64,000 bases of DNA from Bradyrhizobium sp. dw_78 (GTDB lineage: Bacteria > Pseudomonadota > Alphaproteobacteria > Rhizobiales > Xanthobacteraceae). Where the stretch lies: assembly GCF_018449525.1 (NCBI RefSeq), contig NZ_JAAVUS010000004.1, forward strand, positions 248,001 through 312,000, given 5' to 3'. The position numbers and the translations under genes are program-made. Positions 1 through 64,000 of this stretch are shown here, piece after piece (position 1 is the stretch's first letter; the number at the start of each line of letters is the position of its first letter). The notes under the pieces were generated by a model. It was not told the origin of the DNA, searched no databases, and saw only the letters and a program-made list of their open reading frames with translations.

Positions 1-429
1 ACCCGCGCCGGTCTGTTCGTCAAGCTCGACGATACCGGCGCCGATGGCCTGATCCCGATCCGCACGCTGGGAACCGAATATTTCAATTACGACGAGACCC
101 GCCACGCGCTGATCGGATCGCGCAGCGGAGCCATGCACCGGCTCGGTGACGTGGTCGACGTCCGTCTGGTAGAAGCTGCCCCCGTCGCCGGCGCATTGCG
201 CTTTGAACTGCTGTCGGAAGGCCGTGTCGAGCAGCGAGGACGAAGACGCGACCGCGCGCGTGGCGCCGGTCCGGGGACGCTGACGAAAGCCCACCCCCAA
301 ACGCACAGGGCCGAAAAGCACAAGACCAAAAAACATCCGGGCCGAAGCCCGCACAAGACCGTCCGCACGTCAGCCAGGAGCAAATCCGGCACGTCAGGAA
401 AGGACAAGTCAGGGAAAGGCAAGCCATGA
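1..429 (+). CDS. rnr: Ribonuclease R, C-terminal part (gene starts outside window)
   Basis: This is the last 142 codons of a 3'-5' exoribonuclease of the RNase II/R family, which degrades structured RNA in the cytoplasm. The frame is open from base 1 and shows the end of the RNB domain and an S1-type RNA-binding segment (GLFVKLDDTGADGLIP, then a FNYDE stretch). It ends in a Lys/Arg/Ser-rich basic tail of about 60 residues, as RNase R usually does. The stop codon overlaps the next ATG (ATGA), so translation is probably coupled to the DUF983 gene. The family call rests on the S1 segment plus the basic tail; the catalytic domain is not in the window. Confidence 0.85.
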   Translation, partial: TRAGLFVKLDDTGADGLIPIRTLGTEYFNYDETRHALIGSRSGAMHRLGDVVDVRLVEAAPVAGALRFELLSEGRVEQRGRRRDRARGAGPGTLTKAHPQTHRAEKHKTKKHPGRSPHKTVRTSARSKSGTSGKDKSGKGKP

Positions 430-866
430 ACACCTTGAACCCGGCGCCCAAGGTCTGGACGCGACAAGCCGGACTGGTTGAAAAACGCGACGTGTGGAGC
501 GCGATGAAGCGCGGCTTTCGCAGCCGCTGTCCGCGCTGCGGCGAAGGCAAGCTGTTTCGCGCCTTCCTGAAGGTCGACGACCATTGTTCGGTGTGCGGCC
601 TCGATTTCACGCCGCACCGCGCCGACGACCTGCCGGCCTATCTGGTCATCGTCATCGTCGGGCACATCATGGTGCCGTTGGCGTTGATGATCGAAACCAA
701 CTATTCCCCGCCGGTGGCGCTGCAACTCTCGATCTACCTGCCGCTCACCTTCATCCTCTCAATCCTGCTGCTGCAGCCGGTAAAGGGGGTCGTGGTCGGC
801 CTGCAATGGGCCCTGCGCATGCACGGATTTGACGACAACGCCCCGGACGGCATTCCGCCCGTCTAA
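426..866 (+). CDS. DUF983 family membrane protein
   Basis: A 146-residue protein of unknown function from the DUF983 family, common in alphaproteobacteria. Near residues 35-58 it carries two CxxC knuckles (CPRC and CSVC) that look like a small zinc ribbon. These are followed by two hydrophobic segments (about 71-91 and 98-125) that would span the inner membrane. It overlaps the end of rnr by four bases. The link with rnr suggests co-expression but does not reveal a function. Confidence 0.85.
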   Translation: MNTLNPAPKVWTRQAGLVEKRDVWSAMKRGFRSRCPRCGEGKLFRAFLKVDDHCSVCGLDFTPHRADDLPAYLVIVIVGHIMVPLALMIETNYSPPVALQLSIYLPLTFILSILLLQPVKGVVVGLQWALRMHGFDDNAPDGIPPV

Positions 867-895
867 TCGGCTTAATTAAAAATAAGATCAGTGGG

Positions 896-1654
896 GTGGA
901 GATGACCGACGTCGCACAGGCCGCAAGGGAAGCGAAAAAGGAAGAAAAAGAAGCCGATCACCATCCGTATTTCCGGCCCAAGGATGCCGCGACGCTGATC
1001 CTGATCGATCGCAGCGCGGCGGTCCCGAAAGTTCTGGTCGGCAGGCGCCACGACAAGGTGGTGTTCATGCCGGGCAAGTTCGTTTTCCCGGGCGGCCGGG
1101 TCGATAAATCCGACAACCGTGTCCCTGTTGCCGCGCCGATGTCCAAAGCGCTGGAAGCCAACCTGCTGAAAGGCAGCCCCAGGATCGCCGCCTCGCGGGC
1201 GCGCGCGCTGGCGGTCGCCGCCATCCGCGAAGCCTGCGAAGAGACCGGCCTCTGCCTCGGCAGCAAGAGCGAGAGCAACGCGCCCAGCCTCGACGGTCCG
1301 TGGAAGCCGTTCGTCGAGGCAGGTCTTTTGCCCGATCCATCGGGCCTGTTCCTGATCGCGCGTGCGATTACCCCGCCCGGCCGTATCAGGCGCTTCGATA
1401 CCCGCTTCTTCACCGCCGATGCCTCGGCCATCGCGCATCGGGTCGAGGGCGTGGTCCACCCCGACGCCGAACTGGTCGAGCTGGTATGGGTCGAGCTCGG
1501 GTCGCAACCGCTCGCCGATCTGCACGCCATGACCAGAAACGTGCTGAACGAACTCGAAAAGCGCCTCGCCGCCGGGCCCCTGAGCCACGATGCGCCGGTG
1601 CCTTTTTTCCATTTCTACGGCGGCAAGATGCAGAAGGACGTGCTGGGGGCGTAG
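896..1654 (+). CDS. NUDIX hydrolase
   Basis: A 252-residue NUDIX-superfamily protein, expected to hydrolyse a nucleoside-diphosphate-linked substrate (possibly CoA or ADP-sugar type) using Mg2+. The core of the Nudix box is visible as REACEETGL, preceded by an FPGG strand that usually starts the box region. The long insert between GG and REACEE is typical of the larger bacterial NUDIX proteins. The N-terminus is rich in Lys/Glu. The start is either GTG at 896 or ATG at 902; neither has a decisive ribosome binding site. The substrate cannot be told from sequence. Confidence 0.82.
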   Translation: MEMTDVAQAAREAKKEEKEADHHPYFRPKDAATLILIDRSAAVPKVLVGRRHDKVVFMPGKFVFPGGRVDKSDNRVPVAAPMSKALEANLLKGSPRIAASRARALAVAAIREACEETGLCLGSKSESNAPSLDGPWKPFVEAGLLPDPSGLFLIARAITPPGRIRRFDTRFFTADASAIAHRVEGVVHPDAELVELVWVELGSQPLADLHAMTRNVLNELEKRLAAGPLSHDAPVPFFHFYGGKMQKDVLGA

Positions 1655-1692
1655 CGTCCCACCTCTCCGCCATTTCGGGGCGCACGTTAGTG

Positions 1693-1771
1693 CGAACCCG
1701 GAATCTTGAGATTCCCCAATGCGCAATTGCGCATCGGAGGTCTGGTCCTTCGGACCATCGCGGAATGACGA
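1693..1771. repeat. Cluster of short palindromes, intergenic
   Basis: Three palindromes follow each other here: GGAATCTTGAGATTCC, the perfect 16-mer ATGCGCAATTGCGCAT, and TGGTCCTTCGGACCA. Such palindrome strings are scattered between genes in Bradyrhizobium genomes. It lies downstream of the NUDIX gene and could also act in transcription termination. Only one copy is present in this window, so its repeat nature is from general knowledge. Confidence 0.5.
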
Positions 1772-1882
1772 TCGTGTCGGAGACGCGCCCAAAAACAAAA
1801 TAATCTTCTGCCCTTACGGCAATGGCACGGCGCCCTTTCATGCCTACTTCTTCCCAAACGACAACCAGCACGGATTGGGGCG

Positions 1883-3208
1883 ATGGCAAAACGGCAACTC
1901 AAGCTCGGCGCATTCATGCGGCCGGTCAGCATTCATACAGGCGCGTGGCGTTATCCCGGCGCCTGGCCGGACGCCAATTTCAACTTCGCGCATATCAAGC
2001 AACTGATCCGGAAACTCGAGGCCGGCAAGTTCGACGCCTTCTTCATGGCCGATCATCTGGCCGTGCTCAACATGCCGATCAATGCGCTGAAGCGCAGCCA
2101 CACCGTCACCTCGTTCGAGCCGTTCACGCTGTTGTCGGCGCTGGCCAGCGTCACCGAACATATCGGGCTGGTCGCCACCGGATCGACCACCTTCGACGAG
2201 CCCTACCATGTCGCTCGCCGGTTCGCCTCGCTCGATCACATCAGCGGCGGCCGCGCGGGGTGGAATATCGTCACCACCTCCAATCCGGACGCCGCGCTGA
2301 ATTTCGGGCTTGAGGATCACATGGAGCACGCCGAACGCTACAAGCGGGCGCGCGAGTTCTACGACGTGGTCACCGGGCTCTGGGACTCGTTCGCCGACGA
2401 CGCCTTCGTGCGCGACGTCGAAGCCGGGCTTTATTTCGACCCCGCCAAAATGCATGTGCTCGACCACAAGGGCAAATATCTGAAGGTGCGCGGCCCGCTC
2501 AACATCGCCCGCCCGGTGCAGGGCTGGCCGGTGATCGTGCAGGCCGGCGCGTCGGAAGACGGCAAGCAGCTCGCCGCCGAGACCGCGGAAGCCGTGTTCA
2601 CCGGCGGCAGCAGCCTCGCCGACGGGCAAAAGCTCTATGCCGACATCAAGGGCCGCATGGAAAAGGTCGGCCGCGATCCCGACCATCTGAAGATCCTGCC
2701 CGGGGCCTTCGTGGTGGTCGGCGACAGCGTCGAGGAAGCCAAGGAGAAGCGCGCCTTGCTCGACAGCAAGGTACATTACGACAGCGCCATCGCCTCGCTC
2801 TCGGTGATCCTGGGCACCGATGCCTCCGGCTTCGACCCCGACGGCCAGTTGCCGCCGATCCCCGAAACCAACGCTTCCAAGAGCGGCCGGCAGCGCCTGG
2901 TCGACATTGCGGCGCGCGACAAGCTCACCGTGCGCCAGCTCGCCCAGCGCGTCGGCGGCTATGGCGGGCTGTCCTTCGTCGGCACGCCCGCGCTGATCGC
3001 CGATCAGATGGAGGAATGGCTGACGACGAGAGGCAGCGACGGCTTCAACATCATGTTCCCGTTCCTACCCGCCGGCCTCGACGATTTCGTCGACAAGGTG
3101 ATCCCGGAACTGCAAAAGCGCGGAATCTTCCGGAAAGAGTACGAGGGCAAGACCTTGCGGGAAAATCTGGGGCTGCCGAGGCCGAAAAACCGCTTCTTCG
3201 AGGCCTGA
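1883..3208 (+). CDS. LLM class flavin-dependent monooxygenase (NtaA/SnaA/DszA type)
   Basis: A 441-residue flavin-dependent oxygenase of the bacterial luciferase-like superfamily, in the NtaA/SnaA/DszA/SoxA subgroup that works with reduced FMN supplied by a separate reductase. Hallmarks are the N-terminal GAWRYPGAWPDA segment, the FFMADH strand, a GLVATGSTTF loop, GGRAGWNIVTTSNP and the late GFNIMFPF segment. Length matches the subgroup. Substrates of relatives include chelators, sulfones and alkyl sulfides; the actual one is unknown. No flavin reductase gene is adjacent, so the partner must be encoded elsewhere. Confidence 0.88.
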   Translation: MAKRQLKLGAFMRPVSIHTGAWRYPGAWPDANFNFAHIKQLIRKLEAGKFDAFFMADHLAVLNMPINALKRSHTVTSFEPFTLLSALASVTEHIGLVATGSTTFDEPYHVARRFASLDHISGGRAGWNIVTTSNPDAALNFGLEDHMEHAERYKRAREFYDVVTGLWDSFADDAFVRDVEAGLYFDPAKMHVLDHKGKYLKVRGPLNIARPVQGWPVIVQAGASEDGKQLAAETAEAVFTGGSSLADGQKLYADIKGRMEKVGRDPDHLKILPGAFVVVGDSVEEAKEKRALLDSKVHYDSAIASLSVILGTDASGFDPDGQLPPIPETNASKSGRQRLVDIAARDKLTVRQLAQRVGGYGGLSFVGTPALIADQMEEWLTTRGSDGFNIMFPFLPAGLDDFVDKVIPELQKRGIFRKEYEGKTLRENLGLPRPKNRFFEA

Positions 3209-3245
3209 ATGGCCTGATTTGTGCGGTTATTTTACCGGCAAAATC

Positions 3246-3273
3246 TTGACTTTGGGCCGTTAAAGGCTAGGTT
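3246..3273 (+). promoter_or_regulatory. Candidate sigma-70 type promoter of rpmG
   Basis: A -35-like TTGACT (3246-3251, in a CTTGAC context) and a -10-like TAGGTT (3268-3273) are separated by 16 bases, about 65 bases before the rpmG start codon. The spacing and the position in front of a strongly expressed ribosomal protein gene support it; no transcription data are available. Confidence 0.5.
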
Positions 3274-3336
3274 GCGCGCCAAATGCAGGCCGGTTTGGCC
3301 GGCGCCTGACCACTCTTTACATTATAGGTTCTGAAC

Positions 3337-3504
3337 ATGGCCAAAGCGGTCACCATCAAGGTCAAGCTCGTCTCCTCGGCGGATACCGGCTTCTATTACG
3401 TCGCCAAGAAGAATTCGCGCACCATGACCGACAAGCTGGTCAAGAAGAAGTACGATCCGGTCGCGCGCAAGCACGTCGAATTCCGCGAAGGTAAAATCAA
3501 GTAA
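3337..3504 (+). CDS. rpmG: 50S ribosomal protein L33
   Basis: A 55-residue ribosomal protein of the large subunit. The sequence starts [14 protein letters not shown], contains the [13 protein letters not shown] segment and ends in VEFREGKIK, which is the L33 pattern of alphaproteobacteria. No CxxC zinc knuckles are present, so this is the zinc-independent form. It is a single-gene unit with a promoter-like element upstream and a strong hairpin terminator downstream. Confidence 0.97.
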
Positions 3505-3528
3505 GATCGCGGGAATACTGCCGACTTC

Positions 3529-3560
3529 AACGGGGCCTTTGGGCCCCGTTTTCATTTTTC
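3529..3560 (+). terminator. Rho-independent terminator after rpmG
   Basis: An ACGGGGCC / GGCCCCGT stem with a short TTT loop is followed by TTTTCATTTTT. It lies 25 bases after the rpmG stop and serves that gene. Confidence 0.85.
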
Positions 3561-3587
3561 AGGGCTTTTTTCATCTTCGGAGCTCGG

Positions 3588-3720
3588 TCCGGAAAAGCGC
3601 GAGCCGGTGTTTCGGCGAAACCATAGCGTTTTCGAGCGAAGTGGATTCCGGTTCGCGTGAAGAAACGCGTCAAAAAATGGCAGCGCCCGGTTCTGATTCA
3701 ATCAGAACCGATAAGGCTCT
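3588..3720 (+). repeat. Dispersed intergenic repeat, copy A
   Basis: The core (3624-3720) runs from TAGCGTTTTCGAGCGAAG through a CCGGTTCGCGTGAAGAAA block to a GGTTCTGATT/AATCAGAACC palindrome and ends in AAGGCTCT. The leading part (3588-3622) resembles the left half of copy C. The same modules occur at 12215, 32201 (reverse), 52308 and 55056 (reverse). It sits between the convergent rpmG and pleD genes. Confidence 0.8.
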
Positions 3721-3763
3721 CGACCTGAACCAGATCATCGCCGGCCGATCCACCGGCCATCGC

Positions 3764-5137
3764 TCAGGCCGCCTCCGCCACCACCCGGTTGCGGCCGTTG
3801 TTCTTGGCGCGGTAGAGCGCGATGTCCGCCCGCTTGAGCAGGTCGGCGACGTTTTCGACCTTGTTCTCCAGCGTGGACAGCCCGATCGAGATCGTGACCT
3901 CGATGCGCTTGCTGCCCTTGTTCACCGCAAAGGGTTCGCCGGCGATCGCGCGCCGCAGCCGTTCCGCCACCATGCCCGCGACATGCAGGTCGGTTTCCGG
4001 CATCACGATGACGAATTCCTCGCCGCCATAGCGGCAGGCGAGATCGATGCCGCGGATCGATTTGCGGACGCGGACGGCGAATTCGCGCAACACGTCGTCG
4101 CCGGCATCGTGGCCGTAAGTGTCGTTGATCGCCTTGAAGTAATCGATGTCGAGCATCATCAGCGCCAGCGGCTTGCCGCGGCTTGCGGCCTGTTCGGCCA
4201 GCGTGGCCAGATGGCTCTCCATGTAGCGGCGATTATGCAGGCCGGTCAGCCCGTCGGTGATCGCCATCTCGATCGAGTTCTGCACATTGTCGCGCAGATG
4301 GTCGGTATAGCGGCGCTTGCGGATCTGGGTGCGCGCGCGGGCCAGCAGTTCGTTCTTGTCGACCGGGCGCAGCAGGTAATCATTGACACCGATCTCGAGG
4401 CCGCGCAGCAGCCGGGTGTTGTTGTCGGCGTCGGAAATCGCAAGGATCGGCACATGCCGGGTCCGCTCCAGCGAGCGCGCCTGGCTGCACAGCCGCAAGC
4501 CGTCGAAATTCTCAAGGCCCAGCGAGACGATCAGAAGATCGTAATTGCCCTCTGCGGCATGAAACAGCGCTTCCGCCGGATCGGTCTCGACATCGACGGT
4601 GTGCTCGGCGCTCAATACCGGCGCCAGCCGCTCATAGGACGAGGCGCGGTCGTCGACCAGCAGGACACGGCCGCCCATGCCGGTATCGGCCACGGCGCTG
4701 CGCTCCGGCGCCTGCACGCCGATCTCGAGCGAGGTGATGGCGCGCATGCGCAACTCGTCCGTCATCATCTTCAGCCGGGTCAGCGACCGCACCCTTGCGA
4801 TCAGCACGACATCGGACACCGGCTTGGTCAGGAAATCGTCGGCGCCGGCCTCGAGGCCGCGCACGCGGTCGGCGGGGCTGTCGAGCGCCGTGACCATCAC
4901 GACCGGAATGAAATGCGTCGCGGGATTGGTTTTCAGCCGGCGGCAGACCTCGAAGCCGTCGATATCGGGCATCATGACATCGAGCAGGATCATGTCGCAT
5001 TCGGCGCGCGCGCAGATCGCGAGCGCCTCGGTGCCGTTGCTCGCCGTCAGAACGTCGAAATACTCGGCCGACAGCCGCGCTTCCAACAGTTTGACATTGG
5101 CGGGGACGTCATCGACAACCAAAATACGCGCGGACAC
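3764..5137 (-). CDS. pleD: PleD-type response regulator, diguanylate cyclase
   Basis: A 457-residue regulator with two receiver domains followed by a GGDEF cyclase, the PleD architecture. Receiver 1 has the acidic pair D9/D10 and the phosphorylation site D53 in an ILLDVMMPD strand. Receiver 2 (about 150-270) is the adaptor-type domain. The cyclase domain carries GGEEF, and an RxxD allosteric inhibition site (RGID) lies just before it, so feedback inhibition by cyclic di-GMP is expected. It makes the second messenger cyclic di-GMP and in relatives drives the motile-to-sessile transition. It begins 11 bases after divK, forming the conserved divK-pleD operon. Confidence 0.95.
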   Translation of the reverse strand: MSARILVVDDVPANVKLLEARLSAEYFDVLTASNGTEALAICARAECDMILLDVMMPDIDGFEVCRRLKTNPATHFIPVVMVTALDSPADRVRGLEAGADDFLTKPVSDVVLIARVRSLTRLKMMTDELRMRAITSLEIGVQAPERSAVADTGMGGRVLLVDDRASSYERLAPVLSAEHTVDVETDPAEALFHAAEGNYDLLIVSLGLENFDGLRLCSQARSLERTRHVPILAISDADNNTRLLRGLEIGVNDYLLRPVDKNELLARARTQIRKRRYTDHLRDNVQNSIEMAITDGLTGLHNRRYMESHLATLAEQAASRGKPLALMMLDIDYFKAINDTYGHDAGDDVLREFAVRVRKSIRGIDLACRYGGEEFVIVMPETDLHVAGMVAERLRRAIAGEPFAVNKGSKRIEVTISIGLSTLENKVENVADLLKRADIALYRAKNNGRNRVVAEAA

Positions 5138-5148
5138 TAAATTCTCCC

Positions 5149-5514
5149 CTACCCCACAAACCGCCGGACGGTTTCAATAAACTTGCCTACTGAAATCGGC
5201 TTGGACAAATAAGCCTCGCAACCGCCTTCGCGGATACGCTCCTCATCCCCCTTCATCGCGAACGCCGTGACCGCGACCACCGGAATGGCGCGCAAATCCG
5301 GATCGTCCTTGATCCATTTCGTCACTTCGAGGCCGGACACCTGGGGCAATTGGATATCCATGAGAACGAGATCCGGGCGCAGCTTGCGAACGAGATCGAG
5401 CGCCTCGAAACCATTGCTGGTTCCGGACGTATTATAGCCGTGCGCCTCCAGGAGATCGCGAAAGAGCTTCATATTGAGCTCGTTGTCTTCCACGATCAGG
5501 ACGGTTTTCGCCAT
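5149..5514 (-). CDS. divK: Single-domain response regulator DivK
   Basis: A 121-residue stand-alone receiver. It begins [18 protein letters not shown], with the phosphoacceptor D53, T83 and K105 in the expected places. DivK is phosphorylated by the histidine kinases DivJ/PleC and controls the DivL-CckA-CtrA cell-cycle pathway in alphaproteobacteria. The start at 5514 has a good GGAGG ribosome binding site six bases upstream, while the frame stays open 26 codons further up without one. Adjacency to pleD supports the assignment over a generic CheY-like protein. Confidence 0.93.
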
Positions 5515-5737
5515 CCCGTCCCTCCGATCACATTGCTGGACCCGGCAAGCGGCTATCGGCCGCCCGCCGGACGTGTAAAAAAGTGAATTCAAAATAGCGC
5601 CAGATTCGCTCTAACCCGTTAAGTTGAGGGGATGTCTTTCTGCGCTGCGGTTCGCACTTGCTTGAACATTTTTCGCAGACTCGGGCATGATGGTTCCAAA
5701 CTAGAGACCAGAAGTTACGGAAAGGCAAACGGGACCG

Positions 5738-6037
5738 TTGAGAAAACCTGTTCAAAACCCGCGGGAAGTGGCTGAAATTGTTGCAGTTCAGGCGCTTTCC
5801 TTCATCGCCGGGGAACCGGAACGGCTGGGCTTGTTCCTGGCCGAAAGCGGGATCGGCCCGGAGACCCTGCGCATGGCAGCGAAGGATCCGCGTTTCCTCG
5901 CAAGCGTGCTCGATTTCGTGATGCGGGATGACGCGACCGTGAAGGCGTTCGCGGCAGCTTCCCAGCTTCATCCGACCAACATTGCAGCCGCCCATCAGGC
6001 GCTGAACGATCCGCAGTGGGAGCGCGATGTGCCGTGA
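5738..6037 (+). CDS. DUF3572 family protein
   Basis: A 99-residue protein of the DUF3572 family, function unknown. It is mostly alpha-helical, with a conserved ALSFIAGEPERLGLFL core. The likely start is TTG at 5738, preceded by an AAAGG motif about ten bases upstream; no suitable ATG is present before residue 46. The stop codon overlaps the GTG start of dinB by four bases, so the two are translationally coupled. This pairing hints at a DNA-related or housekeeping role but does not prove one. Confidence 0.78.
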   Translation: MRKPVQNPREVAEIVAVQALSFIAGEPERLGLFLAESGIGPETLRMAAKDPRFLASVLDFVMRDDATVKAFAAASQLHPTNIAAAHQALNDPQWERDVP

Positions 6038-7317
6038 ACGATGCCGCATCAGGGCCGACATGTTTTTGCCGGGATTGCCTTGTCGATCTCGACGCGGCGG
6101 CCCGGCGGTGCAGCGAATGCGGCTCGCCTCGCCTAGTGCATCACCGCGCCCTGCCCGCGCTGACATTGGCGCATATCGATTGCGACGCCTTCTACGCGAC
6201 CGTGGAGAAGCGCGACAATCCTAAGTTAGCCGACAAGCCCGTCATCATCGGCGGCGGCAAGCGCGGCGTGGTCTCGGCGGCCTGCTACATTTCGCGGACC
6301 TACGGCGTGCGCTCGGCGATGCCGATGTTCAAGGCGCTCGCGCTGTGCCCGTCGGCGGTCGTGATCGGGCCCGACATGGCGAAATATGTCAGGGTCGGCC
6401 GCGAGGTCCGCCACGCCATGCAGGCGCTGACGCCGCTGGTCGAGCCGCTCTCGATCGACGAGGCGTTCCTCGATCTCGCCGGCACCCAGCGCGTCCACGG
6501 CATGATCCCGGCCAAGGTGCTGGCCCGCTTTGCCCACCAGGTCGAACGCGAGATCGGGATCACGGTTTCCGTCGGCCTGTCCTGCAACAAGTTCCTGGCC
6601 AAGATCGCCTCCGACCTCGACAAGCCCAGGGGCTTTGCGGCGCTCGACCAGGAGGAAGCGAAAGCGATGCTGGCGGACAAACCGGTCGGGTTCATATTCG
6701 GCGTCGGACCTGCGACCCAGGAGCGGCTGTCGCAGCGCGGTTTCCGCAGCATCGCCGATTTGCAGCGCGCCGACGAAACCGAGTTGATGAAGCAGTTCTC
6801 GACCGAGGGCCGCAGGCTGTGGCGGCTGGCGCGTGGCATCGACGACCGCTGCGTGGTGCCCGATCGCGGCGCCAAGACCATTTCCAGCGAGACCACCTTC
6901 GAGACCGATATCCGCGATCTTGCAACCCTCGAGAAAACACTTTGGCGGCTGTCGGAAAAAGTATCGTCGCGGCTGAAGAACAGCAGCCTCGCAGGCTGCA
7001 CCATCACGCTGAAGCTCAAGACCGCCGACTTCCGGCAACGCACCCGCTCGCAATCGATCCATGCGCCGACGCAGCTCGCGGCAAAAATCTTCGCGATCTC
7101 CCGGGAAATGCTGGCGAAGGAAATCGACGGCACCGCGTTCCGGCTGATGGGCACCGGCGTCAGTGCGCTGCGCCCGGGATCGCAGGCCAACGACACCGAC
7201 ATGCTCGACCGCCGCTCGGCCCATGCCGAGCGCGCGATCGACGATCTGCGCCGGAAATTCGGCGATGCCGCCGTGATCCGGGGCATTGCCTATGAGGGAC
7301 CGCAGAAGACGGAATGA
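6034..7317 (+). CDS. dinB: DNA polymerase IV (Y family) with N-terminal zinc-ribbon-like extension
   Basis: A 427-residue translesion DNA polymerase. The Y-family catalytic motifs HIDCDAFYATVE and SIDEAFLDL supply the metal-binding acidic residues. The helix-hairpin-helix region follows (GVGPATQERL), and the little-finger domain makes up the last 110 residues. The first 35 residues contain CFCRDC and CSECG, a likely zinc knuckle absent from E. coli DinB. The GTG start at 6034 overlaps the DUF3572 stop (GTGA). No beta-clamp motif was identified with certainty at the C-terminus. Confidence 0.93.
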   Translation: MNDAASGPTCFCRDCLVDLDAAARRCSECGSPRLVHHRALPALTLAHIDCDAFYATVEKRDNPKLADKPVIIGGGKRGVVSAACYISRTYGVRSAMPMFKALALCPSAVVIGPDMAKYVRVGREVRHAMQALTPLVEPLSIDEAFLDLAGTQRVHGMIPAKVLARFAHQVEREIGITVSVGLSCNKFLAKIASDLDKPRGFAALDQEEAKAMLADKPVGFIFGVGPATQERLSQRGFRSIADLQRADETELMKQFSTEGRRLWRLARGIDDRCVVPDRGAKTISSETTFETDIRDLATLEKTLWRLSEKVSSRLKNSSLAGCTITLKLKTADFRQRTRSQSIHAPTQLAAKIFAISREMLAKEIDGTAFRLMGTGVSALRPGSQANDTDMLDRRSAHAERAIDDLRRKFGDAAVIRGIAYEGPQKTE

Positions 7318-7326
7318 CCAACCATC

Positions 7327-7349
7327 ATTGCCGGGCTTGACCCGGCAAT
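7327..7349. repeat. Intergenic hairpin ATTGCCGGG/CCCGGCAAT
   Basis: A nine-base perfect stem around a short CTTGA loop between the convergent dinB and eipB genes. Elements with this GCCGGGCTTGACCCGGC core are common between genes in Bradyrhizobium. It may also help end transcription, although there is no T-run after it. Confidence 0.5.
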
Positions 7350-7433
7350 CCATCTATTTCGAAAAATCCTTGAAGTGTGATGGATGCGCAGGATTAACCC
7401 CGCGCATGACGGTCGAGGCGTAAGGCCCTCGCC

Positions 7434-8321
7434 TCACTTACACGGCTTGGAGTCCTTGCCGGCGTCCGAGACGTCGAATTTTCCAAGCGAACCTGAAATC
7501 ACGAAATCATTGTAGTCCAGCACCAGCGCCCGCGAAACGCCGTTCGCGTATAATTCAAACGACATCGAATAGACCGGCGTCTGTTCGCCTTCGGTAGGCT
7601 TGGCGTCGTGGTCGAAATAGCTGACCGTCACCGGCCACCGCGTCATCGACTTCATCGCATCGCTCGCAGTGGAGGGATCCGGGTCGGAGGGGGCCCGGCC
7701 GCCCGGGATCGGCTGGCCGATCACGGAAAGCGTGTTGTAGACTTTCTCGCCATTGTCCGAGCCGTCATAGACCATCAGTTCGAGCACGGATTTTCCCTCG
7801 CGCGCGGCTTCGATGATGCGCTCGATCTGCTGGGTCGGAAACACGGTGTTGCCGTCGAGCGTGAAGGTCTTCTCCTCCGGCAATTTCAGCTTGACGGTGA
7901 CATGGTCGCCGGTCCGCTCCGCGACGCCATCGACCGGGCTGGAATCGGCTTCGTTCATCCGCGCATCGATCTTGAAGCGATAGGTCTTGCCGGCCCCGTC
8001 CTCCCAGGAGGTCGAACGCAGGTCGCTCAGCGTCAGCTTGTCCTCGCCGCTTTCCATCTCCGAGACTTGCCGGAATTCCGAAGTGTAGCCTTCGCAGGCG
8101 CTGCCCGAAAAATTGTAGAGAATGCGCCCGCGGGCGCTGCTGATCGGACTGGAGCCGCGCGACTTCACCAAGCTCAAATCATAGAGCGCCTGATGCGCGA
8201 GAAACGGCGTAGCCGCAGCGGCATCGGCCGTGCCGTCGGCAAAACCAGACCCAAGCCCGATGGCGGCAATGGCTAGCGCCAGCAACCGGGCGTTGCGGAA
8301 GGAAGGAAGCGAACGGGTCAT
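7434..8321 (-). CDS. eipB: Periplasmic cell-envelope integrity protein, EipB/DUF1849 family
   Basis: A 295-residue exported protein of the DUF1849 family, whose Brucella member EipB folds as a beta-spiral in the periplasm and supports envelope integrity. Residues 1-35 form a signal peptide ending near ADAAAA. The characteristic LAHQALYDLSL start of the mature protein is present. The two conserved cysteines, C76 (SACEGY) and C294 (KPCK), correspond to the disulfide pair described for EipB. Transcribed alone, away from a ridA gene. Confidence 0.88.
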   Translation of the reverse strand: MTRSLPSFRNARLLALAIAAIGLGSGFADGTADAAAATPFLAHQALYDLSLVKSRGSSPISSARGRILYNFSGSACEGYTSEFRQVSEMESGEDKLTLSDLRSTSWEDGAGKTYRFKIDARMNEADSSPVDGVAERTGDHVTVKLKLPEEKTFTLDGNTVFPTQQIERIIEAAREGKSVLELMVYDGSDNGEKVYNTLSVIGQPIPGGRAPSDPDPSTASDAMKSMTRWPVTVSYFDHDAKPTEGEQTPVYSMSFELYANGVSRALVLDYNDFVISGSLGKFDVSDAGKDSKPCK

Positions 8322-8403
8322 GTGTGTGTTCTCGGTCAGGATTCCGTCACATTAGGGATCGCCCCATTGCGCCGCAACTAGGGCGAAACCGACAAAAACA
8401 GTC

Positions 8404-8472
8404 CGGCCTCCCGGTTTTCCGGCCTGTCCTCCCGTCCTCGGCCCGGGAAACAGCCGGAAAACCGGGAGGCCG
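8404..8472. repeat. Long inverted repeat between divergent genes
   Basis: The left arm 8404-8427 and right arm 8450-8472 pair over 23 bases with a single bulged base, separated by a 22-base spacer. The arms contain CCTCCCGGTTTTCCGG. It lies between eipB (minus) and ridA (plus), in the position of their promoters and not after a gene, so it is not an ordinary terminator. Confidence 0.75.
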
Positions 8473-8570
8473 TTTGCCGAAACCCGATGGCTTGCATGTA
8501 GTGCCGCAATGCGCGAAACAAAGCGCGCCCGGCTATATCGGGTACAGATCACAGCAGACGAGGACGAAGC

Positions 8571-9038
8571 ATGGCAGGTACGATTGAGCAGAAACTGGCG
8601 GCACAGGGTATTGTCTTGCCCGAGCCCGTAGCCCCCGTCGCCAATTATGTCGGCTTTGTCCGCTCCGGAAACCTGCTGTTCGTATCGGGTCAGGTCTGTA
8701 ACGGCCTCGACGGCAAGCTGATCGCCAAGGGCAAGCTCGGCGCCGGCGTTACCATCGAGCAAGGCAGCGCCGCGGCGCGCGGCTGCGCGATCAATCTGCT
8801 GGCGCAGGTCAGGATCGCGCTCGGCGACCTCGACAAGGTGGTCCGCGTGGTGCGGCTCGGCGGCTTCGTCAATTCCGCGCCGGATTTCCTGGAGGGACCG
8901 AAGGTGCTGAACGGTGCTTCCGACCTGATGGTCGCGGTGTTCGGCGACAAGGGCCGTCACGCCCGCACCACCATCGGCGTCGCCGTGCTTCCCGGGGATG
9001 CGGCGGTCGAGGTCGAGGGCATCTTCGAGGTTGCCTGA
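8571..9038 (+). CDS. RidA family protein (YjgF/YER057c/UK114)
   Basis: A 155-residue member of the RidA superfamily. Classical RidA hydrolyses reactive enamine/imine intermediates from amino-acid metabolism. This one belongs to the longer alphaproteobacterial branch. It shows the NYVGFVRSGNLLFVSGQV strands, a VVRVVRLGGFVNSAPDF segment and the C-terminal HARTTIGVAVLP region in which the Arg that binds the substrate carboxylate sits. It is followed 14 bases later by a glycerophosphodiesterase gene, probably in one operon. Members outside the RidA core group can lack deaminase activity, so the exact role is open. Confidence 0.88.
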   Translation: MAGTIEQKLAAQGIVLPEPVAPVANYVGFVRSGNLLFVSGQVCNGLDGKLIAKGKLGAGVTIEQGSAAARGCAINLLAQVRIALGDLDKVVRVVRLGGFVNSAPDFLEGPKVLNGASDLMVAVFGDKGRHARTTIGVAVLPGDAAVEVEGIFEVA

Positions 9039-9052
9039 GAGGACGCCATCCG

Positions 9053-9805
9053 GTGCGCGCACCCAGCTGGCTGACTGCGCGACCGGTGGCCCATCGCGGC
9101 CTGCATGATTTGGCGCGCGGCATTGTCGAGAACATGCCGGGCGCGGCGGAGGCCGCGATCGCGGGCAGTTTTTCGATCGAATGCGACGTCCAGCTCACCG
9201 CCGACGGTGAAGCCATGGTACATCACGACGACGGGCTTGGCCGCCTCACCGAAGGCTCCGGCGCATTGCTCGACAAGACGGCCGCCGAACTCAAGGCGGT
9301 CAGGTTCAAGAACACCTCCGAGCGGATGATGTCGCTCGGCGATCTCTGCGCGCTGGTCGCGGGCCGCGTTCCCCTTGTGATCGAGATCAAGAGCCATTTT
9401 GACGGCGACCGCAAGCTGGTCAGGCGAATGGCCGAAGTGCTCGGCTCCTATCAGGGGCCGGCCGCCGCGATGTCGTTCGATCCCGATCAGGTGCTGGCCT
9501 TGCGCGAGACCATGCCGAAGCTGCCGCGCGGCATCATCGCCCAGCGCAGCTATGACGACGACGAATGGAAAAAACTGACGCCTGAGCAGCGCGACGGCAT
9601 GCTCCATCTGCGTCATGCCTTCCACACCGAGCCGCATTTTGTCGCCTTCTGGGTCAATCAGCTGCCGGCGCCGGCGCCCTGGATCGCCCGCCATATTTTC
9701 GGCCTTCCGCTGCTGACCTGGACCGTGCGCACGCCCGAGCAGCGCCAGCGCGCCGCCCGCTACGCCGACCAGATGATTTTCGAAGGCTTCAGGCCGGAAA
9801 CCTGA
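9053..9805 (+). CDS. Glycerophosphodiester phosphodiesterase family protein
   Basis: A 250-residue GDPD-family enzyme expected to cleave glycerophosphodiesters to glycerol-3-phosphate and an alcohol. The signature residues are clear: AHRG (catalytic His), EN in IVENMPGA, ECDVQLTADG (metal-binding Glu/Asp) and MVHHDD (second catalytic His). The EIK strand near residue 107 supplies another acidic ligand. No signal peptide is present, so it acts in the cytoplasm like UgpQ. It starts with GTG, 14 bases after ridA. The window also holds a ugp-type ABC operon far downstream, but there is no physical link. Confidence 0.88.
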   Translation: MRAPSWLTARPVAHRGLHDLARGIVENMPGAAEAAIAGSFSIECDVQLTADGEAMVHHDDGLGRLTEGSGALLDKTAAELKAVRFKNTSERMMSLGDLCALVAGRVPLVIEIKSHFDGDRKLVRRMAEVLGSYQGPAAAMSFDPDQVLALRETMPKLPRGIIAQRSYDDDEWKKLTPEQRDGMLHLRHAFHTEPHFVAFWVNQLPAPAPWIARHIFGLPLLTWTVRTPEQRQRAARYADQMIFEGFRPET

Positions 9806-9912
9806 TGCGCAGTTTTCGGCTCTTGAAGTCGCGTGTGCAATGCACGATCTTTGGAATATCGGCCCCTATGAAGCGACGGCCGATGCTGACGAAAGACCGG
9901 TCCTGATCGTCG

Positions 9913-11157
9913 ATGGCGTCATCTGAAATCACCCTCGAAGCGGTCCCTTCCGTCAGCGACATTCCGGCTGAGGAATGGGACGCCTGCGCCAATCCCAGGC
10001 GCGATCCGAACAGTATCGAACGTCTGGACACGCTGAGTTCCGTCGTTCTCCCAGGCGCCTCCTGCATCGCTCTCGAATCGAACTACAACCCCTTCGTTTC
10101 TCACGCGTTTTTCTCGGCGGTCGAGAAATCGGGTTCGGCCACCGCGCGGACCGGCTGGGGGCCGCGACATCTGCTGGCCAAGATCAACGGCCGCATCGCC
10201 GGCATCGCGCCCTGCTATCTGAAATCGCATTCGCAAGGCGAGTACGTGTTCGACCGCGGCTGGGCCGACGCCTATGAGCGCGCCGGCGGCCGCTACTATC
10301 CCAAATTGCAGGTATCGGTTCCCTTCACGCCGGCGACCGGCCCGCGCCTTCTGATCCGCGACGGCGTCGATACGGATTTGATCGGCACCGCGCTTGCGAG
10401 CGGGCTGGTGGCGCTATGCGACGCCAGCAATGCCTCCTCCGTTCACGTGACCTTTGCCCGCGAGGCCGAGCAGAAATTCCTGGCCGAACACGAATTCCTC
10501 GAGCGTACCGACCAGCAGTTTCACTGGCACAACCAGGGCTATGGCAGCTTCGACGATTTCCTCGCGACCATGAATTCGCGCCACCGCAAGGCGGTCAAGC
10601 GCGAGCGGCGCGATGCGCTGGCGGCTGGCATCACGATCCACCCGCTCAGCGGCAGCGACATCACCGAAGACGCGTGGGACGCCTTCTTCGAATTCTACAT
10701 GGAGACCGGCTCGCGGAAATGGGGCCGGCCCTATCTCACCCGCTCCTTCTTCTCGCTGATCGGCGAGAGCATGGCTGAGGACGTGCTCCTGGTGATGGCG
10801 AAGCGCGATGGGCGCTGGATCGCGGGCGCGATCAATTTCATCGGCTCGGACACGCTGTTCGGCCGCAACTGGGGCGCGATCGAGCATCACCCGTTCCTGC
10901 ATTTCGAGGTCTGTTACTATCAGGCGATCGATTTTGCGATCCAGCGCCGGCTGAAAACCGTCGAGGCCGGCGCACAGGGCGAGCACAAGATCGCGCGCGG
11001 ATATCTGCCGCAGACGACCTATTCGGCGCATTATATCGCCGATCCCGGCCTGCGCCACGCCATTGCCGAGTATCTACAGCGCGAGCGCGTCTATGTGGCG
11101 GAAGCAGCGCAGGAACTCACCGAGGCCGGGCCGTTCCGCAAGACCGATGATGCTTGA
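9913..11157 (+). CDS. GNAT/FemAB-like N-acyltransferase (DUF482 family)
   Basis: A 414-residue protein of the peptidogalycan biosynthesis/BioF2-like group, which has a double GNAT fold related to FemAB peptidyltransferases. Recognisable parts are NPFVSHAFFSAVE, a GWGPRHLL strand, YPKLQVSVPFTPATGPRLL and the central SRHRKAVKRERR basic helix. The substrate is unknown; relatives probably attach aminoacyl groups to envelope or cytoplasmic acceptors. No signal peptide. The gene is followed 49 bases later by a HIT protein gene on the same strand. Confidence 0.82.
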   Translation: MASSEITLEAVPSVSDIPAEEWDACANPRRDPNSIERLDTLSSVVLPGASCIALESNYNPFVSHAFFSAVEKSGSATARTGWGPRHLLAKINGRIAGIAPCYLKSHSQGEYVFDRGWADAYERAGGRYYPKLQVSVPFTPATGPRLLIRDGVDTDLIGTALASGLVALCDASNASSVHVTFAREAEQKFLAEHEFLERTDQQFHWHNQGYGSFDDFLATMNSRHRKAVKRERRDALAAGITIHPLSGSDITEDAWDAFFEFYMETGSRKWGRPYLTRSFFSLIGESMAEDVLLVMAKRDGRWIAGAINFIGSDTLFGRNWGAIEHHPFLHFEVCYYQAIDFAIQRRLKTVEAGAQGEHKIARGYLPQTTYSAHYIADPGLRHAIAEYLQRERVYVAEAAQELTEAGPFRKTDDA

Positions 11158-11206
11158 CCGCGCAGGCCGGCTGCGGGAAATTCAACAATACATTTCAGGA
11201 GCCGTC

Positions 11207-11629
11207 ATGCCCGCCTACGATACCAATAATATTTTCGCGAAAATCCTGCGCGGCGAGCTACCTTGTTACAAGGTCTATGAGGATGAGCATGTCCTCGCCT
11301 TTCTCGACATCATGCCGCGCTCGCCCGGCCACACGCTTGTCATTCCCAAGGCCCCTGCCCGCAACATCTTCGACATATCGCCGGATGATTACGTTCACGT
11401 GGCCCGCGCCACCCACAGGATCTCCGCGGCGGCGATGAAAGCGTTCAACGCAGACGGACTCACCGTGCAGCAGCACAACGAACCCGCCAGCGGACAGGTG
11501 GTCTTTCACCTGCACATCCACATCATGCCGCGCCACCACGGCGTCTCGCTGTTGCCGCCGGCCAGCCGCAAGGAAGACGCCAAGGTGCTGGAAGACAACG
11601 CCGCCAAGCTGATCGCGGCGCTGGGGTAG
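11207..11629 (+). CDS. HIT family protein
   Basis: A 140-residue histidine-triad nucleotide hydrolase of the Hint/Fhit superfamily. The catalytic triad appears as H101-x-H103-x-H105 in a FHLHIHIMPR strand, and the N-terminal IFAKILRGELPCYKVYED segment is typical of Hint-type proteins. These enzymes hydrolyse adenosine phosphoramidates or acyl-adenylates in the cytoplasm. The start at 11207 is chosen because a CAGGAG ribosome binding site precedes it by five bases; the open frame extends upstream into the previous gene. Confidence 0.93.
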   Translation: MPAYDTNNIFAKILRGELPCYKVYEDEHVLAFLDIMPRSPGHTLVIPKAPARNIFDISPDDYVHVARATHRISAAAMKAFNADGLTVQQHNEPASGQVVFHLHIHIMPRHHGVSLLPPASRKEDAKVLEDNAAKLIAALG

Positions 11630-11648
11630 CGCGCCCCAGACGAAAAAA

Positions 11649-12140
11649 TCACTCCGTCTCGAAATCACCGTCTTGCGGCGGCGCCAGCGGGGTGAATTCG
11701 CAACGGTCGGGCTTGAGATCGAGCAACGGCGTCTCGTCGAGGCAATCGAGGCCGCGCACCAGCACCGTGTTGCCTTCGATGCCGACCAGTTTGACGATCG
11801 AGGTGCCGATCGGATTGGGCCGTACCGGCGAGCGCAGCGAGAACGTGCCACGGGTCGATTTGTTGTTCTTCGGGCTTTGCAGCACCAGGTCGCGGCGCGA
11901 CAGATGCAGCCAGTACAGCACCTCGAGGTTCGCGTAGAAATCGACGTCCTTGATCGCCGGCACCCAGGGTTCGAAAATCTCCAGCCGGCAGACCGGGCCG
12001 TCCTGACGCCCCTGCCGCGGCGTCACCAGCCGCGAGGTCCAGGGCGTCCGGATGCGGCCGATAAAGATGAGGCCAGCATCACGCGCCGCCGGCATATCGA
12101 CGGCGATTTCGCCTTCGCGGACTTCACTCTCTCGAACCAT
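11649..12140 (-). CDS. trmO: tRNA (t6A37) N6-methyltransferase TrmO family
   Basis: A 163-residue protein of the TrmO/TsaA/YaeB family, which uses S-adenosylmethionine to methylate t6A at position 37 of certain tRNAs. The family signature SPVRPNPIGTS lies near residues 103-113, and the IGRIRTPW N-terminal strand and GLDCLDETPLLDLKP end of the core domain are present. It corresponds to the single beta-barrel domain and lacks the extra C-terminal domain of the E. coli enzyme. It is convergent with the HIT gene, with 19 bases between the stops. Confidence 0.85.
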   Translation of the reverse strand: MVRESEVREGEIAVDMPAARDAGLIFIGRIRTPWTSRLVTPRQGRQDGPVCRLEIFEPWVPAIKDVDFYANLEVLYWLHLSRRDLVLQSPKNNKSTRGTFSLRSPVRPNPIGTSIVKLVGIEGNTVLVRGLDCLDETPLLDLKPDRCEFTPLAPPQDGDFETE

Positions 12141-12214
12141 GCTTCAATCCACTCCATGCGCCCCATGAGTCTAGCCGAATATCGCACCGCCGCAATGCGG
12201 CATGGTTGTATCTA

Positions 12215-12317
12215 TAGCGTTTCGAGCGAAGCGGCTTCCGGTTCGCGTGAAGAAAACGCGTTAAAATAAAAGAGGCGAGCCTCGGTTCTGATTCAATCAG
12301 AACCGACAAGGCTCTAG
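12215..12317 (+). repeat. Dispersed intergenic repeat, copy B
   Basis: Same modules as copy A: TAGCGTTTCGAGCGAAGCGG, then CCGGTTCGCGTGAAGAAAACG, then the GGTTCTGATT/AATCAGAACC palindrome and AAGGCTCTAG. The last bases overlap the stop codon of the TetR gene (12314-12316), so the repeat end supplies its TAG. Confidence 0.8.
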
Positions 12318-12976
12318 CGCTCAAACCCGGCAAGCTTGCTGGCAAGATAAAGGCGGTTCATGAACCGCAGTTCATCCGCGCTTCCCGGACTGGTGGGCGC
12401 CGATTTGTCGACTGTCATGGCGACCATCGTCTTCATGTTGTTGAGCAGGACAACCGCCATGTCCCGCGCCGTCTTTCGCGGCAGTGCCGGCGCCCTGAGC
12501 AACAGCGTGTTGACAAAGCGCTTCAGGGCCTGCTCGCGAAATTCAAGACGCTTGGCCGACCAATGCGAACGCGCCTCCAACAGCGCGGTCAAGGCGCCGC
12601 TTTCGTGGTGAATCTTCACGAAGAAGTTCACGAAGAGATCGGCCAGTTCATCCGCCGCGAGCGCGGACAGGCGGGCGTCGATCTCATCGCAGGCGGCGTC
12701 GATCAGATCCGCATAACGCTGCATCAGCGCATCGGCCAGAACTTCCTTGCTCGGAAAGAACCGGTAGAGCGAACCGACCTTCGCCCCCGCCCGCTCCGCG
12801 ATCTCCGCCATCGTGGCGGCATCGAATCCGCGCTCGCGAATGACGTCCGCCGCGGCGATCATCAGATTGGCGACGCGCTCCCGCCCGACGCTGCGCTGCG
12901 GCCGAAGCGCAGGACGGTCGCGATTGGGCCTTGAAGCCGCCGTGGCCGGCCGCCGTTTTGCAGGACGTGAGGGCAT
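12314..12976 (-). CDS. TetR family transcriptional regulator
   Basis: A 220-residue repressor-type regulator. The N-terminal DNA-binding domain is at about 34-80, with the helix-turn-helix MAEIAERAGAKVGSLYRFF, preceded by a basic Arg/Pro/Ala-rich tail. The C-terminal ligand-binding half is alpha-helical and gives no clue to the ligand. It is divergent from the isochorismatase-like gene 173 bases away, and a candidate operator lies between them, so it probably controls that gene pair and itself. Confidence 0.9.
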   Translation of the reverse strand: MPSRPAKRRPATAASRPNRDRPALRPQRSVGRERVANLMIAAADVIRERGFDAATMAEIAERAGAKVGSLYRFFPSKEVLADALMQRYADLIDAACDEIDARLSALAADELADLFVNFFVKIHHESGALTALLEARSHWSAKRLEFREQALKRFVNTLLLRAPALPRKTARDMAVVLLNNMKTMVAMTVDKSAPTSPGSADELRFMNRLYLASKLAGFER

Positions 12977-13029
12977 GCCGGCAGCCTAGCAGCAGTCTCC
13001 GATAACGGCCAATTCTTATTTGATGTTGC

Positions 13030-13065
13030 ACTCAAGTAGATTCCATGTTTGAGTATATCCTCAAG
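13030..13065. promoter_or_regulatory. Candidate TetR operator
   Basis: ACTCAA at 13030-13035 and TTGAGT at 13049-13054 form an inverted repeat, and a further CTCAAG half-site follows at 13060-13065. The site lies between the divergent TetR and isochorismatase-like genes in an AT-rich pocket of an otherwise GC-rich spacer, where a promoter and operator would be expected. Confidence 0.5.
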
Positions 13066-13149
13066 TTCATGACGGCCGCCTGACCGGCCGGCAAAGCCGC
13101 GACCGGACGATCGTTGCGGCGGTCCTCAACCCACCCAGGAAACATCTCG

Positions 13150-13722
13150 ATGCCCGAATTCTCCCCCGCGACCACGGCCCTCGTCCTGATCGATCTTCAA
13201 CAGGGCATCGTCGCGATGCCGGCGCTCGCGCCGAGATCCGGCGCTGAGGCCGCTGCGGCCGGCATCAGGCTCGCGCAGCGTTTCCGCGCCGCCGGCGCGC
13301 CCGTGGTGCTGGTCAACGTCGCGTTCGCGCCGGATTTCGGCGATGCCTTGAAACCGCCGGTCGACAGGCCGATGGCGCATCCGGAAGGCGGTTTTCCTGC
13401 CAATTTCAGCGAGCTCGTCGACGGCCTTTATCGTCCCGGCGATATCCTCGTCACCAAGCATCAATGGGGCGCGTTTTACGGCACCGACCTCGATGTGCAG
13501 CTCCGCCGTCGCGGCATCCGGACCATCGTGCTCGGCGGGATCGCAACCAATATCGGCGTTGAATCGACGGCACGACAGGCGCACGAACATGCCTATGAGG
13601 TGGTGATCGCGGAAGACACGACAACCAGCTTCTCCAGCGAGATGCATGCGTTCGCGGTCAACGCCATCTTTCCGATGTTGAGCCGCGTGGTGAAGGCCGA
13701 CGACATCGCGCTAAAGCGCTGA
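13150..13722 (+). CDS. Isochorismatase-like hydrolase without the catalytic cysteine (YecD-like)
   Basis: A 190-residue protein of the isochorismatase/cysteine-hydrolase superfamily. The Asp (D15 in LIDLQQG) and Lys (K103 in VTKHQWGAFYGTDL) of the D-K-C triad are kept. The nucleophile position reads ATNIGVESTAR, with Gly136 in place of Cys. E. coli YecD has the same TNIGVESTAR pattern, so this is a coherent subfamily and not a random mutation. The reaction is unknown; it may be a non-hydrolytic or ligand-binding protein. The start at 13150 has a CAGGAA ribosome binding site. An AbrB-like membrane protein gene follows after 6 bases. Confidence 0.88.
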   Translation: MPEFSPATTALVLIDLQQGIVAMPALAPRSGAEAAAAGIRLAQRFRAAGAPVVLVNVAFAPDFGDALKPPVDRPMAHPEGGFPANFSELVDGLYRPGDILVTKHQWGAFYGTDLDVQLRRRGIRTIVLGGIATNIGVESTARQAHEHAYEVVIAEDTTTSFSSEMHAFAVNAIFPMLSRVVKADDIALKR

Positions 13723-13728
13723 ACGACA

Positions 13729-14889
13729 ATGCCCGCGTCGCGCGCGCTGCCGTTGGCGAAGCTTTCGCTTTCGGTTCAGTGGGCCGTCCTCGTCGCCATT
13801 TCGGTGGTGACGACGGCCATCCTTGAATGGGTGCGGCTGCCGGCCGCCCTGATGCTGGGCCCGATGATGGCGGGCATCCTGACTGCAACCGGCGGCGGCA
13901 TAATGCGCGTTCCGCGACTGCCGATGAATTTTGCGCAGGCCGTGATCGGCTGCCTGATTGCCCGTTCGTTCACCTCGGAGATTCTCGTCAGGTTCGGTGC
14001 AAGCTGGCCGCTGTTTCTGGTTGTCGTCGTCACCATCGTGATCGCCAGCGTCGCCCTCGGATGGCTGATCAGCACGCTTCGCATCATGCCGGGCACGACC
14101 GCGGTTTGGGGATTGTTGCCGGGCGCCGCACCGGTGATGATCCTGATGGCGGAAGCCTATGGCGCCGATGCGCCGCTGGTCGCCTTCATCCAATATCTGC
14201 GCGTGGTGTTCGTGGCCATCACCGCATCGCTGATTGCCCGCTTCTGGGTCCACGTCCCGGCGGATGCCGCACATGCCATGATCTGGTTTCCACCGGTCGC
14301 ATGGCTGTCACTACTGGCAACGCTGCTGATCATCGCCGTCAGCTTCCTTGCTTTGCTCGTACCGGGAATCCCCGCCGGCGTCCTGATCGCGGCGATGGCG
14401 ATCGGCGGCGTGCTGCATATCGGCGGCTACAGCGCCATCGAACTACCGCCCTGGCTACTCGCGGCAGGCTACGCGCTGGTCGGCTGGAACACCGGCCTGC
14501 GCTTCAGCCCGAAGCTGTTGAGCGCGGTCGTGCGGGCGCTGCCGCAGAGCGTGTTTTCGATCGTCGTCATGATCGCGTTCTGTGGCGGGCTGGCTGTGCT
14601 GCTGGTACGCATCATCGGCGTCGATCCGTTGACCGCTTATCTTGCGACCAGCCCCGGCGGCGTCGATTCCGTGGCCATCATCGCGGCCTCGACCAAGGTC
14701 GACACGTCCTTCGTGATGGCGATGCAGACTGTTCGCTTCGTGCTGATCCTGGTGGCGGGGCCCGCGCTCTCGCTGTTCGTCGCCCGGCTCGTGGACGGGG
14801 ATCATGGCCCGGCGCCGGAGCTGTCACCGACCTCCGTTCTGCAAATCGAACGCCGCGCAGCCGAGGATGATCTCGGCGACCTCGACTGA
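13729..14889 (+). CDS. AbrB family membrane protein
   Basis: A 386-residue polytopic inner-membrane protein of the AbrB/'ammonia monooxygenase-like' family (not the DNA-binding AbrB). It is about 10 hydrophobic segments long, arranged as two similar halves, each with a MLGPMMAGIL or GVLIAAMAIGG type helix and a GxPGG-like turn (TSPGGVDSVAIIA in the second half). A transport role is often assumed but unproven. It starts 6 bases after the isochorismatase-like gene, indicating an operon under the divergent TetR regulator. Confidence 0.85.
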   Translation: MPASRALPLAKLSLSVQWAVLVAISVVTTAILEWVRLPAALMLGPMMAGILTATGGGIMRVPRLPMNFAQAVIGCLIARSFTSEILVRFGASWPLFLVVVVTIVIASVALGWLISTLRIMPGTTAVWGLLPGAAPVMILMAEAYGADAPLVAFIQYLRVVFVAITASLIARFWVHVPADAAHAMIWFPPVAWLSLLATLLIIAVSFLALLVPGIPAGVLIAAMAIGGVLHIGGYSAIELPPWLLAAGYALVGWNTGLRFSPKLLSAVVRALPQSVFSIVVMIAFCGGLAVLLVRIIGVDPLTAYLATSPGGVDSVAIIAASTKVDTSFVMAMQTVRFVLILVAGPALSLFVARLVDGDHGPAPELSPTSVLQIERRAAEDDLGDLD

Positions 14890-14895
14890 ACGTCA

Positions 14896-15918
14896 TCACC
14901 CCCGGACGTTGGGGTTGCGCAGCACAAAACAGCCGCCGCCGGCGCGGCGGATGCGGTTGCAGAGATCGTCCGCGGCCGGGCGCGTGTCGGCGCCGATCCG
15001 CACCTGATAGAAGGTGCGGGTGCCGCGGCTGCGCAGCACCGAACTCAGCAGGCTCGGATCCTGATCTCCGATCACGGCGCTGAGCCGTTTCATGGCGCGG
15101 GCATACATCGCCAGCGCCATGTCGCGGTTGAAACCGGCCGCGAGCTGGATGCCCCATAGCTTGGCCGCGCTCAGCTTCACATGTTGTTCGAGCTGGGTGA
15201 CAAAGGGATTGGGCGCGCGCTGCAGCAACGCCATCAGCTCCCGGCAGCCCAGTTTCGGCGCGGTGGCCGGCGTGCCGTTCGGCGCGGCGCGCCCGTGCTC
15301 ATCCGGGGTCTTGCCGTTCTTGCCGGCCGCGGCCCAGTCATCGACGGTCGAACCGGTAATGACGAGAACGTAGTGGCGGGTCTCCTGCGGCATGGCGCCG
15401 GCTCCCGCGAGCCATTCCTGCACGCGGCGGGGCCCGGCATTGTAGGCAGCAGCGGCAAGGCCGAGATTACCGAACTGGTTGCGCAGTTCGTTCAGGAACT
15501 CCGCCGATTTCGGCAGCGCCTGCACCGGATCGAAAGGATCGAGCAGGCTGCGCTCTGAGGCCGTTCCCGGCATGAATTGCGCGATCCCCTGCGCGCGCTG
15601 GCCGCTATGCGTCATGGGTCCGACCGCATCGGACTGAAAGCGGCTTTCCTGCCAGATCACGCGCGCGAAGAATTCGACGGGCAGGTTTTGCGACCGGGCC
15701 GCCGATTCGATCATCAGGCACATGGCCTCGCGGGTATCGGCGTCGCCGGCAATTTCATCTGATTTTACCGGTTCGCCCTTGGTAGCCAGTTCCTCGACGC
15801 TTGGCCGCGCCACATCGGTCATGGCAGGCGAGGTATCTTCCGCCGCTGCCGGCAGCGCGAGAATAATGGCCACGGTGCAAAGCACCGCTGGCAGCCCCCT
15901 GACCTTTCGCAATGCCAT
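14896..15918 (-). CDS. Lytic transglycosylase with C-terminal SPOR-like segment
   Basis: A 340-residue periplasmic peptidoglycan lyase of the SLT family. A signal peptide covers about residues 1-26. The SLT domain (about 65-185) has the catalytic Glu in VIWQESRF, then GIAQFMPGTA and AAAYNAGPRRVQEW. The last 40 residues (YQVRIGADTRP... DLCNRIRRAGGGCFV) look like a SPOR peptidoglycan-binding repeat. The ATG at 15918 is preferred over a GTG 24 bases upstream because it begins the signal peptide directly. It is convergent with the AbrB-type gene. Confidence 0.9.
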   Translation of the reverse strand: MALRKVRGLPAVLCTVAIILALPAAAEDTSPAMTDVARPSVEELATKGEPVKSDEIAGDADTREAMCLMIESAARSQNLPVEFFARVIWQESRFQSDAVGPMTHSGQRAQGIAQFMPGTASERSLLDPFDPVQALPKSAEFLNELRNQFGNLGLAAAAYNAGPRRVQEWLAGAGAMPQETRHYVLVITGSTVDDWAAAGKNGKTPDEHGRAAPNGTPATAPKLGCRELMALLQRAPNPFVTQLEQHVKLSAAKLWGIQLAAGFNRDMALAMYARAMKRLSAVIGDQDPSLLSSVLRSRGTRTFYQVRIGADTRPAADDLCNRIRRAGGGCFVLRNPNVRG

Positions 15919-15999
15919 TGTTCCCGACAACCTGCTTGACACACAAGGAGGACCGTCTAGCTAATTCAAAAATGATGGCGCAGATGAGGGAACGCAAGA

Positions 16000-16935
16000 A
16001 TGCCCGGAGTGTCTGACGATCCGCTTGGTTTCGCGCCCGACGATGACGTGCCGATCCCCTATATGGCGCGGACCCGTGAATATTATCAGGCCATCGGCTA
16101 CACCACGCCCTATCGCTGGGCGCATTATATCGACGCGCCGTTCCAGCCGCTGCGCAAGCCGATCAATCAATCCCGCGTCGCGATCATCACCACGGCGGCC
16201 CCGTTCGATCCGGCCAAGGGCGATCAAGGCCCGGGCGCGAAATATAATGGCGGCGCCAAATTCTATTCGGTCTATGACGGCGACACTGCGAAGACGCATG
16301 ATCTGCGGATCTCGCACGTCGCCTATGATCGCGTGCATACCAAAGCCGAGGACAGCGGCAGTTGGTTTCCGCTGCCGCAACTGCAACAATTCGCGCGCGA
16401 GAAACGCATCGGCGACGTGGCGCCGCGCTTCTTCGGCGCGCCGACCAACCGCAGCCAGCGCGTCACCATCGAAACCGACGCGCCGGACATTCTCGCCCGC
16501 TGCCGGGCCGATCAGGTCGATGCCGCGGTGCTGGTGCCGAACTGCCCGGTATGCCACCAGACCGTCAGCCTGGTGGCGCGGCATCTCGAGGCCAATGGCA
16601 TTGCCACCGTCGTGATGGGCTGCGCCAAGGACATCGTCGAATTCGCCGCGGTGCCGCGGTTTCTGTTCAGCGATTTCCCGCTCGGCAATTCCGCCGGCAA
16701 GCCGCACGATCTGCCGTCGCAGGCCTTCACGCTGGAGCTTGCGCTGCGCGTGCTCGAGACCGCGCCGGGGCCGCAAACCACGGTGCAATCACCGCTGCGC
16801 TGGAGCGCGGACGCATCCTGGAAGCGCGACTACAACAATGTCGCGATGTTGAGCGCCGAGGAACTGGCGCGGCGGCGGCGGGAATTCGACGCGCAGAAGG
16901 AAATCGCCCGCGGATTGCGTGAAAACGCGGCGTAA
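16000..16935 (+). CDS. Glycine/sarcosine/betaine reductase B-like protein
   Basis: A 311-residue soluble protein resembling the GrdB/PrdB family of Stickland-type reductases. Supporting stretches are the N-terminal YMARTREYYQAIGY, the RVAIITTAAPFDP strand, DLRISHVAYDR and the AAVLVPNCPVCHQTVSLVARHLE segment, where C182-x-x-C185 stands where anaerobes use selenocysteine. No partner subunits (GrdA, GrdC, PrdA) are encoded nearby, and the host is expected to be aerobic, so the reaction is probably different. It stands alone, divergent from the lytic transglycosylase. Confidence 0.68.
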   Translation: MPGVSDDPLGFAPDDDVPIPYMARTREYYQAIGYTTPYRWAHYIDAPFQPLRKPINQSRVAIITTAAPFDPAKGDQGPGAKYNGGAKFYSVYDGDTAKTHDLRISHVAYDRVHTKAEDSGSWFPLPQLQQFAREKRIGDVAPRFFGAPTNRSQRVTIETDAPDILARCRADQVDAAVLVPNCPVCHQTVSLVARHLEANGIATVVMGCAKDIVEFAAVPRFLFSDFPLGNSAGKPHDLPSQAFTLELALRVLETAPGPQTTVQSPLRWSADASWKRDYNNVAMLSAEELARRRREFDAQKEIARGLRENAA

Positions 16936-17068
16936 AGCCCGCATCCCCGGAGACGCATCCGGTCGCAGTGGTGATCGGTTTACGTTAACGCGGCATTTTG
17001 CCGACCCTGCCCCTTTCGTAGGCAGCGCAGCGGGGTAAGGTCATCCCGTTATTTGGGAGATTTATCCG

Positions 17069-17425
17069 ATGCCGGAGCGGCGCCAGAATACCCGCGACAA
17101 GGTTCTTTATGGCGGTGTTGCCAGGGTCGGTGAATCCGGCACGGCCACGGCCTGCGTCGTCCGCAACCTCTCGGAACAAGGCGCCAGCATCGAACTCACG
17201 AATCCCGTCAGGTTTCCCAAGGAGCAGATATCGCTGACCATCGCGCGAAAGGGCCGCTCCTTCCTCGCCAGGGTGATCTGGTGGCGTGATAATTTCGTCG
17301 GCCTCGCTTTCAACGGCGAAGCGCCTTCCGCGCCCGTCTCCGATCTCGAGGAGCGTCTTCGCAAAAGCGAAGCGAAAAAACGCGCGCTCCAGCGCCGTAT
17401 CAAGGAACTGCTCGGCGAGGAGTAA
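17069..17425 (+). CDS. PilZ domain protein
   Basis: A 118-residue cytoplasmic protein made of one PilZ domain plus a short C-terminal coiled coil (about 90-115, Arg/Lys/Glu rich). The cyclic-di-GMP-binding features are the N-terminal RRQNTR basic motif and the NLSEQGASIE loop, which corresponds to the (D/N)xSxxG motif. A regulatory role downstream of cyclic di-GMP, as made by PleD in this window, is likely, but the target is unknown. Confidence 0.85.
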   Translation: MPERRQNTRDKVLYGGVARVGESGTATACVVRNLSEQGASIELTNPVRFPKEQISLTIARKGRSFLARVIWWRDNFVGLAFNGEAPSAPVSDLEERLRKSEAKKRALQRRIKELLGEE

Positions 17426-17543
17426 AGCCGGCCGGAGGCCCCGGCATCTGCCGGAACCGGTGTGGTATTTCGGGGTTGCAAAGTGCCGGCCGATCCATCA
17501 TGCGATAGCCAGCCGATGCTGGTAGTCGAGGCCATTTCATCTG

Positions 17544-18965
17544 ATGTCGTCCGCTACAGTCGAGTATGCCGACGGGCTGCCGCAGCCACAACGCAATCTG
17601 GCCATCCTCACCATCGCACTCGGCATCGTGATGGCCGTGATCGACGGGTCGATCGCCAACGTTGCCCTGCCCACCATCGCCCGGGATCTTGACGCGAGCC
17701 CCGCGTTTTCGATCTGGATCGTCAACGGCTATCAGCTCGCGATCACGATTTCTCTGCTTCCGCTGGCCTCGCTGGGCGAGATCATCGGCTATCGCCGCGT
17801 CTATCTCGCAGGTCTGTTGCTGTTCACGCTGGCCTCGCTGTTCTGCGCGCTGTCGCATACGCTGGTGCTGCTGACCGCTGCGCGCATCGTGCAGGGATTT
17901 GGCGCGGCCGGAATCCTGAGCGTCAACACGGCGCTGGTCCGCTTCATTTACCCGCGCACCCTGCTCGGTCGCGGCATCGCCCTCAATGCGCTGGTCGTCG
18001 CCGTCTCCGCCGCGGTAGGCCCGACCGTCGCCTCGGCCATTCTGGCCATCGGAACCTGGCCGTACCTGTTCGCCATCAACGTCCCGCTCGGCATCGCGAC
18101 CTTGGCGCTTGGCTGGCGCTATATGCCTCATACCAGTCCGGCCGGTCACAGGTTCGACTGGCAAAGCGCCGGCCTGAGCGCCGTGGCCTTCGGGCTCGGC
18201 ATCGCCGCGATCGACAGCGCCGGTCATGGCGAGGCGCTGTATCTGTGCCTGGTCGAGTTCGGCGTCGCCGTGGCCGCGGGCGTCCTGTTGGTGTACCGGC
18301 AGACGCATCTTCCGGCGCCGCTATTGCCGGTGGATCTGTTGCGGATTCCGATTTTCGCGCTGTCGATCGGCACTTCAATCGCTTCGTTCTGCGGCCAGAT
18401 GCTGGCCTTTGTCGCAATGCCTTTTTATCTCGAGAGCCATTTCGGCTATTCCGCGGTGCAGATCGGCCTGCTGGTGACGCCCTGGCCGATCGCGGTCGCC
18501 TTCGCAGCCCCCCTCGCCGGCCGGCTGGTCGAGCGCTACCCGGCGGGCCTGTTGGGCGGCATCGGATTGCTGCTGTTCGCCTCGGGGCTCGGCGCATTGG
18601 CGCTGATGCCGGCCGCCGCCTCGCCGCTCGACGTGGCATGGCGCATGGCGCTCGCCGGCGCGGGCTTCGGCCTGTTCCAGACCCCCAACAACCGCACCAT
18701 GATCGCCGCAGCCCCACGTGAGCGCTCGGGCGGCGCCAGTGGGATGCTGGGGACCGCGCGGCTCCTGGGACAGACGATCGGCGCGGCCCTGGTGGCGTTG
18801 TTTCTGGCGCGCTATCCGGTGCAGGGCACGCGGATCGCGCTGCTGGTCGGGGTCGGCTTCGCCGTGACGGGCGCGATGCTCAGCACGCTGCGGCTGTCGA
18901 TGGCCGGCAGCAGAGGCGCCGATCGGGTGCAAGTCTATGAGGGCCAGCGTCTGAAGGGGGAATGA
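17544..18965 (+). CDS. MFS transporter, DHA2 (drug:H+ antiporter) family
   Basis: A 473-residue major facilitator protein with about 14 hydrophobic segments, the layout of DHA2 exporters such as EmrB/QacA. Markers are VIDGSIANVALPTIARDL in helix 1, the GEIIGYRRVYLAGLLLF loop between helices 2 and 3, and the antiporter motif-C-like GPTVASAILAIGTW. No membrane-fusion partner gene (EmrA-like) is adjacent. The substrate is unknown. A strong terminator follows. Confidence 0.88.
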   Translation: MSSATVEYADGLPQPQRNLAILTIALGIVMAVIDGSIANVALPTIARDLDASPAFSIWIVNGYQLAITISLLPLASLGEIIGYRRVYLAGLLLFTLASLFCALSHTLVLLTAARIVQGFGAAGILSVNTALVRFIYPRTLLGRGIALNALVVAVSAAVGPTVASAILAIGTWPYLFAINVPLGIATLALGWRYMPHTSPAGHRFDWQSAGLSAVAFGLGIAAIDSAGHGEALYLCLVEFGVAVAAGVLLVYRQTHLPAPLLPVDLLRIPIFALSIGTSIASFCGQMLAFVAMPFYLESHFGYSAVQIGLLVTPWPIAVAFAAPLAGRLVERYPAGLLGGIGLLLFASGLGALALMPAAASPLDVAWRMALAGAGFGLFQTPNNRTMIAAAPRERSGGASGMLGTARLLGQTIGAALVALFLARYPVQGTRIALLVGVGFAVTGAMLSTLRLSMAGSRGADRVQVYEGQRLKGE

Positions 18966-18980
18966 GCACCAAGCCATAGC

Positions 18981-19017
18981 AAAGAGGCCGGCAATCGCTT
19001 GCCGGCCTCTTTGCTTT
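18981..19017. terminator. Bidirectional terminator between MFS gene and clpA
   Basis: A perfect stem AAAGAGGCCGGCAA / TTGCCGGCCTCTTT with a four-base loop lies between two converging genes, with A- and T-rich flanks on both sides. Confidence 0.88.
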
Positions 19018-19048
19018 AATCTGTCTTGATCGCCTCTGCTCCGGCCGA

Positions 19049-21472
19049 TCAGGCCTTGACCAGTGGTCCCCGCGAGGCCGGGCCCTTCGAGCCGCCGCCG
19101 CCGTTAGGACCGTTCGACTTCGGCTTGCGCGTCGCCGTGCGCTTGCGCGTGCCGGGCAGCTTTTCCGGCTTCGGCGTGACCGGCCCTTCGACAAACTCGA
19201 AGCCGATCTTTTCCGCAGCTTCCGCGCCCGTCTCGTCCTTGACCAGCACGACGCGAACATGGCCGCCGCTCTTGAGCTTGCCGAACAGCAACTCGTCGGC
19301 GAGCGGCTTCTTGATGTGCTCCTGGATCACGCGCGCCATCGGCCGTGCGCCCATCTGCTCGTCATAGCCATGCTTGATCAGCCACGCCTTGGCGGGCTCC
19401 GACAATTCGATCGTGACGTCGCGGTCGGCAAGCTGCGCCTCGAGTTGCAGCACGAACTTCTCCACCACCATGCCGATCACGTCGGCATTGAGATGGGCGA
19501 ACGAAACGATGGCATCGAGCCGGTTGCGGAACTCGGGCGCGAACTGCCGGCTGATCGCCTCGTGATCGTCGCCTTCGCGCTTGTTGCGGGTGAAGCCGAA
19601 CGCCTGCTTGGCCAGATCGGCCGCGCCCGCATTGGTGGTCATGATCAGGATCACGTTGCGGAAATTGACCTGCTTGCCATTGTGGTCGGTCAGCCGGCCA
19701 TGATCCATGATCTGCAACAGCACGTTGTACAGGTCCGGATGCGCTTTTTCGATTTCGTCGAGCAACACCACGCAATGCGGATGCTGGTCCACGCCATCGG
19801 TAAGCAGGCCGCCCTGGTCGAAGCCGACATAGCCCGGAGGCGCGCCGATCAGGCGCGACACGGTATGCCGCTCCATATATTCCGACATGTCGAACCGGAT
19901 CAGCTCGACACCGAGCGACGACGCCAACTGCTTGGCCACCTCGGTCTTGCCGACGCCGGTCGGGCCCGAGAACAAATAGCAGCCGATCGGCTTTTCCGGC
20001 TCGCGCAGGCCGGCGCGCGCCAGCTTGATCGACGCCGACAGCGACTCGATCGCCTTGTCCTGGCCGAACACCACGCGCTTGAGCGTCTGCTCGAGATGCT
20101 TGAGCACCTCGGCATCGTCCTTGGACACGCTCTTGGGCGGAATCCGCGCCATGGTCGCGATCGTCGTCTCGATTTCCTTGATGCCGATCGTCTTCTTGCG
20201 CTTGTTCTCCGCCACCAGCATCTGCGCCGCGCCGGATTCGTCGATCACGTCGATCGCCTTGTCCGGCAGCTTGCGGTCGTGGATGTAGCGCGACGACAGC
20301 TGCACCGCGGCCTCGATCGCCTCGTTGGTGTATTTCAGGTGATGGTAATCCTCGAAATAGGGTTTCAGGCCCTTGAGGATCGCGATCGCGTCTTCCACCG
20401 TCGGCTCGTTGACGTCGATCTTCTGGAACCGGCGCACCAGCGCACGATCCTTTTCGAAGTGCTGACGGTATTCCTTGTAGGTCGTCGAACCCATGCAGCG
20501 GATCGTGCCCGACGCCAGCGCCGGCTTGAGCAGGTTGGACGCATCCATCGCGCCGCCGGAGGTCGCGCCGGCGCCGATCACGGTATGGATTTCATCGATG
20601 AACAGGATGGCGTTCGGATGCGCCTCAAGTTCCTTCAGAACCTGCTTCAACCGCTCCTCGAAGTCGCCGCGGTAGCGCGTGCCCGCGAGCAGCGTGCCCA
20701 TGTCGAGCGAGAACACGGTGGCGGCCGCCAGAACTTCCGGCACTTCGCTGTCGACGATGCGCTTGGCCAAGCCTTCCGCGATCGCGGTCTTGCCGACGCC
20801 GGCCTCACCGACGAACAGCGGATTGTTCTTCTGGCGGCGGCACAGCACCTGAATCGCACGGTTGATCTCGGCATTGCGCCCGATTACCGGATCGATCTTG
20901 CCGTCGCGCGCCTTCTTGTTGAGGTTGACGCAATAAGTCTCGAGCGCCTCGCCCTTCTTCTTGGAATCCTCGTTGCCCTTGGTCTCGGTCTCCTCGTCGA
21001 CGCCGCGCACCGGGCGCGCTTCCGAGACGCCGGGACGCTTGGCGATGCCGTGGCTGATGTAATTCACCGCGTCGTAGCGGGTCATGTCCTGCTCCTGCAG
21101 GAAATAGGCCGCGTGGCTCTCGCGCTCGGCGAAGATCGCGATCAGCACATTGGCGCCGGTCACTTCCTCGCGGCCGGACGACTGGACGTGGATTACTGCG
21201 CGCTGGATCACGCGCTGGAAACCGGCGGTCGGCTTGGCGTCATCGGCGCCATCCGTCACCAGGTTTTCGAATTCGGTCTCAAGATAGTTGACGAGGCTGG
21301 TGCGCAGCTTGTCGAGATCGACGCTGCAGGCACGCATCACGGCGGCCGCGTCGGAATCATCGATCAGCGACAGCAGAAGATGTTCAAGCGTCGCATATTG
21401 ATGGTGACGCTCATTTGCAATCGCCAGCGCTCGATGCAGGGATTGTTCAAGGCTTTGAGAAAAAGTTGGCAT
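19049..21472 (-). CDS. clpA: ATP-dependent Clp protease ATP-binding subunit ClpA
   Basis: An 807-residue AAA+ unfoldase that feeds substrates to ClpP. The N-domain (about 1-145) is followed by AAA domain 1 with Walker [14 protein letters not shown] and Walker B LFIDEIH, and AAA domain 2 with [12 protein letters not shown] and [10 protein letters not shown]. The pore loop GYVGFDQGG and the ClpP-docking loop region (AFGFTRNK) are recognisable. A 45-residue Lys/Gly/Pro-rich tail extends the usual C-terminus and may be disordered. It lies downstream of clpS, its adaptor, 240 bases away on the same strand. Confidence 0.96.
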
Positions 21473-21712
21473 TCGCGTCCTCTATGGCCCCCGGCCATCA
21501 TGATCGTCCTTGCCCGCTCAGGCAACAACAACATTCATCATATAGTTACGCTCGATCGGGGCGAAAGACCGGTTCCGCAACCGCGTTTTCTGCACGCGAA
21601 ATCCATCCCGCAGGCACAGAAAACGCCGATCCCTCCGACTCGACCAGGCTGACTGTCGATCGGGAGTAAGCAATGCAAGACCCGTTCCCGTTTGGGGGAA
21701 AGCGAGATTAGA

Positions 21713-22042
21713 CTATTTCTTTTCCATCACGCATTGCAGGGGGTGCTGATGCTTGCGTGCGAAATCCATCACCTGCGTCACCTTGGTCTCGGCGATTTCG
21801 TAGGTAAAGACGCCGCATTCCCCGATTCCATGATGATGGACGTGGAGCATGATCTTGGTCGCGGCTTCGACATCCTTCTGGAAGAACTTCTCCAGCACGA
21901 GGACGACAAATTCCATCGGCGTATAGTCGTCGTTCAAGATCAGCACGCGATACAGATTCGGGCGCTTGGTCTTGGGCTTGACCTTGGTAATGACCGATGC
22001 GGCCGGACCGCCCGTCCCACCGCCGCGATCGTCGTTGCTCAT
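21713..22042 (-). CDS. clpS: ClpS adaptor protein
   Basis: A 109-residue adaptor that delivers N-degron substrates to ClpA. It has the [18 protein letters not shown] strand with the N-end-rule pocket residues, [22 protein letters not shown] and the conserved C-terminal [10 protein letters not shown]. The start at 22042 gives the usual alphaproteobacterial length with a short flexible N-terminus. An in-frame ATG at 22123 would add 27 Ser/Pro-rich residues and cannot be excluded. The frame stays open further, but that part overlaps the divergent promoter region. Confidence 0.94.
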
Positions 22043-22481
22043 TTGTGGAGCAGAAACGGCGGCTACAGATGGCGCGGGCAAATCAGGCGAAGGCAAATCA
22101 GATGTCGATGTTGGTTGCAGCATGGTCAGGTGTTCGAAATCCCCACGGAAAATCAGACAGCGTCCAGGCAGTTTCCCGGACACGTTTCCAACCGCCGCTC
22201 CTCCCCGATCCATGCGCGGACCGGTATCAGGAATATGGGTCCGCTTTCCGCCCGCCGCAAGCGCGCGGATACTGCTGACGCGCATCCCGCTGCGGGCTTC
22301 GAACCGTTCGGCGATCCGGACAAGGTTAATCAATTCCGACCGGTTTGACAAAGGAATGCCGTCACCGTTTAGCGGGTATTGACGATATCCGCCGGTTCCG
22401 AGCGCGGATTCCGGACATCCACCGCCATAGGCCGGCCTTTCCCCGGACGGATTTACCGCCTGTTTAGCGGCGGGAACCGAA
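22043..22481. other. Divergent spacer between clpS and the TadG-like gene
   Basis: A 439-base region that must hold the promoters for clpS-clpA on one strand and the TadG/VWA gene on the other. Its minus strand is open in the clpS frame but without family similarity. I could not pick out a convincing promoter or operator. Confidence 0.4.
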
Positions 22482-24488
22482 ATGGCATCGGAAAATACAA
22501 CTTCGGTGACAGCCATGCTCGGTGCATCCATTATCCGCCATGTCCGGGAAGCGGCCCTCCGTTTCATGGGAGCCAGCGAGGGCAACATCGCGGTGATCTT
22601 CACCATCGCCGCCCTCCCCATCATCAGCTTTGTCGGCGCCGCGATCGACTACAGCCGCCTCAACGATGCGCGTTCGTCGATGCAGGCCGCGCTCGACTCG
22701 ACGGCGTTGATGCTGTCCAAGGATCTGTCGTCGGGCAAAATCACGGCGGCCCAGGTCGACGCGACAGCCCAAGCCTATTTCAGCGCGCTCTATACGGATG
22801 CCGACGCGAAGTCCGTTACCGTCAGCGCGACCTACACGGCCAATAACGGCAATCTGGGCAACACGATCGCGATCAATGGATCCGGGCTCATCAACACCGA
22901 CTTCATGAAGATCGCTGGCTTTCCGACCCTCTCCTTCGGTAGCAGTTCGACCACGGCGTGGGGCAACGTGAAGATGCGCGTCGCGCTGGCGCTCGACAAC
23001 ACGGGATCGATGTCCGAAGACGGCAAAATAACCGCGCTGCGTACCGCCGCGAGCAATCTCATCGACCAGCTCAGCGCCCTCGCCAAGACCGATGGCGACG
23101 TCTACATTTCCCTCATTCCGTTCGCCAAGACGGTCAATATCGGCACCAGCAATGTCAGCGCGGACTGGATCGACTGGACCGACTGGCTGAATCCGCCGAC
23201 CGCGCAGCCGGCCAACAACGTTGGCGGCACAAACTATGAAGCGATGCTTCCTTCATACTGGCATGCGCTCGGGCCCGGCATGAAGTGTCCATTCACGACC
23301 AGCAATAGCGGATTCACCTGCACCACCGGTCCGACCAGCACGTCAAATGCCTCAACGATTCCATCCAGCGGCTACATTTGCCCGAGCGTGGATAGCAATT
23401 CTCATACTCGTTACAATGGCTGTTGGACCAGTACTCAAGCCAGTCCCTCTAGTGGAGTTTTCTGCTCGGGATCCTCAAATTGCTATTGCCCAAGTGGAGC
23501 ATCCAGCAGTTGTAAATGCACTGGCAGTGGCAGTAATACGTCATGTACAGGGCCTCTTTACGACCACAACTGGACGCAGCCGAATGACGAGACACATAAT
23601 CTGGAAGCGCCCCGAGTGAACGCCTATGTGGGCTTCCAAAATCACCAATGGAATGCCACCACCAGTTGGGGACAGCCCTCAGTCTCCAAATCGGCTCCAA
23701 CACAGAACTCAAATAGCCAGCAGATTCCCTGGCAATCTGTGGACCCGTTTTTTGATTCAACTGTACCCCAGAACGCTGTTCAGAATACCTATGCGGCGCA
23801 ATCAACCAATCCCATCAGCACCTGGACCGGTTGCGTGACCGATCGCACCCAGCCCTACGACGCCCAGGGCGATTCTCCCACGCAAAACATCACGGATACG
23901 ATGTTTCCGGCCAACCAGTATTACGAGAACAGCGAGGCCTATTGTAATTTGAATAATTCGCCGCCGCTCAAGCCGATCATGCCGATGACCTATAATTGGA
24001 GCACGCTCAAGTCCAACATCACGGCGATGCAGCCGACCGGCGGCACCAATCAGGCGATCGGACTGGCCTGGGCATGGCAGTCGCTTCTGACGACGGGCCC
24101 GATCCCGGCCCCGGAAGAAGATTCCAACACCGCCTACAACCGGGTCATCATCCTGCTGTCGGACGGCTTGAATACCGAGGACCGCTGGCCGGACTACGGC
24201 AACGGCAATACGCAAAACTTCACCGGCGGCGTTGGTGATATCGACGCAAGGCAGGCGTTGATGTGCCAGAACATCAAGAACCAGATCGATCCCAAGACCG
24301 GTCTGCCGATGTACACGGTCTACACGATCCAGGTGAATACCGGCCGACCGGCCGATCCGACATCGACCGTCCTGCAGAACTGCGCCAGCAGCCCGGACAA
24401 GTTCTTCATGCTGACCAGTTCCAACCAGATCGCCACGACCTTCACCACGATCGGAAACACCCTGAGCGAATTGCGCGTCGCGCGATAA
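22482..24488 (+). CDS. TadG-like pilus assembly protein with von Willebrand factor A domain
   Basis: A 668-residue envelope protein. Residues 34-58 hold a TadE/TadG-type N-terminal helix ([27 protein letters not shown]) that anchors it in the inner membrane. A VWA domain starts near residue 165 with the metal-site motif LDNTGSMS (D172) and resumes near 500 with [15 protein letters not shown]. Between them lies an insert of about 180 residues rich in Ser, Thr, Asn and Cys (ten Cys between 269 and 355) whose codon use is visibly more AT-rich than its flanks. TadG proteins act in Flp/Tad pilus assembly or as surface adhesins, but no other tad genes are nearby. Confidence 0.85.
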
Positions 24489-24510
24489 TCGCGGTAATCG
24501 TTCTCGACAA

Positions 24511-24550
24511 CAAAAAGCCCGGCCAAAAACGGCCGGGCTTTTGATTTTTA
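24511..24550. terminator. Terminator between TadG-like gene and phasin gene
   Basis: An AAAAGCCCGGCC / GGCCGGGCTTTT stem with an AAAAAC loop and T-rich end sits between two converging genes and can serve both. Confidence 0.87.
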
Positions 24551-24564
24551 ATGCAGCGTGAAAA

Positions 24565-24870
24565 TCAGGTGGCCGGGGTGAATTTCGCAGCCACGTTTTC
24601 CAACGGCTTGAAGGTCTGCTTGGCGAGGTCGGTATACAGCCCCGCGATCTTCTGCGAATCGGCGACGAAGGTCTCGTAGGCGGACTTCGCGAATTCGCTC
24701 TGCGCTTCGAGCGCCTTGTCCAGCGACTTCACGCCGGACAGCTTCTCGACGAATGATTTGGTGTCTTCGAACGACTTCTTGGTGTAGTCGCCATAGGCGG
24801 TCGCGATCGCCTGGACACCGCTCTGCAGCGAAGTCCCATATTGTTGAATCTCTTCAATTTTGACCATCAT
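24565..24870 (-). CDS. Phasin family protein
   Basis: A 101-residue amphipathic helical protein of the phasin family, which coats polyhydroxyalkanoate granules. The helix-rich sequence contains the characteristic YGDYTKKSFEDTKSFVEKLSG and AKSAYETFVADSQKIAGLYTDLAKQ repeats. The start is one of two consecutive ATGs (24870 or 24867), preceded by GAAAGGA. Two PhaR-type sites lie upstream, so expression is expected to rise when polymer accumulates. Confidence 0.93.
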   Translation of the reverse strand: MMVKIEEIQQYGTSLQSGVQAIATAYGDYTKKSFEDTKSFVEKLSGVKSLDKALEAQSEFAKSAYETFVADSQKIAGLYTDLAKQTFKPLENVAAKFTPAT

Positions 24871-24940
24871 CGAATCCTTTCCCAGACTGAAGTTTGACAG
24901 TTCGGCGGGAGATCCCGGTTCCCTCGCAGCCTAAATATAG

Positions 24941-24981
24941 TGCAATGCACAATAAAGTCAACGAATTTGTGCAATGCACAA
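24941..24981. promoter_or_regulatory. Pair of PhaR-type binding sites upstream of phasin gene
   Basis: TGCAATGCACAA occurs twice, at 24941-24952 and 24970-24981, 29 bases apart (about three helical turns), 71-111 bases upstream of the phasin start. Both copies match fully the TGCRNYGCASMA pattern I recall for the polyhydroxyalkanoate-responsive repressor PhaR of Bradyrhizobium, whose best known targets are phasin genes. Confidence 0.75.
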
Positions 24982-25266
24982 TTCATTAAGTTTATCGTCA
25001 AACACCGGAATTCCACGCAAGGGTTGTTTAACTTTTTGGAAACCCCCGCGACCTAACCTGATTCTGACGCTATTCGCGCTCCCGACAGACTCGTCAAAAA
25101 TATGTTTGCGTACAGTTGGTTAGCTAGCATAGCGATCCGATTGGCCTTTCCAGCGGAAATGCCAGCCTGACAGCCGGCAGCTTGGAACGGAAAACGTCTC
25201 CGACCGTCGGGCATAATTTGGCCTCACGGGGCGGTGAACAAGACAGAAAATGGGACGGGGAAGTTT
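24982..25266. other. Spacer between phasin promoter and carboxypeptidase gene
   Basis: AT-richer than its surroundings, with TTTAACTTTTTGGAAA and CAAAAATATG stretches suited to promoters for the divergent phasin and carboxypeptidase genes. No further gene was recognised. Confidence 0.4.
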
Positions 25267-27060
25267 ATGCTTCGCACAACCTTGGCTTCGTCGCGCGTTC
25301 TGCGCGTCCTTGCCTTCGGGCTAGCCACCACCGCCACGGTCGTTCTCACCACCGGCACGGCCGACGCGCGTCACCACCGGCACCGGTACTACGCCCGTCA
25401 CCATCACGAGGAGTCGGAGGGCTACAGCCCGGCATTCGCCTCCATCATCGTCGACGCGAATTCCGGCGCGACGCTCGAATCGAACAATCCCGACAGCCCC
25501 CGCCATCCGGCTTCGCTGACCAAGATCATGACGCTCTATTTGCTGTTCGAGCGGCTGGAATCCGGCAAGATGACGCTCGACACCGGGATGCCGGTCTCCG
25601 AACATGCCTCCGAACAGGCGCCCACCAAGCTCGGCCTTCGCCCCGGTCAGACGCTGCGCGTCGAAGACGCGATCAAAGGCATCGTGACGCGCTCGGCCAA
25701 CGACGCGGCCGTGGTGATCGCTGAAGCGATCGGCGGCGACGAAGACGATTTCGCGAAGATGATGACCCGAAAAGCGCGGGCGCTCGGCATGGGCCGGACG
25801 ACCTATGTCAACGCCTCCGGCCTTCCGGACGACGACCAGATCACCACCGCGCGCGACCAGGCGACGCTTGGCCGGGCGATCCAGGATCGCTTTCCGCGCT
25901 ATTATCGTTATTTCTCGACACAGGCGTTCAACTTTCGCGGCCAATCGATCCATGGCCATAATCACCTGCTCGGCAGCGTTGAGGGGGTCGACGGCATCAA
26001 GACCGGCTATACCCGCGCCTCCGGTTTTAATCTCGTGACCAATTTGCGCCGCGGCAACCGTCATCTCGTTGGCGTGGTGCTGGGCGGCCACAGCGGCGGC
26101 TCGCGCGACGCCATCATGCGCGGCCTGCTGGCCGAAAACCTGGACAAGGCCTCGACCACGCGCACGGTCGCCGCGATCAGCGAACGCGGCGGCGCGGAGG
26201 CCAGCACCGAGGTGGCGGAGGATGACGCGCGACCGCAACCGGCGCCGACGGCTCAGCTTGACAGCGCGGTTCAGGTCGCCTCCGCATCGAACGAGCCGGC
26301 GGCTCCACCGCCGGCGCGTCCGAGCGCACCGGTGCAGAAATCGTCCCTGCTCGCCGCCGCAACCGCCGCAGTTCCGCCGCCGCAAGCCAAACCCGAGCCG
26401 GCGCCGCTCACGAGCGGGGTGATTCAAACCCAGCCGATCGCCGTGATCCCCGGCTCGTCCGAGCCGATGAAGCCGGTCAAGGTGAAAACCGTTCAGATCA
26501 AAGCCGGACCGATGAAGCTGGCCTCCGCCGCACCGTCCCAGCCCGCCACGACAATCACCAGCGCCATAGCGCCGATGCGAATGGAAGTGCCGGAAACCTC
26601 GGGTGCCGTCGTCGCCAAGGCGGAAGCCAACAAGACTGATGCCAGGACCGATATGCCGCCGCAGCCGGCCAATTTCGGCACCGGACAAGGCATCCTTGGC
26701 GTGTTGCCGGCCTCCAGCGTGGCGGCCAACCCGCAGGTGCGGATCGCCTCCGCCGATCCGGCGCCGCAAGCAACCCAGCAGCAGGATGGGCCCCTCAAGC
26801 CAGCCACCGCCCATAGCGGATGGATCATCCAGGTCGGCGCGCTCGACAGCGAAACCGAAGCGAAGGAGCGCATCGAGGCGGCCCGCAGCCAGGCCCACGG
26901 TCTGCTCAGCAGGGCCGATCCGTTCACCGAACCGGTCGTTTCCAAGGGCGACAAGAAACTGTACCGCGCCCGCTTCGCCGGCCTTGATCGCGACCAGGCC
27001 GAAGCCGTTTGCCGGACGCTGAAGCGCTCCGAGATATCATGCATCACCGTCAAGAACTGA
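25267..27060 (+). CDS. D-alanyl-D-alanine carboxypeptidase (PBP5/6 type) with SPOR domain
   Basis: A 597-residue periplasmic serine peptidase that trims D-Ala from peptidoglycan side chains. The signal peptide runs to about residue 34 (TADA), followed by a His-rich linker. The S11 catalytic motifs are S83-L-T-K86, S143-A-N145 and K245-T-G247. A long Pro/Ala-rich linker (about 310-500) joins a C-terminal SPOR domain (about 518-597) that would target it to division-site peptidoglycan. The ATG at 25267, preceded by GGGGAAG, is preferred to an upstream GTG at 25234. Confidence 0.93.
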   Translation: MLRTTLASSRVLRVLAFGLATTATVVLTTGTADARHHRHRYYARHHHEESEGYSPAFASIIVDANSGATLESNNPDSPRHPASLTKIMTLYLLFERLESGKMTLDTGMPVSEHASEQAPTKLGLRPGQTLRVEDAIKGIVTRSANDAAVVIAEAIGGDEDDFAKMMTRKARALGMGRTTYVNASGLPDDDQITTARDQATLGRAIQDRFPRYYRYFSTQAFNFRGQSIHGHNHLLGSVEGVDGIKTGYTRASGFNLVTNLRRGNRHLVGVVLGGHSGGSRDAIMRGLLAENLDKASTTRTVAAISERGGAEASTEVAEDDARPQPAPTAQLDSAVQVASASNEPAAPPPARPSAPVQKSSLLAAATAAVPPPQAKPEPAPLTSGVIQTQPIAVIPGSSEPMKPVKVKTVQIKAGPMKLASAAPSQPATTITSAIAPMRMEVPETSGAVVAKAEANKTDARTDMPPQPANFGTGQGILGVLPASSVAANPQVRIASADPAPQATQQQDGPLKPATAHSGWIIQVGALDSETEAKERIEAARSQAHGLLSRADPFTEPVVSKGDKKLYRARFAGLDRDQAEAVCRTLKRSEISCITVKN

Positions 27061-27091
27061 ACCGAGTCCCTTTTGCGGGGCACATGGCGAA

Positions 27092-27120
27092 GCCGTCCGC
27101 TCCATGCGGGCGGCTTTTTT
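27092..27120 (+). terminator. Terminator after the carboxypeptidase gene
   Basis: GCCGTCCGC / GCGGGCGGC stem (one G-T type mismatch) with a TCCAT loop followed by six T, 31 bases after the stop. Confidence 0.8.
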
Positions 27121-27307
27121 GCTGGCCGGTACGTATCGTTCGCGGTGCAAAATCCTGGCGCGCAAACCTCTCGTCAAGATTTGGCGGCTAGAACTGAGCA
27201 GATCAAAGATCGACCACGCCGGATAACGGCGGGCGGTGCCAGGGCGTCAACAGAGCTGAAAAACAGAAGCAACTCTCAGGTAGTGGCGTTTAGTAGCGTT
27301 GCCGGAG

Positions 27308-28039
27308 TTAGCTGTGATGCGTACGAAGCAGGGTATCCTTGGCCTCGTTTACACGGGCGGCGAGATACGTCGACCCCCCTTGATCGGGATGCAATTTCTT
27401 CATGAGCCCGCGATGGGCCCGGCCGATCTCGTCACGCCCCGCCCCCGGCTGCAAGCCAAGGATCTGATAGGCCTCCTGTTCCGTCATTTTGCCGCCCGAC
27501 GCCGCTCGACCTTGCCCCCCTGCCGCGTTTCCCTGCGGGTCCTGACGCCAGGCGGGAAACCGGCGGTCCAGATAGCCTTCAAGTAACGACACGCTCTCGG
27601 CGTCGAAGCCCGGGATCATCGCCAGCAATTGCGACAGGTCGAATTCGCCGAGCCAACGGCCGGCATAGGGTCCGTCTGTAATCTGTCCGTTCAATTCGCC
27701 GGTGTCATGATCGAGACTCATGTCGAGATATTGCGAACGGACCCGCGACGACTGCCCGGCCGAGCGTTGAGCGCCGGAGCCACCGAATATCCCGCCGAAA
27801 TGGCCAAAGCCGGACGCGCCGAACGGCGACCAGCCGAGCAGTCCCGCACCAAAGATTCCGATCGGAATGGCGACGGCAAGCTCGCCCTTGAGGCCGGTAA
27901 AGGCAGCGACCGCAAGCGCCAGCACGCCGCCGACGATCTTGACCGCACGCGCCAGCACGACCGGATTGGCCGCACGAAACATCTGCAGCAGCGAATAAAG
28001 AACGAAAATGGCGACGGCGCCGGCGATCAGCGTAGGCAT
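27308..28039 (-). CDS. Membrane-anchored J-domain protein
   Basis: A 243-residue protein with two or three hydrophobic segments in the first 85 residues and a C-terminal J domain (about 186-243). The J-domain signature H217-P218-D219 appears in LMKKLHPDQGGS and is followed by the NEAKDTLL helix, as in Pam18/DjlC-like type III J proteins. It would recruit DnaK to the inner membrane. A Gly-rich stretch separates the membrane part from the J domain. A VWA gene lies upstream on the same strand, 54 bases away. Confidence 0.85.
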   Translation of the reverse strand: MPTLIAGAVAIFVLYSLLQMFRAANPVVLARAVKIVGGVLALAVAAFTGLKGELAVAIPIGIFGAGLLGWSPFGASGFGHFGGIFGGSGAQRSAGQSSRVRSQYLDMSLDHDTGELNGQITDGPYAGRWLGEFDLSQLLAMIPGFDAESVSLLEGYLDRRFPAWRQDPQGNAAGGQGRAASGGKMTEQEAYQILGLQPGAGRDEIGRAHRGLMKKLHPDQGGSTYLAARVNEAKDTLLRTHHS

Positions 28040-28093
28040 GAACCCAATATAGCTTCCCTCGCGCCGAAAGACATGCCGGACGACGCCGCCGGA

Positions 28094-28849
28094 TCACTTC
28101 ATCTGGCTGATCAGCCTGGCCGCACTGCCGCCGGCCTTCGACAGCCGCAACAGCGCCTCGCGCCCGCCGGCGGCATAGGCGGCAGCGGCGCGCAGCAATT
28201 CACGCAATTGTGCCGCCGCCCCCGGATCGAACCGGCACCATGCGCCGCCGGTCAGGCGCGCGATCTCGCGGAACGCCTGCTCGGCAACGGCATCATTCCC
28301 TTCCTGAAACATGAATACGGGGACCTTGAGCAGACCAAGCTCGCCGGCCTTGACGCAGAGCTGATCGACCGATTCCTCCATGGCGTCGCCGACAAAGACC
28401 ACCGCGCGCACGGCCGACGCCACGGCCTCGCGGCGCGCTTCCGACAGCACCCGCCCGATCTGGGTGTTGCCGCCGCGGCAATCGATCTTGCCCATCAGTT
28501 TGGCCAGTTGTGTGCTGTCGGAGATCCAACCGGTGGCGCGGCATTCGTTGAGGCCGCGATAATAGACGAGGCGGATATCGAGACTGCCGAGGCTCGCAGC
28601 TTCGCGAAACATGTCGGCCTGCAACGCGCAGGCCATGTCCCATGTCGGCTGCCGGCTCATGGTGGCGTCGAGCGCGAACACCATCCGGCCCCTCGCGCCC
28701 GCCGCATGGGGAGACATCGCGCGGGCCCTGGCGACGAAGGCGGCGATGTCTTCCGAAGCCGAGACCAGCGAATCCGCTTCCCGCGACGAAGGCTTGTTCG
28801 CCAACGGCATATCGCCTGCGGATTTCGGTTTGACAGGTTCGCCCGACAT
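28094..28849 (-). CDS. VWA domain protein
   Basis: A 251-residue soluble protein with one von Willebrand factor A domain. The metal site DATMS (D61-x-T-x-S) is present, as are the RGGNTQIGRVL and VVFVGDAMEE strands that carry the remaining ligands. No signal peptide or membrane segment is evident. It probably forms an operon with the downstream J-domain gene. The function is unknown; the pairing suggests a chaperone-linked assembly role at the membrane, which is inference. Confidence 0.8.
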   Translation of the reverse strand: MSGEPVKPKSAGDMPLANKPSSREADSLVSASEDIAAFVARARAMSPHAAGARGRMVFALDATMSRQPTWDMACALQADMFREAASLGSLDIRLVYYRGLNECRATGWISDSTQLAKLMGKIDCRGGNTQIGRVLSEARREAVASAVRAVVFVGDAMEESVDQLCVKAGELGLLKVPVFMFQEGNDAVAEQAFREIARLTGGAWCRFDPGAAAQLRELLRAAAAYAAGGREALLRLSKAGGSAARLISQMK

Positions 28850-28965
28850 AAATGCTCGCTGATTGCCGCAAGCTTATGTGGAGCCGGATGGCACCGTGGT
28901 CAATGCGCGGAACAATCACCCGAGCGGCGGTCAAATCCCTTGAACAGGTTTATCGCCGCAGACTA

Positions 28966-29814
28966 TCAGTTCCTGATCGGCGCGTTGAGGGCGACCGGCC
29001 GCGGCTTGACCTTCGGCGCCTTGGTCTGGACCGGCGCCAGAGCGGAGTCGTCATCAAGGAACTTGTCGAGCATGTTCTGAATCGATGTCTTTGCCTCGTC
29101 GGGACCGGTATCACGCATGTCATTATGCTGGAAGCCGGTCTGTACAATCGTAATGCCGGACTTCTCGCAGATGTCACTGTCGGGCACGACGCCGGGATCA
29201 GGCTTGAACACCGGATCCTTGGAACGGAACGACAGGATCTTGAACTTGCCGTCGGTCATGAACGGAACGCGCAGATTGTCCAGAGTGATGACTTTCTTGA
29301 TCTTGTCGGGATACATCTTGGCGAAATACAGCGAGACATCGGCGCCCATGGAGTGTCCCACCATGGTCAAATGATCGTAGTCCGCGTTCGACTGCACCTT
29401 CTTCATTTCGTCGATCGCAAAGCGGATATTGGCAATGTCGCGCTCGTATTGCGGCAACCGGCCAACGTAGAGTTCGCCGACCTTCGTCACCATCGGCGGA
29501 TCGGTCGGCAGGTCATGCTGGATGCTTACGACGAGATAGCCGCGCGCGGCAAAGACGTTCGCCAGGAAAGAATATTCGGTGAATTTGACGGTGTTGCCGT
29601 GGTTCAGGATGGCGACCGGCAGCGTGATCATGTCAGCGTCTGCCTGCATCTCCTTGTCGCGCCGGACCGCAACATCGACCGCAACCGGGCGGTTATCGCG
29701 CGCCGGATCATAGAATGTGATGGTCTCGTGGCGGATAGCCCATTTGCTCGCCGTGAAATAGGCGCCCGTCACCAGCACACACAGCGAAAGCAGAACGGCA
29801 ATTCCACGTTTCAT
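28966..29814 (-). CDS. Exported alpha/beta hydrolase
   Basis: A 282-residue alpha/beta hydrolase with an N-terminal hydrophobic segment (residues 4-22) that exports or anchors it. The nucleophile elbow is GHSMG, and LPVAILNHGNTV supplies the oxyanion region. The QHDLP and late HNDM segments would hold acid and His candidates. The start at 29814 has a GAGGA ribosome binding site; an open frame of 27 codons upstream has none. The substrate is unknown. Confidence 0.82.
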   Translation of the reverse strand: MKRGIAVLLSLCVLVTGAYFTASKWAIRHETITFYDPARDNRPVAVDVAVRRDKEMQADADMITLPVAILNHGNTVKFTEYSFLANVFAARGYLVVSIQHDLPTDPPMVTKVGELYVGRLPQYERDIANIRFAIDEMKKVQSNADYDHLTMVGHSMGADVSLYFAKMYPDKIKKVITLDNLRVPFMTDGKFKILSFRSKDPVFKPDPGVVPDSDICEKSGITIVQTGFQHNDMRDTGPDEAKTSIQNMLDKFLDDDSALAPVQTKAPKVKPRPVALNAPIRN

Positions 29815-30138
29815 GTTCGTCCTCGACGCACCGGCCTCTCGGTGGGCATCCTCAACCTTGAAACTCTTCGGTCCCTTGTCCGCAGTATATGTCACAGCCC
29901 CGTGACAGAAAGGCTAAATGTTGTGAGTTAGCCGCCTGATCGTTGTGCGATGCACCCTAATATTGGGCAAATTGACTACTGGGGGTGCAGAGGCCCCCCG
30001 CCTCCACCCGAAGTTACGAACGACGACGGCAATGAAAGTCGGGCACAAATCCTTGGTAAAACGCCATAAATGCGAGACACCAAACTGTGCTCTGCGCCGG
30101 ACGCCCGGTTCAGGATGAGGCGCCTCGCGCTTCGGGGA
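29815..30138. other. Spacer upstream of the hydrolase gene
   Basis: This 324-base region lies between the hydrolase start and the mipZ stop. It holds a PhaR-like element (TGCGATGCACCC, from 29947, 11 of 12 positions) and a GGGGGTGCAGAGGCCCCC hairpin-like stretch near 29980. No gene was recognised. Confidence 0.4.
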
Positions 30139-31065
30139 TCAAACGCCGATGATGTCGTGGACGTCGAGCGGCTTGTCGATCTGGCTGAACCACTCGGCGC
30201 GGTTGGCGGCGCGGCGCCGGCCGCGCTCGTCCAGAGGTAGTTTCAGCTCCCGCAACAGGCTCATGACCTCCTCGCGCGCGGTGACATGGCCCAGGCTCGG
30301 CCGGGTGCCCAGCGTGGCCTCGTCGAGATCGTCGAGCGCGGTCAGCCCGCGCGGAAAGAATTCGCGATAAACCACGCGTTCGGCGAAACCGTCGATCGCG
30401 CGGAAGCCGAGCCGGAACGACAGTTCCTTGAGGCTGTCGGCAACCAGTTGCTTGTTGCGCGAGCCCAGCATCGACAGCCGGTTGCGGACCACGATCCAAT
30501 CGCAATTCACGCCATCGAGCTGGCGGCGCCTGCGCCTCGTGTCCCGCACCATTTCGGCATAATGGCTCTCGCCGGTCACCGCATAGGTGGCGGGATCGAC
30601 GGTGCCGAGCACGTCGAAATCGAGGAAGCTGTCGTTGATCGGCGTCACCAGCGTGTCGGCCATCGAGTGCGCCAGCCGCATCAGGTAGCTGTCGGAGCCC
30701 GGCGTATCAATGACGAGAAAATCGAACGTGCGTTCGACCGCGCTCACCGCGTCCACGAATTGCTGCAACTCGGAAGATTCGTTGTCGGCGATCTGCATGG
30801 TCTCGCCGAGCTTGATGCAACAATGGACGGGAACCTCGAGATCGAGGCCGGTGCGGCGCGCCCAGGCACGCCGGTTGTTGATGTAATGGGTAAAGCTCTG
30901 CTGGCGGCAATCGAGGTCGATGGTGGCGACGCGCTGACCTGCCTTCATCAGGGCGACGGCGATGTGCAAGGCGGCGGTCGATTTGCCCGAACCGCCCTTC
31001 TCGTTGCCCAGCACAACGACATGTGCCGAACCCGATTGCCCCTGGGTAGTCTGCACCAGCATCAT
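30139..31065 (-). CDS. mipZ: Division plane positioning ATPase MipZ
   Basis: A 308-residue ParA/MinD-type ATPase. The deviant Walker A motif GNEKGGSGKST lies near residue 20, the LVIDTPG Walker B strand near 118, and the TPINDSFLDFDVLG segment is characteristic of MipZ. In Caulobacter and relatives, MipZ binds ParB at the chromosome origins and blocks FtsZ ring assembly near the poles. The start is one of two consecutive ATGs (31065, 31062) after an AGGGGA ribosome binding site. Length agrees with the family. Confidence 0.92.
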   Translation of the reverse strand: MMLVQTTQGQSGSAHVVVLGNEKGGSGKSTAALHIAVALMKAGQRVATIDLDCRQQSFTHYINNRRAWARRTGLDLEVPVHCCIKLGETMQIADNESSELQQFVDAVSAVERTFDFLVIDTPGSDSYLMRLAHSMADTLVTPINDSFLDFDVLGTVDPATYAVTGESHYAEMVRDTRRRRRQLDGVNCDWIVVRNRLSMLGSRNKQLVADSLKELSFRLGFRAIDGFAERVVYREFFPRGLTALDDLDEATLGTRPSLGHVTAREEVMSLLRELKLPLDERGRRRAANRAEWFSQIDKPLDVHDIIGV

Positions 31066-31326
31066 TCGTCCCCTGCCGACATCTTCAAATCGCGCGCGAC
31101 GGCGGTCAAGTGAAATGCGCGACGACGCCATTCAATCCCCGATCGCCTGTCGTGATGGTGAATCACGCGCGCAGAACGGCCGGCGCGATGCGCCATGAAC
31201 CGCGTTCTGATCCGCGACCGATTTGCCGACTGTCCACTCTGTCCACTTGGCGAGAGAGCATCAGCCTTGATAGGGTTGGTGTTCCCGCCGTCAGGCCAGA
31301 ACCGGCCCCTTACAGACCGAGCCCCA

Positions 31327-32178
31327 ATGTCGCGAAGCCCCATGATCGCCCGCACGATCCCTGCACTGCATCGCGCGCTCGATGGCCTTCGCGCGCGCAA
31401 GGCCACGGTCGCGTTGGTGCCAACCATGGGAGCGCTCCATGACGGCCATATGTCGCTGGTCCGGCTCGCCAAGCGCCGAGCCAGGAAGGTCGTGGTTTCG
31501 ATCTTCGTCAATCCCGCCCAGTTCGCGCCGACAGAAGATTTCGGCTCCTATCCGCGCACCTGGAAGACCGACATCGCCAAGCTCTCGGACGAAGGTGTCG
31601 ACCTGGTCTGGAATCCGGACGTCAAGACCATGTACCCGGACGGCTTCGCCACGCGCATCGTGCCGGAGGGACCGGCGACCGCCGGTCTGGAGGATCGTTT
31701 CAGGCCGCATTTTTTCGGCGGCGTCGCCACCGTGGTCGGCAAGCTGTTCGCCCAAGTCCGGCCCGACTTCGCGATGTTCGGGGAAAAGGATTTTCAGCAA
31801 TTGCGGGTCATCGCGCAGATGGCCAGGGATCTCGATCTCGGCGTCAAGGTGACGGGGTCGAAAACCGTGCGCGAGCGCGACGGCCTCGCGATGTCCTCGC
31901 GCAACGTCTATTTGTCGCCGGAGGAACGCCAGACGGCGCCGGCGCTGTACCGCGCCATGAAGGAAAGCGTCCGCCGCTTGCGGGCCGGCGATGATGTCAA
32001 CGCCGCGATGGCGGGCGGCGCGGAAATGATCGTCGCGGCCGGTTTCACGCTGGATTATTTCGAGCTCCGCCACGCCGAAACGCTGGCGCCGATCGACTCG
32101 GTGAAGGACGGCCCGATGCGGATCCTGGTGGCGGCAAGGCTCGGCAAGACCCGGCTGATCGATAATATCGCGGCCTGA
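31327..32178 (+). CDS. panC: Pantothenate synthetase
   Basis: A 283-residue enzyme that condenses pantoate with beta-alanine using ATP in pantothenate (coenzyme A) biosynthesis. It shows the nucleotide-binding [17 protein letters not shown] motif, [15 protein letters not shown], the FGEKDFQQL segment and [19 protein letters not shown]. The start at 31327 gives the standard length; the open frame continues 44 codons upstream with no similarity. panB is not adjacent. Confidence 0.96.
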
Positions 32179-32200
32179 GGTGCAAGCCTCCGACGCCAGG

Positions 32201-32400
32201 GCATGATCCGGAAAAGTGGGAGCCGGTTTTCCGAAAAGATCATGCTCAAACAAAAAGATAGAGCTGGATGACTATTCGAGGAAAAGTCATCCAGCTCTGG
32301 GGCATGACCGGTTCTGATTGAATCAGAACCGAAGCTCCAGATTGTTATTTTGACGCGTTTTCTTCACGCGAACCGGCATTCACTTCGCTCGAAAACGCTT
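32201..32400 (-). repeat. Dispersed intergenic repeat, copy C (long form)
   Basis: Reading the minus strand, this copy holds the AAGCGTTTTCGAGCGAAG start, the TTCGCGTGAAGAAAACGCG block and the palindrome GGTTCTGATT/AATCAGAACC. It continues into a second module with GATCATGCTC...GCATGATCC ends and a CAGCTCTA/TAGAGCTG type stem. It is the longest copy here. Its end touches the stop of the DUF1489 gene. Confidence 0.8.
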
Positions 32401-32837
32401 CAAAGCAGTCCAAGCTCGCGCAATTCGCGACGCATCGGCTCAGGCATCGCCGCAAGGCCCGTGCCTGCCGAATCCAGGTCCGGCGGGACATCGCGATCCT
32501 CGAAATAGCGCCAGCCCTGGAACGGACGCATCGGCCTTGGCAGCACGGCGATCACCTTGGGCTGCAAGACCAGGCGGCAACGTCCGATGCCGTCGCGGTC
32601 GCGGAACGGCTCGATCGCGACGATCTTTTCCCGCGCCGCGATTTCGCCGCGGATCACCCAGTAAAGCGATCCGCCCGCCAAAATCTCCTGGTCGCGCTTC
32701 GGCACCATGCGGGTGATGTGGATGTGATGGCGCGGCAGGCCCTTCTGCTTCGCGACCCGCATGCGCTCGGCAACCCAGCCTTTCAGTTCCTTGACGGAAT
32801 CACAGCCGACGGCAAGCTTGATGAGATGAAGCGGCAT
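32400..32837 (-). CDS. DUF1489 family protein
   Basis: A 145-residue protein of the DUF1489 family, found across alphaproteobacteria, function unknown. The MPLHLIKLAVGCDSVKEL start and the TRMVPKRDQEILAGGSLYWVIRG core are typical. The ATG at 32837 matches the family start and has AGGAT just before it. A GTG at 32855 that overlaps the upstream stop (GTGA) is also possible. It follows the Pro-rich membrane protein gene directly. Confidence 0.83.
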   Translation of the reverse strand: MPLHLIKLAVGCDSVKELKGWVAERMRVAKQKGLPRHHIHITRMVPKRDQEILAGGSLYWVIRGEIAAREKIVAIEPFRDRDGIGRCRLVLQPKVIAVLPRPMRPFQGWRYFEDRDVPPDLDSAGTGLAAMPEPMRRELRELGLL

Positions 32838-32851
32838 CGATCCTGAAACAC

Positions 32852-33826
32852 TCACTGGTTTGACGCGGCGGGAGCCGCCGCAGGCGCTGCGGGCGCAGAC
32901 GGCGCGATCTGGACAGGCGCCGCCGCCGCGCGCGGTTTCGGCGCGGGTTTCTTGGCCGCCGTCGGCGTCGTGGCCGTTGCGGCCGGATGCGGTGGCGGCG
33001 TGCCCGCCGTTGCGGGCGGGGTGCGCGATCCGGCGCCCGAACCCGGCTCAGGCGTCATGATGCTGACCGGCGGTGTGGAAGCGGCGCTTGGAAAATCCGC
33101 GTTGGTCGGCCTGCCCGTCGGCACCGACGGAGGAAACGCGGCGAGCGCGCCCATCGTCGTTCCGGTCGTCACAGGCGCGTTCCAACCCGGCGCATAATGC
33201 GAAACCAAGCCGTCATAGACCTGCTGATCCATGTTCGCGACGATCCGGCTGTGGTCCGTGAGCGAGTTGAAGGCCGCGCATTCCGCCGGCGTGCAATGGT
33301 CGCGCGCCAGCAGCACGTGGGCCGCCAGTCCATAGCGGTCGCGCTCGATCGAGCTGCGCAGCGCCTGCAGATCCGGCGTCATGTTCTTGTCGGCTGTCAC
33401 GACGTCGCCGAACGACATCAAGCGCGTCAGCCGGGCCGCCGCATACGACACCGCCGCGGCGGCGGATTCGGCCGAGCCGAACAACACCTTCTCGCAGGCC
33501 GTCAAAACGACTTCTCCGGCGAGGTCGTCGACGCACGACAAGGCCGGCAGCGCCGCGTTCACCACCGGCGGCTGCTGAGTTGACGTGGATACGGGAGCGC
33601 CGCCGCCGCCGGGCGGCCCGAAGCTGCGAAGAGTCGAGGCCACCGCGACGCCGATCGCCAGCAGCGTGATGACGGTCAGCGCTCCGTTGGCGACCGATTT
33701 CTCGGCGCGCAACAGCGTGACGAAAACGATGATCCCGAAGAATCCCGCGGCGGCCACAGTCAGCCACATCGGGAAGGCCGGCGAGCGCCAGACCTGATCG
33801 AGCGATGTTGCCCAAGCCCAATTCAT
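32852..33826 (-). CDS. Membrane protein with Pro/Ala-rich C-terminal tail
   Basis: A 324-residue protein of unknown function. Two hydrophobic segments lie in the first 70 residues (about 20-38 and 50-66). A central domain (about 90-200) contains paired cysteines and a C-x4-C (CTPAEC) stretch. The last 110 residues are almost entirely Pro, Ala, Thr and Lys and probably disordered. The ATG at 33826 is chosen because AAGGA precedes it. The stop overlaps a possible GTG start of the DUF1489 gene, suggesting one operon. Confidence 0.72.
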   Translation of the reverse strand: MNWAWATSLDQVWRSPAFPMWLTVAAAGFFGIIVFVTLLRAEKSVANGALTVITLLAIGVAVASTLRSFGPPGGGGAPVSTSTQQPPVVNAALPALSCVDDLAGEVVLTACEKVLFGSAESAAAAVSYAAARLTRLMSFGDVVTADKNMTPDLQALRSSIERDRYGLAAHVLLARDHCTPAECAAFNSLTDHSRIVANMDQQVYDGLVSHYAPGWNAPVTTGTTMGALAAFPPSVPTGRPTNADFPSAASTPPVSIMTPEPGSGAGSRTPPATAGTPPPHPAATATTPTAAKKPAPKPRAAAAPVQIAPSAPAAPAAAPAASNQ

Positions 33827-33978
33827 GCGTAATGTCCTTCGACGCAGCATAGAACGCCTTCACCGAAGGTGAACACGATTCTTGCTTCAGTCTGTGCAAA
33901 ATGCTGTTGGGAACGGGGCCTTTTGACGACGGTTGAAACGGTTCCCTTGCCGTTTCACGCGATCAGGCGCGTGGTCGT

Positions 33979-34170
33979 TCAGGAAATGGCGAGCTGGCTT
34001 TCCTTGGCCACGCGCTCGAACGCCTCGGTCGAACTTTTGATCCGATACTGACAGTCATCGCCATCGGTCGGAAGCAGACGAATCACTTCATAGGTGCCAC
34101 TGGCGGCCGGACGGGCAACGTTGCTGGCGGTGAAATAAACGGTCTCTCCAACGCTGAATTTATGCTTCAA
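33979..34170 (-). CDS. Small conserved hypothetical protein
   Basis: A 63-residue protein of unknown function, with an SH3-like look: KFSVGETVYFTASNVARPAASGTYEVIRLLP, then YRIKSSTEAFERVAKESQL. The best start is TTG at 34170, which has a strong AGGGAGAAGGG ribosome binding region upstream. The frame is open further but without similarity. Proteins of this type are common as single genes in Bradyrhizobium; I recognise the pattern but no function. Confidence 0.68.
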   Translation of the reverse strand: MKHKFSVGETVYFTASNVARPAASGTYEVIRLLPTDGDDCQYRIKSSTEAFERVAKESQLAIS

Positions 34171-34395
34171 CGCCCTTCTCCCTGTACTCTGAACACAGGC
34201 CATGCTCGCGGTCCCCGCAGCAACGGCCATCCGAAAATCCTTAATAAAATCTAGCACAGCGCAAGTCTCTTTGGCCAGCATCATCCGGGCATGGCAAGTG
34301 CGCGGATTTTGCAGGTTTTTCAGTGCGATAAGTGATTTTCTGCCGGTTTTCCGGAAATCCGGGAGCCGAGCTCCGGAACCGTCAAATCAGCCCGG

Positions 34396-34764
34396 TCAGG
34401 CCGAGGCCGGCAGATGACCGTTCGGGCTGGCGCCGTCGACCGATTTCGGAAGTTCCTGCGCCAAAATCTGGGACAATTGGTCCACAGGAATGTTGAACCG
34501 CGCAGCCAGCTGCTTGACCGTATCGCTGCCCAGCACTTCCTGGAGCTGCTCGGCCGTGATCGGCAGGTTCTGGCCGTTGCCAAGCCAGGATTTGACCTGA
34601 TCGCCCAAACCCGCTTGCTGCAACTTGGCGACGACAGCGGAAAGGCCGCCCTGGCTGCCATTGCCGAGAACTTCGCTCAAGACGACCGGAAGCACGGCAC
34701 TTCCGAGCTGGCCAAGCGCGCCCCTGAACGCCGGCGAATTTTCCAGTGAATCAAGAATTCCCAT
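34396..34764 (-). CDS. YidB family protein
   Basis: A 122-residue protein of the YidB family (DUF937 relatives), function unknown. It has the MGILDSLENSP start, a QLGSAVLPVVLSEVLG helix, LSAVVAKLQQAGLGDQVKSWLGNGQNLPIT and the LAARFNIPVDQLSQILAQ helix. The ATG at 34764 is preferred to a TTG six bases upstream. No signal peptide or membrane segment is evident. Confidence 0.85.
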   Translation of the reverse strand: MGILDSLENSPAFRGALGQLGSAVLPVVLSEVLGNGSQGGLSAVVAKLQQAGLGDQVKSWLGNGQNLPITAEQLQEVLGSDTVKQLAARFNIPVDQLSQILAQELPKSVDGASPNGHLPASA

Positions 34765-34862
34765 GATCAAAAGCCTTTCGCGTTAATCGGGTTCGAGATT
34801 GAGACGCTTTACCCGCGACCCGTCAAGTTATCATGACGTGAGCAAAGGCCGTGGCAGGGGCA

Positions 34863-35519
34863 TCATACCGTTTCGAACTTCTCGATCACGAGCGTCTCGG
34901 CCAGGCCTGCGCGCGTCCATTCCTGAAAGGCCGGCAGCGCCATCATCGCAGCCATGTAGTCTTCCGCCTCGGGCGCCAGCTTGATCGCGTAGGTGCGAAA
35001 ACGGTGTACCACCGGCGCGTACATCGCATCCGCGCCGCTGAAGGTGCCGAACAGGAAGGGCCCCGCTTTGGCGTGGCGTTCCCGGCATCCGATCCAGATA
35101 TCCTGGATGCGGGCGATGTTGGCGCGCGCGTCGTCCGACAGCGGAATCGCTCCGACCGGGCGGTGCAGATTCATCCCGCATTCGTTGCGTAACGCCATGA
35201 AACCCGAATGCATTTCCGCCGAAATCGAACGCGCCTGGGCGCGGCTGGCGCGATCCTCCGGCCACAGATGCGCTTCTGGAAACCTCTCCGCGGCATATTC
35301 GATGATAGCGAGCGAATCCCAGACCGTGATGTCGCCATCGACCAGCACCGGCACCTTGCCCGAACGCGTGAAGCCAAGGATCCGCTTCTTGTCGGCTTCG
35401 CCGTTGTAAATCGGGATGAACACCTCGTCGAAAGCAATGTTGCTGGCCCGCAGCGCGAGCCAGGGCCGCATCGACCACGACGAATAGTTCTTGTTGCCGA
35501 CGACAAGCTTCAGCGCCAT
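34863..35519 (-). CDS. Glutathione S-transferase family protein
   Basis: A 218-residue cytosolic GST. The thioredoxin-like N-terminal domain starts MALKLVVGNKNYSSWSMRPW, with Ser13/Ser14 as candidate activating residues, and includes the GKVPVLVDGD cis-proline segment and WDSLAIIEYAAE, which binds glutathione. The all-helical C-terminal domain ends near WTRAGLAET. The frame is open 54 codons further upstream, but the similarity starts here. The substrate is not predictable. Confidence 0.9.
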   Translation of the reverse strand: MALKLVVGNKNYSSWSMRPWLALRASNIAFDEVFIPIYNGEADKKRILGFTRSGKVPVLVDGDITVWDSLAIIEYAAERFPEAHLWPEDRASRAQARSISAEMHSGFMALRNECGMNLHRPVGAIPLSDDARANIARIQDIWIGCRERHAKAGPFLFGTFSGADAMYAPVVHRFRTYAIKLAPEAEDYMAAMMALPAFQEWTRAGLAETLVIEKFETV

Positions 35520-35626
35520 GCGTGGAAATCCTTGCATTGATTGCCCGCCATCATGCCACATCGCCCGGAACGCGCTCAACCCGCCAAACTCAACCGGGCC
35601 AAACATGAGCCGGCCGCGGCGGGACG

Positions 35627-36523
35627 TCAGGATGCGCCGGTGAAGTCTTCCGGGGTGAAGCTGAGATCGAGCACTTTCCACTCGCCATATTTGTCGGCCG
35701 GCAGCATCTCATAGGGCTGGCACGCCTGCAGGGCGCTGATGGCGCTCTGCATCAAGGCCGGCCCCTTGGCGGACGCGCTGGCCTCGATCAGAAGCGGCGG
35801 CGCGGCGAGCCTTCCATTGGGCGTCATGAACACGCGTAATTTGATCGCGACCTTGTCTGACGGCGTCACCGATTTGGGCAACGTCGAACAGGTCTTCAGA
35901 TGCCGCCGAAACTCCGCGACGGGACCGGATGCGACGTCGGCCTTCTGGATCGCCACGGTGTCGAAGCCGTCGCCGGGCTTGTCCTGCGGCAACCCCAGCA
36001 TCACATGATATTTGATGGAAAGATCGGGTTGCGCCGGAACATAGGCCTGCTGTGGCGAAGCCGGCGCCGACGGTTGCGCCGCAGCCTGCTGCGGAGGACT
36101 GGGACTCGTCACCGGCTCCGGTACCGGGCTTTGTGCCGCATTGGGTGCGGGATCCGGCTCGGGCGGGGATGGCATGGCCTGCTCCACTGCGGCCTGTTGT
36201 TGTTGCGGCGTGGCGGCCTGTGGCGAAGCAGCCTGTGCAGCCTGTGATGAAGCGGCCTGTGACGGGGCGGCCGGTGCCGCGGCGGCCGACGGCGGACTGG
36301 AATCGACCGACTTCCCGGGAATATCGAAGGCGCTGGCGTCTTTTGGCGTCGGCGGCGGGTCGGGTTTCACCTCATCGGGCGCAACGATGTCGACCGCGAT
36401 CGGCTCAGCCGTGACCGAACCGAGAGGACGAACCTCGGTAAAGAAGATCACCAGCATCAGAAACGACAGATGCACAATCGCCGATGCCGCGATGCCTGAG
36501 CCTATAATCCGCCGAAAGTCCAC
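35627..36523 (-). CDS. TonB/TolA-like envelope protein
   Basis: A 298-residue protein with an N-terminal membrane anchor (residues 10-30), a long Pro/Ala/Gln-rich linker (about 50-170) that would span the periplasm, and a C-terminal alpha/beta domain. The latter ends CQPYEMLPADKYGEWKVLDL, a sequence seen in TolA-like proteins of rhizobia. It may act as a TolA or an energy transducer. No tolQ, tolR, tolB, exbB or exbD is adjacent, so the choice between the two is unsettled. Confidence 0.75.
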   Translation of the reverse strand: MDFRRIIGSGIAASAIVHLSFLMLVIFFTEVRPLGSVTAEPIAVDIVAPDEVKPDPPPTPKDASAFDIPGKSVDSSPPSAAAAPAAPSQAASSQAAQAASPQAATPQQQQAAVEQAMPSPPEPDPAPNAAQSPVPEPVTSPSPPQQAAAQPSAPASPQQAYVPAQPDLSIKYHVMLGLPQDKPGDGFDTVAIQKADVASGPVAEFRRHLKTCSTLPKSVTPSDKVAIKLRVFMTPNGRLAAPPLLIEASASAKGPALMQSAISALQACQPYEMLPADKYGEWKVLDLSFTPEDFTGAS

Positions 36524-36565
36524 CGTACCCGATCACACGCTCGTCCCAGCCGCGGCGAGCATATC

Positions 36566-37384
36566 TCAATCCCATTTCGGCGCGAAACCGAAATCGGTGA
36601 GCCGTCCCTTTGGCGTCCCCATCGCAGATATCCGCCGCATCTCCGCCTCCGACAGTTCGAAGTCGAAAATATCGATGTTTTCCGACAGCCGCTCGATCCG
36701 CGAGGTCCGCGGTATCGCGGCAACATTCTGTTGCACCAGCCAGCGCAGGCAGACCTGGGCTGCGGTCTTGCCGTGGCCCTGCCCGATCCGGGCCAGCATC
36801 TGGTCGTTCTTGATCCGGCCCTTGGCGACCGGGCTATAGGCAACGACGGCGAGGCCGTTTCGGGCACAGGCATCCCGTACCTTGGCCTGATCGAGATAGG
36901 GATGGAATTCGACCTGATCGCATACCAGCGGCTCCGGACAGGCCGCGACCGCCTCTTCGATCAGAGCCACGGTGAAATTCGAGACGCCGATGTGCCGCGT
37001 CAAACCGAGTTTCTTGACATGGGCGAGCCCGCCCAGGGTCTCCTGCAGCGGCACCCGCGGATTGGGCCAGTGCAGCAGCAGCAGATCGACTTCGGAAAGA
37101 TGCAGCTTGCTCAGGCTTTCCTTGGTGGAGCGTTCGAGATCGATCGGCGCGAAATGGGTGGTCCAGACCTTGGTGGTCACGAACACCTCGTCGCGCTTCA
37201 CCCCGGACGCGCGCAGCCCCTCGCCGACCTCGCGTTCGTTCTCATAGATCTGCGCGGTGTCGATATGGCGATAGCCGAGCCGCAACGCCTGCTCGACCAG
37301 GCGCGCGCAGATTCGCCCGCGCAACTCCCAGGTGCCCAGTCCGATTGCCGGGATTTTTGCGTCATTGGCCTCGACGAATTGCAT
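36566..37384 (-). CDS. Aldo/keto reductase
   Basis: A 272-residue NADPH-dependent oxidoreductase of the AKR superfamily. The catalytic tetrad is D42, Y47 (GYRHIDTAQIYENE), K72 (VTTKVW) and H105 (LLHWPNP). The C-terminal IPRTSRIERLSENIDIFDF segment holds the cofactor phosphate contact. It resembles AKR5-type 2,5-diketo-D-gluconate reductase relatives, but the substrate is not certain. It sits 42 bases upstream of the TonB/TolA-like gene. Confidence 0.92.
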   Translation of the reverse strand: MQFVEANDAKIPAIGLGTWELRGRICARLVEQALRLGYRHIDTAQIYENEREVGEGLRASGVKRDEVFVTTKVWTTHFAPIDLERSTKESLSKLHLSEVDLLLLHWPNPRVPLQETLGGLAHVKKLGLTRHIGVSNFTVALIEEAVAACPEPLVCDQVEFHPYLDQAKVRDACARNGLAVVAYSPVAKGRIKNDQMLARIGQGHGKTAAQVCLRWLVQQNVAAIPRTSRIERLSENIDIFDFELSEAEMRRISAMGTPKGRLTDFGFAPKWD

Positions 37385-37437
37385 GGGCGGATACTCGATC
37401 GAGTCCCATTATGATACTTGGAGCCCGCGCTGCCAAC

Positions 37438-37776
37438 TCAGACCGCCGACGGCTCCGTCGCCAGCGCGGCAAAAACGGTATCGGGCGCGTGCGCAATCAC
37501 GGCCAACAAAGCCCGCGCCGGTCCGCGCGGCATGCGCTTGCCCTGCTCCCAATTGCGAATGGTCTCGACGGGGACGCCGAGCCGCGCGGCAAATTCAAGC
37601 TGGGTCAGCCTGGCCCGGCGGCGAAGGTCGCGAACACCGGCCGGCGGCACCGTCTCCCGCGGAGCGGTCGATGTCGGCAGCGGTGCGACGAAAGGCGCCA
37701 CCGGGGCGAGCGGAAACTCCTGCCCGTCCCGCAATTCGACGATCCGTCCGTCCGCCTTTAACCGCAAGCGTTGCAT
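37438..37776 (-). CDS. Helix-turn-helix (XRE-like) regulator
   Basis: A 112-residue DNA-binding protein. The N-terminal strand-rich part (MQRLRLKADGRIVELRDG) is followed by a Pro-rich linker and an XRE-type helix-turn-helix at about 52-92: TQLEFAARLGVPVETIRNWEQGKRMPRGPARALL. This layout resembles HigA/MqsA-like antitoxin regulators, but no toxin gene is adjacent. The ATG at 37776 has a GGTGGA ribosome binding site; ATGs at 37809 and 37815 are possible but would overlap the CtrA-type box. Confidence 0.78.
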   Translation of the reverse strand: MQRLRLKADGRIVELRDGQEFPLAPVAPFVAPLPTSTAPRETVPPAGVRDLRRRARLTQLEFAARLGVPVETIRNWEQGKRMPRGPARALLAVIAHAPDTVFAALATEPSAV

Positions 37777-37814
37777 GTTCCACCCCACGCTTGAGACAGT
37801 ATCAGCCATGCACA

Positions 37815-37829
37815 TTAAGTTCGGATTAA
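37815..37829. promoter_or_regulatory. Perfect CtrA box (TTAA-N7-TTAA)
   Basis: TTAAGTTCGGATTAA exactly fits the full CtrA-binding pattern TTAA-N7-TTAA, followed by C. It lies 39-53 bases before the preferred ATG of the HTH gene, in the position of its promoter. The mgtE stop is 26 bases away on the other side. Confidence 0.6.
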
Positions 37830-37854
37830 CGATAAGCCGGTCCTTGGAGCCGGC

Positions 37855-39273
37855 CTAGTTCAGCCCGAACCACAGCGTCGCGATCCCGAGAAACGAGAAG
37901 AAACCGACAACATCGGTAATCGTCGTGACGAAGGTGCCTGACGCCACCGCCGGGTCGGCCCGCACCCGTTCCAGCACGATCGGGATCAGGATGCCGCCGA
38001 GCGCCCCGGCCACAAGATTGCAGATGATGGCGAGGCCGATGACAATTCCCAGTCCGGGAATCTTGAACCAGGCGACCGCGGCAACGCCGGTGATGAGGGC
38101 GAACGCAACGCCGTTGACGAGGCCGACCAGGGCCTCGCGCACCACCACGCGGAATGCATTGTTCGAACCAAGCTCACGGGTCGCCAGCGCGCGCACCGCG
38201 ACCGTCATGGTCTGGGTCGCGGCATTGCCGCCCTGGCTCGCCACGATCGGCGCCAGCACCGCGAGCGCCACCATCTTTTCGAGCTGACCTTCAAACAGGC
38301 CCAGCACCGAAGACGCCAGGAAAGCGGTGGCGAGATTGACCAGAAGCCAGTTGAAACGGCCTTTGGCGGTGGTGAGGACGCTGTCGGACAGTTCTTCGTC
38401 GCTGGTCACGCCACCCAGCGCCTTCAGGTCCTCGTCGGCCTCTTCCTCGATCACGTCGACCACGTCGTCGATGGTGATGACGCCGACCAGCCGGTTGGTG
38501 GTATCGACGACGGGTGCGGCGACCAGATTATATTTGCCGAACATCCGCGCCACCTCTTCCTGGTCGTCCAGGGCCGAGACGCGGCGGCGGTCTTCGTCAA
38601 TTAAATCGGCGAGCGGCACCGGCCGGCGCGAACGCAGCAGCGCGTCGAGCGATATGGCGCCCTGCCAGTGCTGCGCCTTATCGACCGCGTAGATTTCATA
38701 GAAGCGATGCGGCAGGTCCGGCGTGTTGCGCATGTAGTCGATCGCCTGCCCCACGTTCCAGTCCGGCGGCACGGTGATGAACTCGGACTGCATCCGGCGG
38801 CCGGCGGAATTCTCCGGGTAAAGCAGGCTGCGCTCAAGCGTGTCGCGCTCTTCCTGCGGCAGCTTCTCCAGGATCTCTTCCTGATCCTTCTCGTCCAGCG
38901 CCTCGAGCAGTTCGACGGCGTCATCGGATTCCAGTTCGCGAACGCCCTCTGCAACCGTCTCCGGTTCGAGCTCCTCGAGGATTTCCTCGCGGACCGCGTC
39001 ATCGACCTCGTTGAGCGCCGAGAAGTCGAAATCCGCGCCGGTCAGTTCCACGAGGCTGACGCGGTCGTCGGGGGCGAGCGCCGCGACCAGATCGCCGAGA
39101 TCGGCCTCATGTAATTCGGCCACGATTTCGCGCAGCGGCGCCGTGTCCGCCTCATGAATGGCGCGCGTGATTTCAGCGACGAATTCCGGGCGAATTTCGC
39201 CATTTTCGTCGCGCATCGGAAGGTGGCCGAGGATCGCATCGGCGGGTCTGGCGATGTCCATGTCTTCGGCCAT
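37855..39273 (-). CDS. mgtE: Magnesium transporter MgtE
   Basis: A 472-residue Mg2+ channel. The cytosolic N domain (to about 125) is Glu/Asp rich with superhelical repeats. It is followed by two CBS domains (about 130-255, including DDVVDVIEEEADED) that sense Mg2+, and a C-terminal membrane domain of five helices with ASQGGNAATQTMTV, the family pore signature. The ATG at 39273 is preferred over a GTG 12 bases upstream, because the GAGG there forms its ribosome binding site. No M-box or other riboswitch was seen before it. Confidence 0.95.
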   Translation of the reverse strand: MAEDMDIARPADAILGHLPMRDENGEIRPEFVAEITRAIHEADTAPLREIVAELHEADLGDLVAALAPDDRVSLVELTGADFDFSALNEVDDAVREEILEELEPETVAEGVRELESDDAVELLEALDEKDQEEILEKLPQEERDTLERSLLYPENSAGRRMQSEFITVPPDWNVGQAIDYMRNTPDLPHRFYEIYAVDKAQHWQGAISLDALLRSRRPVPLADLIDEDRRRVSALDDQEEVARMFGKYNLVAAPVVDTTNRLVGVITIDDVVDVIEEEADEDLKALGGVTSDEELSDSVLTTAKGRFNWLLVNLATAFLASSVLGLFEGQLEKMVALAVLAPIVASQGGNAATQTMTVAVRALATRELGSNNAFRVVVREALVGLVNGVAFALITGVAAVAWFKIPGLGIVIGLAIICNLVAGALGGILIPIVLERVRADPAVASGTFVTTITDVVGFFSFLGIATLWFGLN

Positions 39274-39357
39274 GCCGTGCCTCACCGGTTTGACTGGATT
39301 ACTGAATTCGTCTGAGCTACGGCTTCACGCATTACCCAATGGGCTATACCGAGCGCA

Positions 39358-40182
39358 ATGAAAAACATGCTCTGGCGAAAACGGACTTTCAGGCTCGCGC
39401 ACGCGCTGGGCGCCGGCCTTGCGGTCGCGGTCTCGATGGCGTTGATCGCAACGGCTCAGGCGGCGGAGTGTTCCAACAAGGACGCGCTCGGCACCTCACG
39501 CATTCTCGCCGTCGATGCCGTCACGACGCCGCGGGTCGGCCTCAAAAGCTTTCCGCAGACCCTGCCGCTGGAAGATCACGAGGTGGTGCTGACCTTCGAC
39601 GATGGCCCCTGGCCCGCCACCACGCCGAAAGTGCTGGCGGCGCTGGCCCATGAATGCGTGCATGCGACGTTCTTTCTGATCGGCAAGCCCGCATCGGAAC
39701 ACCCGGATCTGGTGCGAAGGATCGCGGCCGAAGGTCATACGATCGGAACCCATAGCTGGACGCATCCCAGCCTCGCCCAAATCAAGCCGGACCAAGCCGT
39801 CGCGCAAATCGATCACGGCATCTCGGCAGTGGAAAGGGTGCTGCATGGCGTGGCCACCACCAAGCCGAGCACACCGTTTTTTCGCTTTCCAGGCTTCGAG
39901 AGCACGCCAGCGACGCTCGACCTGCTGCAGTCGCGCGGTATCGTCGTGTTCGGCGCCGACCTTTGGGCCAGCGACTGGAATCCGATGACCCCCGCGGAAG
40001 AGCTGAAGCTGCTCACCGGCCGGCTGGAAGCCGCCGGCAGGGGCATCATCCTGCTGCACGATCCGAAGGCGCATACCGCCGCGATGCTGCCGGCTTTCTT
40101 GCGCTACCTCAAGGAAAACCACTACCGCGTGGTCCATCTGGTGCCGGCAGTTCCCCCGACCGGCATCGCCCGCCTGCCCTGA
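39358..40182 (+). CDS. Polysaccharide deacetylase, NodB homology
   Basis: A 274-residue exported carbohydrate esterase (CE4). The signal peptide ends near AQAA (residue 36). NodB motifs are TFDDGP (D81/D82), HSWTH (H132/H136, metal ligands), RFPGF and a C-terminal LLHD. It should remove N-acetyl or O-acetyl groups from a polysaccharide in the periplasm. A paralogous gene follows 92 bases downstream, pointing to a local duplication. Confidence 0.92.
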   Translation: MKNMLWRKRTFRLAHALGAGLAVAVSMALIATAQAAECSNKDALGTSRILAVDAVTTPRVGLKSFPQTLPLEDHEVVLTFDDGPWPATTPKVLAALAHECVHATFFLIGKPASEHPDLVRRIAAEGHTIGTHSWTHPSLAQIKPDQAVAQIDHGISAVERVLHGVATTKPSTPFFRFPGFESTPATLDLLQSRGIVVFGADLWASDWNPMTPAEELKLLTGRLEAAGRGIILLHDPKAHTAAMLPAFLRYLKENHYRVVHLVPAVPPTGIARLP

Positions 40183-40274
40183 CCCCCAAAGCCGCCAATG
40201 AAGATCGAACGATTAAGCTTCCGTTCACGGCGCGGCCTGTATGACGATTTCATAAACGAAAGTGACGGTACTTC

Positions 40275-41693
40275 ATGATCCGCAAGGCTCTCGTCGGCCC
40301 CCGGATGCGGCAATGGGCCGTTTCAAGCGCGGCGCTGTCGTTGGCGCTGTTTACCTGCATCGCCGCGCAGGCCGTGTCCGCCGCCGATTGCCCCGGCAAT
40401 CCTGACGCGCTCGGCACCTCGCGGACGATCGTGGTCGATCCCCGGCAGCATCCCCGGATCGGCACCATGCAATATGCCGAAACCCTGCCGCTGCGGGACC
40501 ATGAGGTGGTGCTGTCATTCGATGATGGCCCGCTGCCGCGCAACAGCAATCAGATTCTGGCCATCCTCGCCGCGCAGTGCATCAAGGCGAATTTTTTTGC
40601 CATCGGCCAGATGGCCCGGGTCTATCCGGAAGGCATCCGCAAACTCCGCGACGCCGGCCACACCATCGGCACCCATACCCAAAATCATCCGCTCACCATG
40701 AACAGAATGCCGATCGAGCGAGCCAAGGCGGAAATCGACGATGGCATCGCTTCGGTCAAGGCCGCGCTTGGGGATGACGCCGACAAAACGCTCGCGCCGT
40801 TCTTCCGGATCCCCGGCCTGGAGCGCGCCACCGCCGTCGAGGATTATCTCGCCTCGCAGGGCATCCAGACCTGGAGCGCCGATTTTCCGGCCGACGACTG
40901 GCGGCATATTTCGTCGCAGCGGGTTTACGATCTCGCGATCCAGCGGATCGAGGCCAAGGGAAAGGGGATTCTCCTGCTTCACGACATCCAGGCTCGGACC
41001 GTCGCGGCATTGCCGAGAATCCTGGCGACCCTGAAGGCGCGCGGTTATCACATCGTCCATGTGGTGGCGGCGACGCCGGACCGACCGGCCACGCCGACCG
41101 AGCCGCAGCAATGGCTGATGCATCCGCCGCTGGAAACCGTGGCGATCTCGCATTGGCCCAAAGTGCCCAATTTCGCTGTTGCCGACGCTGACGCGCTGGC
41201 CGCACCCGCGCTGTCCGATTTCACCGGCAAAGGCGGAGAACTGGTGCCGCTGGCCGAACCCTTCGATCGTTCAAGCCACCGCCCGCTGTCCCGGGCTACG
41301 CCGTGGCCGGCAGCGCCACTTTTCACCGATAGCGCCGCCGCTACCCTGCCCGTTCCGGCACTGACCGTTTTCGAGATTCCGGAACTGCCGCATCCGACCG
41401 CCGAGACGGTCGCCCTGCTGGCGCCCCGTTCGGAACCGACGCCCCTGCCCGAGCCCAAATCGCCGCCCGCGGCCGCAAACGGCGGCAACTCCCGACGCGC
41501 CATCCGCGGCAAATCCGGCCGCGGCAAGCGACTGACCGCATCGCAGGAGCTTTCATCCCCGGAGCCTTCAACTCAGGAGCCTTCGTCCCAGGCGCCTTCG
41601 TCTCAAAAGCCTCCGCGCGGAACGCCGGCCACGGCGCATGCCCGCCCGGTCCGGCTCAAGCATCTGGTCCAGGCCAAGCGAAGGAACGTGTGA
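40275..41693 (+). CDS. Polysaccharide deacetylase, NodB homology, with long C-terminal tail
   Basis: A 472-residue paralogue of the preceding gene. The signal peptide ends near VSAA (about 37). CE4 motifs are SFDDGP (D83/D84), HTQNH (H134/H138), RIPG and LLHD. Beyond the catalytic domain (ends about 260) it has a tail of some 210 residues, Pro/Ser/Ala rich, with a short run of SSxxPS/T-type repeats and a basic end. The tail may anchor it to the wall or make protein contacts. Both copies share the mature start with an ALGTSR motif. Confidence 0.9.
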   Translation: MIRKALVGPRMRQWAVSSAALSLALFTCIAAQAVSAADCPGNPDALGTSRTIVVDPRQHPRIGTMQYAETLPLRDHEVVLSFDDGPLPRNSNQILAILAAQCIKANFFAIGQMARVYPEGIRKLRDAGHTIGTHTQNHPLTMNRMPIERAKAEIDDGIASVKAALGDDADKTLAPFFRIPGLERATAVEDYLASQGIQTWSADFPADDWRHISSQRVYDLAIQRIEAKGKGILLLHDIQARTVAALPRILATLKARGYHIVHVVAATPDRPATPTEPQQWLMHPPLETVAISHWPKVPNFAVADADALAAPALSDFTGKGGELVPLAEPFDRSSHRPLSRATPWPAAPLFTDSAAATLPVPALTVFEIPELPHPTAETVALLAPRSEPTPLPEPKSPPAAANGGNSRRAIRGKSGRGKRLTASQELSSPEPSTQEPSSQAPSSQKPPRGTPATAHARPVRLKHLVQAKRRNV

Positions 41694-41698
41694 CCGAC

Positions 41699-42073
41699 TC
41701 AATCCGTCATGATCTTCGAAATACACAGCAACACGACCAGCACGAGAAATAACAGGTCGATATAGACCTTCATCTCGCCGTCGCGCCGCAGAGCGGCGAC
41801 ATCATTGACGAGTTGCTTGCGCGCGCCCGTCGCGGCGGGACCGTCTCCGACCATGGCCGTCAGACGGCGCGACTCGGCCTCAAGACGCTCGATGCGCCGG
41901 AAGAAAAAAAACGAATGAAACGACGACACCGCGCGCATCAGCGAATGGATCAGCACCAGGATCGCAAGCGTGGCGCGCTGCGGATATTTATCCATGAAGT
42001 TCAGGCTGTAATAGACCACGACCAGAAAAACGAAATTGGACAGGAATCGATAGGCAAAGCCCAGAAATCTCAT
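41699..42073 (-). CDS. Small membrane protein
   Basis: A 124-residue protein with three predicted hydrophobic segments (about 8-25, 34-52 and 102-120) around a charged, probably coiled central part (FRRIERLEAESRRL). I do not recognise a family with confidence. It is convergent with the second deacetylase gene, 5 bases between stops. Confidence 0.65.
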   Translation of the reverse strand: MRFLGFAYRFLSNFVFLVVVYYSLNFMDKYPQRATLAILVLIHSLMRAVSSFHSFFFFRRIERLEAESRRLTAMVGDGPAATGARKQLVNDVAALRRDGEMKVYIDLLFLVLVVLLCISKIMTD

Positions 42074-42436
42074 GCCCCGCTCCGATCGATCATCCGCCAG
42101 CCAGTCATTCTATCCCGCTCGATCCAAAGCGATCCGGCGGCAAGATCGATGCACCGGACCTGAATGTAGCGTCCGCCGACCTACGCCAATGCTGTTACAG
42201 CAAGACAACGAAGAATTCAGCCCCTGGGCACCCTAATCTAAATCGAATCCGTTTGCCTCAGGGAATCGACAGCGGCGTCGCGACTGGCGATTGCCGCATC
42301 CCTTTTTGGACCACAGGCTGGCAGGACGGGCGCAAATCGACAAGGGGCACGCAGCATCGATGCGCTTTGGTCGCTGTATTCCGTTTGGTCAGCGCCTTCC
42401 GGCGCCGTCGGTGACCGCCGCCGAAAGGCTGAACGC
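42074..42436. other. Intergenic region without recognisable features
   Basis: A 363-base spacer between the small membrane protein gene and the TcuA-like gene. Short open frames exist on the minus strand but show no family pattern, and I see no clear hairpin terminator. Confidence 0.4.
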
Positions 42437-43792
42437 TCAAAAGTGAGCAGCGGCCCCCTGCCCTGCAATGCGTCCAAAAACGAGCGACCGCATCACCGCC
42501 ACCGAATTGGGAGCCGTCCCGTAGAAATGCCCCGTCATTTCCCCAGCCGCGAAAAGGCGTTCAATCGGACCGTTTTGTCCGATCACCCGCGCGTCGGCGT
42601 CGGTGGCTATCCCGCCGAACGTGTAGACAATCCCGCAGACGACAGGAAAAGCGACAAATGGCGGCTTCTCCAAAGGACGCGCCCAATTCGATTTTCGCGG
42701 AAACAAGCCGTCGGCGGTGGCGAGGCCATCAAGACGCCCCGGGTCAAACCCCGAAAGGTCATTCCCGCAAGCTGCATTGTACTTATCAACCGTGTACGCG
42801 AATGCCTTCGGATCAACATTCATCGCTTTTGCCAGTTCGGAGAGCGTCGGCGCCTGTATCGGCGGCGCATCGGTCCGGATCGCGTTCCTGGTCCCGGGCA
42901 AATCCCACAGCCTGGCGTCTGAAACAATCCAGCCCGAACTGTCCGGGGTGTCAAAATGAACGGCCCGCGAAAAACGCTCCCACGTGTCGTGGACGAGCCC
43001 GGCGCCTTCATCAAAAAAGCGATTGCCTTGCGTATCGACAACAATCCCATATGGGTAAATCAGAATGAGCGCTGCCGCGCGATCGCTCCGCGGGTCGACC
43101 GGTTCGCTGTGCATTCCCGACCAATCGCCGCTCATGCTTGCGCCGGCTTCGATCGCCATTCTTATGCCGTCGCCGGCGTTGCTGCCTGATCCAGGCGAGA
43201 TGGGCCGGAGGGTTTCGCCCCGCGGGCCAAAATGCTCGCGTAGCAGCGCCGGACTTCCCTCGAATCCGCCGCTCGCGAGAACGATGCTCCTGGCCTCGAA
43301 CCGTCGCCCGTCGGCAAGTTCAACACCATGCGCCTCTTGACCAAGATAAAGCCGTACCGCTCTCGCATCATAAAGAATCGACACGCCCAATCTTTTTGCC
43401 TGTGATGACAGCGACTGGACGATAGCGGCTCCGCCACCCACCGGATGAATGCGTTTGTGCTCGGCGCTCAAGAGGTAGTCCAGGGATTCGAATTTGACGC
43501 CTTGTTTTTCCAGCCATCGCATCGTGTCGGGAGCTTCACGCGTCAATCTGGCAAAATAGGCGGGATCACCCCGGCCGCCTGTCGTCGCCATCATGTCCCG
43601 CTCGAAGCCGGCCGGCATTTCATCGACCGACTTCATCCTTGTGTTGGCGGGACTCCATTTCGTGTTGCCGCCACCGTCTTGCTCGGACAGATGCTCCAGA
43701 ACCAGAATACAGGAATCTTTAGCTATTTCGGCGGCCGCTATGGCCGCAGACAGACCCGCGGCTCCGTGACCGACCACAACCAAATCGTACAT
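42437..43792 (-). CDS. FAD-dependent tricarballylate dehydrogenase-like oxidoreductase
   Basis: A 451-residue flavoprotein of the fumarate reductase/TcuA group. It opens MYDLVVVGHGAAGLSAAIAAAE, the dinucleotide-binding GxGxxG fold. SIVLASGGFEGSP and the C-terminal GIVYTFGGIATD...RLFAAGEMTG...FGRIAG pattern are typical of the FAD domain. TcuA oxidises tricarballylate to cis-aconitate; relatives act on other succinate-like acids. It carries an AAGGAAAG ribosome binding site and lies 57 bases after an AAHS-type carrier gene, probably in one operon for uptake and oxidation of a carboxylic acid. Confidence 0.83.
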   Translation of the reverse strand: MYDLVVVGHGAAGLSAAIAAAEIAKDSCILVLEHLSEQDGGGNTKWSPANTRMKSVDEMPAGFERDMMATTGGRGDPAYFARLTREAPDTMRWLEKQGVKFESLDYLLSAEHKRIHPVGGGAAIVQSLSSQAKRLGVSILYDARAVRLYLGQEAHGVELADGRRFEARSIVLASGGFEGSPALLREHFGPRGETLRPISPGSGSNAGDGIRMAIEAGASMSGDWSGMHSEPVDPRSDRAAALILIYPYGIVVDTQGNRFFDEGAGLVHDTWERFSRAVHFDTPDSSGWIVSDARLWDLPGTRNAIRTDAPPIQAPTLSELAKAMNVDPKAFAYTVDKYNAACGNDLSGFDPGRLDGLATADGLFPRKSNWARPLEKPPFVAFPVVCGIVYTFGGIATDADARVIGQNGPIERLFAAGEMTGHFYGTAPNSVAVMRSLVFGRIAGQGAAAHF

Positions 43793-43849
43793 TCGACTTT
43801 CCTTGTTCGAAGCGATGGCGCGCCTCACCCAATCGGCGCGCCAGCTGAT

Positions 43850-45211
43850 CTAATGCGCAACCGCCTCGCTTGCGGCGGTCGCCTCAACCGCGCGCTTGGA
43901 GTCCGAATACACCAGTTGCATTACGATGACAGAAGCGGCCGAGGCCAAGCTGGCGATGGCCACGATGAGGAAGGTATCGGCGAAGGTCATGTGCCGTCGA
44001 CTCAATTCAGCGACGAGATACGATCCCGCCACACCTCCGAATCTGCCAAACCCGAGCATCCACGCGACCCCTGTGGTGCGCCCTGCCGTCGGGTAGAACG
44101 ATGCCGCAAGCGCCGGAAGCGACGTCAGGGAGGTCGTCAAAAATGCTCCGCCGATGAAGACCGAAGCCGTCAGCAGGCCAAGATTATCGACGCTATGCCC
44201 GATCGCATAGATTCCGATCGCAGCCAGAACAAATCCGGCGGCAATGACCAGTTTGGCATTGACCCTGTCCATGAGCCATCCCGATAGCACGGCACCGCAT
44301 CCGCCCAATGTGAACAGGCTGGATATGAGGGCTGCGGTGCTGCCGCTGATGCCAGCATCCTTGAACAAGGTCGGCATCCAGTTCACGACGGCATAGAAGA
44401 CGATCAGCGCGAAAAAATAAGCCAATAGCAGCATCATCGAACCGACGATGTAGCGAGGAGAAAGCACCAGACGAAGACCGCCGCCAGCCGTTTCCGCCCG
44501 CGCCTCCGTCATCGTGATCGATGCCGAGGGGGAGAGCGTCGAGGATATACGGCGTAACACCGCACGAATGCGCTCGACCGGAAATCTCCTCGCCACCATA
44601 TAGCGCGGTGATTCCGGGGCCAGGAACATCAACACAGCCAGGGCAAGCGGCACGACGCCGCCGAGAACGAGAACACTGCGCCAGCCGAACGCGGGAATCA
44701 TCCATGCGGCCAGGAAGCCGCCGAACGCAGCCCCGACCGGAAAGCCGCAGAACGACGCGTTGGTCAGGGTTGCGCGACGCGACGCCGGACATAACTCGCT
44801 CATCAATGTCACAGAGCTTGGCATTGCCGCGCCGAGCCCGAGTCCGCTGACAAACCGCCAAATGACGAGTTGATCCAGACTGCCAGAGAAGGACGACGCG
44901 AGCGTCGCGATGCCCATCACTGTTACAGAGGCAATGAGCATGGTCTTGCGGCCAAATCGATCCGCTATCGGCCCGGCGACAAGAGCACCGGCTGCAAGTC
45001 CGAATAACGCGGCGCTGAGCACCGGCGCCAGATCCGGTCGCGACACGTTCCATTCGGATATCAGGGACGGAGCGATATAGCCGATCACCGCGGTGTCGAA
45101 ACCGTCCAGCAGGATCGCCGTGAAGCAAAGCCCGAACAAAAACCACTGCACAGGCGAGATGGGCTGCTCGTCTATGAAATTCTCAACGTCAATGCTGCCG
45201 GTGGCCTGCAT
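43850..45211 (-). CDS. MFS transporter, aromatic acid:H+ symporter (AAHS) family
   Basis: A 453-residue major facilitator with 12 hydrophobic segments. The AAHS signature LDGFDTAVIGYIAPSLISEW is in helix 1, and GPIADRFGRKTMLI is the conserved loop between helices 2 and 3. Such carriers import carboxylated aromatics or similar organic acids with protons. The start at 45211 has a strong GGAGG ribosome binding site; the frame is open 60 codons further up. It heads the operon with the TcuA-like gene. Confidence 0.9.
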   Translation of the reverse strand: MQATGSIDVENFIDEQPISPVQWFLFGLCFTAILLDGFDTAVIGYIAPSLISEWNVSRPDLAPVLSAALFGLAAGALVAGPIADRFGRKTMLIASVTVMGIATLASSFSGSLDQLVIWRFVSGLGLGAAMPSSVTLMSELCPASRRATLTNASFCGFPVGAAFGGFLAAWMIPAFGWRSVLVLGGVVPLALAVLMFLAPESPRYMVARRFPVERIRAVLRRISSTLSPSASITMTEARAETAGGGLRLVLSPRYIVGSMMLLLAYFFALIVFYAVVNWMPTLFKDAGISGSTAALISSLFTLGGCGAVLSGWLMDRVNAKLVIAAGFVLAAIGIYAIGHSVDNLGLLTASVFIGGAFLTTSLTSLPALAASFYPTAGRTTGVAWMLGFGRFGGVAGSYLVAELSRRHMTFADTFLIVAIASLASAASVIVMQLVYSDSKRAVEATAASEAVAH

Positions 45212-45420
45212 GATATTCCTCCCCTTGGACTCCGCCCTCTGGTTGAGGGCTCTTTTGTTTTTCTCGGGCCGGCTCGTCTGCGCGGTTCGCTTATCGCCCT
45301 CGCAAGGGTCTAAGCGATCACGCTGGTTCAATCCGGCGTATTTTTTCTTATTTGTATCGGTTAAAATGGTGATTGCAAATCCGAATTGCATGATTTGCGA
45401 GTCAATTCCGACGTAAAGTA

Positions 45421-45444
45421 TAGTTCAATCGACGCATTGTACTA
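45421..45444. promoter_or_regulatory. Palindromic candidate operator upstream of the AAHS/TcuA operon
   Basis: TAGTTCAAT and ATTGTACTA form an inverted repeat with one mismatch and a six-base spacer. It lies in an AT-rich stretch about 210 bases upstream of the MFS start. It looks like a site for a dimeric regulator, but no regulator gene is adjacent and the family cannot be named. Confidence 0.45.
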
Positions 45445-45470
45445 ACTTATAGAATGCATGGCGTTACGCC

Positions 45471-45488
45471 GGCCAGGAAAACCTGGCC
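45471..45488. terminator. Hairpin between ugp operon end and MFS operon promoter
   Basis: A perfect seven-base GGCCAGG / CCTGGCC stem with an AAAA loop lies 23 bases after the end of the ugpE-like gene (minus strand), so it could end the ugp transcript. No T-run follows, so the call is tentative. Confidence 0.4.
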
Positions 45489-45510
45489 CCCCCCTTCTCC
45501 GGATCATGCA

Positions 45511-46323
45511 CTAACGGATGCCGGCGCGCAGGAAGCTCTGGATAAAGGCGCGCTGAAACAACAGGAACGCGATCATCAGCGGCGCCGAGGTCATCAGCGC
45601 GGCGGCGCAAATCACCGACCAGTCGATCCCCTGATCGACCGAAGCGAAAACCTGCAAGCCGACCGTCAGCGGCCGGGTCTCGACGGAATTGGTTACGATC
45701 AGCGGCCACAGGAAATTATTCCAGTGATAGCTGACCGAGACGAGGCCATAGGCCACGTAGACCGGGCGGGCCAAGGGAAGATAGACGCGCCGGATCGTCT
45801 GCAACGTGCTGGCACCTTCCATTCGGGCCGCGTCGTCGAGCTCTTTCGGAATCGACTTGAAACTCTGGCGCAGAAGGAAGATGCCGAAAGCCGAAGCGAC
45901 ATAGGGCAGACCGACTCCGGTCAGCGTATCGATCAACCCGAGCTTCTGCAGCGTCCGGTAATTCTCCATGATGAGCACGTCCGGCGTGACCATTAGCTGC
46001 ACCAGGATCAGCGCGAAAAGGACTCCGCTGCCGAAGAACTTCCAGCGCGCCAGCCCGAAGGCAGCCAGCGTGCAAATCACGAACTGCGCGGCCATGACGC
46101 CGAGCACAAGCAGGGCGGTATTGAGGAAATAGCGGGCGAAGGGTGCCGCGGCCCAGGCGCGCCCGAAGTTCTGCAGGGTGAGCGGTGCGAGAAGATCGAA
46201 ACGGGTTGCGAATGCGGATGGATGAACCGCGGCCCATATCGCATACAGAAGCGGCAACGCCCAGATCAGCCCGAACAGCCAGGCAATGACGGTCGATGCG
46301 AACTCTCCCAGTCGGTTGAGCAT
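45511..46323 (-). CDS. ugpE: Carbohydrate ABC transporter permease (UgpE-like)
   Basis: A 270-residue inner-membrane subunit with six hydrophobic segments. The EAA loop that contacts the ATPase is visible in KSIPKELDDAARMEGASTLQTIRRVYLP. It belongs to the MalG/UgpE class. Last gene of the ugp-like operon, 16 bases after the partner permease. UgpE is favoured over other sugar permeases because of the whole operon order and the candidate Pho box, but substrate specificity is not proven. Confidence 0.82.
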   Translation of the reverse strand: MLNRLGEFASTVIAWLFGLIWALPLLYAIWAAVHPSAFATRFDLLAPLTLQNFGRAWAAAPFARYFLNTALLVLGVMAAQFVICTLAAFGLARWKFFGSGVLFALILVQLMVTPDVLIMENYRTLQKLGLIDTLTGVGLPYVASAFGIFLLRQSFKSIPKELDDAARMEGASTLQTIRRVYLPLARPVYVAYGLVSVSYHWNNFLWPLIVTNSVETRPLTVGLQVFASVDQGIDWSVICAAALMTSAPLMIAFLLFQRAFIQSFLRAGIR

Positions 46324-46338
46324 CGATGTCCTGTTCCC

Positions 46339-47241
46339 TCAGCGATAGTGAATCTTGCGATCGAGCAGAAAGAATTGCAGGAACGCGACGATCGCAAGCA
46401 CCAACAGAAGCACGGTCGACAGAGCGGCTGCGTAGGCACTATCCCAGAAATTGAAGGCGACCTGAAACACGTAATACAGCAGCAATGTCGTTGCGTTGTT
46501 CGGGCCGCCGCCGGTCATCGCGATCACCTGATCGACGACGCGAAAGGCGTTGATGAGCGCGTTGATCGCGACGAACAGCGTTGTCGGCATCACCAGCGGC
46601 CAGGTAATGCGGCGAAAGACGAGCCAACCGCTGGCGTTTTCCATGCGCGCCGCTTCGTAAAGCACCGGCGACACCTGTTGCAGCGCCGCCAGGAAGAAGA
46701 CCATGAAAAAGCCGGCCTCCTTCCAGATCGTCAGCGCCATCAGCGCCGGCAACGCGGTTGCGGGGCTGCCGAGCCAATTGACGCTGCTGAAGCCGAGGGC
46801 GCGGAGGACCTGATTGAGCAGGCCGTAATCCGGTGTGTAGAAGAACAGCCAGATATTGGCGGCCGCGACCATCGGCAGGATGGTCGGCGTGAAGAACGCA
46901 AGCCGCAGCGCGGTGCGGCCCTGGATGCTGCCCTTGACCCAGAGCGCCATCGCCAGCGCCAGGCCGATCGAGACCGGCACCGTGATCAGCGCATAGAGCA
47001 GGTTGTTCTTGAGAGCCAGCCGGAAGATCGGATCAGCCATCATGGTGCGGTACTGATCGAGGCCGACAAAGGCAGCCGGCCGACGCCCATGCGGGGTCGA
47101 GAAGAAACTATCGATGACGGTTGCGACCGCAGGCACATGCGTGAACGCCGCCAACAGCACGACAGCCGGCAGCGCCAGCAGCCAGCCTTGCACATGGACG
47201 TTCAGTTGCGGTCTGCGCCGTTCCGGCATCGCGGGGGACAC
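46339..47241 (-). CDS. ugpA: Carbohydrate ABC transporter permease (UgpA-like)
   Basis: A 300-residue inner-membrane permease of the MalF/UgpA class with six hydrophobic segments. The EAA loop reads QQVSPVLYEAARMENASGWLVFRRITWPLV. It pairs with the following UgpE-like permease to form the membrane channel of the transporter. It follows the binding-protein gene by 36 bases. Confidence 0.82.
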   Translation of the reverse strand: MSPAMPERRRPQLNVHVQGWLLALPAVVLLAAFTHVPAVATVIDSFFSTPHGRRPAAFVGLDQYRTMMADPIFRLALKNNLLYALITVPVSIGLALAMALWVKGSIQGRTALRLAFFTPTILPMVAAANIWLFFYTPDYGLLNQVLRALGFSSVNWLGSPATALPALMALTIWKEAGFFMVFFLAALQQVSPVLYEAARMENASGWLVFRRITWPLVMPTTLFVAINALINAFRVVDQVIAMTGGGPNNATTLLLYYVFQVAFNFWDSAYAAALSTVLLLVLAIVAFLQFFLLDRKIHYR

Positions 47242-47277
47242 ATCCAGCCGGGTGATAGCCCCCGGCTGGAGCGCCGG

Positions 47278-48564
47278 CTAGGGCTGATAGCGGGCGAGGA
47301 TGCGGGTGGCTTCCGCCTGAGCCTCATCGAGCGCGGGCTTGGCTGGCTTCACGCCGGTCAGAACGGCCTGCAAGGCATCGTTGAGCGCCTTGGTGACACG
47401 CTGATTGTCGTGCGTCGACAATTCGGCGACCGCCTCCTTGAGCTGGTCGCGCGCCACTGCGGCCGACGCGAACCCGGAGACATATTTCTTCATCGCGTCG
47501 GTCTGCCACGCATCCGGCCGCGTCGCAACGTAACCGGTCGCGATGCCCCAATCGGCCGCGCGCTCCGGCGTGGAGAGGAAGCGGGCAAATTCCAGCGCCG
47601 CCGCCTGTCTGGCCTTGTCGCCGCTCTTGAAGATATAGATGTTGCCGCCGCCGGTGGGTGAGCCGCCGCGTACTTTCGACGGCAATGCCGCCACGCCGAA
47701 CGCGAACTTGGCGTTGCTGCGGACATTGGTCAGGTTGCCGGTGGTGGTCCACATCATCGCGGTTTTGCCCTCGAAGAAATCCTTCGGGGTCGTTCCCCAA
47801 TCGATGACGCCCTTCGGCATCACTTCATGTTTCTGACTGAGGTCGGCGAAGAATTGCAAAGCCTCGACCACCTTGGGATCGTTGTAGGCGACCTTGGTGC
47901 CGTCCTGATTGGCGAGAATGGCGCCGTTCTGGGTGGTCAACGCCTGAAACAGCCAATAGGGGAAACCGGAGGACGGGATTTCCAGGCCCCATTGGGTAAC
48001 CGCGCCGGACGCATCGCGCTTGGTCAGCTTCTTTCCGAACGCGACCATTTCGTCCCAGTTGGCCGGTGGCTTTTCCGGGTCGAGGCCGGCGGCCTTGAAG
48101 GCATCCTTGTTCCAGTATTGCACAATCGTCGAACGCTGGAACGGAATGCCCCAGGTATGGCCGTCGGCCTGGCTGTTCTCCATGAACGCCGGGTAAAAGG
48201 ACTTGATCCAGGCCTGGTCGCTCTCCGACTTGGCGATCGCGTCATAAGGCTCGATTAGTTCATCGTCGATCAGCGTGAACATGTCGGTCGACAGCAACAC
48301 CGCCACGTCGGGGGCGTTGCCGGCCTTGGCGGCGGTCATCGCCTTGACGATCGAGTCCTGATAGCTGCCGGTATAGACCGGCTTCACGGTGATATCGGGA
48401 TGGGTCTTGCTGAACTCGGCGACATAATCGTCGACGACTTTCGTGATCGGGCCGCCGACGGCGATCGGATAATAGAAGGTGATGTCGGTCGCGGATGCGT
48501 CCGAGGCACCGAGAGCCGTAACTGCCAGCGTCGCGGCGATCGTCAGCCGGGTCAATATGTTCAT
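47278..48564 (-). CDS. ugpB: Extracellular solute-binding protein (UgpB-like)
   Basis: A 428-residue periplasmic binding protein of ABC family 1. The signal peptide runs to about residue 23 (ASA), followed by DITFYYPIAVGGPITKVVDDYV, which resembles UgpB. The WGIPFQRSTIVQYWNKDAFKAAGLDP segment is typical of glycerol-3-phosphate and related sugar-phosphate binders. Its ATG overlaps the stop of the ATPase gene (ATGA), showing the operon order ATPase, binding protein, two permeases. Confidence 0.86.
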   Translation of the reverse strand: MNILTRLTIAATLAVTALGASDASATDITFYYPIAVGGPITKVVDDYVAEFSKTHPDITVKPVYTGSYQDSIVKAMTAAKAGNAPDVAVLLSTDMFTLIDDELIEPYDAIAKSESDQAWIKSFYPAFMENSQADGHTWGIPFQRSTIVQYWNKDAFKAAGLDPEKPPANWDEMVAFGKKLTKRDASGAVTQWGLEIPSSGFPYWLFQALTTQNGAILANQDGTKVAYNDPKVVEALQFFADLSQKHEVMPKGVIDWGTTPKDFFEGKTAMMWTTTGNLTNVRSNAKFAFGVAALPSKVRGGSPTGGGNIYIFKSGDKARQAAALEFARFLSTPERAADWGIATGYVATRPDAWQTDAMKKYVSGFASAAVARDQLKEAVAELSTHDNQRVTKALNDALQAVLTGVKPAKPALDEAQAEATRILARYQP

Positions 48565-49685
48565 GCGCGAGTGCTCCCCTGATTTGCAGTTGTGTGCAGA
48601 CGCGTCGACAGCGGTCCCGCGCCAGTTTCGATGGCAAGGCGCGCCCCGCTCGCGGCATCGAACACATGCCCAGCCGAAGCATCCCAAACGAGACCTACCG
48701 TGGCGCCTACCGCCGGAGCACTGCCGCCCCGCGTTCGGGCCATGATCGGTCGCTCCCCGATCATGCAGGTGACAAGGGCTTCGGCGCCGAGATATTCGAC
48801 CGCCGTGACAGCCACATGAAATCGGCCGGGCCGGTTCGCGATATCCACCGTCACGTCTTCCGGCCGCAGCCCGAGCACGCGGCCACGCCCGGAGCCTAGG
48901 AAAAGCGCGGGTCCCGTGGTGCCGGCAACCACCGCGCCAGAGGGACCGTCATCGAGATCGAGCAAGCTCATCGGCGCGGCGCCGACGAAACGGGCGGTGA
49001 ACAAAGTCGCCGGCCGCTCGTAGAGGTCGGCCGGCGTGCCGTTCTGCTCGATGCGGCCGGCCCGCATCAGGATGACGCGGTCGGCCATGCTCATGGCTTC
49101 GGTCTGGTCATGCGTCACGTAGATCATGGTGATACCGAGCCGTTGCTGTAGAGCGCGAATCTCGCGGCGCAACTCCTGCCGCAACTGGGCGTCCAGATTG
49201 GACAACGGCTCGTCGAGCAGGCAGACCGGCGCCTCGGCAATCAGCGCCCGGCCAAGCGCGACGCGTTGCTGCTGCCCGCCGGAAAGCTGAGCAGGCTTGC
49301 GCCGCAACAACGCTTCCAGCCCGAGCAGCGCCGCGATCTTGTCAAGCCGCCGTGCCATCTCCTGCCTCGGAATGCCACGCACCGACAGACCGAAGGTGAT
49401 GTTGTCGGCGACATCAAGATGCGGGAACAGCGCATAGGACTGAAACACCATGGCGACGCCGCGCGCGGAACCGGTCAGGCCGCGAACATCGCGGCCTTCG
49501 ATCTCGATCGAGCCGGCCGCCGGCTCCTCAAGCCCGGCGATCAGGCGCAGCATGGTCGACTTGCCGCATCCGGACGGCCCGAGCAAGACGACGAGATCGC
49601 CCTTCCTGACGGCGAACGAGACGTCATCGACTGCGAGCGTTTCACCCCACGTCTTGGTCACCGATCTGACGTCAACGCTGATCAT
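48561..49685 (-). CDS. ugpC: ABC transporter ATP-binding protein (UgpC-like)
   Basis: A 374-residue ATPase of the MalK/UgpC class. Walker A is GPSGCGKST, the ABC signature LSGGQQQRV, Walker B CLLDEPLSNLD, and the switch His lies in YVTHDQTEAM. The last 130 residues form the regulatory OB-like domain (LGLRPEDV). It is the first gene of the operon, and a candidate Pho box lies about 50 bases upstream of its ATG. Confidence 0.87.
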   Translation of the reverse strand: MISVDVRSVTKTWGETLAVDDVSFAVRKGDLVVLLGPSGCGKSTMLRLIAGLEEPAAGSIEIEGRDVRGLTGSARGVAMVFQSYALFPHLDVADNITFGLSVRGIPRQEMARRLDKIAALLGLEALLRRKPAQLSGGQQQRVALGRALIAEAPVCLLDEPLSNLDAQLRQELRREIRALQQRLGITMIYVTHDQTEAMSMADRVILMRAGRIEQNGTPADLYERPATLFTARFVGAAPMSLLDLDDGPSGAVVAGTTGPALFLGSGRGRVLGLRPEDVTVDIANRPGRFHVAVTAVEYLGAEALVTCMIGERPIMARTRGGSAPAVGATVGLVWDASAGHVFDAASGARLAIETGAGPLSTRLHTTANQGSTRA

Positions 49686-49737
49686 GATTTCGATCCAGTG
49701 GCCTGGCAAACGCCGCTGCGCCTCGATAAAAACGCCT

Positions 49738-49755
49738 TGTGAACGTTATGTGACA
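49738..49755 (-). promoter_or_regulatory. Candidate Pho box upstream of the ugp-like operon
   Basis: On the minus strand the 18 bases read TGTCACATAACGTTCACA (from 49755 to 49738). Including the preceding G, 13 of 18 positions agree with the CTGTCATATAACTGTCAT PhoB pattern, with two half-sites 11 bases apart. ugp genes for glycerol-phosphate uptake are classical PhoB targets, which supports the site and the operon assignment mutually. Confidence 0.5.
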
Positions 49756-49956
49756 CCGGTCTGCGTTCGTCCCGGAGAAACGCTCGCCTGCGAGCAAGCC
49801 GCGGCTGCACCGTCATTGCGGAAATCCGACCGCGGCATTCTATCCCAAATTCACGGGATAGCACCTTATCCGCTGGGGGCTTGACCAGCCTTCAGAACGA
49901 CGGCGGTCCATGCCGCGGCCGTCGGGCTTTCCGGCTTTGTTCTGAATGGTGACAAT

Positions 49957-50029
49957 TTGGCGCGGCGCCAAAACCAGATATCACAACGCACGATGCTGCA
50001 GGTAAACCTACGTTACGTAAACCTACGTT
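49957..50029. repeat. Palindrome and tandem repeat downstream of the YkgJ gene
   Basis: TTGGCGC-G-GCGCCAA (49957-49971) is a perfect palindrome that may help end the YkgJ transcript. GTAAACCTACGTT occurs twice, at 50002-50014 and 50017-50029; the second copy contains the YkgJ stop codon. The rest of the 49756-50022 spacer shows nothing recognisable. Confidence 0.5.
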
Positions 50030-50742
50030 GCGAGCAGGGCATCAAATTGATCCCCCGCTCCCGTCCAGTCGAACTCGATCGCGGCCTGAGCGAGGCTATC
50101 GCTGCCGACGAGCCACGCCGCGTCGCGGCCCTTGCGGTCGAGAGCGAGCGCAAGACCATGATTCATCTCATAAAGGCCCCAGGAAAGCCCAGCGCTCCGC
50201 AAGGCCGATTGCAGCGCGCTCTGCATCAATCCCCGCAGCGCCAGATGCGGTTCGGAAAGCGGGACCTCGACGTCCCTGCCCGCTACAGCGCGGGCGCAGG
50301 CTTGGCGGTCGAAGGAGGCAAGCCCGCGACAGGCAAGCGGACGAACCGGATGAACGATGCAGACACCACGGACAATGAAGGGACAAGGCTTGCGCAGCGC
50401 CAACCTTTCGGTCTCGCTTAATCCACGCGTGGAGCGGTTTACGTGGGCGATACGCCGTCCAAGTCCGATCGCCGCGCCACTTGGCGCGGCATCGATTTGC
50501 CGCACGTAATCCGCCAACAGGAAGATTTCCGGCGCGGTAACCGTCACCCGCAAACTACAGCAGGAGGGGCATCCTTTTTGACAGGCTAGCGGCGGCAGAT
50601 GCTGGGTTTGCAGGCCGATATTCGCCTCGAACAACTCGAATACGTAGTCGATCAGCATTTCGAATGTGTACGGCGATCTCGGGTTCTCCGCCAGAATGCG
50701 GACGAACATCGCATGCAAATCCCTGAAGCCGCTTCTGTTCAC
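50023..50742 (-). CDS. YkgJ family cysteine-cluster protein
   Basis: A 239-residue protein with the CxxxCxxCC signature (C54, C58, C61, C62) of the YkgJ/UPF0153 zinc- or iron-binding family, plus further cysteines in CPFIVRGVCIVHPVRPLACRG. No signal peptide or membrane helix is clear. The function is unknown; the cluster suggests a metal or iron-sulfur site. It starts 7 bases after a 92-residue hypothetical gene, likely in one operon preceded by a perfect FNR/FixK box. Confidence 0.83.
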   Translation of the reverse strand: MNRSGFRDLHAMFVRILAENPRSPYTFEMLIDYVFELFEANIGLQTQHLPPLACQKGCPSCCSLRVTVTAPEIFLLADYVRQIDAAPSGAAIGLGRRIAHVNRSTRGLSETERLALRKPCPFIVRGVCIVHPVRPLACRGLASFDRQACARAVAGRDVEVPLSEPHLALRGLMQSALQSALRSAGLSWGLYEMNHGLALALDRKGRDAAWLVGSDSLAQAAIEFDWTGAGDQFDALLAT

Positions 50743-50749
50743 CTTCGCG

Positions 50750-51028
50750 TCAGCCCTGCACGCCCTCTAAGATCGTCTCAAAGCTCGCACGCGGAATACG
50801 GAAGAAGCCGCGTCCGCCGGCAAGCACTTGATAATGCGCCGACGCTCCATCGAGCAAACGTTTGAACCACTCGTTCTCGCTCAAATTGCCGGGCTTTTCG
50901 CCGATCGAAGAAATCTCGGCATTCGGATGGAAGCGGACATGCACGAGCACCTCGTCTACCACCGCGGGATTCTGCCGCTCCACGTCGTCTTCAACGGGCT
51001 GAATCCGAGCCAATACTTCCTTCGCCAT
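50750..51028 (-). CDS. Hypothetical protein, 92 residues
   Basis: A small soluble protein I do not recognise. It contains VDEVLVHVRFHPNAEISSIGEKP and LSENEWFKRLLDGASAHYQVLAGGRGFFRIPR, which suggests an alpha/beta fold with no Cys and no signal peptide. It heads the operon with the YkgJ gene and lies about 105 bases downstream of the FNR/FixK-type box. An oxygen-limitation role is inferred from that box only. Confidence 0.62.
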   Translation of the reverse strand: MAKEVLARIQPVEDDVERQNPAVVDEVLVHVRFHPNAEISSIGEKPGNLSENEWFKRLLDGASAHYQVLAGGRGFFRIPRASFETILEGVQG

Positions 51029-51134
51029 CTTAAACTTCTCCTGCTCAGGCTGAGTATCTTCTCACAGCCATTACCGACAAACATCGTCGCGTCTCGGCGT
51101 ATGTCATCGAATATATCGAAGCGCGATGCGTTCA

Positions 51135-51148
51135 TTGATCTGGATCAA
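51135..51148. promoter_or_regulatory. Perfect FNR/FixK box (TTGAT-N4-ATCAA)
   Basis: TTGATCTGGATCAA is a perfect palindromic FNR/FixK-type site. In Bradyrhizobium FixK2 activates microaerobic genes through such boxes. It lies 107 bases upstream of the 92-residue gene that starts the YkgJ operon. No plus-strand gene begins within 1.3 kb, so the minus operon is the probable target. Confidence 0.65.
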
Positions 51149-51514
51149 TGCTGTTTCTATTCAAGGAATTCCCGAGGCATTCGGGGTTCTGATACAATTG
51201 AAGCCGATAAGGCTCTCAACACCGCCCCACCAGAGTGGCAGACCATGGCCAGATCGGAAAAGCGAACTTCTGATTGCCGTCTCAAAGGCCGGCTTCAGGC
51301 CTCGCTTCGAAGCTAGCGGCTCGGCGGCTTGCCCAAGACTTTATTGATATGGTGACGAAACTGCCGGGCTCTCATAGCCAAGGTCGAGCGTGATGTTCGG
51401 CTGGGCCGATCCGAAGCTGCCAGCGCGTTACATCGCGCAGGCGAGCGGGAAAAATTCGGCGTGCATTTCCTTGAACAAGGGGCCCGAGAACAAGGGGCCT
51501 GACTGAGCGGCAGT
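51149..51514. other. Intergenic region beyond the FNR/FixK box
   Basis: 366 bases between the FNR/FixK box and the FmdB-like gene. A plus-strand open frame at 51126-51347 overlaps the box and shows no family pattern. Nothing else was recognised. Confidence 0.35.
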
Positions 51515-51742
51515 TCAGCGCCGGCGCTCAGAGCGGCTGAAGTTGCTCAGATGCCCTTCGCTGCCGGCTTGGGCGCGGGCCGCCCTGGCAAGATCGCGGC
51601 TGGTTCCCGGCGCCGCCACGCGCGACATCAGGCGGTCGAGCTTGTTGCCTCCACAGGTGGGACAGAGCGGCGTGTCGCCGGACTGGACAAGGAGCTCGAA
51701 ATCCTTGTCGCATTTCGCACAATGGTAGCTGTAGAGCGGCAA
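51515..51742 (-). CDS. FmdB family zinc-ribbon protein
   Basis: A 75-residue protein with a single zinc ribbon: C8-x-x-C11 in YHCAKC and C27-x-x-C30 in LCPTC, the FmdB regulatory-protein pattern. The tail is Arg/Ser rich (FSRSERRR). The start is TTG at 51742, preceded by AGGGGAGA seven bases upstream, giving the usual LPLYSYHC beginning. The minus strand is open for another 73 codons without similarity. FmdB-like proteins are linked to formamidase and amidase genes in some bacteria; none is next to it here. Confidence 0.75.
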   Translation of the reverse strand: MPLYSYHCAKCDKDFELLVQSGDTPLCPTCGGNKLDRLMSRVAAPGTSRDLARAARAQAGSEGHLSNFSRSERRR

Positions 51743-52307
51743 GCGCTTGTCTCCCCTGGATTTTACGGCCACCGCGCGAGCCTCTCGCAGCCCGACCGCT
51801 GGTGCCGGACCTTGCCCAGCAAAAACCAGACCAGAACGCCGGCGCATTCGGGCCGCTTCGTCCGACCAGCGCCCGCACAAGATGCGCGCAAAGCGCGCCA
51901 TGAATTTTCTGCCAGACACATCGCCCATGCTGACCGAGACATGGCGCGTCCGCTGGCGCAACAGCCCAGCGTGACTGGAAATATAGATCGCGGATTACTT
52001 GGGGCCGCTCATCGATCCGAAATATGACGTCGGATGAGGAAGATAACGTCCGGGCTACTCACATAAGAAAATCAGTTGATCATCCTCATCGCATCGATGA
52101 TGACGATGATGGCTCCAATGATTCTGGTCATGTCATGATGCGAGGCGCGCAGCCTTCCTGAGACCGGCATTGCTAGCGCTCGATCTGTGACTTCGCGTTT
52201 CAGAGCCGGCTATCGGCAACCCAGCGTCAGCCAAGGACTTCCGTCCTCCACAACATCTGCCTAACGGTGGCACCTTGCGGAAGCGAAGCGGGTTGAAACG
52301 GCCACTA
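51743..52307. other. Spacer with possible transposase remnant
   Basis: 565 bases without an intact gene. Plus-strand codons near 52220-52250 read a GNPASAKDF-like string reminiscent of the RNRRLAKDF motif at the end of IS5-family transposases, but the reading frame does not continue. The rest is a low-complexity ATCATC/GATGATG run and unassigned sequence. Confidence 0.3.
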
Positions 52308-52395
52308 TAGCGTTTTCGAGCGAAGTGGATTCCGGTTCGCGTGAAGAAAAAGCGTCAAAACAACGAGGTGAGCCCCGTTCGGATTCCATCAGAAC
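52308..52395 (+). repeat. Dispersed intergenic repeat, copy D
   Basis: TAGCGTTTTCGAGCGAAGTGG, then CCGGTTCGCGTGAAGAAA and an imperfect version of the palindrome (TCGGATTCCATCAGAACC), ending AGCTCTAG. It is more diverged than copies A and B. Confidence 0.75.
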
Positions 52396-52496
52396 CGAGC
52401 TCTAGTACCGCGCAGACGCCGCGTTGCGCCATTCGACGGGACACAAATTAAAGCTGACATATTACCGTTAGGATCGATGCAGTAGCTTGCTGCAAG

Positions 52497-52513
52497 TTTA
52501 GAAACTTTCGCAA
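52497..52513 (+). promoter_or_regulatory. Irr/ICE-like half site before the imelysin gene
   Basis: TTTAGAA followed after three bases by TTCGCAA resembles a palindromic TTTAGAA/TTCTAAA iron control element with a degenerate right half. It lies just upstream of the imelysin gene, an iron-linked family in other bacteria. Weak evidence on its own. Confidence 0.3.
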
Positions 52514-52520
52514 CGGTGCC

Positions 52521-53399
52521 ATGAGTGCCGGCAAGCGGCATTCGGGGCAACTAGGTATGTTGATGACGCACCGTCATCGCCGTGATTCGGCTCGATGGGC
52601 AATTGCGCTTTCGATCGCATTGGCGGCTACGTTATGCGCAGCACTCGTCGGGCTCGGACCAATCGGCGCCAAGGCCGACACCATCCCCACGGCGACGTTC
52701 GACACTGCGATTGAGCTCTATCGTTCGCGGCTTGTCGAGGACATCGACAAAAGCATTGCAAGCGTGAAGAAGCTGCGCGACAACGTTTCGAGCGGTGACG
52801 TCGTCGCGGCAAAACAGGCTTGGATCGATGCCCGAGCCGGCTGGGAGCGCTCCGAGGTCTTCACCAGCGGCTTTGCCCCCGAACTCGACCGCGAAATCGA
52901 TGCCTGGCCAAACGGCGCCACCGGCTTTCACGCGATCGAAACCAAGCTATTTGGCACCGGCCGGACCGACGTTGAGAGCGAGGTCGACGCATTGCTACAC
53001 AACTTGTCGGACATGGCAGCGACAGCCCGCAACATCACACTGACCTCCCAAGGGTTGTTCGACGGCTTGACCCGGCTGGCTTACGAAGTTGGCGAAAGCA
53101 AACTCGATGGTGGTGAGTCGTACCTTAGCGGAACCTCGATTGACGACATGCGCCACAATGTCGACGGCATTGAACTGGCCTACAGCATGATCTTCGCCCC
53201 CGCGATTGAAAGTCGCGACTGGGATCACCACGCTCAAGTTCTGCACCTGATCACCGAGCTGAAAACCATGCTGGCCGAGCGTGACCTTCGGAAAATAGAC
53301 CAGGAAAGGCTGCGCGCACTTAGCGAGGAGCTCGTTCTCACGTTGCAAATGACAGCTCCCGCGATCGCTCTGGCTCGGCCGACGCTCGAACTTCAATAG
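52521..53399 (+). CDS. Imelysin family (M75, EfeO/IcmP-like) protein
   Basis: A 292-residue exported protein of the imelysin/M75 family, implicated in iron uptake (EfeO, IcmP). An Arg-rich start and hydrophobic stretch (about 26-50) form the export signal ending near GAKA. The HxxE signature is H137-A-I-E140 in GFHAIETKLFG, and the preceding WERSEVFTSGFAPELDREID matches the family core. The first ATG (52521) is close to the iron-box-like element; ATGs at 52557 and 52563 are plausible alternatives. It is followed by a di-heme cytochrome gene. Confidence 0.8.
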   Translation: MSAGKRHSGQLGMLMTHRHRRDSARWAIALSIALAATLCAALVGLGPIGAKADTIPTATFDTAIELYRSRLVEDIDKSIASVKKLRDNVSSGDVVAAKQAWIDARAGWERSEVFTSGFAPELDREIDAWPNGATGFHAIETKLFGTGRTDVESEVDALLHNLSDMAATARNITLTSQGLFDGLTRLAYEVGESKLDGGESYLSGTSIDDMRHNVDGIELAYSMIFAPAIESRDWDHHAQVLHLITELKTMLAERDLRKIDQERLRALSEELVLTLQMTAPAIALARPTLELQ

Positions 53400-53426
53400 G
53401 CCGGTCTTGCTCGGCGGTGAGCTACA

Positions 53427-53526
53427 GCATGATCCAGACCGGGAGGGCCGCGCTAGCGCGGAGATCATGCTCAAACAAAAACAGAGATGGATGACGATAC
53501 GAAGAAAAGTCACCCGGCTCCAGAGG
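53427..53526 (+). repeat. Dispersed repeat, copy F (second module only)
   Basis: GCATGATCC ... GATCATGCTCAAACAAAAA ... GGATGAC ... AAAGTCA, corresponding to the left half of copy C (32201-32308). It separates the imelysin gene from the di-heme cytochrome gene. Confidence 0.7.
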
Positions 53527-53591
53527 CGCCACGCCGTCGCGCGGCACCTCCGACGCAGTAGGAATAACGTGATTCAAGGGCAGGTTCGGTG

Positions 53592-55010
53592 ATGATACGG
53601 CGAGGGTTTTGGGCGATTGCGATAGTGTTCATGGCACTGCAGCCCGGCGAGATCGGCGCTTTCCCGCTTAGCGGCGATCAGACCATCTTGCCGGCGGGGA
53701 CCGAACTCGCCGAGGACTCGTTCTTACGCCCGTCTGAAGTATTCCACTCCGAGACGCGCGGCGGCTTCAAATCCTACATGATCGATCTCGGCGATCTGGC
53801 GTTCAACTCACCGGATATATTGGGCGGCACTGCGGCGCGGGCGGGGATGAGCTGCGGTACCTGTCACGTCAATGGTGCCGGCAATCCGAGGTTATTTATT
53901 CCTGGCATGTCGACCCGGCCGGGAAATTTCGACACAACCGGTCCGCTGTTCAATCCCAAAGCGCACAACGGTGTGCTTGATCCGGTCCGCATCCCTAGCC
54001 TGCGTGGCGAGCGCTTTCTCGCCCCTTACGGCAATGACGGACGCATCGCCTCGCTACGCGACTTCGTCCGCAACGTCATCGTCAACGAGTTCTCCGGTCC
54101 CGAACCATCCCCGACGATTCTCGATGCTTTAGTCGCTTATATCGAGGATATAGATTTCCTGAAGAACCCGAGCCTCGACTCCAACGGCCGGCTGACGGCA
54201 CAATCGAACGCGGCTGAGCGGCGCGGTGAGGCGATTTTTTCCCGGCCATTTCCGCGAGACGCGAGCATGAGCTGCGCTACGTGCCACATCCCATCAGCAG
54301 GATTCGTCGATCACAAGCAGCACGATGTCGGCTCTGGAGGTCTGTTCAAGACGCCAACGCTGCTGAACGCCGATTTTAACGGGCCATACTTTCACGATGC
54401 ACGCTATGACAGATTGGATCAGGCGGTAGCGCATTTCGATCGGCTATTCGAACTCGGGCTGACGCCACAGGATCGTTCCGACCTCATCGCCTATATCACG
54501 GCCGTTGGTGACGGCGTGGTGCCCTTCGACCGCGAGGGCGTGACGGGACAGCTCAAGGAGATCAATGACTTTGCTTCCGTGCTCGATTTCGCCATTCCGG
54601 CCCACGATTCCGCCGTCATCGATCTCGCGGTCAGCACCATTGGCCAGGAGCTCCGCGATCTGACCGAGAAATTCCCGGATCGCCGAGACCCGACCGTAAC
54701 CGATGGTTTGAAGGAGCGCCTCGCCGCGCGCGCGGTGCTGAAGGATGTGGTGATCCGATTCCGGCACATCGGGATTGCGGCAGCGGCGGGTCGTTTCGAC
54801 GAAGCGGAAGCGGAATATAATGTCTATCGTCAGCTGTCCGTCATTGCCTTGCCGACACTGCTGGCGACCGCTCAACAATGGTCGCTCTTCAATCCGGCGG
54901 TTCACAGGGCACACTACACGGCACTGTGGCAAAGACTCCGGCAAACCCAAAAGCCGACGCAAGTTTCGGCTGTGCCGGCCAATGCAGCGACCGAAACCAC
55001 GACCAAATAG
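53592..55010 (+). CDS. Di-heme cytochrome c peroxidase-like protein
   Basis: A 472-residue periplasmic protein with two c-type heme motifs, CGTCH (about residues 88-92) and CATCH (about 228-232), the arrangement of bacterial di-heme peroxidase/MauG relatives. A signal peptide covers the first 24 residues (EIGAFP). The heme ligands of the second motif and the region after PTLLNADFNGPYFHD resemble cytochrome c peroxidases. ATG at 53592 is chosen; a GTG three bases upstream is equally possible. Next to an imelysin gene, as in iron-regulated imelysin operons of other bacteria. Confidence 0.86.
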   Translation: MIRRGFWAIAIVFMALQPGEIGAFPLSGDQTILPAGTELAEDSFLRPSEVFHSETRGGFKSYMIDLGDLAFNSPDILGGTAARAGMSCGTCHVNGAGNPRLFIPGMSTRPGNFDTTGPLFNPKAHNGVLDPVRIPSLRGERFLAPYGNDGRIASLRDFVRNVIVNEFSGPEPSPTILDALVAYIEDIDFLKNPSLDSNGRLTAQSNAAERRGEAIFSRPFPRDASMSCATCHIPSAGFVDHKQHDVGSGGLFKTPTLLNADFNGPYFHDARYDRLDQAVAHFDRLFELGLTPQDRSDLIAYITAVGDGVVPFDREGVTGQLKEINDFASVLDFAIPAHDSAVIDLAVSTIGQELRDLTEKFPDRRDPTVTDGLKERLAARAVLKDVVIRFRHIGIAAAAGRFDEAEAEYNVYRQLSVIALPTLLATAQQWSLFNPAVHRAHYTALWQRLRQTQKPTQVSAVPANAATETTTK

Positions 55011-55055
55011 GCTCGGCTCAGGCCGATCACTGGTCGGCACGGCACCGGAGCCTTC

Positions 55056-55170
55056 CCGTTCTGACGGAATCAGAGCCGAAGCCCCAATGTTTTTTGGCGC
55101 GTTTTCCTGACGCGAACCGATATCCACCCCGCTATCCAAGTCTGGGGCAGGTTTTCGCTCGAAAACGCTC
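55056..55170 (-). repeat. Dispersed intergenic repeat, copy E (interrupted)
   Basis: On the minus strand it reads GAGCGTTTTCGAGCG, then an insertion of about 22 bases (around 55134-55155), then AGCGGGGTGGATATCGG, TTCGCGTCAGGAAAACGCG and a degenerate palindrome. It shows that copies in this window are decaying at different rates. Confidence 0.65.
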
Positions 55171-55705
55171 CAAGCGCGTTGAGGCCGAGATAATTGGAGC
55201 ATGGTCCGGAGAAGAGTGCAGCGGGTTTCCCTCGCGACAAACGCGGAACACGTTTGCGCGGAGATCATGCTCAATCAGCTGAAGTGCGATAATTATTCTC
55301 CTGGTCCTATCGCGACCCCATCGCGCTTCAGTTATCGCGCTGCGACTCTCGGCTTGAGCATGATTCCCACCCAAGCGATTGGCGGGCCGAATCATATTTA
55401 CACGCACTGATGAATGCGATCCGTACTGCGCAGCGCAGGATTGTCACTCGTCGCGAACGGCTTTGCTCTTGCCATGTGGAAAGCCGCGTTTCGAACGATC
55501 GCAGGGCAACGACCCACTAGTCGGAGGACGGATCTAAGAAAGAACGCAAAAAAAGAAACGAAAGTCACTGTGACTAAGCTGCAGTTTTAGAATTTCCCCA
55601 ACAAAATAAATTCGTCTTCCAAATTTTACAAAAACCAAGGGCCTGCGTCATATTGACCTGCAATGAGGTCACTGTCGAAAATTTTTTTCGCAGGGATAAA
55701 ATAAC
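55171..55705. other. Spacer upstream of the phosphoesterase gene
   Basis: A 535-base region without a gene. 55258-55372 holds a remnant of the repeat family (GATCATGCTCAATC and GCTTGAGCATGATTC facing each other). 55560-55700 is AT-rich, with TTTAGAA at 55586-55592 and A/T runs, and probably contains the phosphoesterase promoter. Confidence 0.45.
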
Positions 55706-57718
55706 ATGAACCTCTTGAATTTAGGTCGCCGCCAAAACTGGCAGCTGACTACTACCCTCTGCACGTCGGTGTTGACGGGATCGTTGCTTTGCATCGCACC
55801 TGCCGCCATGGGCGGCGCAGTTGATTCGGTCGCGGCGGTGAACACCGCAACTCCGATCAAGCGCGTCATCATCCTGGTCGGCGAGAACCGTGGCTTTGAC
55901 CACACCTTCGCCACCTACACGCCCAAGGGCCAGGGGCAGACCATCAGCAACCTGCTGTCGAAAGGCATCGTCAACGCTGACGGCAGCCCGGGCCCGAACT
56001 ACTCGCTCGCCCAACAATATTCGGTCGCGCCGCAGCCGACTTACTATTTCGGTGCGCCGAATATCGCCAAGACCCCGTACAACAATTCCTCCAACCCGAT
56101 GCCGCAGCCGACCACTGGCGGCGCGCCCTCAGGTCCGAACGCCTTTTATCCTTACGGAGTGGGATACTCCGCGCCGTTCTATGGACCGGACCAGGATTCG
56201 AATTGGAACCTCGAAGCGCAGCTGGTCTCCTCGGAGGATCCCGACATCAAGGCCAGCCAGTTTAATTTGCTGAGCGAGGGGGCGACCAACCTGCCCCAAG
56301 GCGTACTCGACACCCGCATCCCCGGCGCAGGCTCGCTCTCTGGACCTTTCCCCCTCCAGGGACCGAACATCAGCGAGCATGACTACGCTGGCGACATGAC
56401 TCACCGCTTCTTCCAGGCTGCTCAGCAGCAGGATTGCAGCATGGAGAATGCCACCGCCGCCAACCCCACCGGCTGTCTGAACGACCTGTTCCCGTTCACG
56501 GAGCTCGCGACGGACCAGACCTGGGCTCTGGGCAACCCGATGGGCTTCTTCAACATGGCTCAAGGGCAAGTGCCATACTTCAAGAGCCTCGCCGACCGCT
56601 TTACGCTGAGCGACAATTTTCATCAGTCGTTCCTCGGCGGCACCTACCCGAACCACATGATGCTCGTCACCGGCGACGCGCTCTACTGGACCGATGGCAA
56701 AGGCAATGCGACGACTCCGGATCCGAGCTTGGTCGCCAATCCGAATCCGCAGTCGAAACCAACAGATGCGTTTGCGATCAATAACTTCATCAGCGACCAG
56801 AACTTGGTGAACTGCGCCGACACCACCCAGCCGGGTGTGGCACCGATCGTCAATTATCTGACGAGCTTGCCGTACCGCGTAAAATCGAATTGCGAAGCTG
56901 GTCACTACTACCTGATGAACAACTCCAACCCAGGGTATAATGCGAACGGCACCCTAAGCGGCAGTGTTCCGCCGTCGCCGTTGCGCAGCATCGGTGACGA
57001 ACTGAACGAGCATAACCTCACCTGGGCCTGGTTCGGTGCGGGCTTGAAGGACGCCGCCGCGGCGGCGGACTTGAACGAGCAGCCTTATACCGATCCTGCG
57101 CATGCGTGGGGCCAAGTCTATTGCGCGATCTGTAATCCGTTCCAGTACCTGAGTTCAGTCATGAGCGACCCGGCGCAACGGGCCGCACACATGAAGGACA
57201 CTCGTGATCTGATCACCGGTATCCAGACCAACACGTTGCCCTCGGTGTCATTCGGCAAGCCGGACGGCTATTTGGACGGTCACCCGCAATCGTCGAAGAT
57301 CGATCTGTTCGAAGTCTATGTGCAGAACATTCTCGCCGAACTTCAGAAGAACCCGCGCATGCTGGCGGAAACTGCCGTGTTCATCACCTGGGATGAAGCT
57401 GGTGCCGAATACGACTCGGGCTTCGTGCAGCCGATCGACTTCTTCGGCGACGGATCTCGCATTCCGTTGCTGATCCTGTCGCCCTATTCGGCCGGCGGCA
57501 TTGTCCACCACGCCTACGGTGATCATGTATCGCTGATGAAGTTCATCGAGCGCAACTGGTACATGACGCCGGTGACCAACCGTAGCCGTGACAACCTGCC
57601 GAACCCGGTGAGCACTCCGGCCAATCCGTACGTGCCCACCAACATGCCGGCCATTGACGACTTGTTCGATGCGTTCAACTTCAACGTTCCGCCGACGGTG
57701 CCGAACTATCTGCCGTAA
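55706..57718 (+). CDS. Secreted phosphoesterase (phospholipase C / acid phosphatase family)
   Basis: A 670-residue exported enzyme of the PF04185 phosphoesterase family. The signal peptide runs to about residue 35 (AAMGGA). The metal-site motif GENRGFDHTFATY near residue 60 is the ENRxFDxxF signature. FLGGTYPNHMMLVTGD, a TWDEAGAEYDSGF segment and PLLILSPYSAGGIVHHAYGDHVSLMKFIERNW complete the catalytic core. The substrate is either a phospholipid or a phosphate monoester. It lies alone, downstream of an AT-rich promoter region. Confidence 0.87.
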   Translation: MNLLNLGRRQNWQLTTTLCTSVLTGSLLCIAPAAMGGAVDSVAAVNTATPIKRVIILVGENRGFDHTFATYTPKGQGQTISNLLSKGIVNADGSPGPNYSLAQQYSVAPQPTYYFGAPNIAKTPYNNSSNPMPQPTTGGAPSGPNAFYPYGVGYSAPFYGPDQDSNWNLEAQLVSSEDPDIKASQFNLLSEGATNLPQGVLDTRIPGAGSLSGPFPLQGPNISEHDYAGDMTHRFFQAAQQQDCSMENATAANPTGCLNDLFPFTELATDQTWALGNPMGFFNMAQGQVPYFKSLADRFTLSDNFHQSFLGGTYPNHMMLVTGDALYWTDGKGNATTPDPSLVANPNPQSKPTDAFAINNFISDQNLVNCADTTQPGVAPIVNYLTSLPYRVKSNCEAGHYYLMNNSNPGYNANGTLSGSVPPSPLRSIGDELNEHNLTWAWFGAGLKDAAAAADLNEQPYTDPAHAWGQVYCAICNPFQYLSSVMSDPAQRAAHMKDTRDLITGIQTNTLPSVSFGKPDGYLDGHPQSSKIDLFEVYVQNILAELQKNPRMLAETAVFITWDEAGAEYDSGFVQPIDFFGDGSRIPLLILSPYSAGGIVHHAYGDHVSLMKFIERNWYMTPVTNRSRDNLPNPVSTPANPYVPTNMPAIDDLFDAFNFNVPPTVPNYLP

Positions 57719-57853
57719 GCGGACATTACCGACATATCGTCGGGATCATTGAAACGGTCCCGACGACACCAACGCTACGGCGCTGGGTCAAGCCTTACGG
57801 CATGACCCAGCGCCGACTGCGTGAGCGACCGAAATTGATCAAGGTAGACGTGC

Positions 57854-58573
57854 ATGATTTCAATTCACAAGTCTCGCAGCCGCATATCGAGAACGACTTC
57901 GACGGCTATCAGTCTGACCACCGCAATGTTCGTCGCCGTGCTGGTCGCGAACGTTGCATCAGCGCAGCAATTTTCCGCGGAACTCTCGCGGCGGGACGCC
58001 GACGGCCAGATCGGCAAGGGACGGCTGTTGGTCGCGGACGACAAGATCCGCATCGAGGCGCCCGACCTGCAAACCGGCTTTTTCCTCGTCCGTACCGATG
58101 CCAAGACTTCTTATTTTGTGCAGCCGGACCGACGGGTCTTCATGGATGCGCGGCAATCCAGCGTTTTGACCGAACTTCTGGTGCCGATCGACCCGGATGC
58201 ACCGTGTCTGCAATGGCAGGAGATGGCCCAGGTCTCGGGGAGTGCAGCTGGCGGTGCGGCGTGGCGATGCGATCGCATCGGCGCCGAGACGCACGATGGC
58301 CGTACCATCGTGAAATACGATATGACCTCGCCGCGCGGCAGGCGCTATTCAAGTTGGATCGACCCGCGACTCCGATACGTAGTGCGGATCGAGGCCTATG
58401 ATGGCAGCACGACCGAATTGATAAATGTGCAAGAGGCGCCGCAGCCCGATAGCGCGTTCATGATTCCCGGGAGTTTGCGAAAATTCGATCCGGCCCAACT
58501 TATGGAGATGGTGAAACACAGCGACGTCTGGGTTGACCCGGCAAAGGACTCGAGAGCTGTGCCGTTGAAGTGA
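57854..58573 (+). CDS. LolA-like exported protein
   Basis: A 239-residue protein with a signal peptide (to about residue 38, ASAQ) and an all-beta core resembling the LolA/LolB-like superfamily: FSAELSRRDADGQIGKGRLLVADDKIRIEAP, SYFVQPDRRVFMD and GRRYSSWIDPRLRYVVRIEA. It probably works in the periplasm on a hydrophobic ligand or lipid. Two cysteines (PCLQW and WRCDR) could form a disulfide. It lies 135 bases after the phosphoesterase gene on the same strand, so a functional link through lipids is conceivable. Confidence 0.7.
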   Translation: MISIHKSRSRISRTTSTAISLTTAMFVAVLVANVASAQQFSAELSRRDADGQIGKGRLLVADDKIRIEAPDLQTGFFLVRTDAKTSYFVQPDRRVFMDARQSSVLTELLVPIDPDAPCLQWQEMAQVSGSAAGGAAWRCDRIGAETHDGRTIVKYDMTSPRGRRYSSWIDPRLRYVVRIEAYDGSTTELINVQEAPQPDSAFMIPGSLRKFDPAQLMEMVKHSDVWVDPAKDSRAVPLK

Positions 58574-58812
58574 GACTTCCGGCGCGTCGGCGGTCTGGCT
58601 TCACACCTCGCGTGTAGTGACAGCATTATCAATTCCACCGTCGTCACGCTGCCGACAAGTCGATGTCGCAACACGGTCTTGAAACATCCTTAACAATACG
58701 TTGATGGCCCGCAAAGGAGTCAGCAAAACGCATGGTGAGTTGACTTGGTATCGCTCAATCGGGCGAGCATTGGTCAAAAGTCGCGCGGGCCTCTAACAAA
58801 CTTGGAGCTCTA

Positions 58813-59394
58813 ATGTCTGTTAAGTTTTTTGGAATTGCTGTTGCCGCCGCTCTTTCCGTCGGCACGCTAGCGTCGAAAGCCGAGGCTTCGGTTTTCGACA
58901 TCACCTACACTTCGAGCAACGTGACGTTGGACTTGGTTGCCAATGCGACGCTCGACGCGAACGGCGTTGACTACGACATCACCAATGTCAGTGGCACGGT
59001 GCTGTCCGGCGCTAACACCTATACGGTCGACGGACTTCTTGGCGTCACCGGCACCGCCGGCAATGTCCAGACGTCTGGCAACACTTTCTCCTTTGATAAC
59101 GTCATCAGCAATGTCGGCGGTGTATTGCAGTGGACCGGCGACGGCCTCGCCATTACCGCTGGCCCGTCGGACTATGTGTACAACCTGTTCAGTGACTCGT
59201 TTTACGGCCTCAACAATGCGATGCTGACTTCGGATCCTAACGCTGGACCATTCGGCTCTTTTGAGGAAACTCTCGGTGTCGGCACGATTTCCGCGGTTCC
59301 CGAAGCTTCGACGTGGGCGATGATGATCCTCGGTTTCCTCGGACTTGGTTTTCTCGGATACCGTCGTCAAACAAACTCCGCGCGTTATGCATGA
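58813..59394 (+). CDS. PEP-CTERM sorting domain protein
   Basis: A 193-residue secreted protein with a signal peptide (to about residue 25, AEA) and the C-terminal PEP-CTERM tripartite signal: [11 protein letters not shown], a hydrophobic helix, then YRR and a short basic tail. The middle is Gly/Asn/Thr/Asp rich, without Cys, probably beta structured. Such proteins are recognised by an exosortase and linked to extracellular polysaccharide. No exosortase gene is present in this window. Confidence 0.85.
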
Positions 59395-59425
59395 GCCTGA
59401 TCCCGCCTGACCAACCTCTTGCTGG

Positions 59426-59444
59426 GCCCCGCCTATGGCGGGGC
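59426..59444 (+). terminator. Hairpin after the PEP-CTERM gene
   Basis: A GCCCCGCC / GGCGGGGC stem with a TAT loop 31 bases after the stop codon. There is no T-run, so it is a possible but unproven terminator. 59445-59685 shows nothing else recognisable. Confidence 0.45.
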
Positions 59445-59685
59445 AAAGCCGGGAAGTTCGGCATCTGCGGGAACAACGTCATGAAGTCTCCTTGGGGTAC
59501 CGCCAGGAATCCTCAAGGGGACCGTAACGGAAGTTGAGTTCAAACATCTTAATGACGCGACTGGAATCGAGCAAAAGCAGCGCTCCGGCTGATCCTGTGC
59601 CCTGTCCTGGCGATGTCGATCTTGTTGCACGAGAAAATCTGGGCGCGATGACCAGGCTTCTGCTGACGACGGAAGAACGGCCGCG

Positions 59686-59859
59686 TCAGTGCGCAGGCTT
59701 GCACCCGTTGTCGCGTTCGATCAGCGCAGTGCCCTTGTCGAGGTCACATTCTTTGGCGAGGCAGATCGCCCGGCACTGCGCCTGCTCCAGCTCATCGTTA
59801 TAGGATTCCCGCCTGCCGCCGACGCAAGCGCCGCCATTCGTGATCAAACACGAAGTCAT
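59686..59859 (-). CDS. Small Cys-rich protein, 57 residues, unrecognised
   Basis: A minus-strand ATG at 59859 opens a 57-codon frame ending TGA at 59688-59686, with six cysteines at 4, 12, 29, 33, 38 and 53. The CRAICLAKECDLDKG segment looks like a metal or disulfide motif. TGGGG precedes the ATG by nine bases, a weak ribosome binding site, and an in-frame stop lies 17 codons upstream, so no signal peptide can be added. I recognise no family. It could be a real small protein or chance. Confidence 0.38.
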   Translation of the reverse strand: MTSCLITNGGACVGGRRESYNDELEQAQCRAICLAKECDLDKGTALIERDNGCKPAH

Positions 59860-59994
59860 TTCATCAGCCCCAAGATCTGATCCGAGAGCAGTCTGGTTGA
59901 CAGCCTCTCAAGCGAATCATGCAATCTAGGGATTGGATCGCGCCTGCGAGGGTGATTCTTACCCATCTCGTCGACGCTGCAAAGGAAGCCCGAA

Positions 59995-60027
59995 CAAAAA
60001 AGGGCCGACTCAAAGAGCCGGCCCTTG
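59995..60027 (-). terminator. Terminator after the outer membrane protein gene
   Basis: On the minus strand AAGGGCCGGCTC / GAGTCGGCCCTT (one mismatch) with a TTT loop is followed by TTTTTTG, 22 bases after the stop of the Omp31-type gene. Confidence 0.85.
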
Positions 60028-60048
60028 CAGCGTGCTGTTCCGAATTAC

Positions 60049-60798
60049 TCAGTATTTGGCAATCACCGGGCCACCCCAACGATAGTTCAGGCGGACCAAG
60101 CCGATATCGACATCCTGATGAACACGAACGGTATCCGCGATGCCGCCAAAGGCGTCGTTCAACGTAGCGTCGTGGTTATCCAAGAAGATATGGTTATATT
60201 CGGCGCCAATCGACCAGTTCGGCGCGAAGCCAACTTCAAGACCAGCCCCGACCGTCGCACCCCAGCGCGCTTCAGTGGCGGACCCAAAGGTCGTACCGGC
60301 GAGTGGGTCATATGCGTCATACTTGTCGTCCACGACTGCGGCACCGCCCTTCACATAAACGAGGACGTTGTTCCAGGCATAGCCGACCTGTCCGGTGATA
60401 AGCCCAAACGCATCGATACGGGTACGGTCGGTCAGGCCGCCGAGCGGATTGCCACCAATCGGGGTAGTGTTGCTGCCGGAAAAGTCGGCCCAGTTGCCCT
60501 GGCCTTCGAGGCCGAACACAAAATTGGCCGACTGCCAGCGATAGCCGATCTGGCCACCAACGGTCCCGCCGGTCGCGTCATGGCTGCCTTCCGAACCAAA
60601 GCCGGCGAGATCCCAAGACGTGTGGCTGGTGCCGCCGCCGCCATTGATACCGATGTAGAAACCACTCCAATCATACGCGGCCTGAACTAGCGCCGGCGCC
60701 TTGGTATAGGGCCGCGCGGCCAAGTCGGCCGCGCTGGCCGGCATCGAAAGTCCCAGCGTCATCCCGCCGAGCGCAACAAGCAAAAAATTTTTCTTCAT
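60049..60798 (-). CDS. Outer membrane beta-barrel protein, Omp25/Omp31 family
   Basis: A 249-residue outer-membrane protein. The signal peptide ends at PASAADL (about 23-24). The DWSGFYIGINGGGG strand, repeated amphipathic strands with aromatic ends, and a C-terminal VRLNYRWGGPVIAKY strand are characteristic of the Omp25/31 (opacity-like) family of rhizobia. Such proteins are abundant, often 8-stranded barrels, and their roles are structural or protective. It is transcribed alone and ends in a strong terminator. Confidence 0.92.
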   Translation of the reverse strand: MKKNFLLVALGGMTLGLSMPASAADLAARPYTKAPALVQAAYDWSGFYIGINGGGGTSHTSWDLAGFGSEGSHDATGGTVGGQIGYRWQSANFVFGLEGQGNWADFSGSNTTPIGGNPLGGLTDRTRIDAFGLITGQVGYAWNNVLVYVKGGAAVVDDKYDAYDPLAGTTFGSATEARWGATVGAGLEVGFAPNWSIGAEYNHIFLDNHDATLNDAFGGIADTVRVHQDVDIGLVRLNYRWGGPVIAKY

Positions 60799-61069
60799 CT
60801 AATTCCCCTGCCGCGCGCCCCGCTAAAGCTTAGACCATCGGCGGGTGCGCCTTGTCCGACGGACCGCTGCATATAGCGTGACTCCCGGCCATATGCCTGT
60901 AGCGCAGCGGCCACAGCCGCAACCTATAATAGACCTGACCGAGCGCAGAGAGACGCCGAGCCATAGCACAACAGGCAGCAGCCCCCTACCCCACCACCTT
61001 CGAACTTGTTCGACTTCGGCAGACCATGGGCGAATGGTGCGTTCGGAGCGCGATCGCATTTGGTACGGG

Positions 61070-61960
61070 TCAGCTGCCCCGCCGCTGCGCGAGCCTCCAC
61101 ATCTCCTCCGCCTTCGGCGTGAGCCGCATCTGCGGCCTGAATAGCTGCACTTCGATCGGCACCTCCCAGGACGCATCTGCAAAAGGCAGGAGCCGGCCGG
61201 AAATCAGATCGTCCTCAACCAGCGTCGCGGGGAGCCAAGCCACACCACGCCCGTCCAGACACAACGCCCGCAGCGAGCCTGCCAGATCCGCCGTCAGTAC
61301 CGGCGCGGTAAGCAGCCGAGGCAGTCGCGCGCCGATCACGCCGCGCAGGATACGTCCGAGTCCCGAGCCGCTGCCATAGGCGAGCAGCGGCGCCTCCGCG
61401 AGCAGCGCGGCCTGCGTTGCCATCAGGCTCGGTGCGACGCACGGAATCAGCCGGTCTTTCGCGACCAGAGTAGATTCAAACTCGGTGGTCGGCAGACGGA
61501 GCGGAATCTCGTCATGCACATGGCAGAGCAGGAAATGCGCCCGCCCGTCCAACAGCAGCGTTTCGACTGCGTTTAGCGTGTCAGAAGCGAGGTGTACGCA
61601 GCAGATGAGTCCATCGGCCTCCAGCCGCTTCAGCCAGCCGGGAAAAAAGATCAGCGAGAGCGCATGCGTTGCCGCAATTCGGATCGTCGCCACCTCCGCC
61701 GCCGCAACCTCCCGTATATGTGCGCGTGCATCGGCGATACGCCGGATCAGCATCGCCGCCAGCGGCTGAAATTCCCGCCCGGCCGCTGTTAACTGGACAG
61801 GCTGTGCGGCGCGATCAAACAACGTGACCCCGGCCCACTTCTCCAGCGCGCGGATGCGGCGGCTGAAGGCTGGCTGCGTGAGATTTCGGACCTCGGCGGC
61901 GCGTGAGAAATTCCCGGTGCGGCACAGCTCAAGATAATCCTCAAGCCAGATCAGTTCCAT
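61070..61960 (-). CDS. LysR family transcriptional regulator of the tartrate locus
   Basis: A 296-residue LysR-type regulator. The N-terminal helix-turn-helix is WLEDYLELCRTGNFSRAAEVRNLTQPAFSRRIRALEKW, and the effector domain follows from about residue 90. It is divergent from tarD, 120 bases away, which is the typical arrangement for control of a catabolic operon, presumably with tartrate or its product as inducer. The start at 61960 begins the domain; the frame is open eight codons upstream. Confidence 0.92.
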   Translation of the reverse strand: MELIWLEDYLELCRTGNFSRAAEVRNLTQPAFSRRIRALEKWAGVTLFDRAAQPVQLTAAGREFQPLAAMLIRRIADARAHIREVAAAEVATIRIAATHALSLIFFPGWLKRLEADGLICCVHLASDTLNAVETLLLDGRAHFLLCHVHDEIPLRLPTTEFESTLVAKDRLIPCVAPSLMATQAALLAEAPLLAYGSGSGLGRILRGVIGARLPRLLTAPVLTADLAGSLRALCLDGRGVAWLPATLVEDDLISGRLLPFADASWEVPIEVQLFRPQMRLTPKAEEMWRLAQRRGS

Positions 61961-61988
61961 GGTCCGTTCCCAAGCACATGACAAAGCC

Positions 61989-62025
61989 CATGCCGTTTAC
62001 GCCTTGGATGATACGAAATCGGCAT
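61989..62025. promoter_or_regulatory. Candidate LysR site between regulator and tarD
   Basis: ATGCCG (61990-61995) and CGGCAT (62020-62025) form an inverted repeat in the 120-base divergent spacer, with flanking CC and TGG bases. It is a possible LysR-type binding site, spaced more widely than the usual T-N11-A. Confidence 0.3.
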
Positions 62026-62080
62026 TGGCATCGCTTGCGGATCGGGCGCCACATCCGCATCCCAAATTTGGAGGGTCACC

Positions 62081-63244
62081 TTGCGTATCGTTGAAATCCG
62101 TGAACGGACTTACCCCATCGCCTCGCCCATCGCCAATGCCTACATCGATTTCAGCAAGATGACGCTGAGTCTTGTGGCGATCGTCACGGATGTCATCCGG
62201 GATGGCAAGCCGGTAGTAGGGTACGGCTTTAACTCCAACGGCCGCTACGGCCAGGGCGCGCTGATGCGCGAGCGCTTCATCCCCCGGCTCATGGAGGCCG
62301 AGCCGGCGAGCCTTCTGAACGACGCCGGCAGCAATCTGGACCCGCACAAGATCTGGGCCACCATGTTTCGCAACGAGAAACCGGGCGGCCATGGCGAGCG
62401 TTCGGTGGCAATCGGCACGATCGACATGGCGGTATGGGATGCGACGGCGAAGATCGCCGGCCAGCCGCTGTTCCAATATTTGGCCGATACACATGGCCGC
62501 ACGGCCAACCCCAGGGTCTTCGTCTACGCCGCCGGCGGCTACTACTACCCCGGCAAGGACAACACCAAGCTCAAGGACGAGATGAAGGGTTACCTCGACC
62601 GCGGCTATACGGTGGTGAAGATGAAAATCGGCGGCGTGCCGCTGAAGGACGATCTTGGCCGTATCGAAGCCGTGCTCGGCATGCTGCCCGCCGGCTGCAG
62701 GCTGGCGGTGGACGCCAACGGCCGGTTCGACACCAAGACCGCCATCGACTACGCCAAGGCGCTTTCGGCTTACGATCTGTTCTGGTACGAAGAAGCCGGC
62801 GATCCGCTCGATTACGAATTGCAAGCCGAGCTCGCGCAGCATTACGCAAAGCCGATGGCGACGGGCGAAAACTTGTTCAGCCATCAGGATGCCCGCAATC
62901 TCATCCGCTACGGCGGCATGCGCAAGGACATCGACTGGCTGCAGTTTGATTGCGCCTTGAGCTACGGGCTGGTCGAATATCTCCGCACGCTCAAGATGCT
63001 CGATTCCTATGGCTGGTCGGCGTCGCGCTGCATCCCGCATGGCGGACATCAGATGTCGCTCGCGATTGCAGCCGGACTCGGCCTCGGCGGCAACGAATCC
63101 TATCCCGACCTGTTCCAACCCTTTGGCGGCTTCCCGGACAGCGTCCGGGTGGAGAACGGCCACGTCACCTTACCGCCGCTGCCCGGCATCGGCTTCGAGG
63201 GCAAAGCCGATCTCTATAAGGTGATGTCCGAACTCAGCGCCTGA
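62081..63244 (+). CDS. tarD: D(-)-tartrate dehydratase, enolase superfamily
   Basis: A 387-residue enzyme of the mandelate racemase/muconate lactonizing family that dehydrates D-tartrate to oxaloacetate. It closely resembles Bradyrhizobium TarD, offset by two residues. Metal ligands are D211 (VDANG), E237 (FWYEE) and E263 (TGENL); the general bases are K182 in KMKIGG and H320 in PHGGHQ. The TTG start at 62081 is fixed by a GGAGGG ribosome binding site five bases upstream. Between a divergent LysR gene and a downstream DctA-like carrier gene. Confidence 0.93.
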   Translation: MRIVEIRERTYPIASPIANAYIDFSKMTLSLVAIVTDVIRDGKPVVGYGFNSNGRYGQGALMRERFIPRLMEAEPASLLNDAGSNLDPHKIWATMFRNEKPGGHGERSVAIGTIDMAVWDATAKIAGQPLFQYLADTHGRTANPRVFVYAAGGYYYPGKDNTKLKDEMKGYLDRGYTVVKMKIGGVPLKDDLGRIEAVLGMLPAGCRLAVDANGRFDTKTAIDYAKALSAYDLFWYEEAGDPLDYELQAELAQHYAKPMATGENLFSHQDARNLIRYGGMRKDIDWLQFDCALSYGLVEYLRTLKMLDSYGWSASRCIPHGGHQMSLAIAAGLGLGGNESYPDLFQPFGGFPDSVRVENGHVTLPPLPGIGFEGKADLYKVMSELSA

Positions 63245-63336
63245 AACATACGCTTCATAATATCCCGGCGCCGCATTCCGCGGCGCCGGCTCCCACGTCC
63301 GCTCATAAAAATACCAAATCACAGGAAGGAAACGCC

Positions 63337-64000
63337 ATGTCGGCGATACCAGTTGAAAACGCAGTGGCGCGCAAACCCATCCTCGGCCCGCTCTGGCTGC
63401 AGGTTCTCATCGGCGCCATTCTCGGTATCGTATTCGGCGTCGTCGCTCCACAGGCTGCCGCAGAAACCGCATTTCTGGCAGAGGGTTTTGTAAAGCTTAT
63501 CCGGATGCTTCTCGCGCCGGTTATCTTCCTCACCGTCGTCGTCGGCATCGCGCGCATGGGCAATTTGCGCGAGGTCGGGCGCGTCGGCATCAAGGCGATC
63601 ATCTATTTCGAGGTTCTGTCCACGGTCTCGCTCGTCATTGGTGTGCTTGCAGCGGAGATCGTGAAGCCGGGGGCCGGATTACATGTCGACCCGCACTCGC
63701 TCAACGCGGATCTGGTCGCAGGCTACGCGCATTCGGCGGAACAGATGACCTTGCAGAGCTTCCTGCTCAACCTCATTCCCTCCAGCATCACCCAGGCCTT
63801 CGCGCAGAACAACATGCTGCAAATCATCGTTTTCGCCGTGTTGTTCGGCATCGTTTTGTCGCAGATCCAGCAGAAAGTGCAGCCGCTGCTGAACATCTTC
63901 GACCAACTCATGATCGCACTGTTCGGTGTCGTGCGTGTCGTCATGTATCTTGCACCGATCGCGGCTTTCGGCGGCATGGCCTTCACCATCGGCAAATACG
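63337..64000 (+). CDS. C4-dicarboxylate transporter DctA family, N-terminal part
   Basis: The first 221 codons of a Na+- or H+-coupled dicarboxylate carrier; the gene runs past the end of the window. WLQVLIGAILGIVFGVVAP is helix 1, KLIRMLLAPVIFLTVVVGIARMGN matches the DctA segment, and LIPSSITQAFAQNNMLQIIVFAVLFGI is the conserved hairpin region. The ATG at 63337 follows AGGAAGGA. Located 92 bases after tarD, it presumably imports tartrate, although DctA proteins also take succinate, malate and fumarate. Confidence 0.88.
   Translation, partial: MSAIPVENAVARKPILGPLWLQVLIGAILGIVFGVVAPQAAAETAFLAEGFVKLIRMLLAPVIFLTVVVGIARMGNLREVGRVGIKAIIYFEVLSTVSLVIGVLAAEIVKPGAGLHVDPHSLNADLVAGYAHSAEQMTLQSFLLNLIPSSITQAFAQNNMLQIIVFAVLFGIVLSQIQQKVQPLLNIFDQLMIALFGVVRVVMYLAPIAAFGGMAFTIGKY

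Follow-up and report, generated by a model that had tools for sequence, protein, structure and literature searches.

The FixK/FnrN regulon of Alphaproteobacteria, which takes in the genes for the cbb3 and bd oxidases and hemN, is the closest described control system for the locus reported here. Its operator is printed as TTGA-N6-TCAA for FixK (PMC13327599), and the sites of FixK and FnrN could not be distinguished in a regulon comparison (PMC4999443). The main-text section on FnrN/FixK targets of that comparison names neither of the two protein families described below (Tsoy et al. 2016; PMC4999443), and in the open-licence literature, supplementary gene tables aside, we found no link between YkgJ and FixK. 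On the protein side, the nearest described case is FliB, a flagellin lysine methyltransferase in which a PF03692-like cysteine motif holds an oxygen-sensitive [4Fe-4S] cluster and which has eight conserved cysteines (PMC8598068).

In the window, by which we mean the whole 64,000-nucleotide stretch of DNA that was analysed, a palindrome of the FixK type precedes two closely spaced genes on the minus strand; the whole arrangement spans 50023-51148 and consists of the following features:

51135-51148, no strand assigned: FNR/FixK-type palindrome TTGATCTGGATCAA (TTGA-N6-TCAA), recognised by a pattern scan and by conservation upstream of the orthologous gene
51110-51115, minus strand: possible -10 element TATATT, read from the sequence
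51038-51042, minus strand: probable ribosome-binding site AGGAG, read from the sequence
50750-51028, minus strand: ORF of a 92-aa small protein, which belongs to the box-type branch of its family, the sister branch being nif-linked
50023-50742, minus strand: ORF of a 239-aa YkgJ/CxxCxxCC-like protein with a GTG start, containing CxxxCxxCC followed by C120, C128, C138 and C149

Read on the minus strand, the palindrome is TTGATCCAGATCAA. It is the sole perfect TTGAT-N4-ATCAA site in the window, where 28 matches with up to two mismatches compare with 16.5 +/- 3.9 expected from shuffles. The earlier note had singled out a perfect site of this form before a 92-residue gene coupled to a CxxxCxxCC gene, and both points hold: 106 bases, rather than the 107 given there, separate the box from the ATG of the 92-aa ORF, and the 239-aa ORF starts 7 bases past the stop of its neighbour. 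AGGAG lies 9 bases ahead of the ATG of the 92-aa ORF, and TATATT begins 19 bases past the box, a spacing that would roughly suit a class II activator. A consensus scan detected no sigma-70 promoter pair near the box, and a search of window positions 49000-53000 at Rfam gathering thresholds returned no matches.

Beyond the box, the ORFs that start are all short mechanical ones. The first ORF there to match a family encodes an FmdB-type zinc ribbon; it lies on the minus strand at 51515-51961, with its 3' end towards the box. A box serving a divergent gene was considered and rejected for the window, where no family-matched ORF faces away from it. An oppositely directed ORF does lie upstream in 5 of the 11 genus-mate loci discussed below (L047, L049, L051, L052 and L053) and could share the box there; in L052, the one locus scanned, it is luciferase-like by Pfam. 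Two other features of the surroundings may be recorded. A tandem 15-base repeat, GTAAACCTACGTTAC / GTAAACCTACGTTGC, runs across the 3' end of the YkgJ-like gene (50002-50031). At 52521-55010, a gene for a MauG-like di-haem peroxidase comes after one of the imelysin/EfeO-like M75 type and precedes an acid-phosphatase/phospholipase-C-like gene (55706-57718), and the three together look like an iron- or haem-linked operon.

Orthologues of the YkgJ-like gene, at 59-70% identity, were found in 12 of 264 other genomes of the genus, with at most 10 candidates scored per genome; the searches at the level of family, order, class and phylum covered samples of genomes. In 11 of the 12, the 92-aa gene precedes the YkgJ-like gene and a TTGA-N6-TCAA box lies 184-189 bp from the ATG. 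These 11 genus-mates carry the pair at one common genomic spot, other than that in the window's genome, between genes for an aminotransferase and an alcohol dehydrogenase (as judged by synteny, with Pfam run on L055). Two genomes of another genus likewise have the box ahead of the 92-aa gene. A Xanthobacteraceae MAG (L017, the same record as G398 and counted once) has the pair with a perfect box at 68 bp, G330 (L089) has it with a perfect box at 209 bp, and these two pairs occupy two further genomic contexts. The box is thus kept with the pair in several contexts, which argues that pair and box stay together while their neighbours change. The earlier note had made its proposal depend in part on conservation of the box in close relatives; all 11 genus-mates with the pair have it, and L017 and G330 extend this to other surroundings of the small gene. 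In the twelfth orthologue genome (G191), the YkgJ-like gene has neither small gene nor box adjoining and lies 11 bases behind a gene that reads by eye like a glutathione reductase.

The small gene has a wider distribution, with matches in 62 of 391 genomes family-wide and 13 of 397 order-wide, and its relatives form two branches, a box branch and a sister branch, split with a FastTree support of 0.99. The box is present in 29 of the 31 fetched box-branch copies, being missing in L092 and L100, and in 0 of the 31 fetched sister-branch copies. These counts refer to fetched copies, many further family-wide matches (e.g., G328:C39) lying outside them, and exclude repeat fetches of one place and L004, whose protein equals that of L003. 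Since many of the boxed copies come from close relatives, 29 boxed copies do not amount to 29 independent events; eight or nine distinct genomic contexts are represented among the box-branch copies. By eye, all 29 boxes fit TTGA-N6-TCAA. Their density was counted at 26 loci, one per copy and with L088 and L045 left out, allowing up to one mismatch: 24 boxes fall in the stretches of 330 bp that precede the small gene (8.6 kb in total), compared with 7 in the 380,510 bases elsewhere in the same loci, mostly coding, a density at which 0.16 would be expected upstream. Presence of the box goes with the small gene and not with the YkgJ-like gene. A box tied to the YkgJ family generally was rejected: 29 remote alphaproteobacterial relatives (L139-L167) have none, at up to one mismatch, in the roughly 350 bp upstream. 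Two distant YkgJ relatives within the genus (G073/L031 and G145/L032) have a site with one mismatch.

The YkgJ-like gene is also found apart from the small gene. Among 17 genomes searched, its orthologue is present in all 13 g65 genomes and absent from G312, G533 and G289. None of the g65 orthologues adjoins the small gene, the two lying about 15 kb apart on one contig in G328; in G509 they do adjoin, tail to tail, and the YkgJ-like gene there has no upstream site of its own. A degraded TTG-N8-CAA site lies 123-150 bases upstream of the g65 YkgJ-like gene in nine of nine loci, differing from TTGAT-N4-ATCAA by two mismatches in seven and by one in two. Upstream of the gene, L192-L200 (g65) also carry a block TACGCAGTTTCCC, or a one-base variant of it, and a block of the TTGTTCCATCTCAA type (9/9 loci). 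The former resembles the FixJ motif, quoted as GTACGTAG (PMC13327599), a resemblance that was left unused because the window's genome has no exact TACGYAGTTTCCC.

Eight cysteines (54, 58, 61, 62, 120, 128, 138 and 149) and H166 are invariant in an alignment of eight YkgJ-like sequences that includes the gammaproteobacterium Methylococcus sp. EFPC2. Against the PF03692 model, the window protein scores 19.7 bits and the L052 protein 20.3 bits, the gathering cut-off being 23. The assignment to the YkgJ type in the earlier note therefore stands as to the CxxxCxxCC motif, which is present, and fails as to formal membership at the Pfam cut-off; judged by its sequence, the window protein is a distant YkgJ/CxxCxxCC relative lying under that threshold. 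It is probably an Fe-S or metal protein, and an Fe-S cluster is predicted in it because the related motif of FliB holds [4Fe-4S]. A metal or redox role, as first suggested in the earlier note, would fit both the eight invariant cysteines and the genes beside which the relatives lie (ferredoxin, nif and nifH). The structure model of the protein has a pLDDT of 34, a sequence search of the PDB gave no match to a solved structure, and no relative was found in phages.

For the small protein, Pfam and NCBIfam hold no family. Across 62 sequences, H30, I42, P46, W54, L58, G72, R73, G74 and F76 are invariant and R32, F33, P35, Y66 and R77 nearly so; no column of this alignment has cysteine in 30% or more of the sequences. 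Lacking a conserved cysteine, the small protein is unlikely to hold a cluster itself, and we infer that it may be an adaptor. Its structure is predicted with modest confidence (pLDDT 69) as beta-beta-alpha-beta-beta-alpha; the model has no fold match at E <= 0.001, a PDB sequence search gave no matches and no relative was found in viral contigs. The window's genome also holds a sister copy (L058), which follows a [2Fe-2S] ferredoxin within a nif-type cluster, beside Fer2, LRV_FeS, Fe-S_biosyn and Rieske proteins, on the nifH contig. Of 33 sister loci, 21 have a ferredoxin motif no more than 1.5 kb upstream, a figure that becomes 17 of 31 distinct loci once three matches judged unrelated (L007, L013 and L086) and two duplicate loci are dropped.

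Relatives of both proteins are found near nitrogenase genes. The nif cluster of Methylococcus sp. EFPC2 ends with the YkgJ-like orthologue (43.6% over 97%) and carries in the opposite direction a ferredoxin, a small protein of the sister branch, SIR2 and BolA. The SIR2-family and BolA genes, which come after the small gene on this nif plasmid (L168, 9057-9899 and 8774-9043), would not be expected in a nif operon. In G330, the boxed pair is about 1.7 kb from nifH; the copy L092 of G328 lies near modE and nifH without a box, and by BLAST the same nifH-like neighbour is found beside the boxed L101 of G479. In the family sample, each of the 24 genomes that have a box-branch copy also carries one or more others, and the three further copies that were fetched (from G000, G144 and G312) are all of the sister branch. 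Among the neighbours scanned around the window pair, there is no nif gene. An enrichment of nifH among pair genomes is not clear: matches over the cut-off occur in 10 of the 12 pair genomes of the genus and in 39 of the 60 genomes sampled from it. The link of the pair to nitrogenase is suggestive only. As a separate observation, ten of the 12 pair genomes (G061, G079, G129, G130, G142, G143, G231, G251, G260 and G272) have two extra nifH-like matches of about 196-223 bits, compared with 4 of 60 in the genus sample; these are probably BchL/BchX, and the clade in which the pair is common looks photosynthetic.

The explanation of the whole that we favour, at slightly better than an even chance, is a FixK/FNR-controlled low-oxygen operon for an adaptor and an Fe-S protein that support oxygen-labile Fe-S or nitrogenase-linked chemistry. 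As oxygen falls, a FixK-type Crp/FNR protein would bind the palindrome and presumably switch the operon on. The first product would be a small adaptor without conserved cysteines whose probable task is to dock on an Fe-S electron carrier or assembly partner, or to serve it; this is proposed because the sister family occurs in nif-type clusters, about half of the copies examined standing directly after a [2Fe-2S] ferredoxin. The second product, with eight invariant cysteines, would most likely carry an oxygen-labile Fe-S cluster and, together with the adaptor, could pass electrons to oxygen-sensitive Fe-S enzymes or maintain them, with nitrogenase as the foremost candidate. Taken by itself, a role of the operon in Fe-S or nitrogenase support is plausible, at somewhat below an even chance. 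A fuller scenario is tentative and rather improbable as a whole: an undescribed Fe-S accessory module, composed of the adaptor and the eight-cysteine protein, would have left a nif cluster, entered FixK control and come to support electron delivery or repair for nitrogenase and other oxygen-labile Fe-S enzymes in microoxic growth, with the sister adaptor doing likewise for the nif ferredoxin.

Other readings account for parts of this evidence. The operon could be induced by microoxia and yet encode a general zinc/iron handling or stress pair unconnected with nitrogenase; that its relatives lie among nif genes would then reflect nothing beyond shared ancestry. Pfam describes PF03692 as zinc- or iron-chelating, and such a pair would be at ease with the lack of clear nifH enrichment among pair genomes, with a window copy that has no nif neighbour, with the place of the pair between aminotransferase and alcohol dehydrogenase genes in 11 genus-mates and with the glutathione reductase-like gene (by eye) ahead of the YkgJ-like gene in G191. 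It is harder to reconcile with the repeated nif/nifH linkage in relatives of both proteins and with the further copies held by 24 of 24 box-branch genomes, all three fetched being of the sister branch, and we regard it as unlikely, if a serious contender.

The choice of regulator can be judged from the rest of the genome, which holds 21 perfect TTGAT-N4-ATCAA sites in 6.04 Mb, where arithmetic from base composition gives about one. Its Crp-type HTH matches that exceed the Pfam cut-off number 18, and L119 among them is ArsR-like by eye. FixK-type regulators are present on a reading of L102 and L103, both of which look by eye like FixK proteins, and L103 has a perfect box upstream. The stretch ETVSR in these two proteins is what we take to read TTGAT. 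The other 20 perfect sites are spread over 17 stretches and L103 and L111; 20 flanking ORFs were scanned, a set that stops short of L186, L189 and L190, whose boxes are crossed by longer frames. Genes beside boxes encode acetate kinase, a protoglobin chemoreceptor, cytochrome bd oxidase subunit I, an alcohol dehydrogenase, an AhpC/TSA protein, an ATP-synthase-type subunit and a nitroreductase. Others do not fit, namely genes for an aminotransferase, a PAN-domain protein, a serine carboxypeptidase and an NAD-kinase-like protein, of which those for the carboxypeptidase and the PAN-domain protein are not known for a low-oxygen role, and 6 of the 20 ORFs scanned have no family match. In a further case, a box identical to that of the window stands 81 bases before a NifA-like GAF/sigma-54 activator (G000:C12:119569, L181) on the nifH contig, which suggests that FixK/FNR may directly control nifA in the window strain.

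Regulation of the operon by a FixK/FNR-type low-oxygen system is, on these sequence grounds, very probable. There is a small probability that a different Crp/FNR regulator (NnrR, AadR or an NO sensor) acts at the box, in which case the operon would respond to nitric oxide or anaerobiosis and not to microoxia through FixK. Room for such a regulator is left by the 18 Crp-type HTH matches (one of them ArsR-like), by the boxes near L103, L105 and L111 and by the FixK and FnrN sites that were indistinguishable in the published comparison (PMC4999443), but the sites retain the full TTGA-N6-TCAA form and the box set of the genome takes in several typical low-oxygen genes. Far less probable is that the YkgJ-like protein is a FliB-like [4Fe-4S] methyltransferase with the small protein as its substrate or cofactor protein: the eight conserved cysteines and PF03692-like motif of FliB (PMC8598068) do have a counterpart in the eight invariant cysteines here, but the spacing is CX3CX2CC rather than CX4CX3CC, and solved structures give no sequence match. 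A chance palindrome has next to no probability, since a single perfect site in 64 kb is unremarkable alone, but the box is kept across contexts, and its upstream density (24 vs 0.16 expected) together with the contrast between branches (29/31 vs 0/31) rules chance out in silico.

The favoured low-oxygen operon would give two uncharacterised families a concrete physiological setting, that of low oxygen with relatives beside nitrogenase genes. It also offers a clean contrast within one family, between boxed copies and the unboxed, largely nif-linked sister copies. If the proposed role is true, the pair would represent a missing accessory step for the Fe-S enzymes of diazotrophs near their oxygen limit.

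Set beside known systems, the window protein shares with the YkgJ/CxxCxxCC family (PF03692) the CxxxCxxCC motif and a later CPF...G.C...RP..CR stretch, and its Methylococcus orthologue is annotated as a 'YkgJ family cysteine cluster protein'; it differs in its length of 239 aa, the C-terminal half being longer than in the 85-position model, and in an extra invariant cysteine, C149, beyond the matched stretch. With FliB, it has in common a PF03692-like cysteine motif and the number of conserved cysteines, eight, and it departs from FliB in the motif spacing given above, the two being compared by motif alone. The 92-aa protein resembles the unnamed small protein behind the [2Fe-2S] ferredoxin of nif clusters (38-52% identity over about 60 aa, with an HxRF and GRG-x-FR core), from which it is set apart by the tree: the nif-cluster protein forms its own branch, is unboxed (0/31) and has the ferredoxin upstream in 17 of 31 distinct loci. 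The FixK/FnrN regulon is matched in its operator, in the kind of position that the operator takes, in the presence of FixK-like regulators and in the co-boxed low-oxygen genes; the difference is that the targets in the window operon are two uncharacterised families. The kind of regulon is known, and the parts of this new member are uncharacterised.
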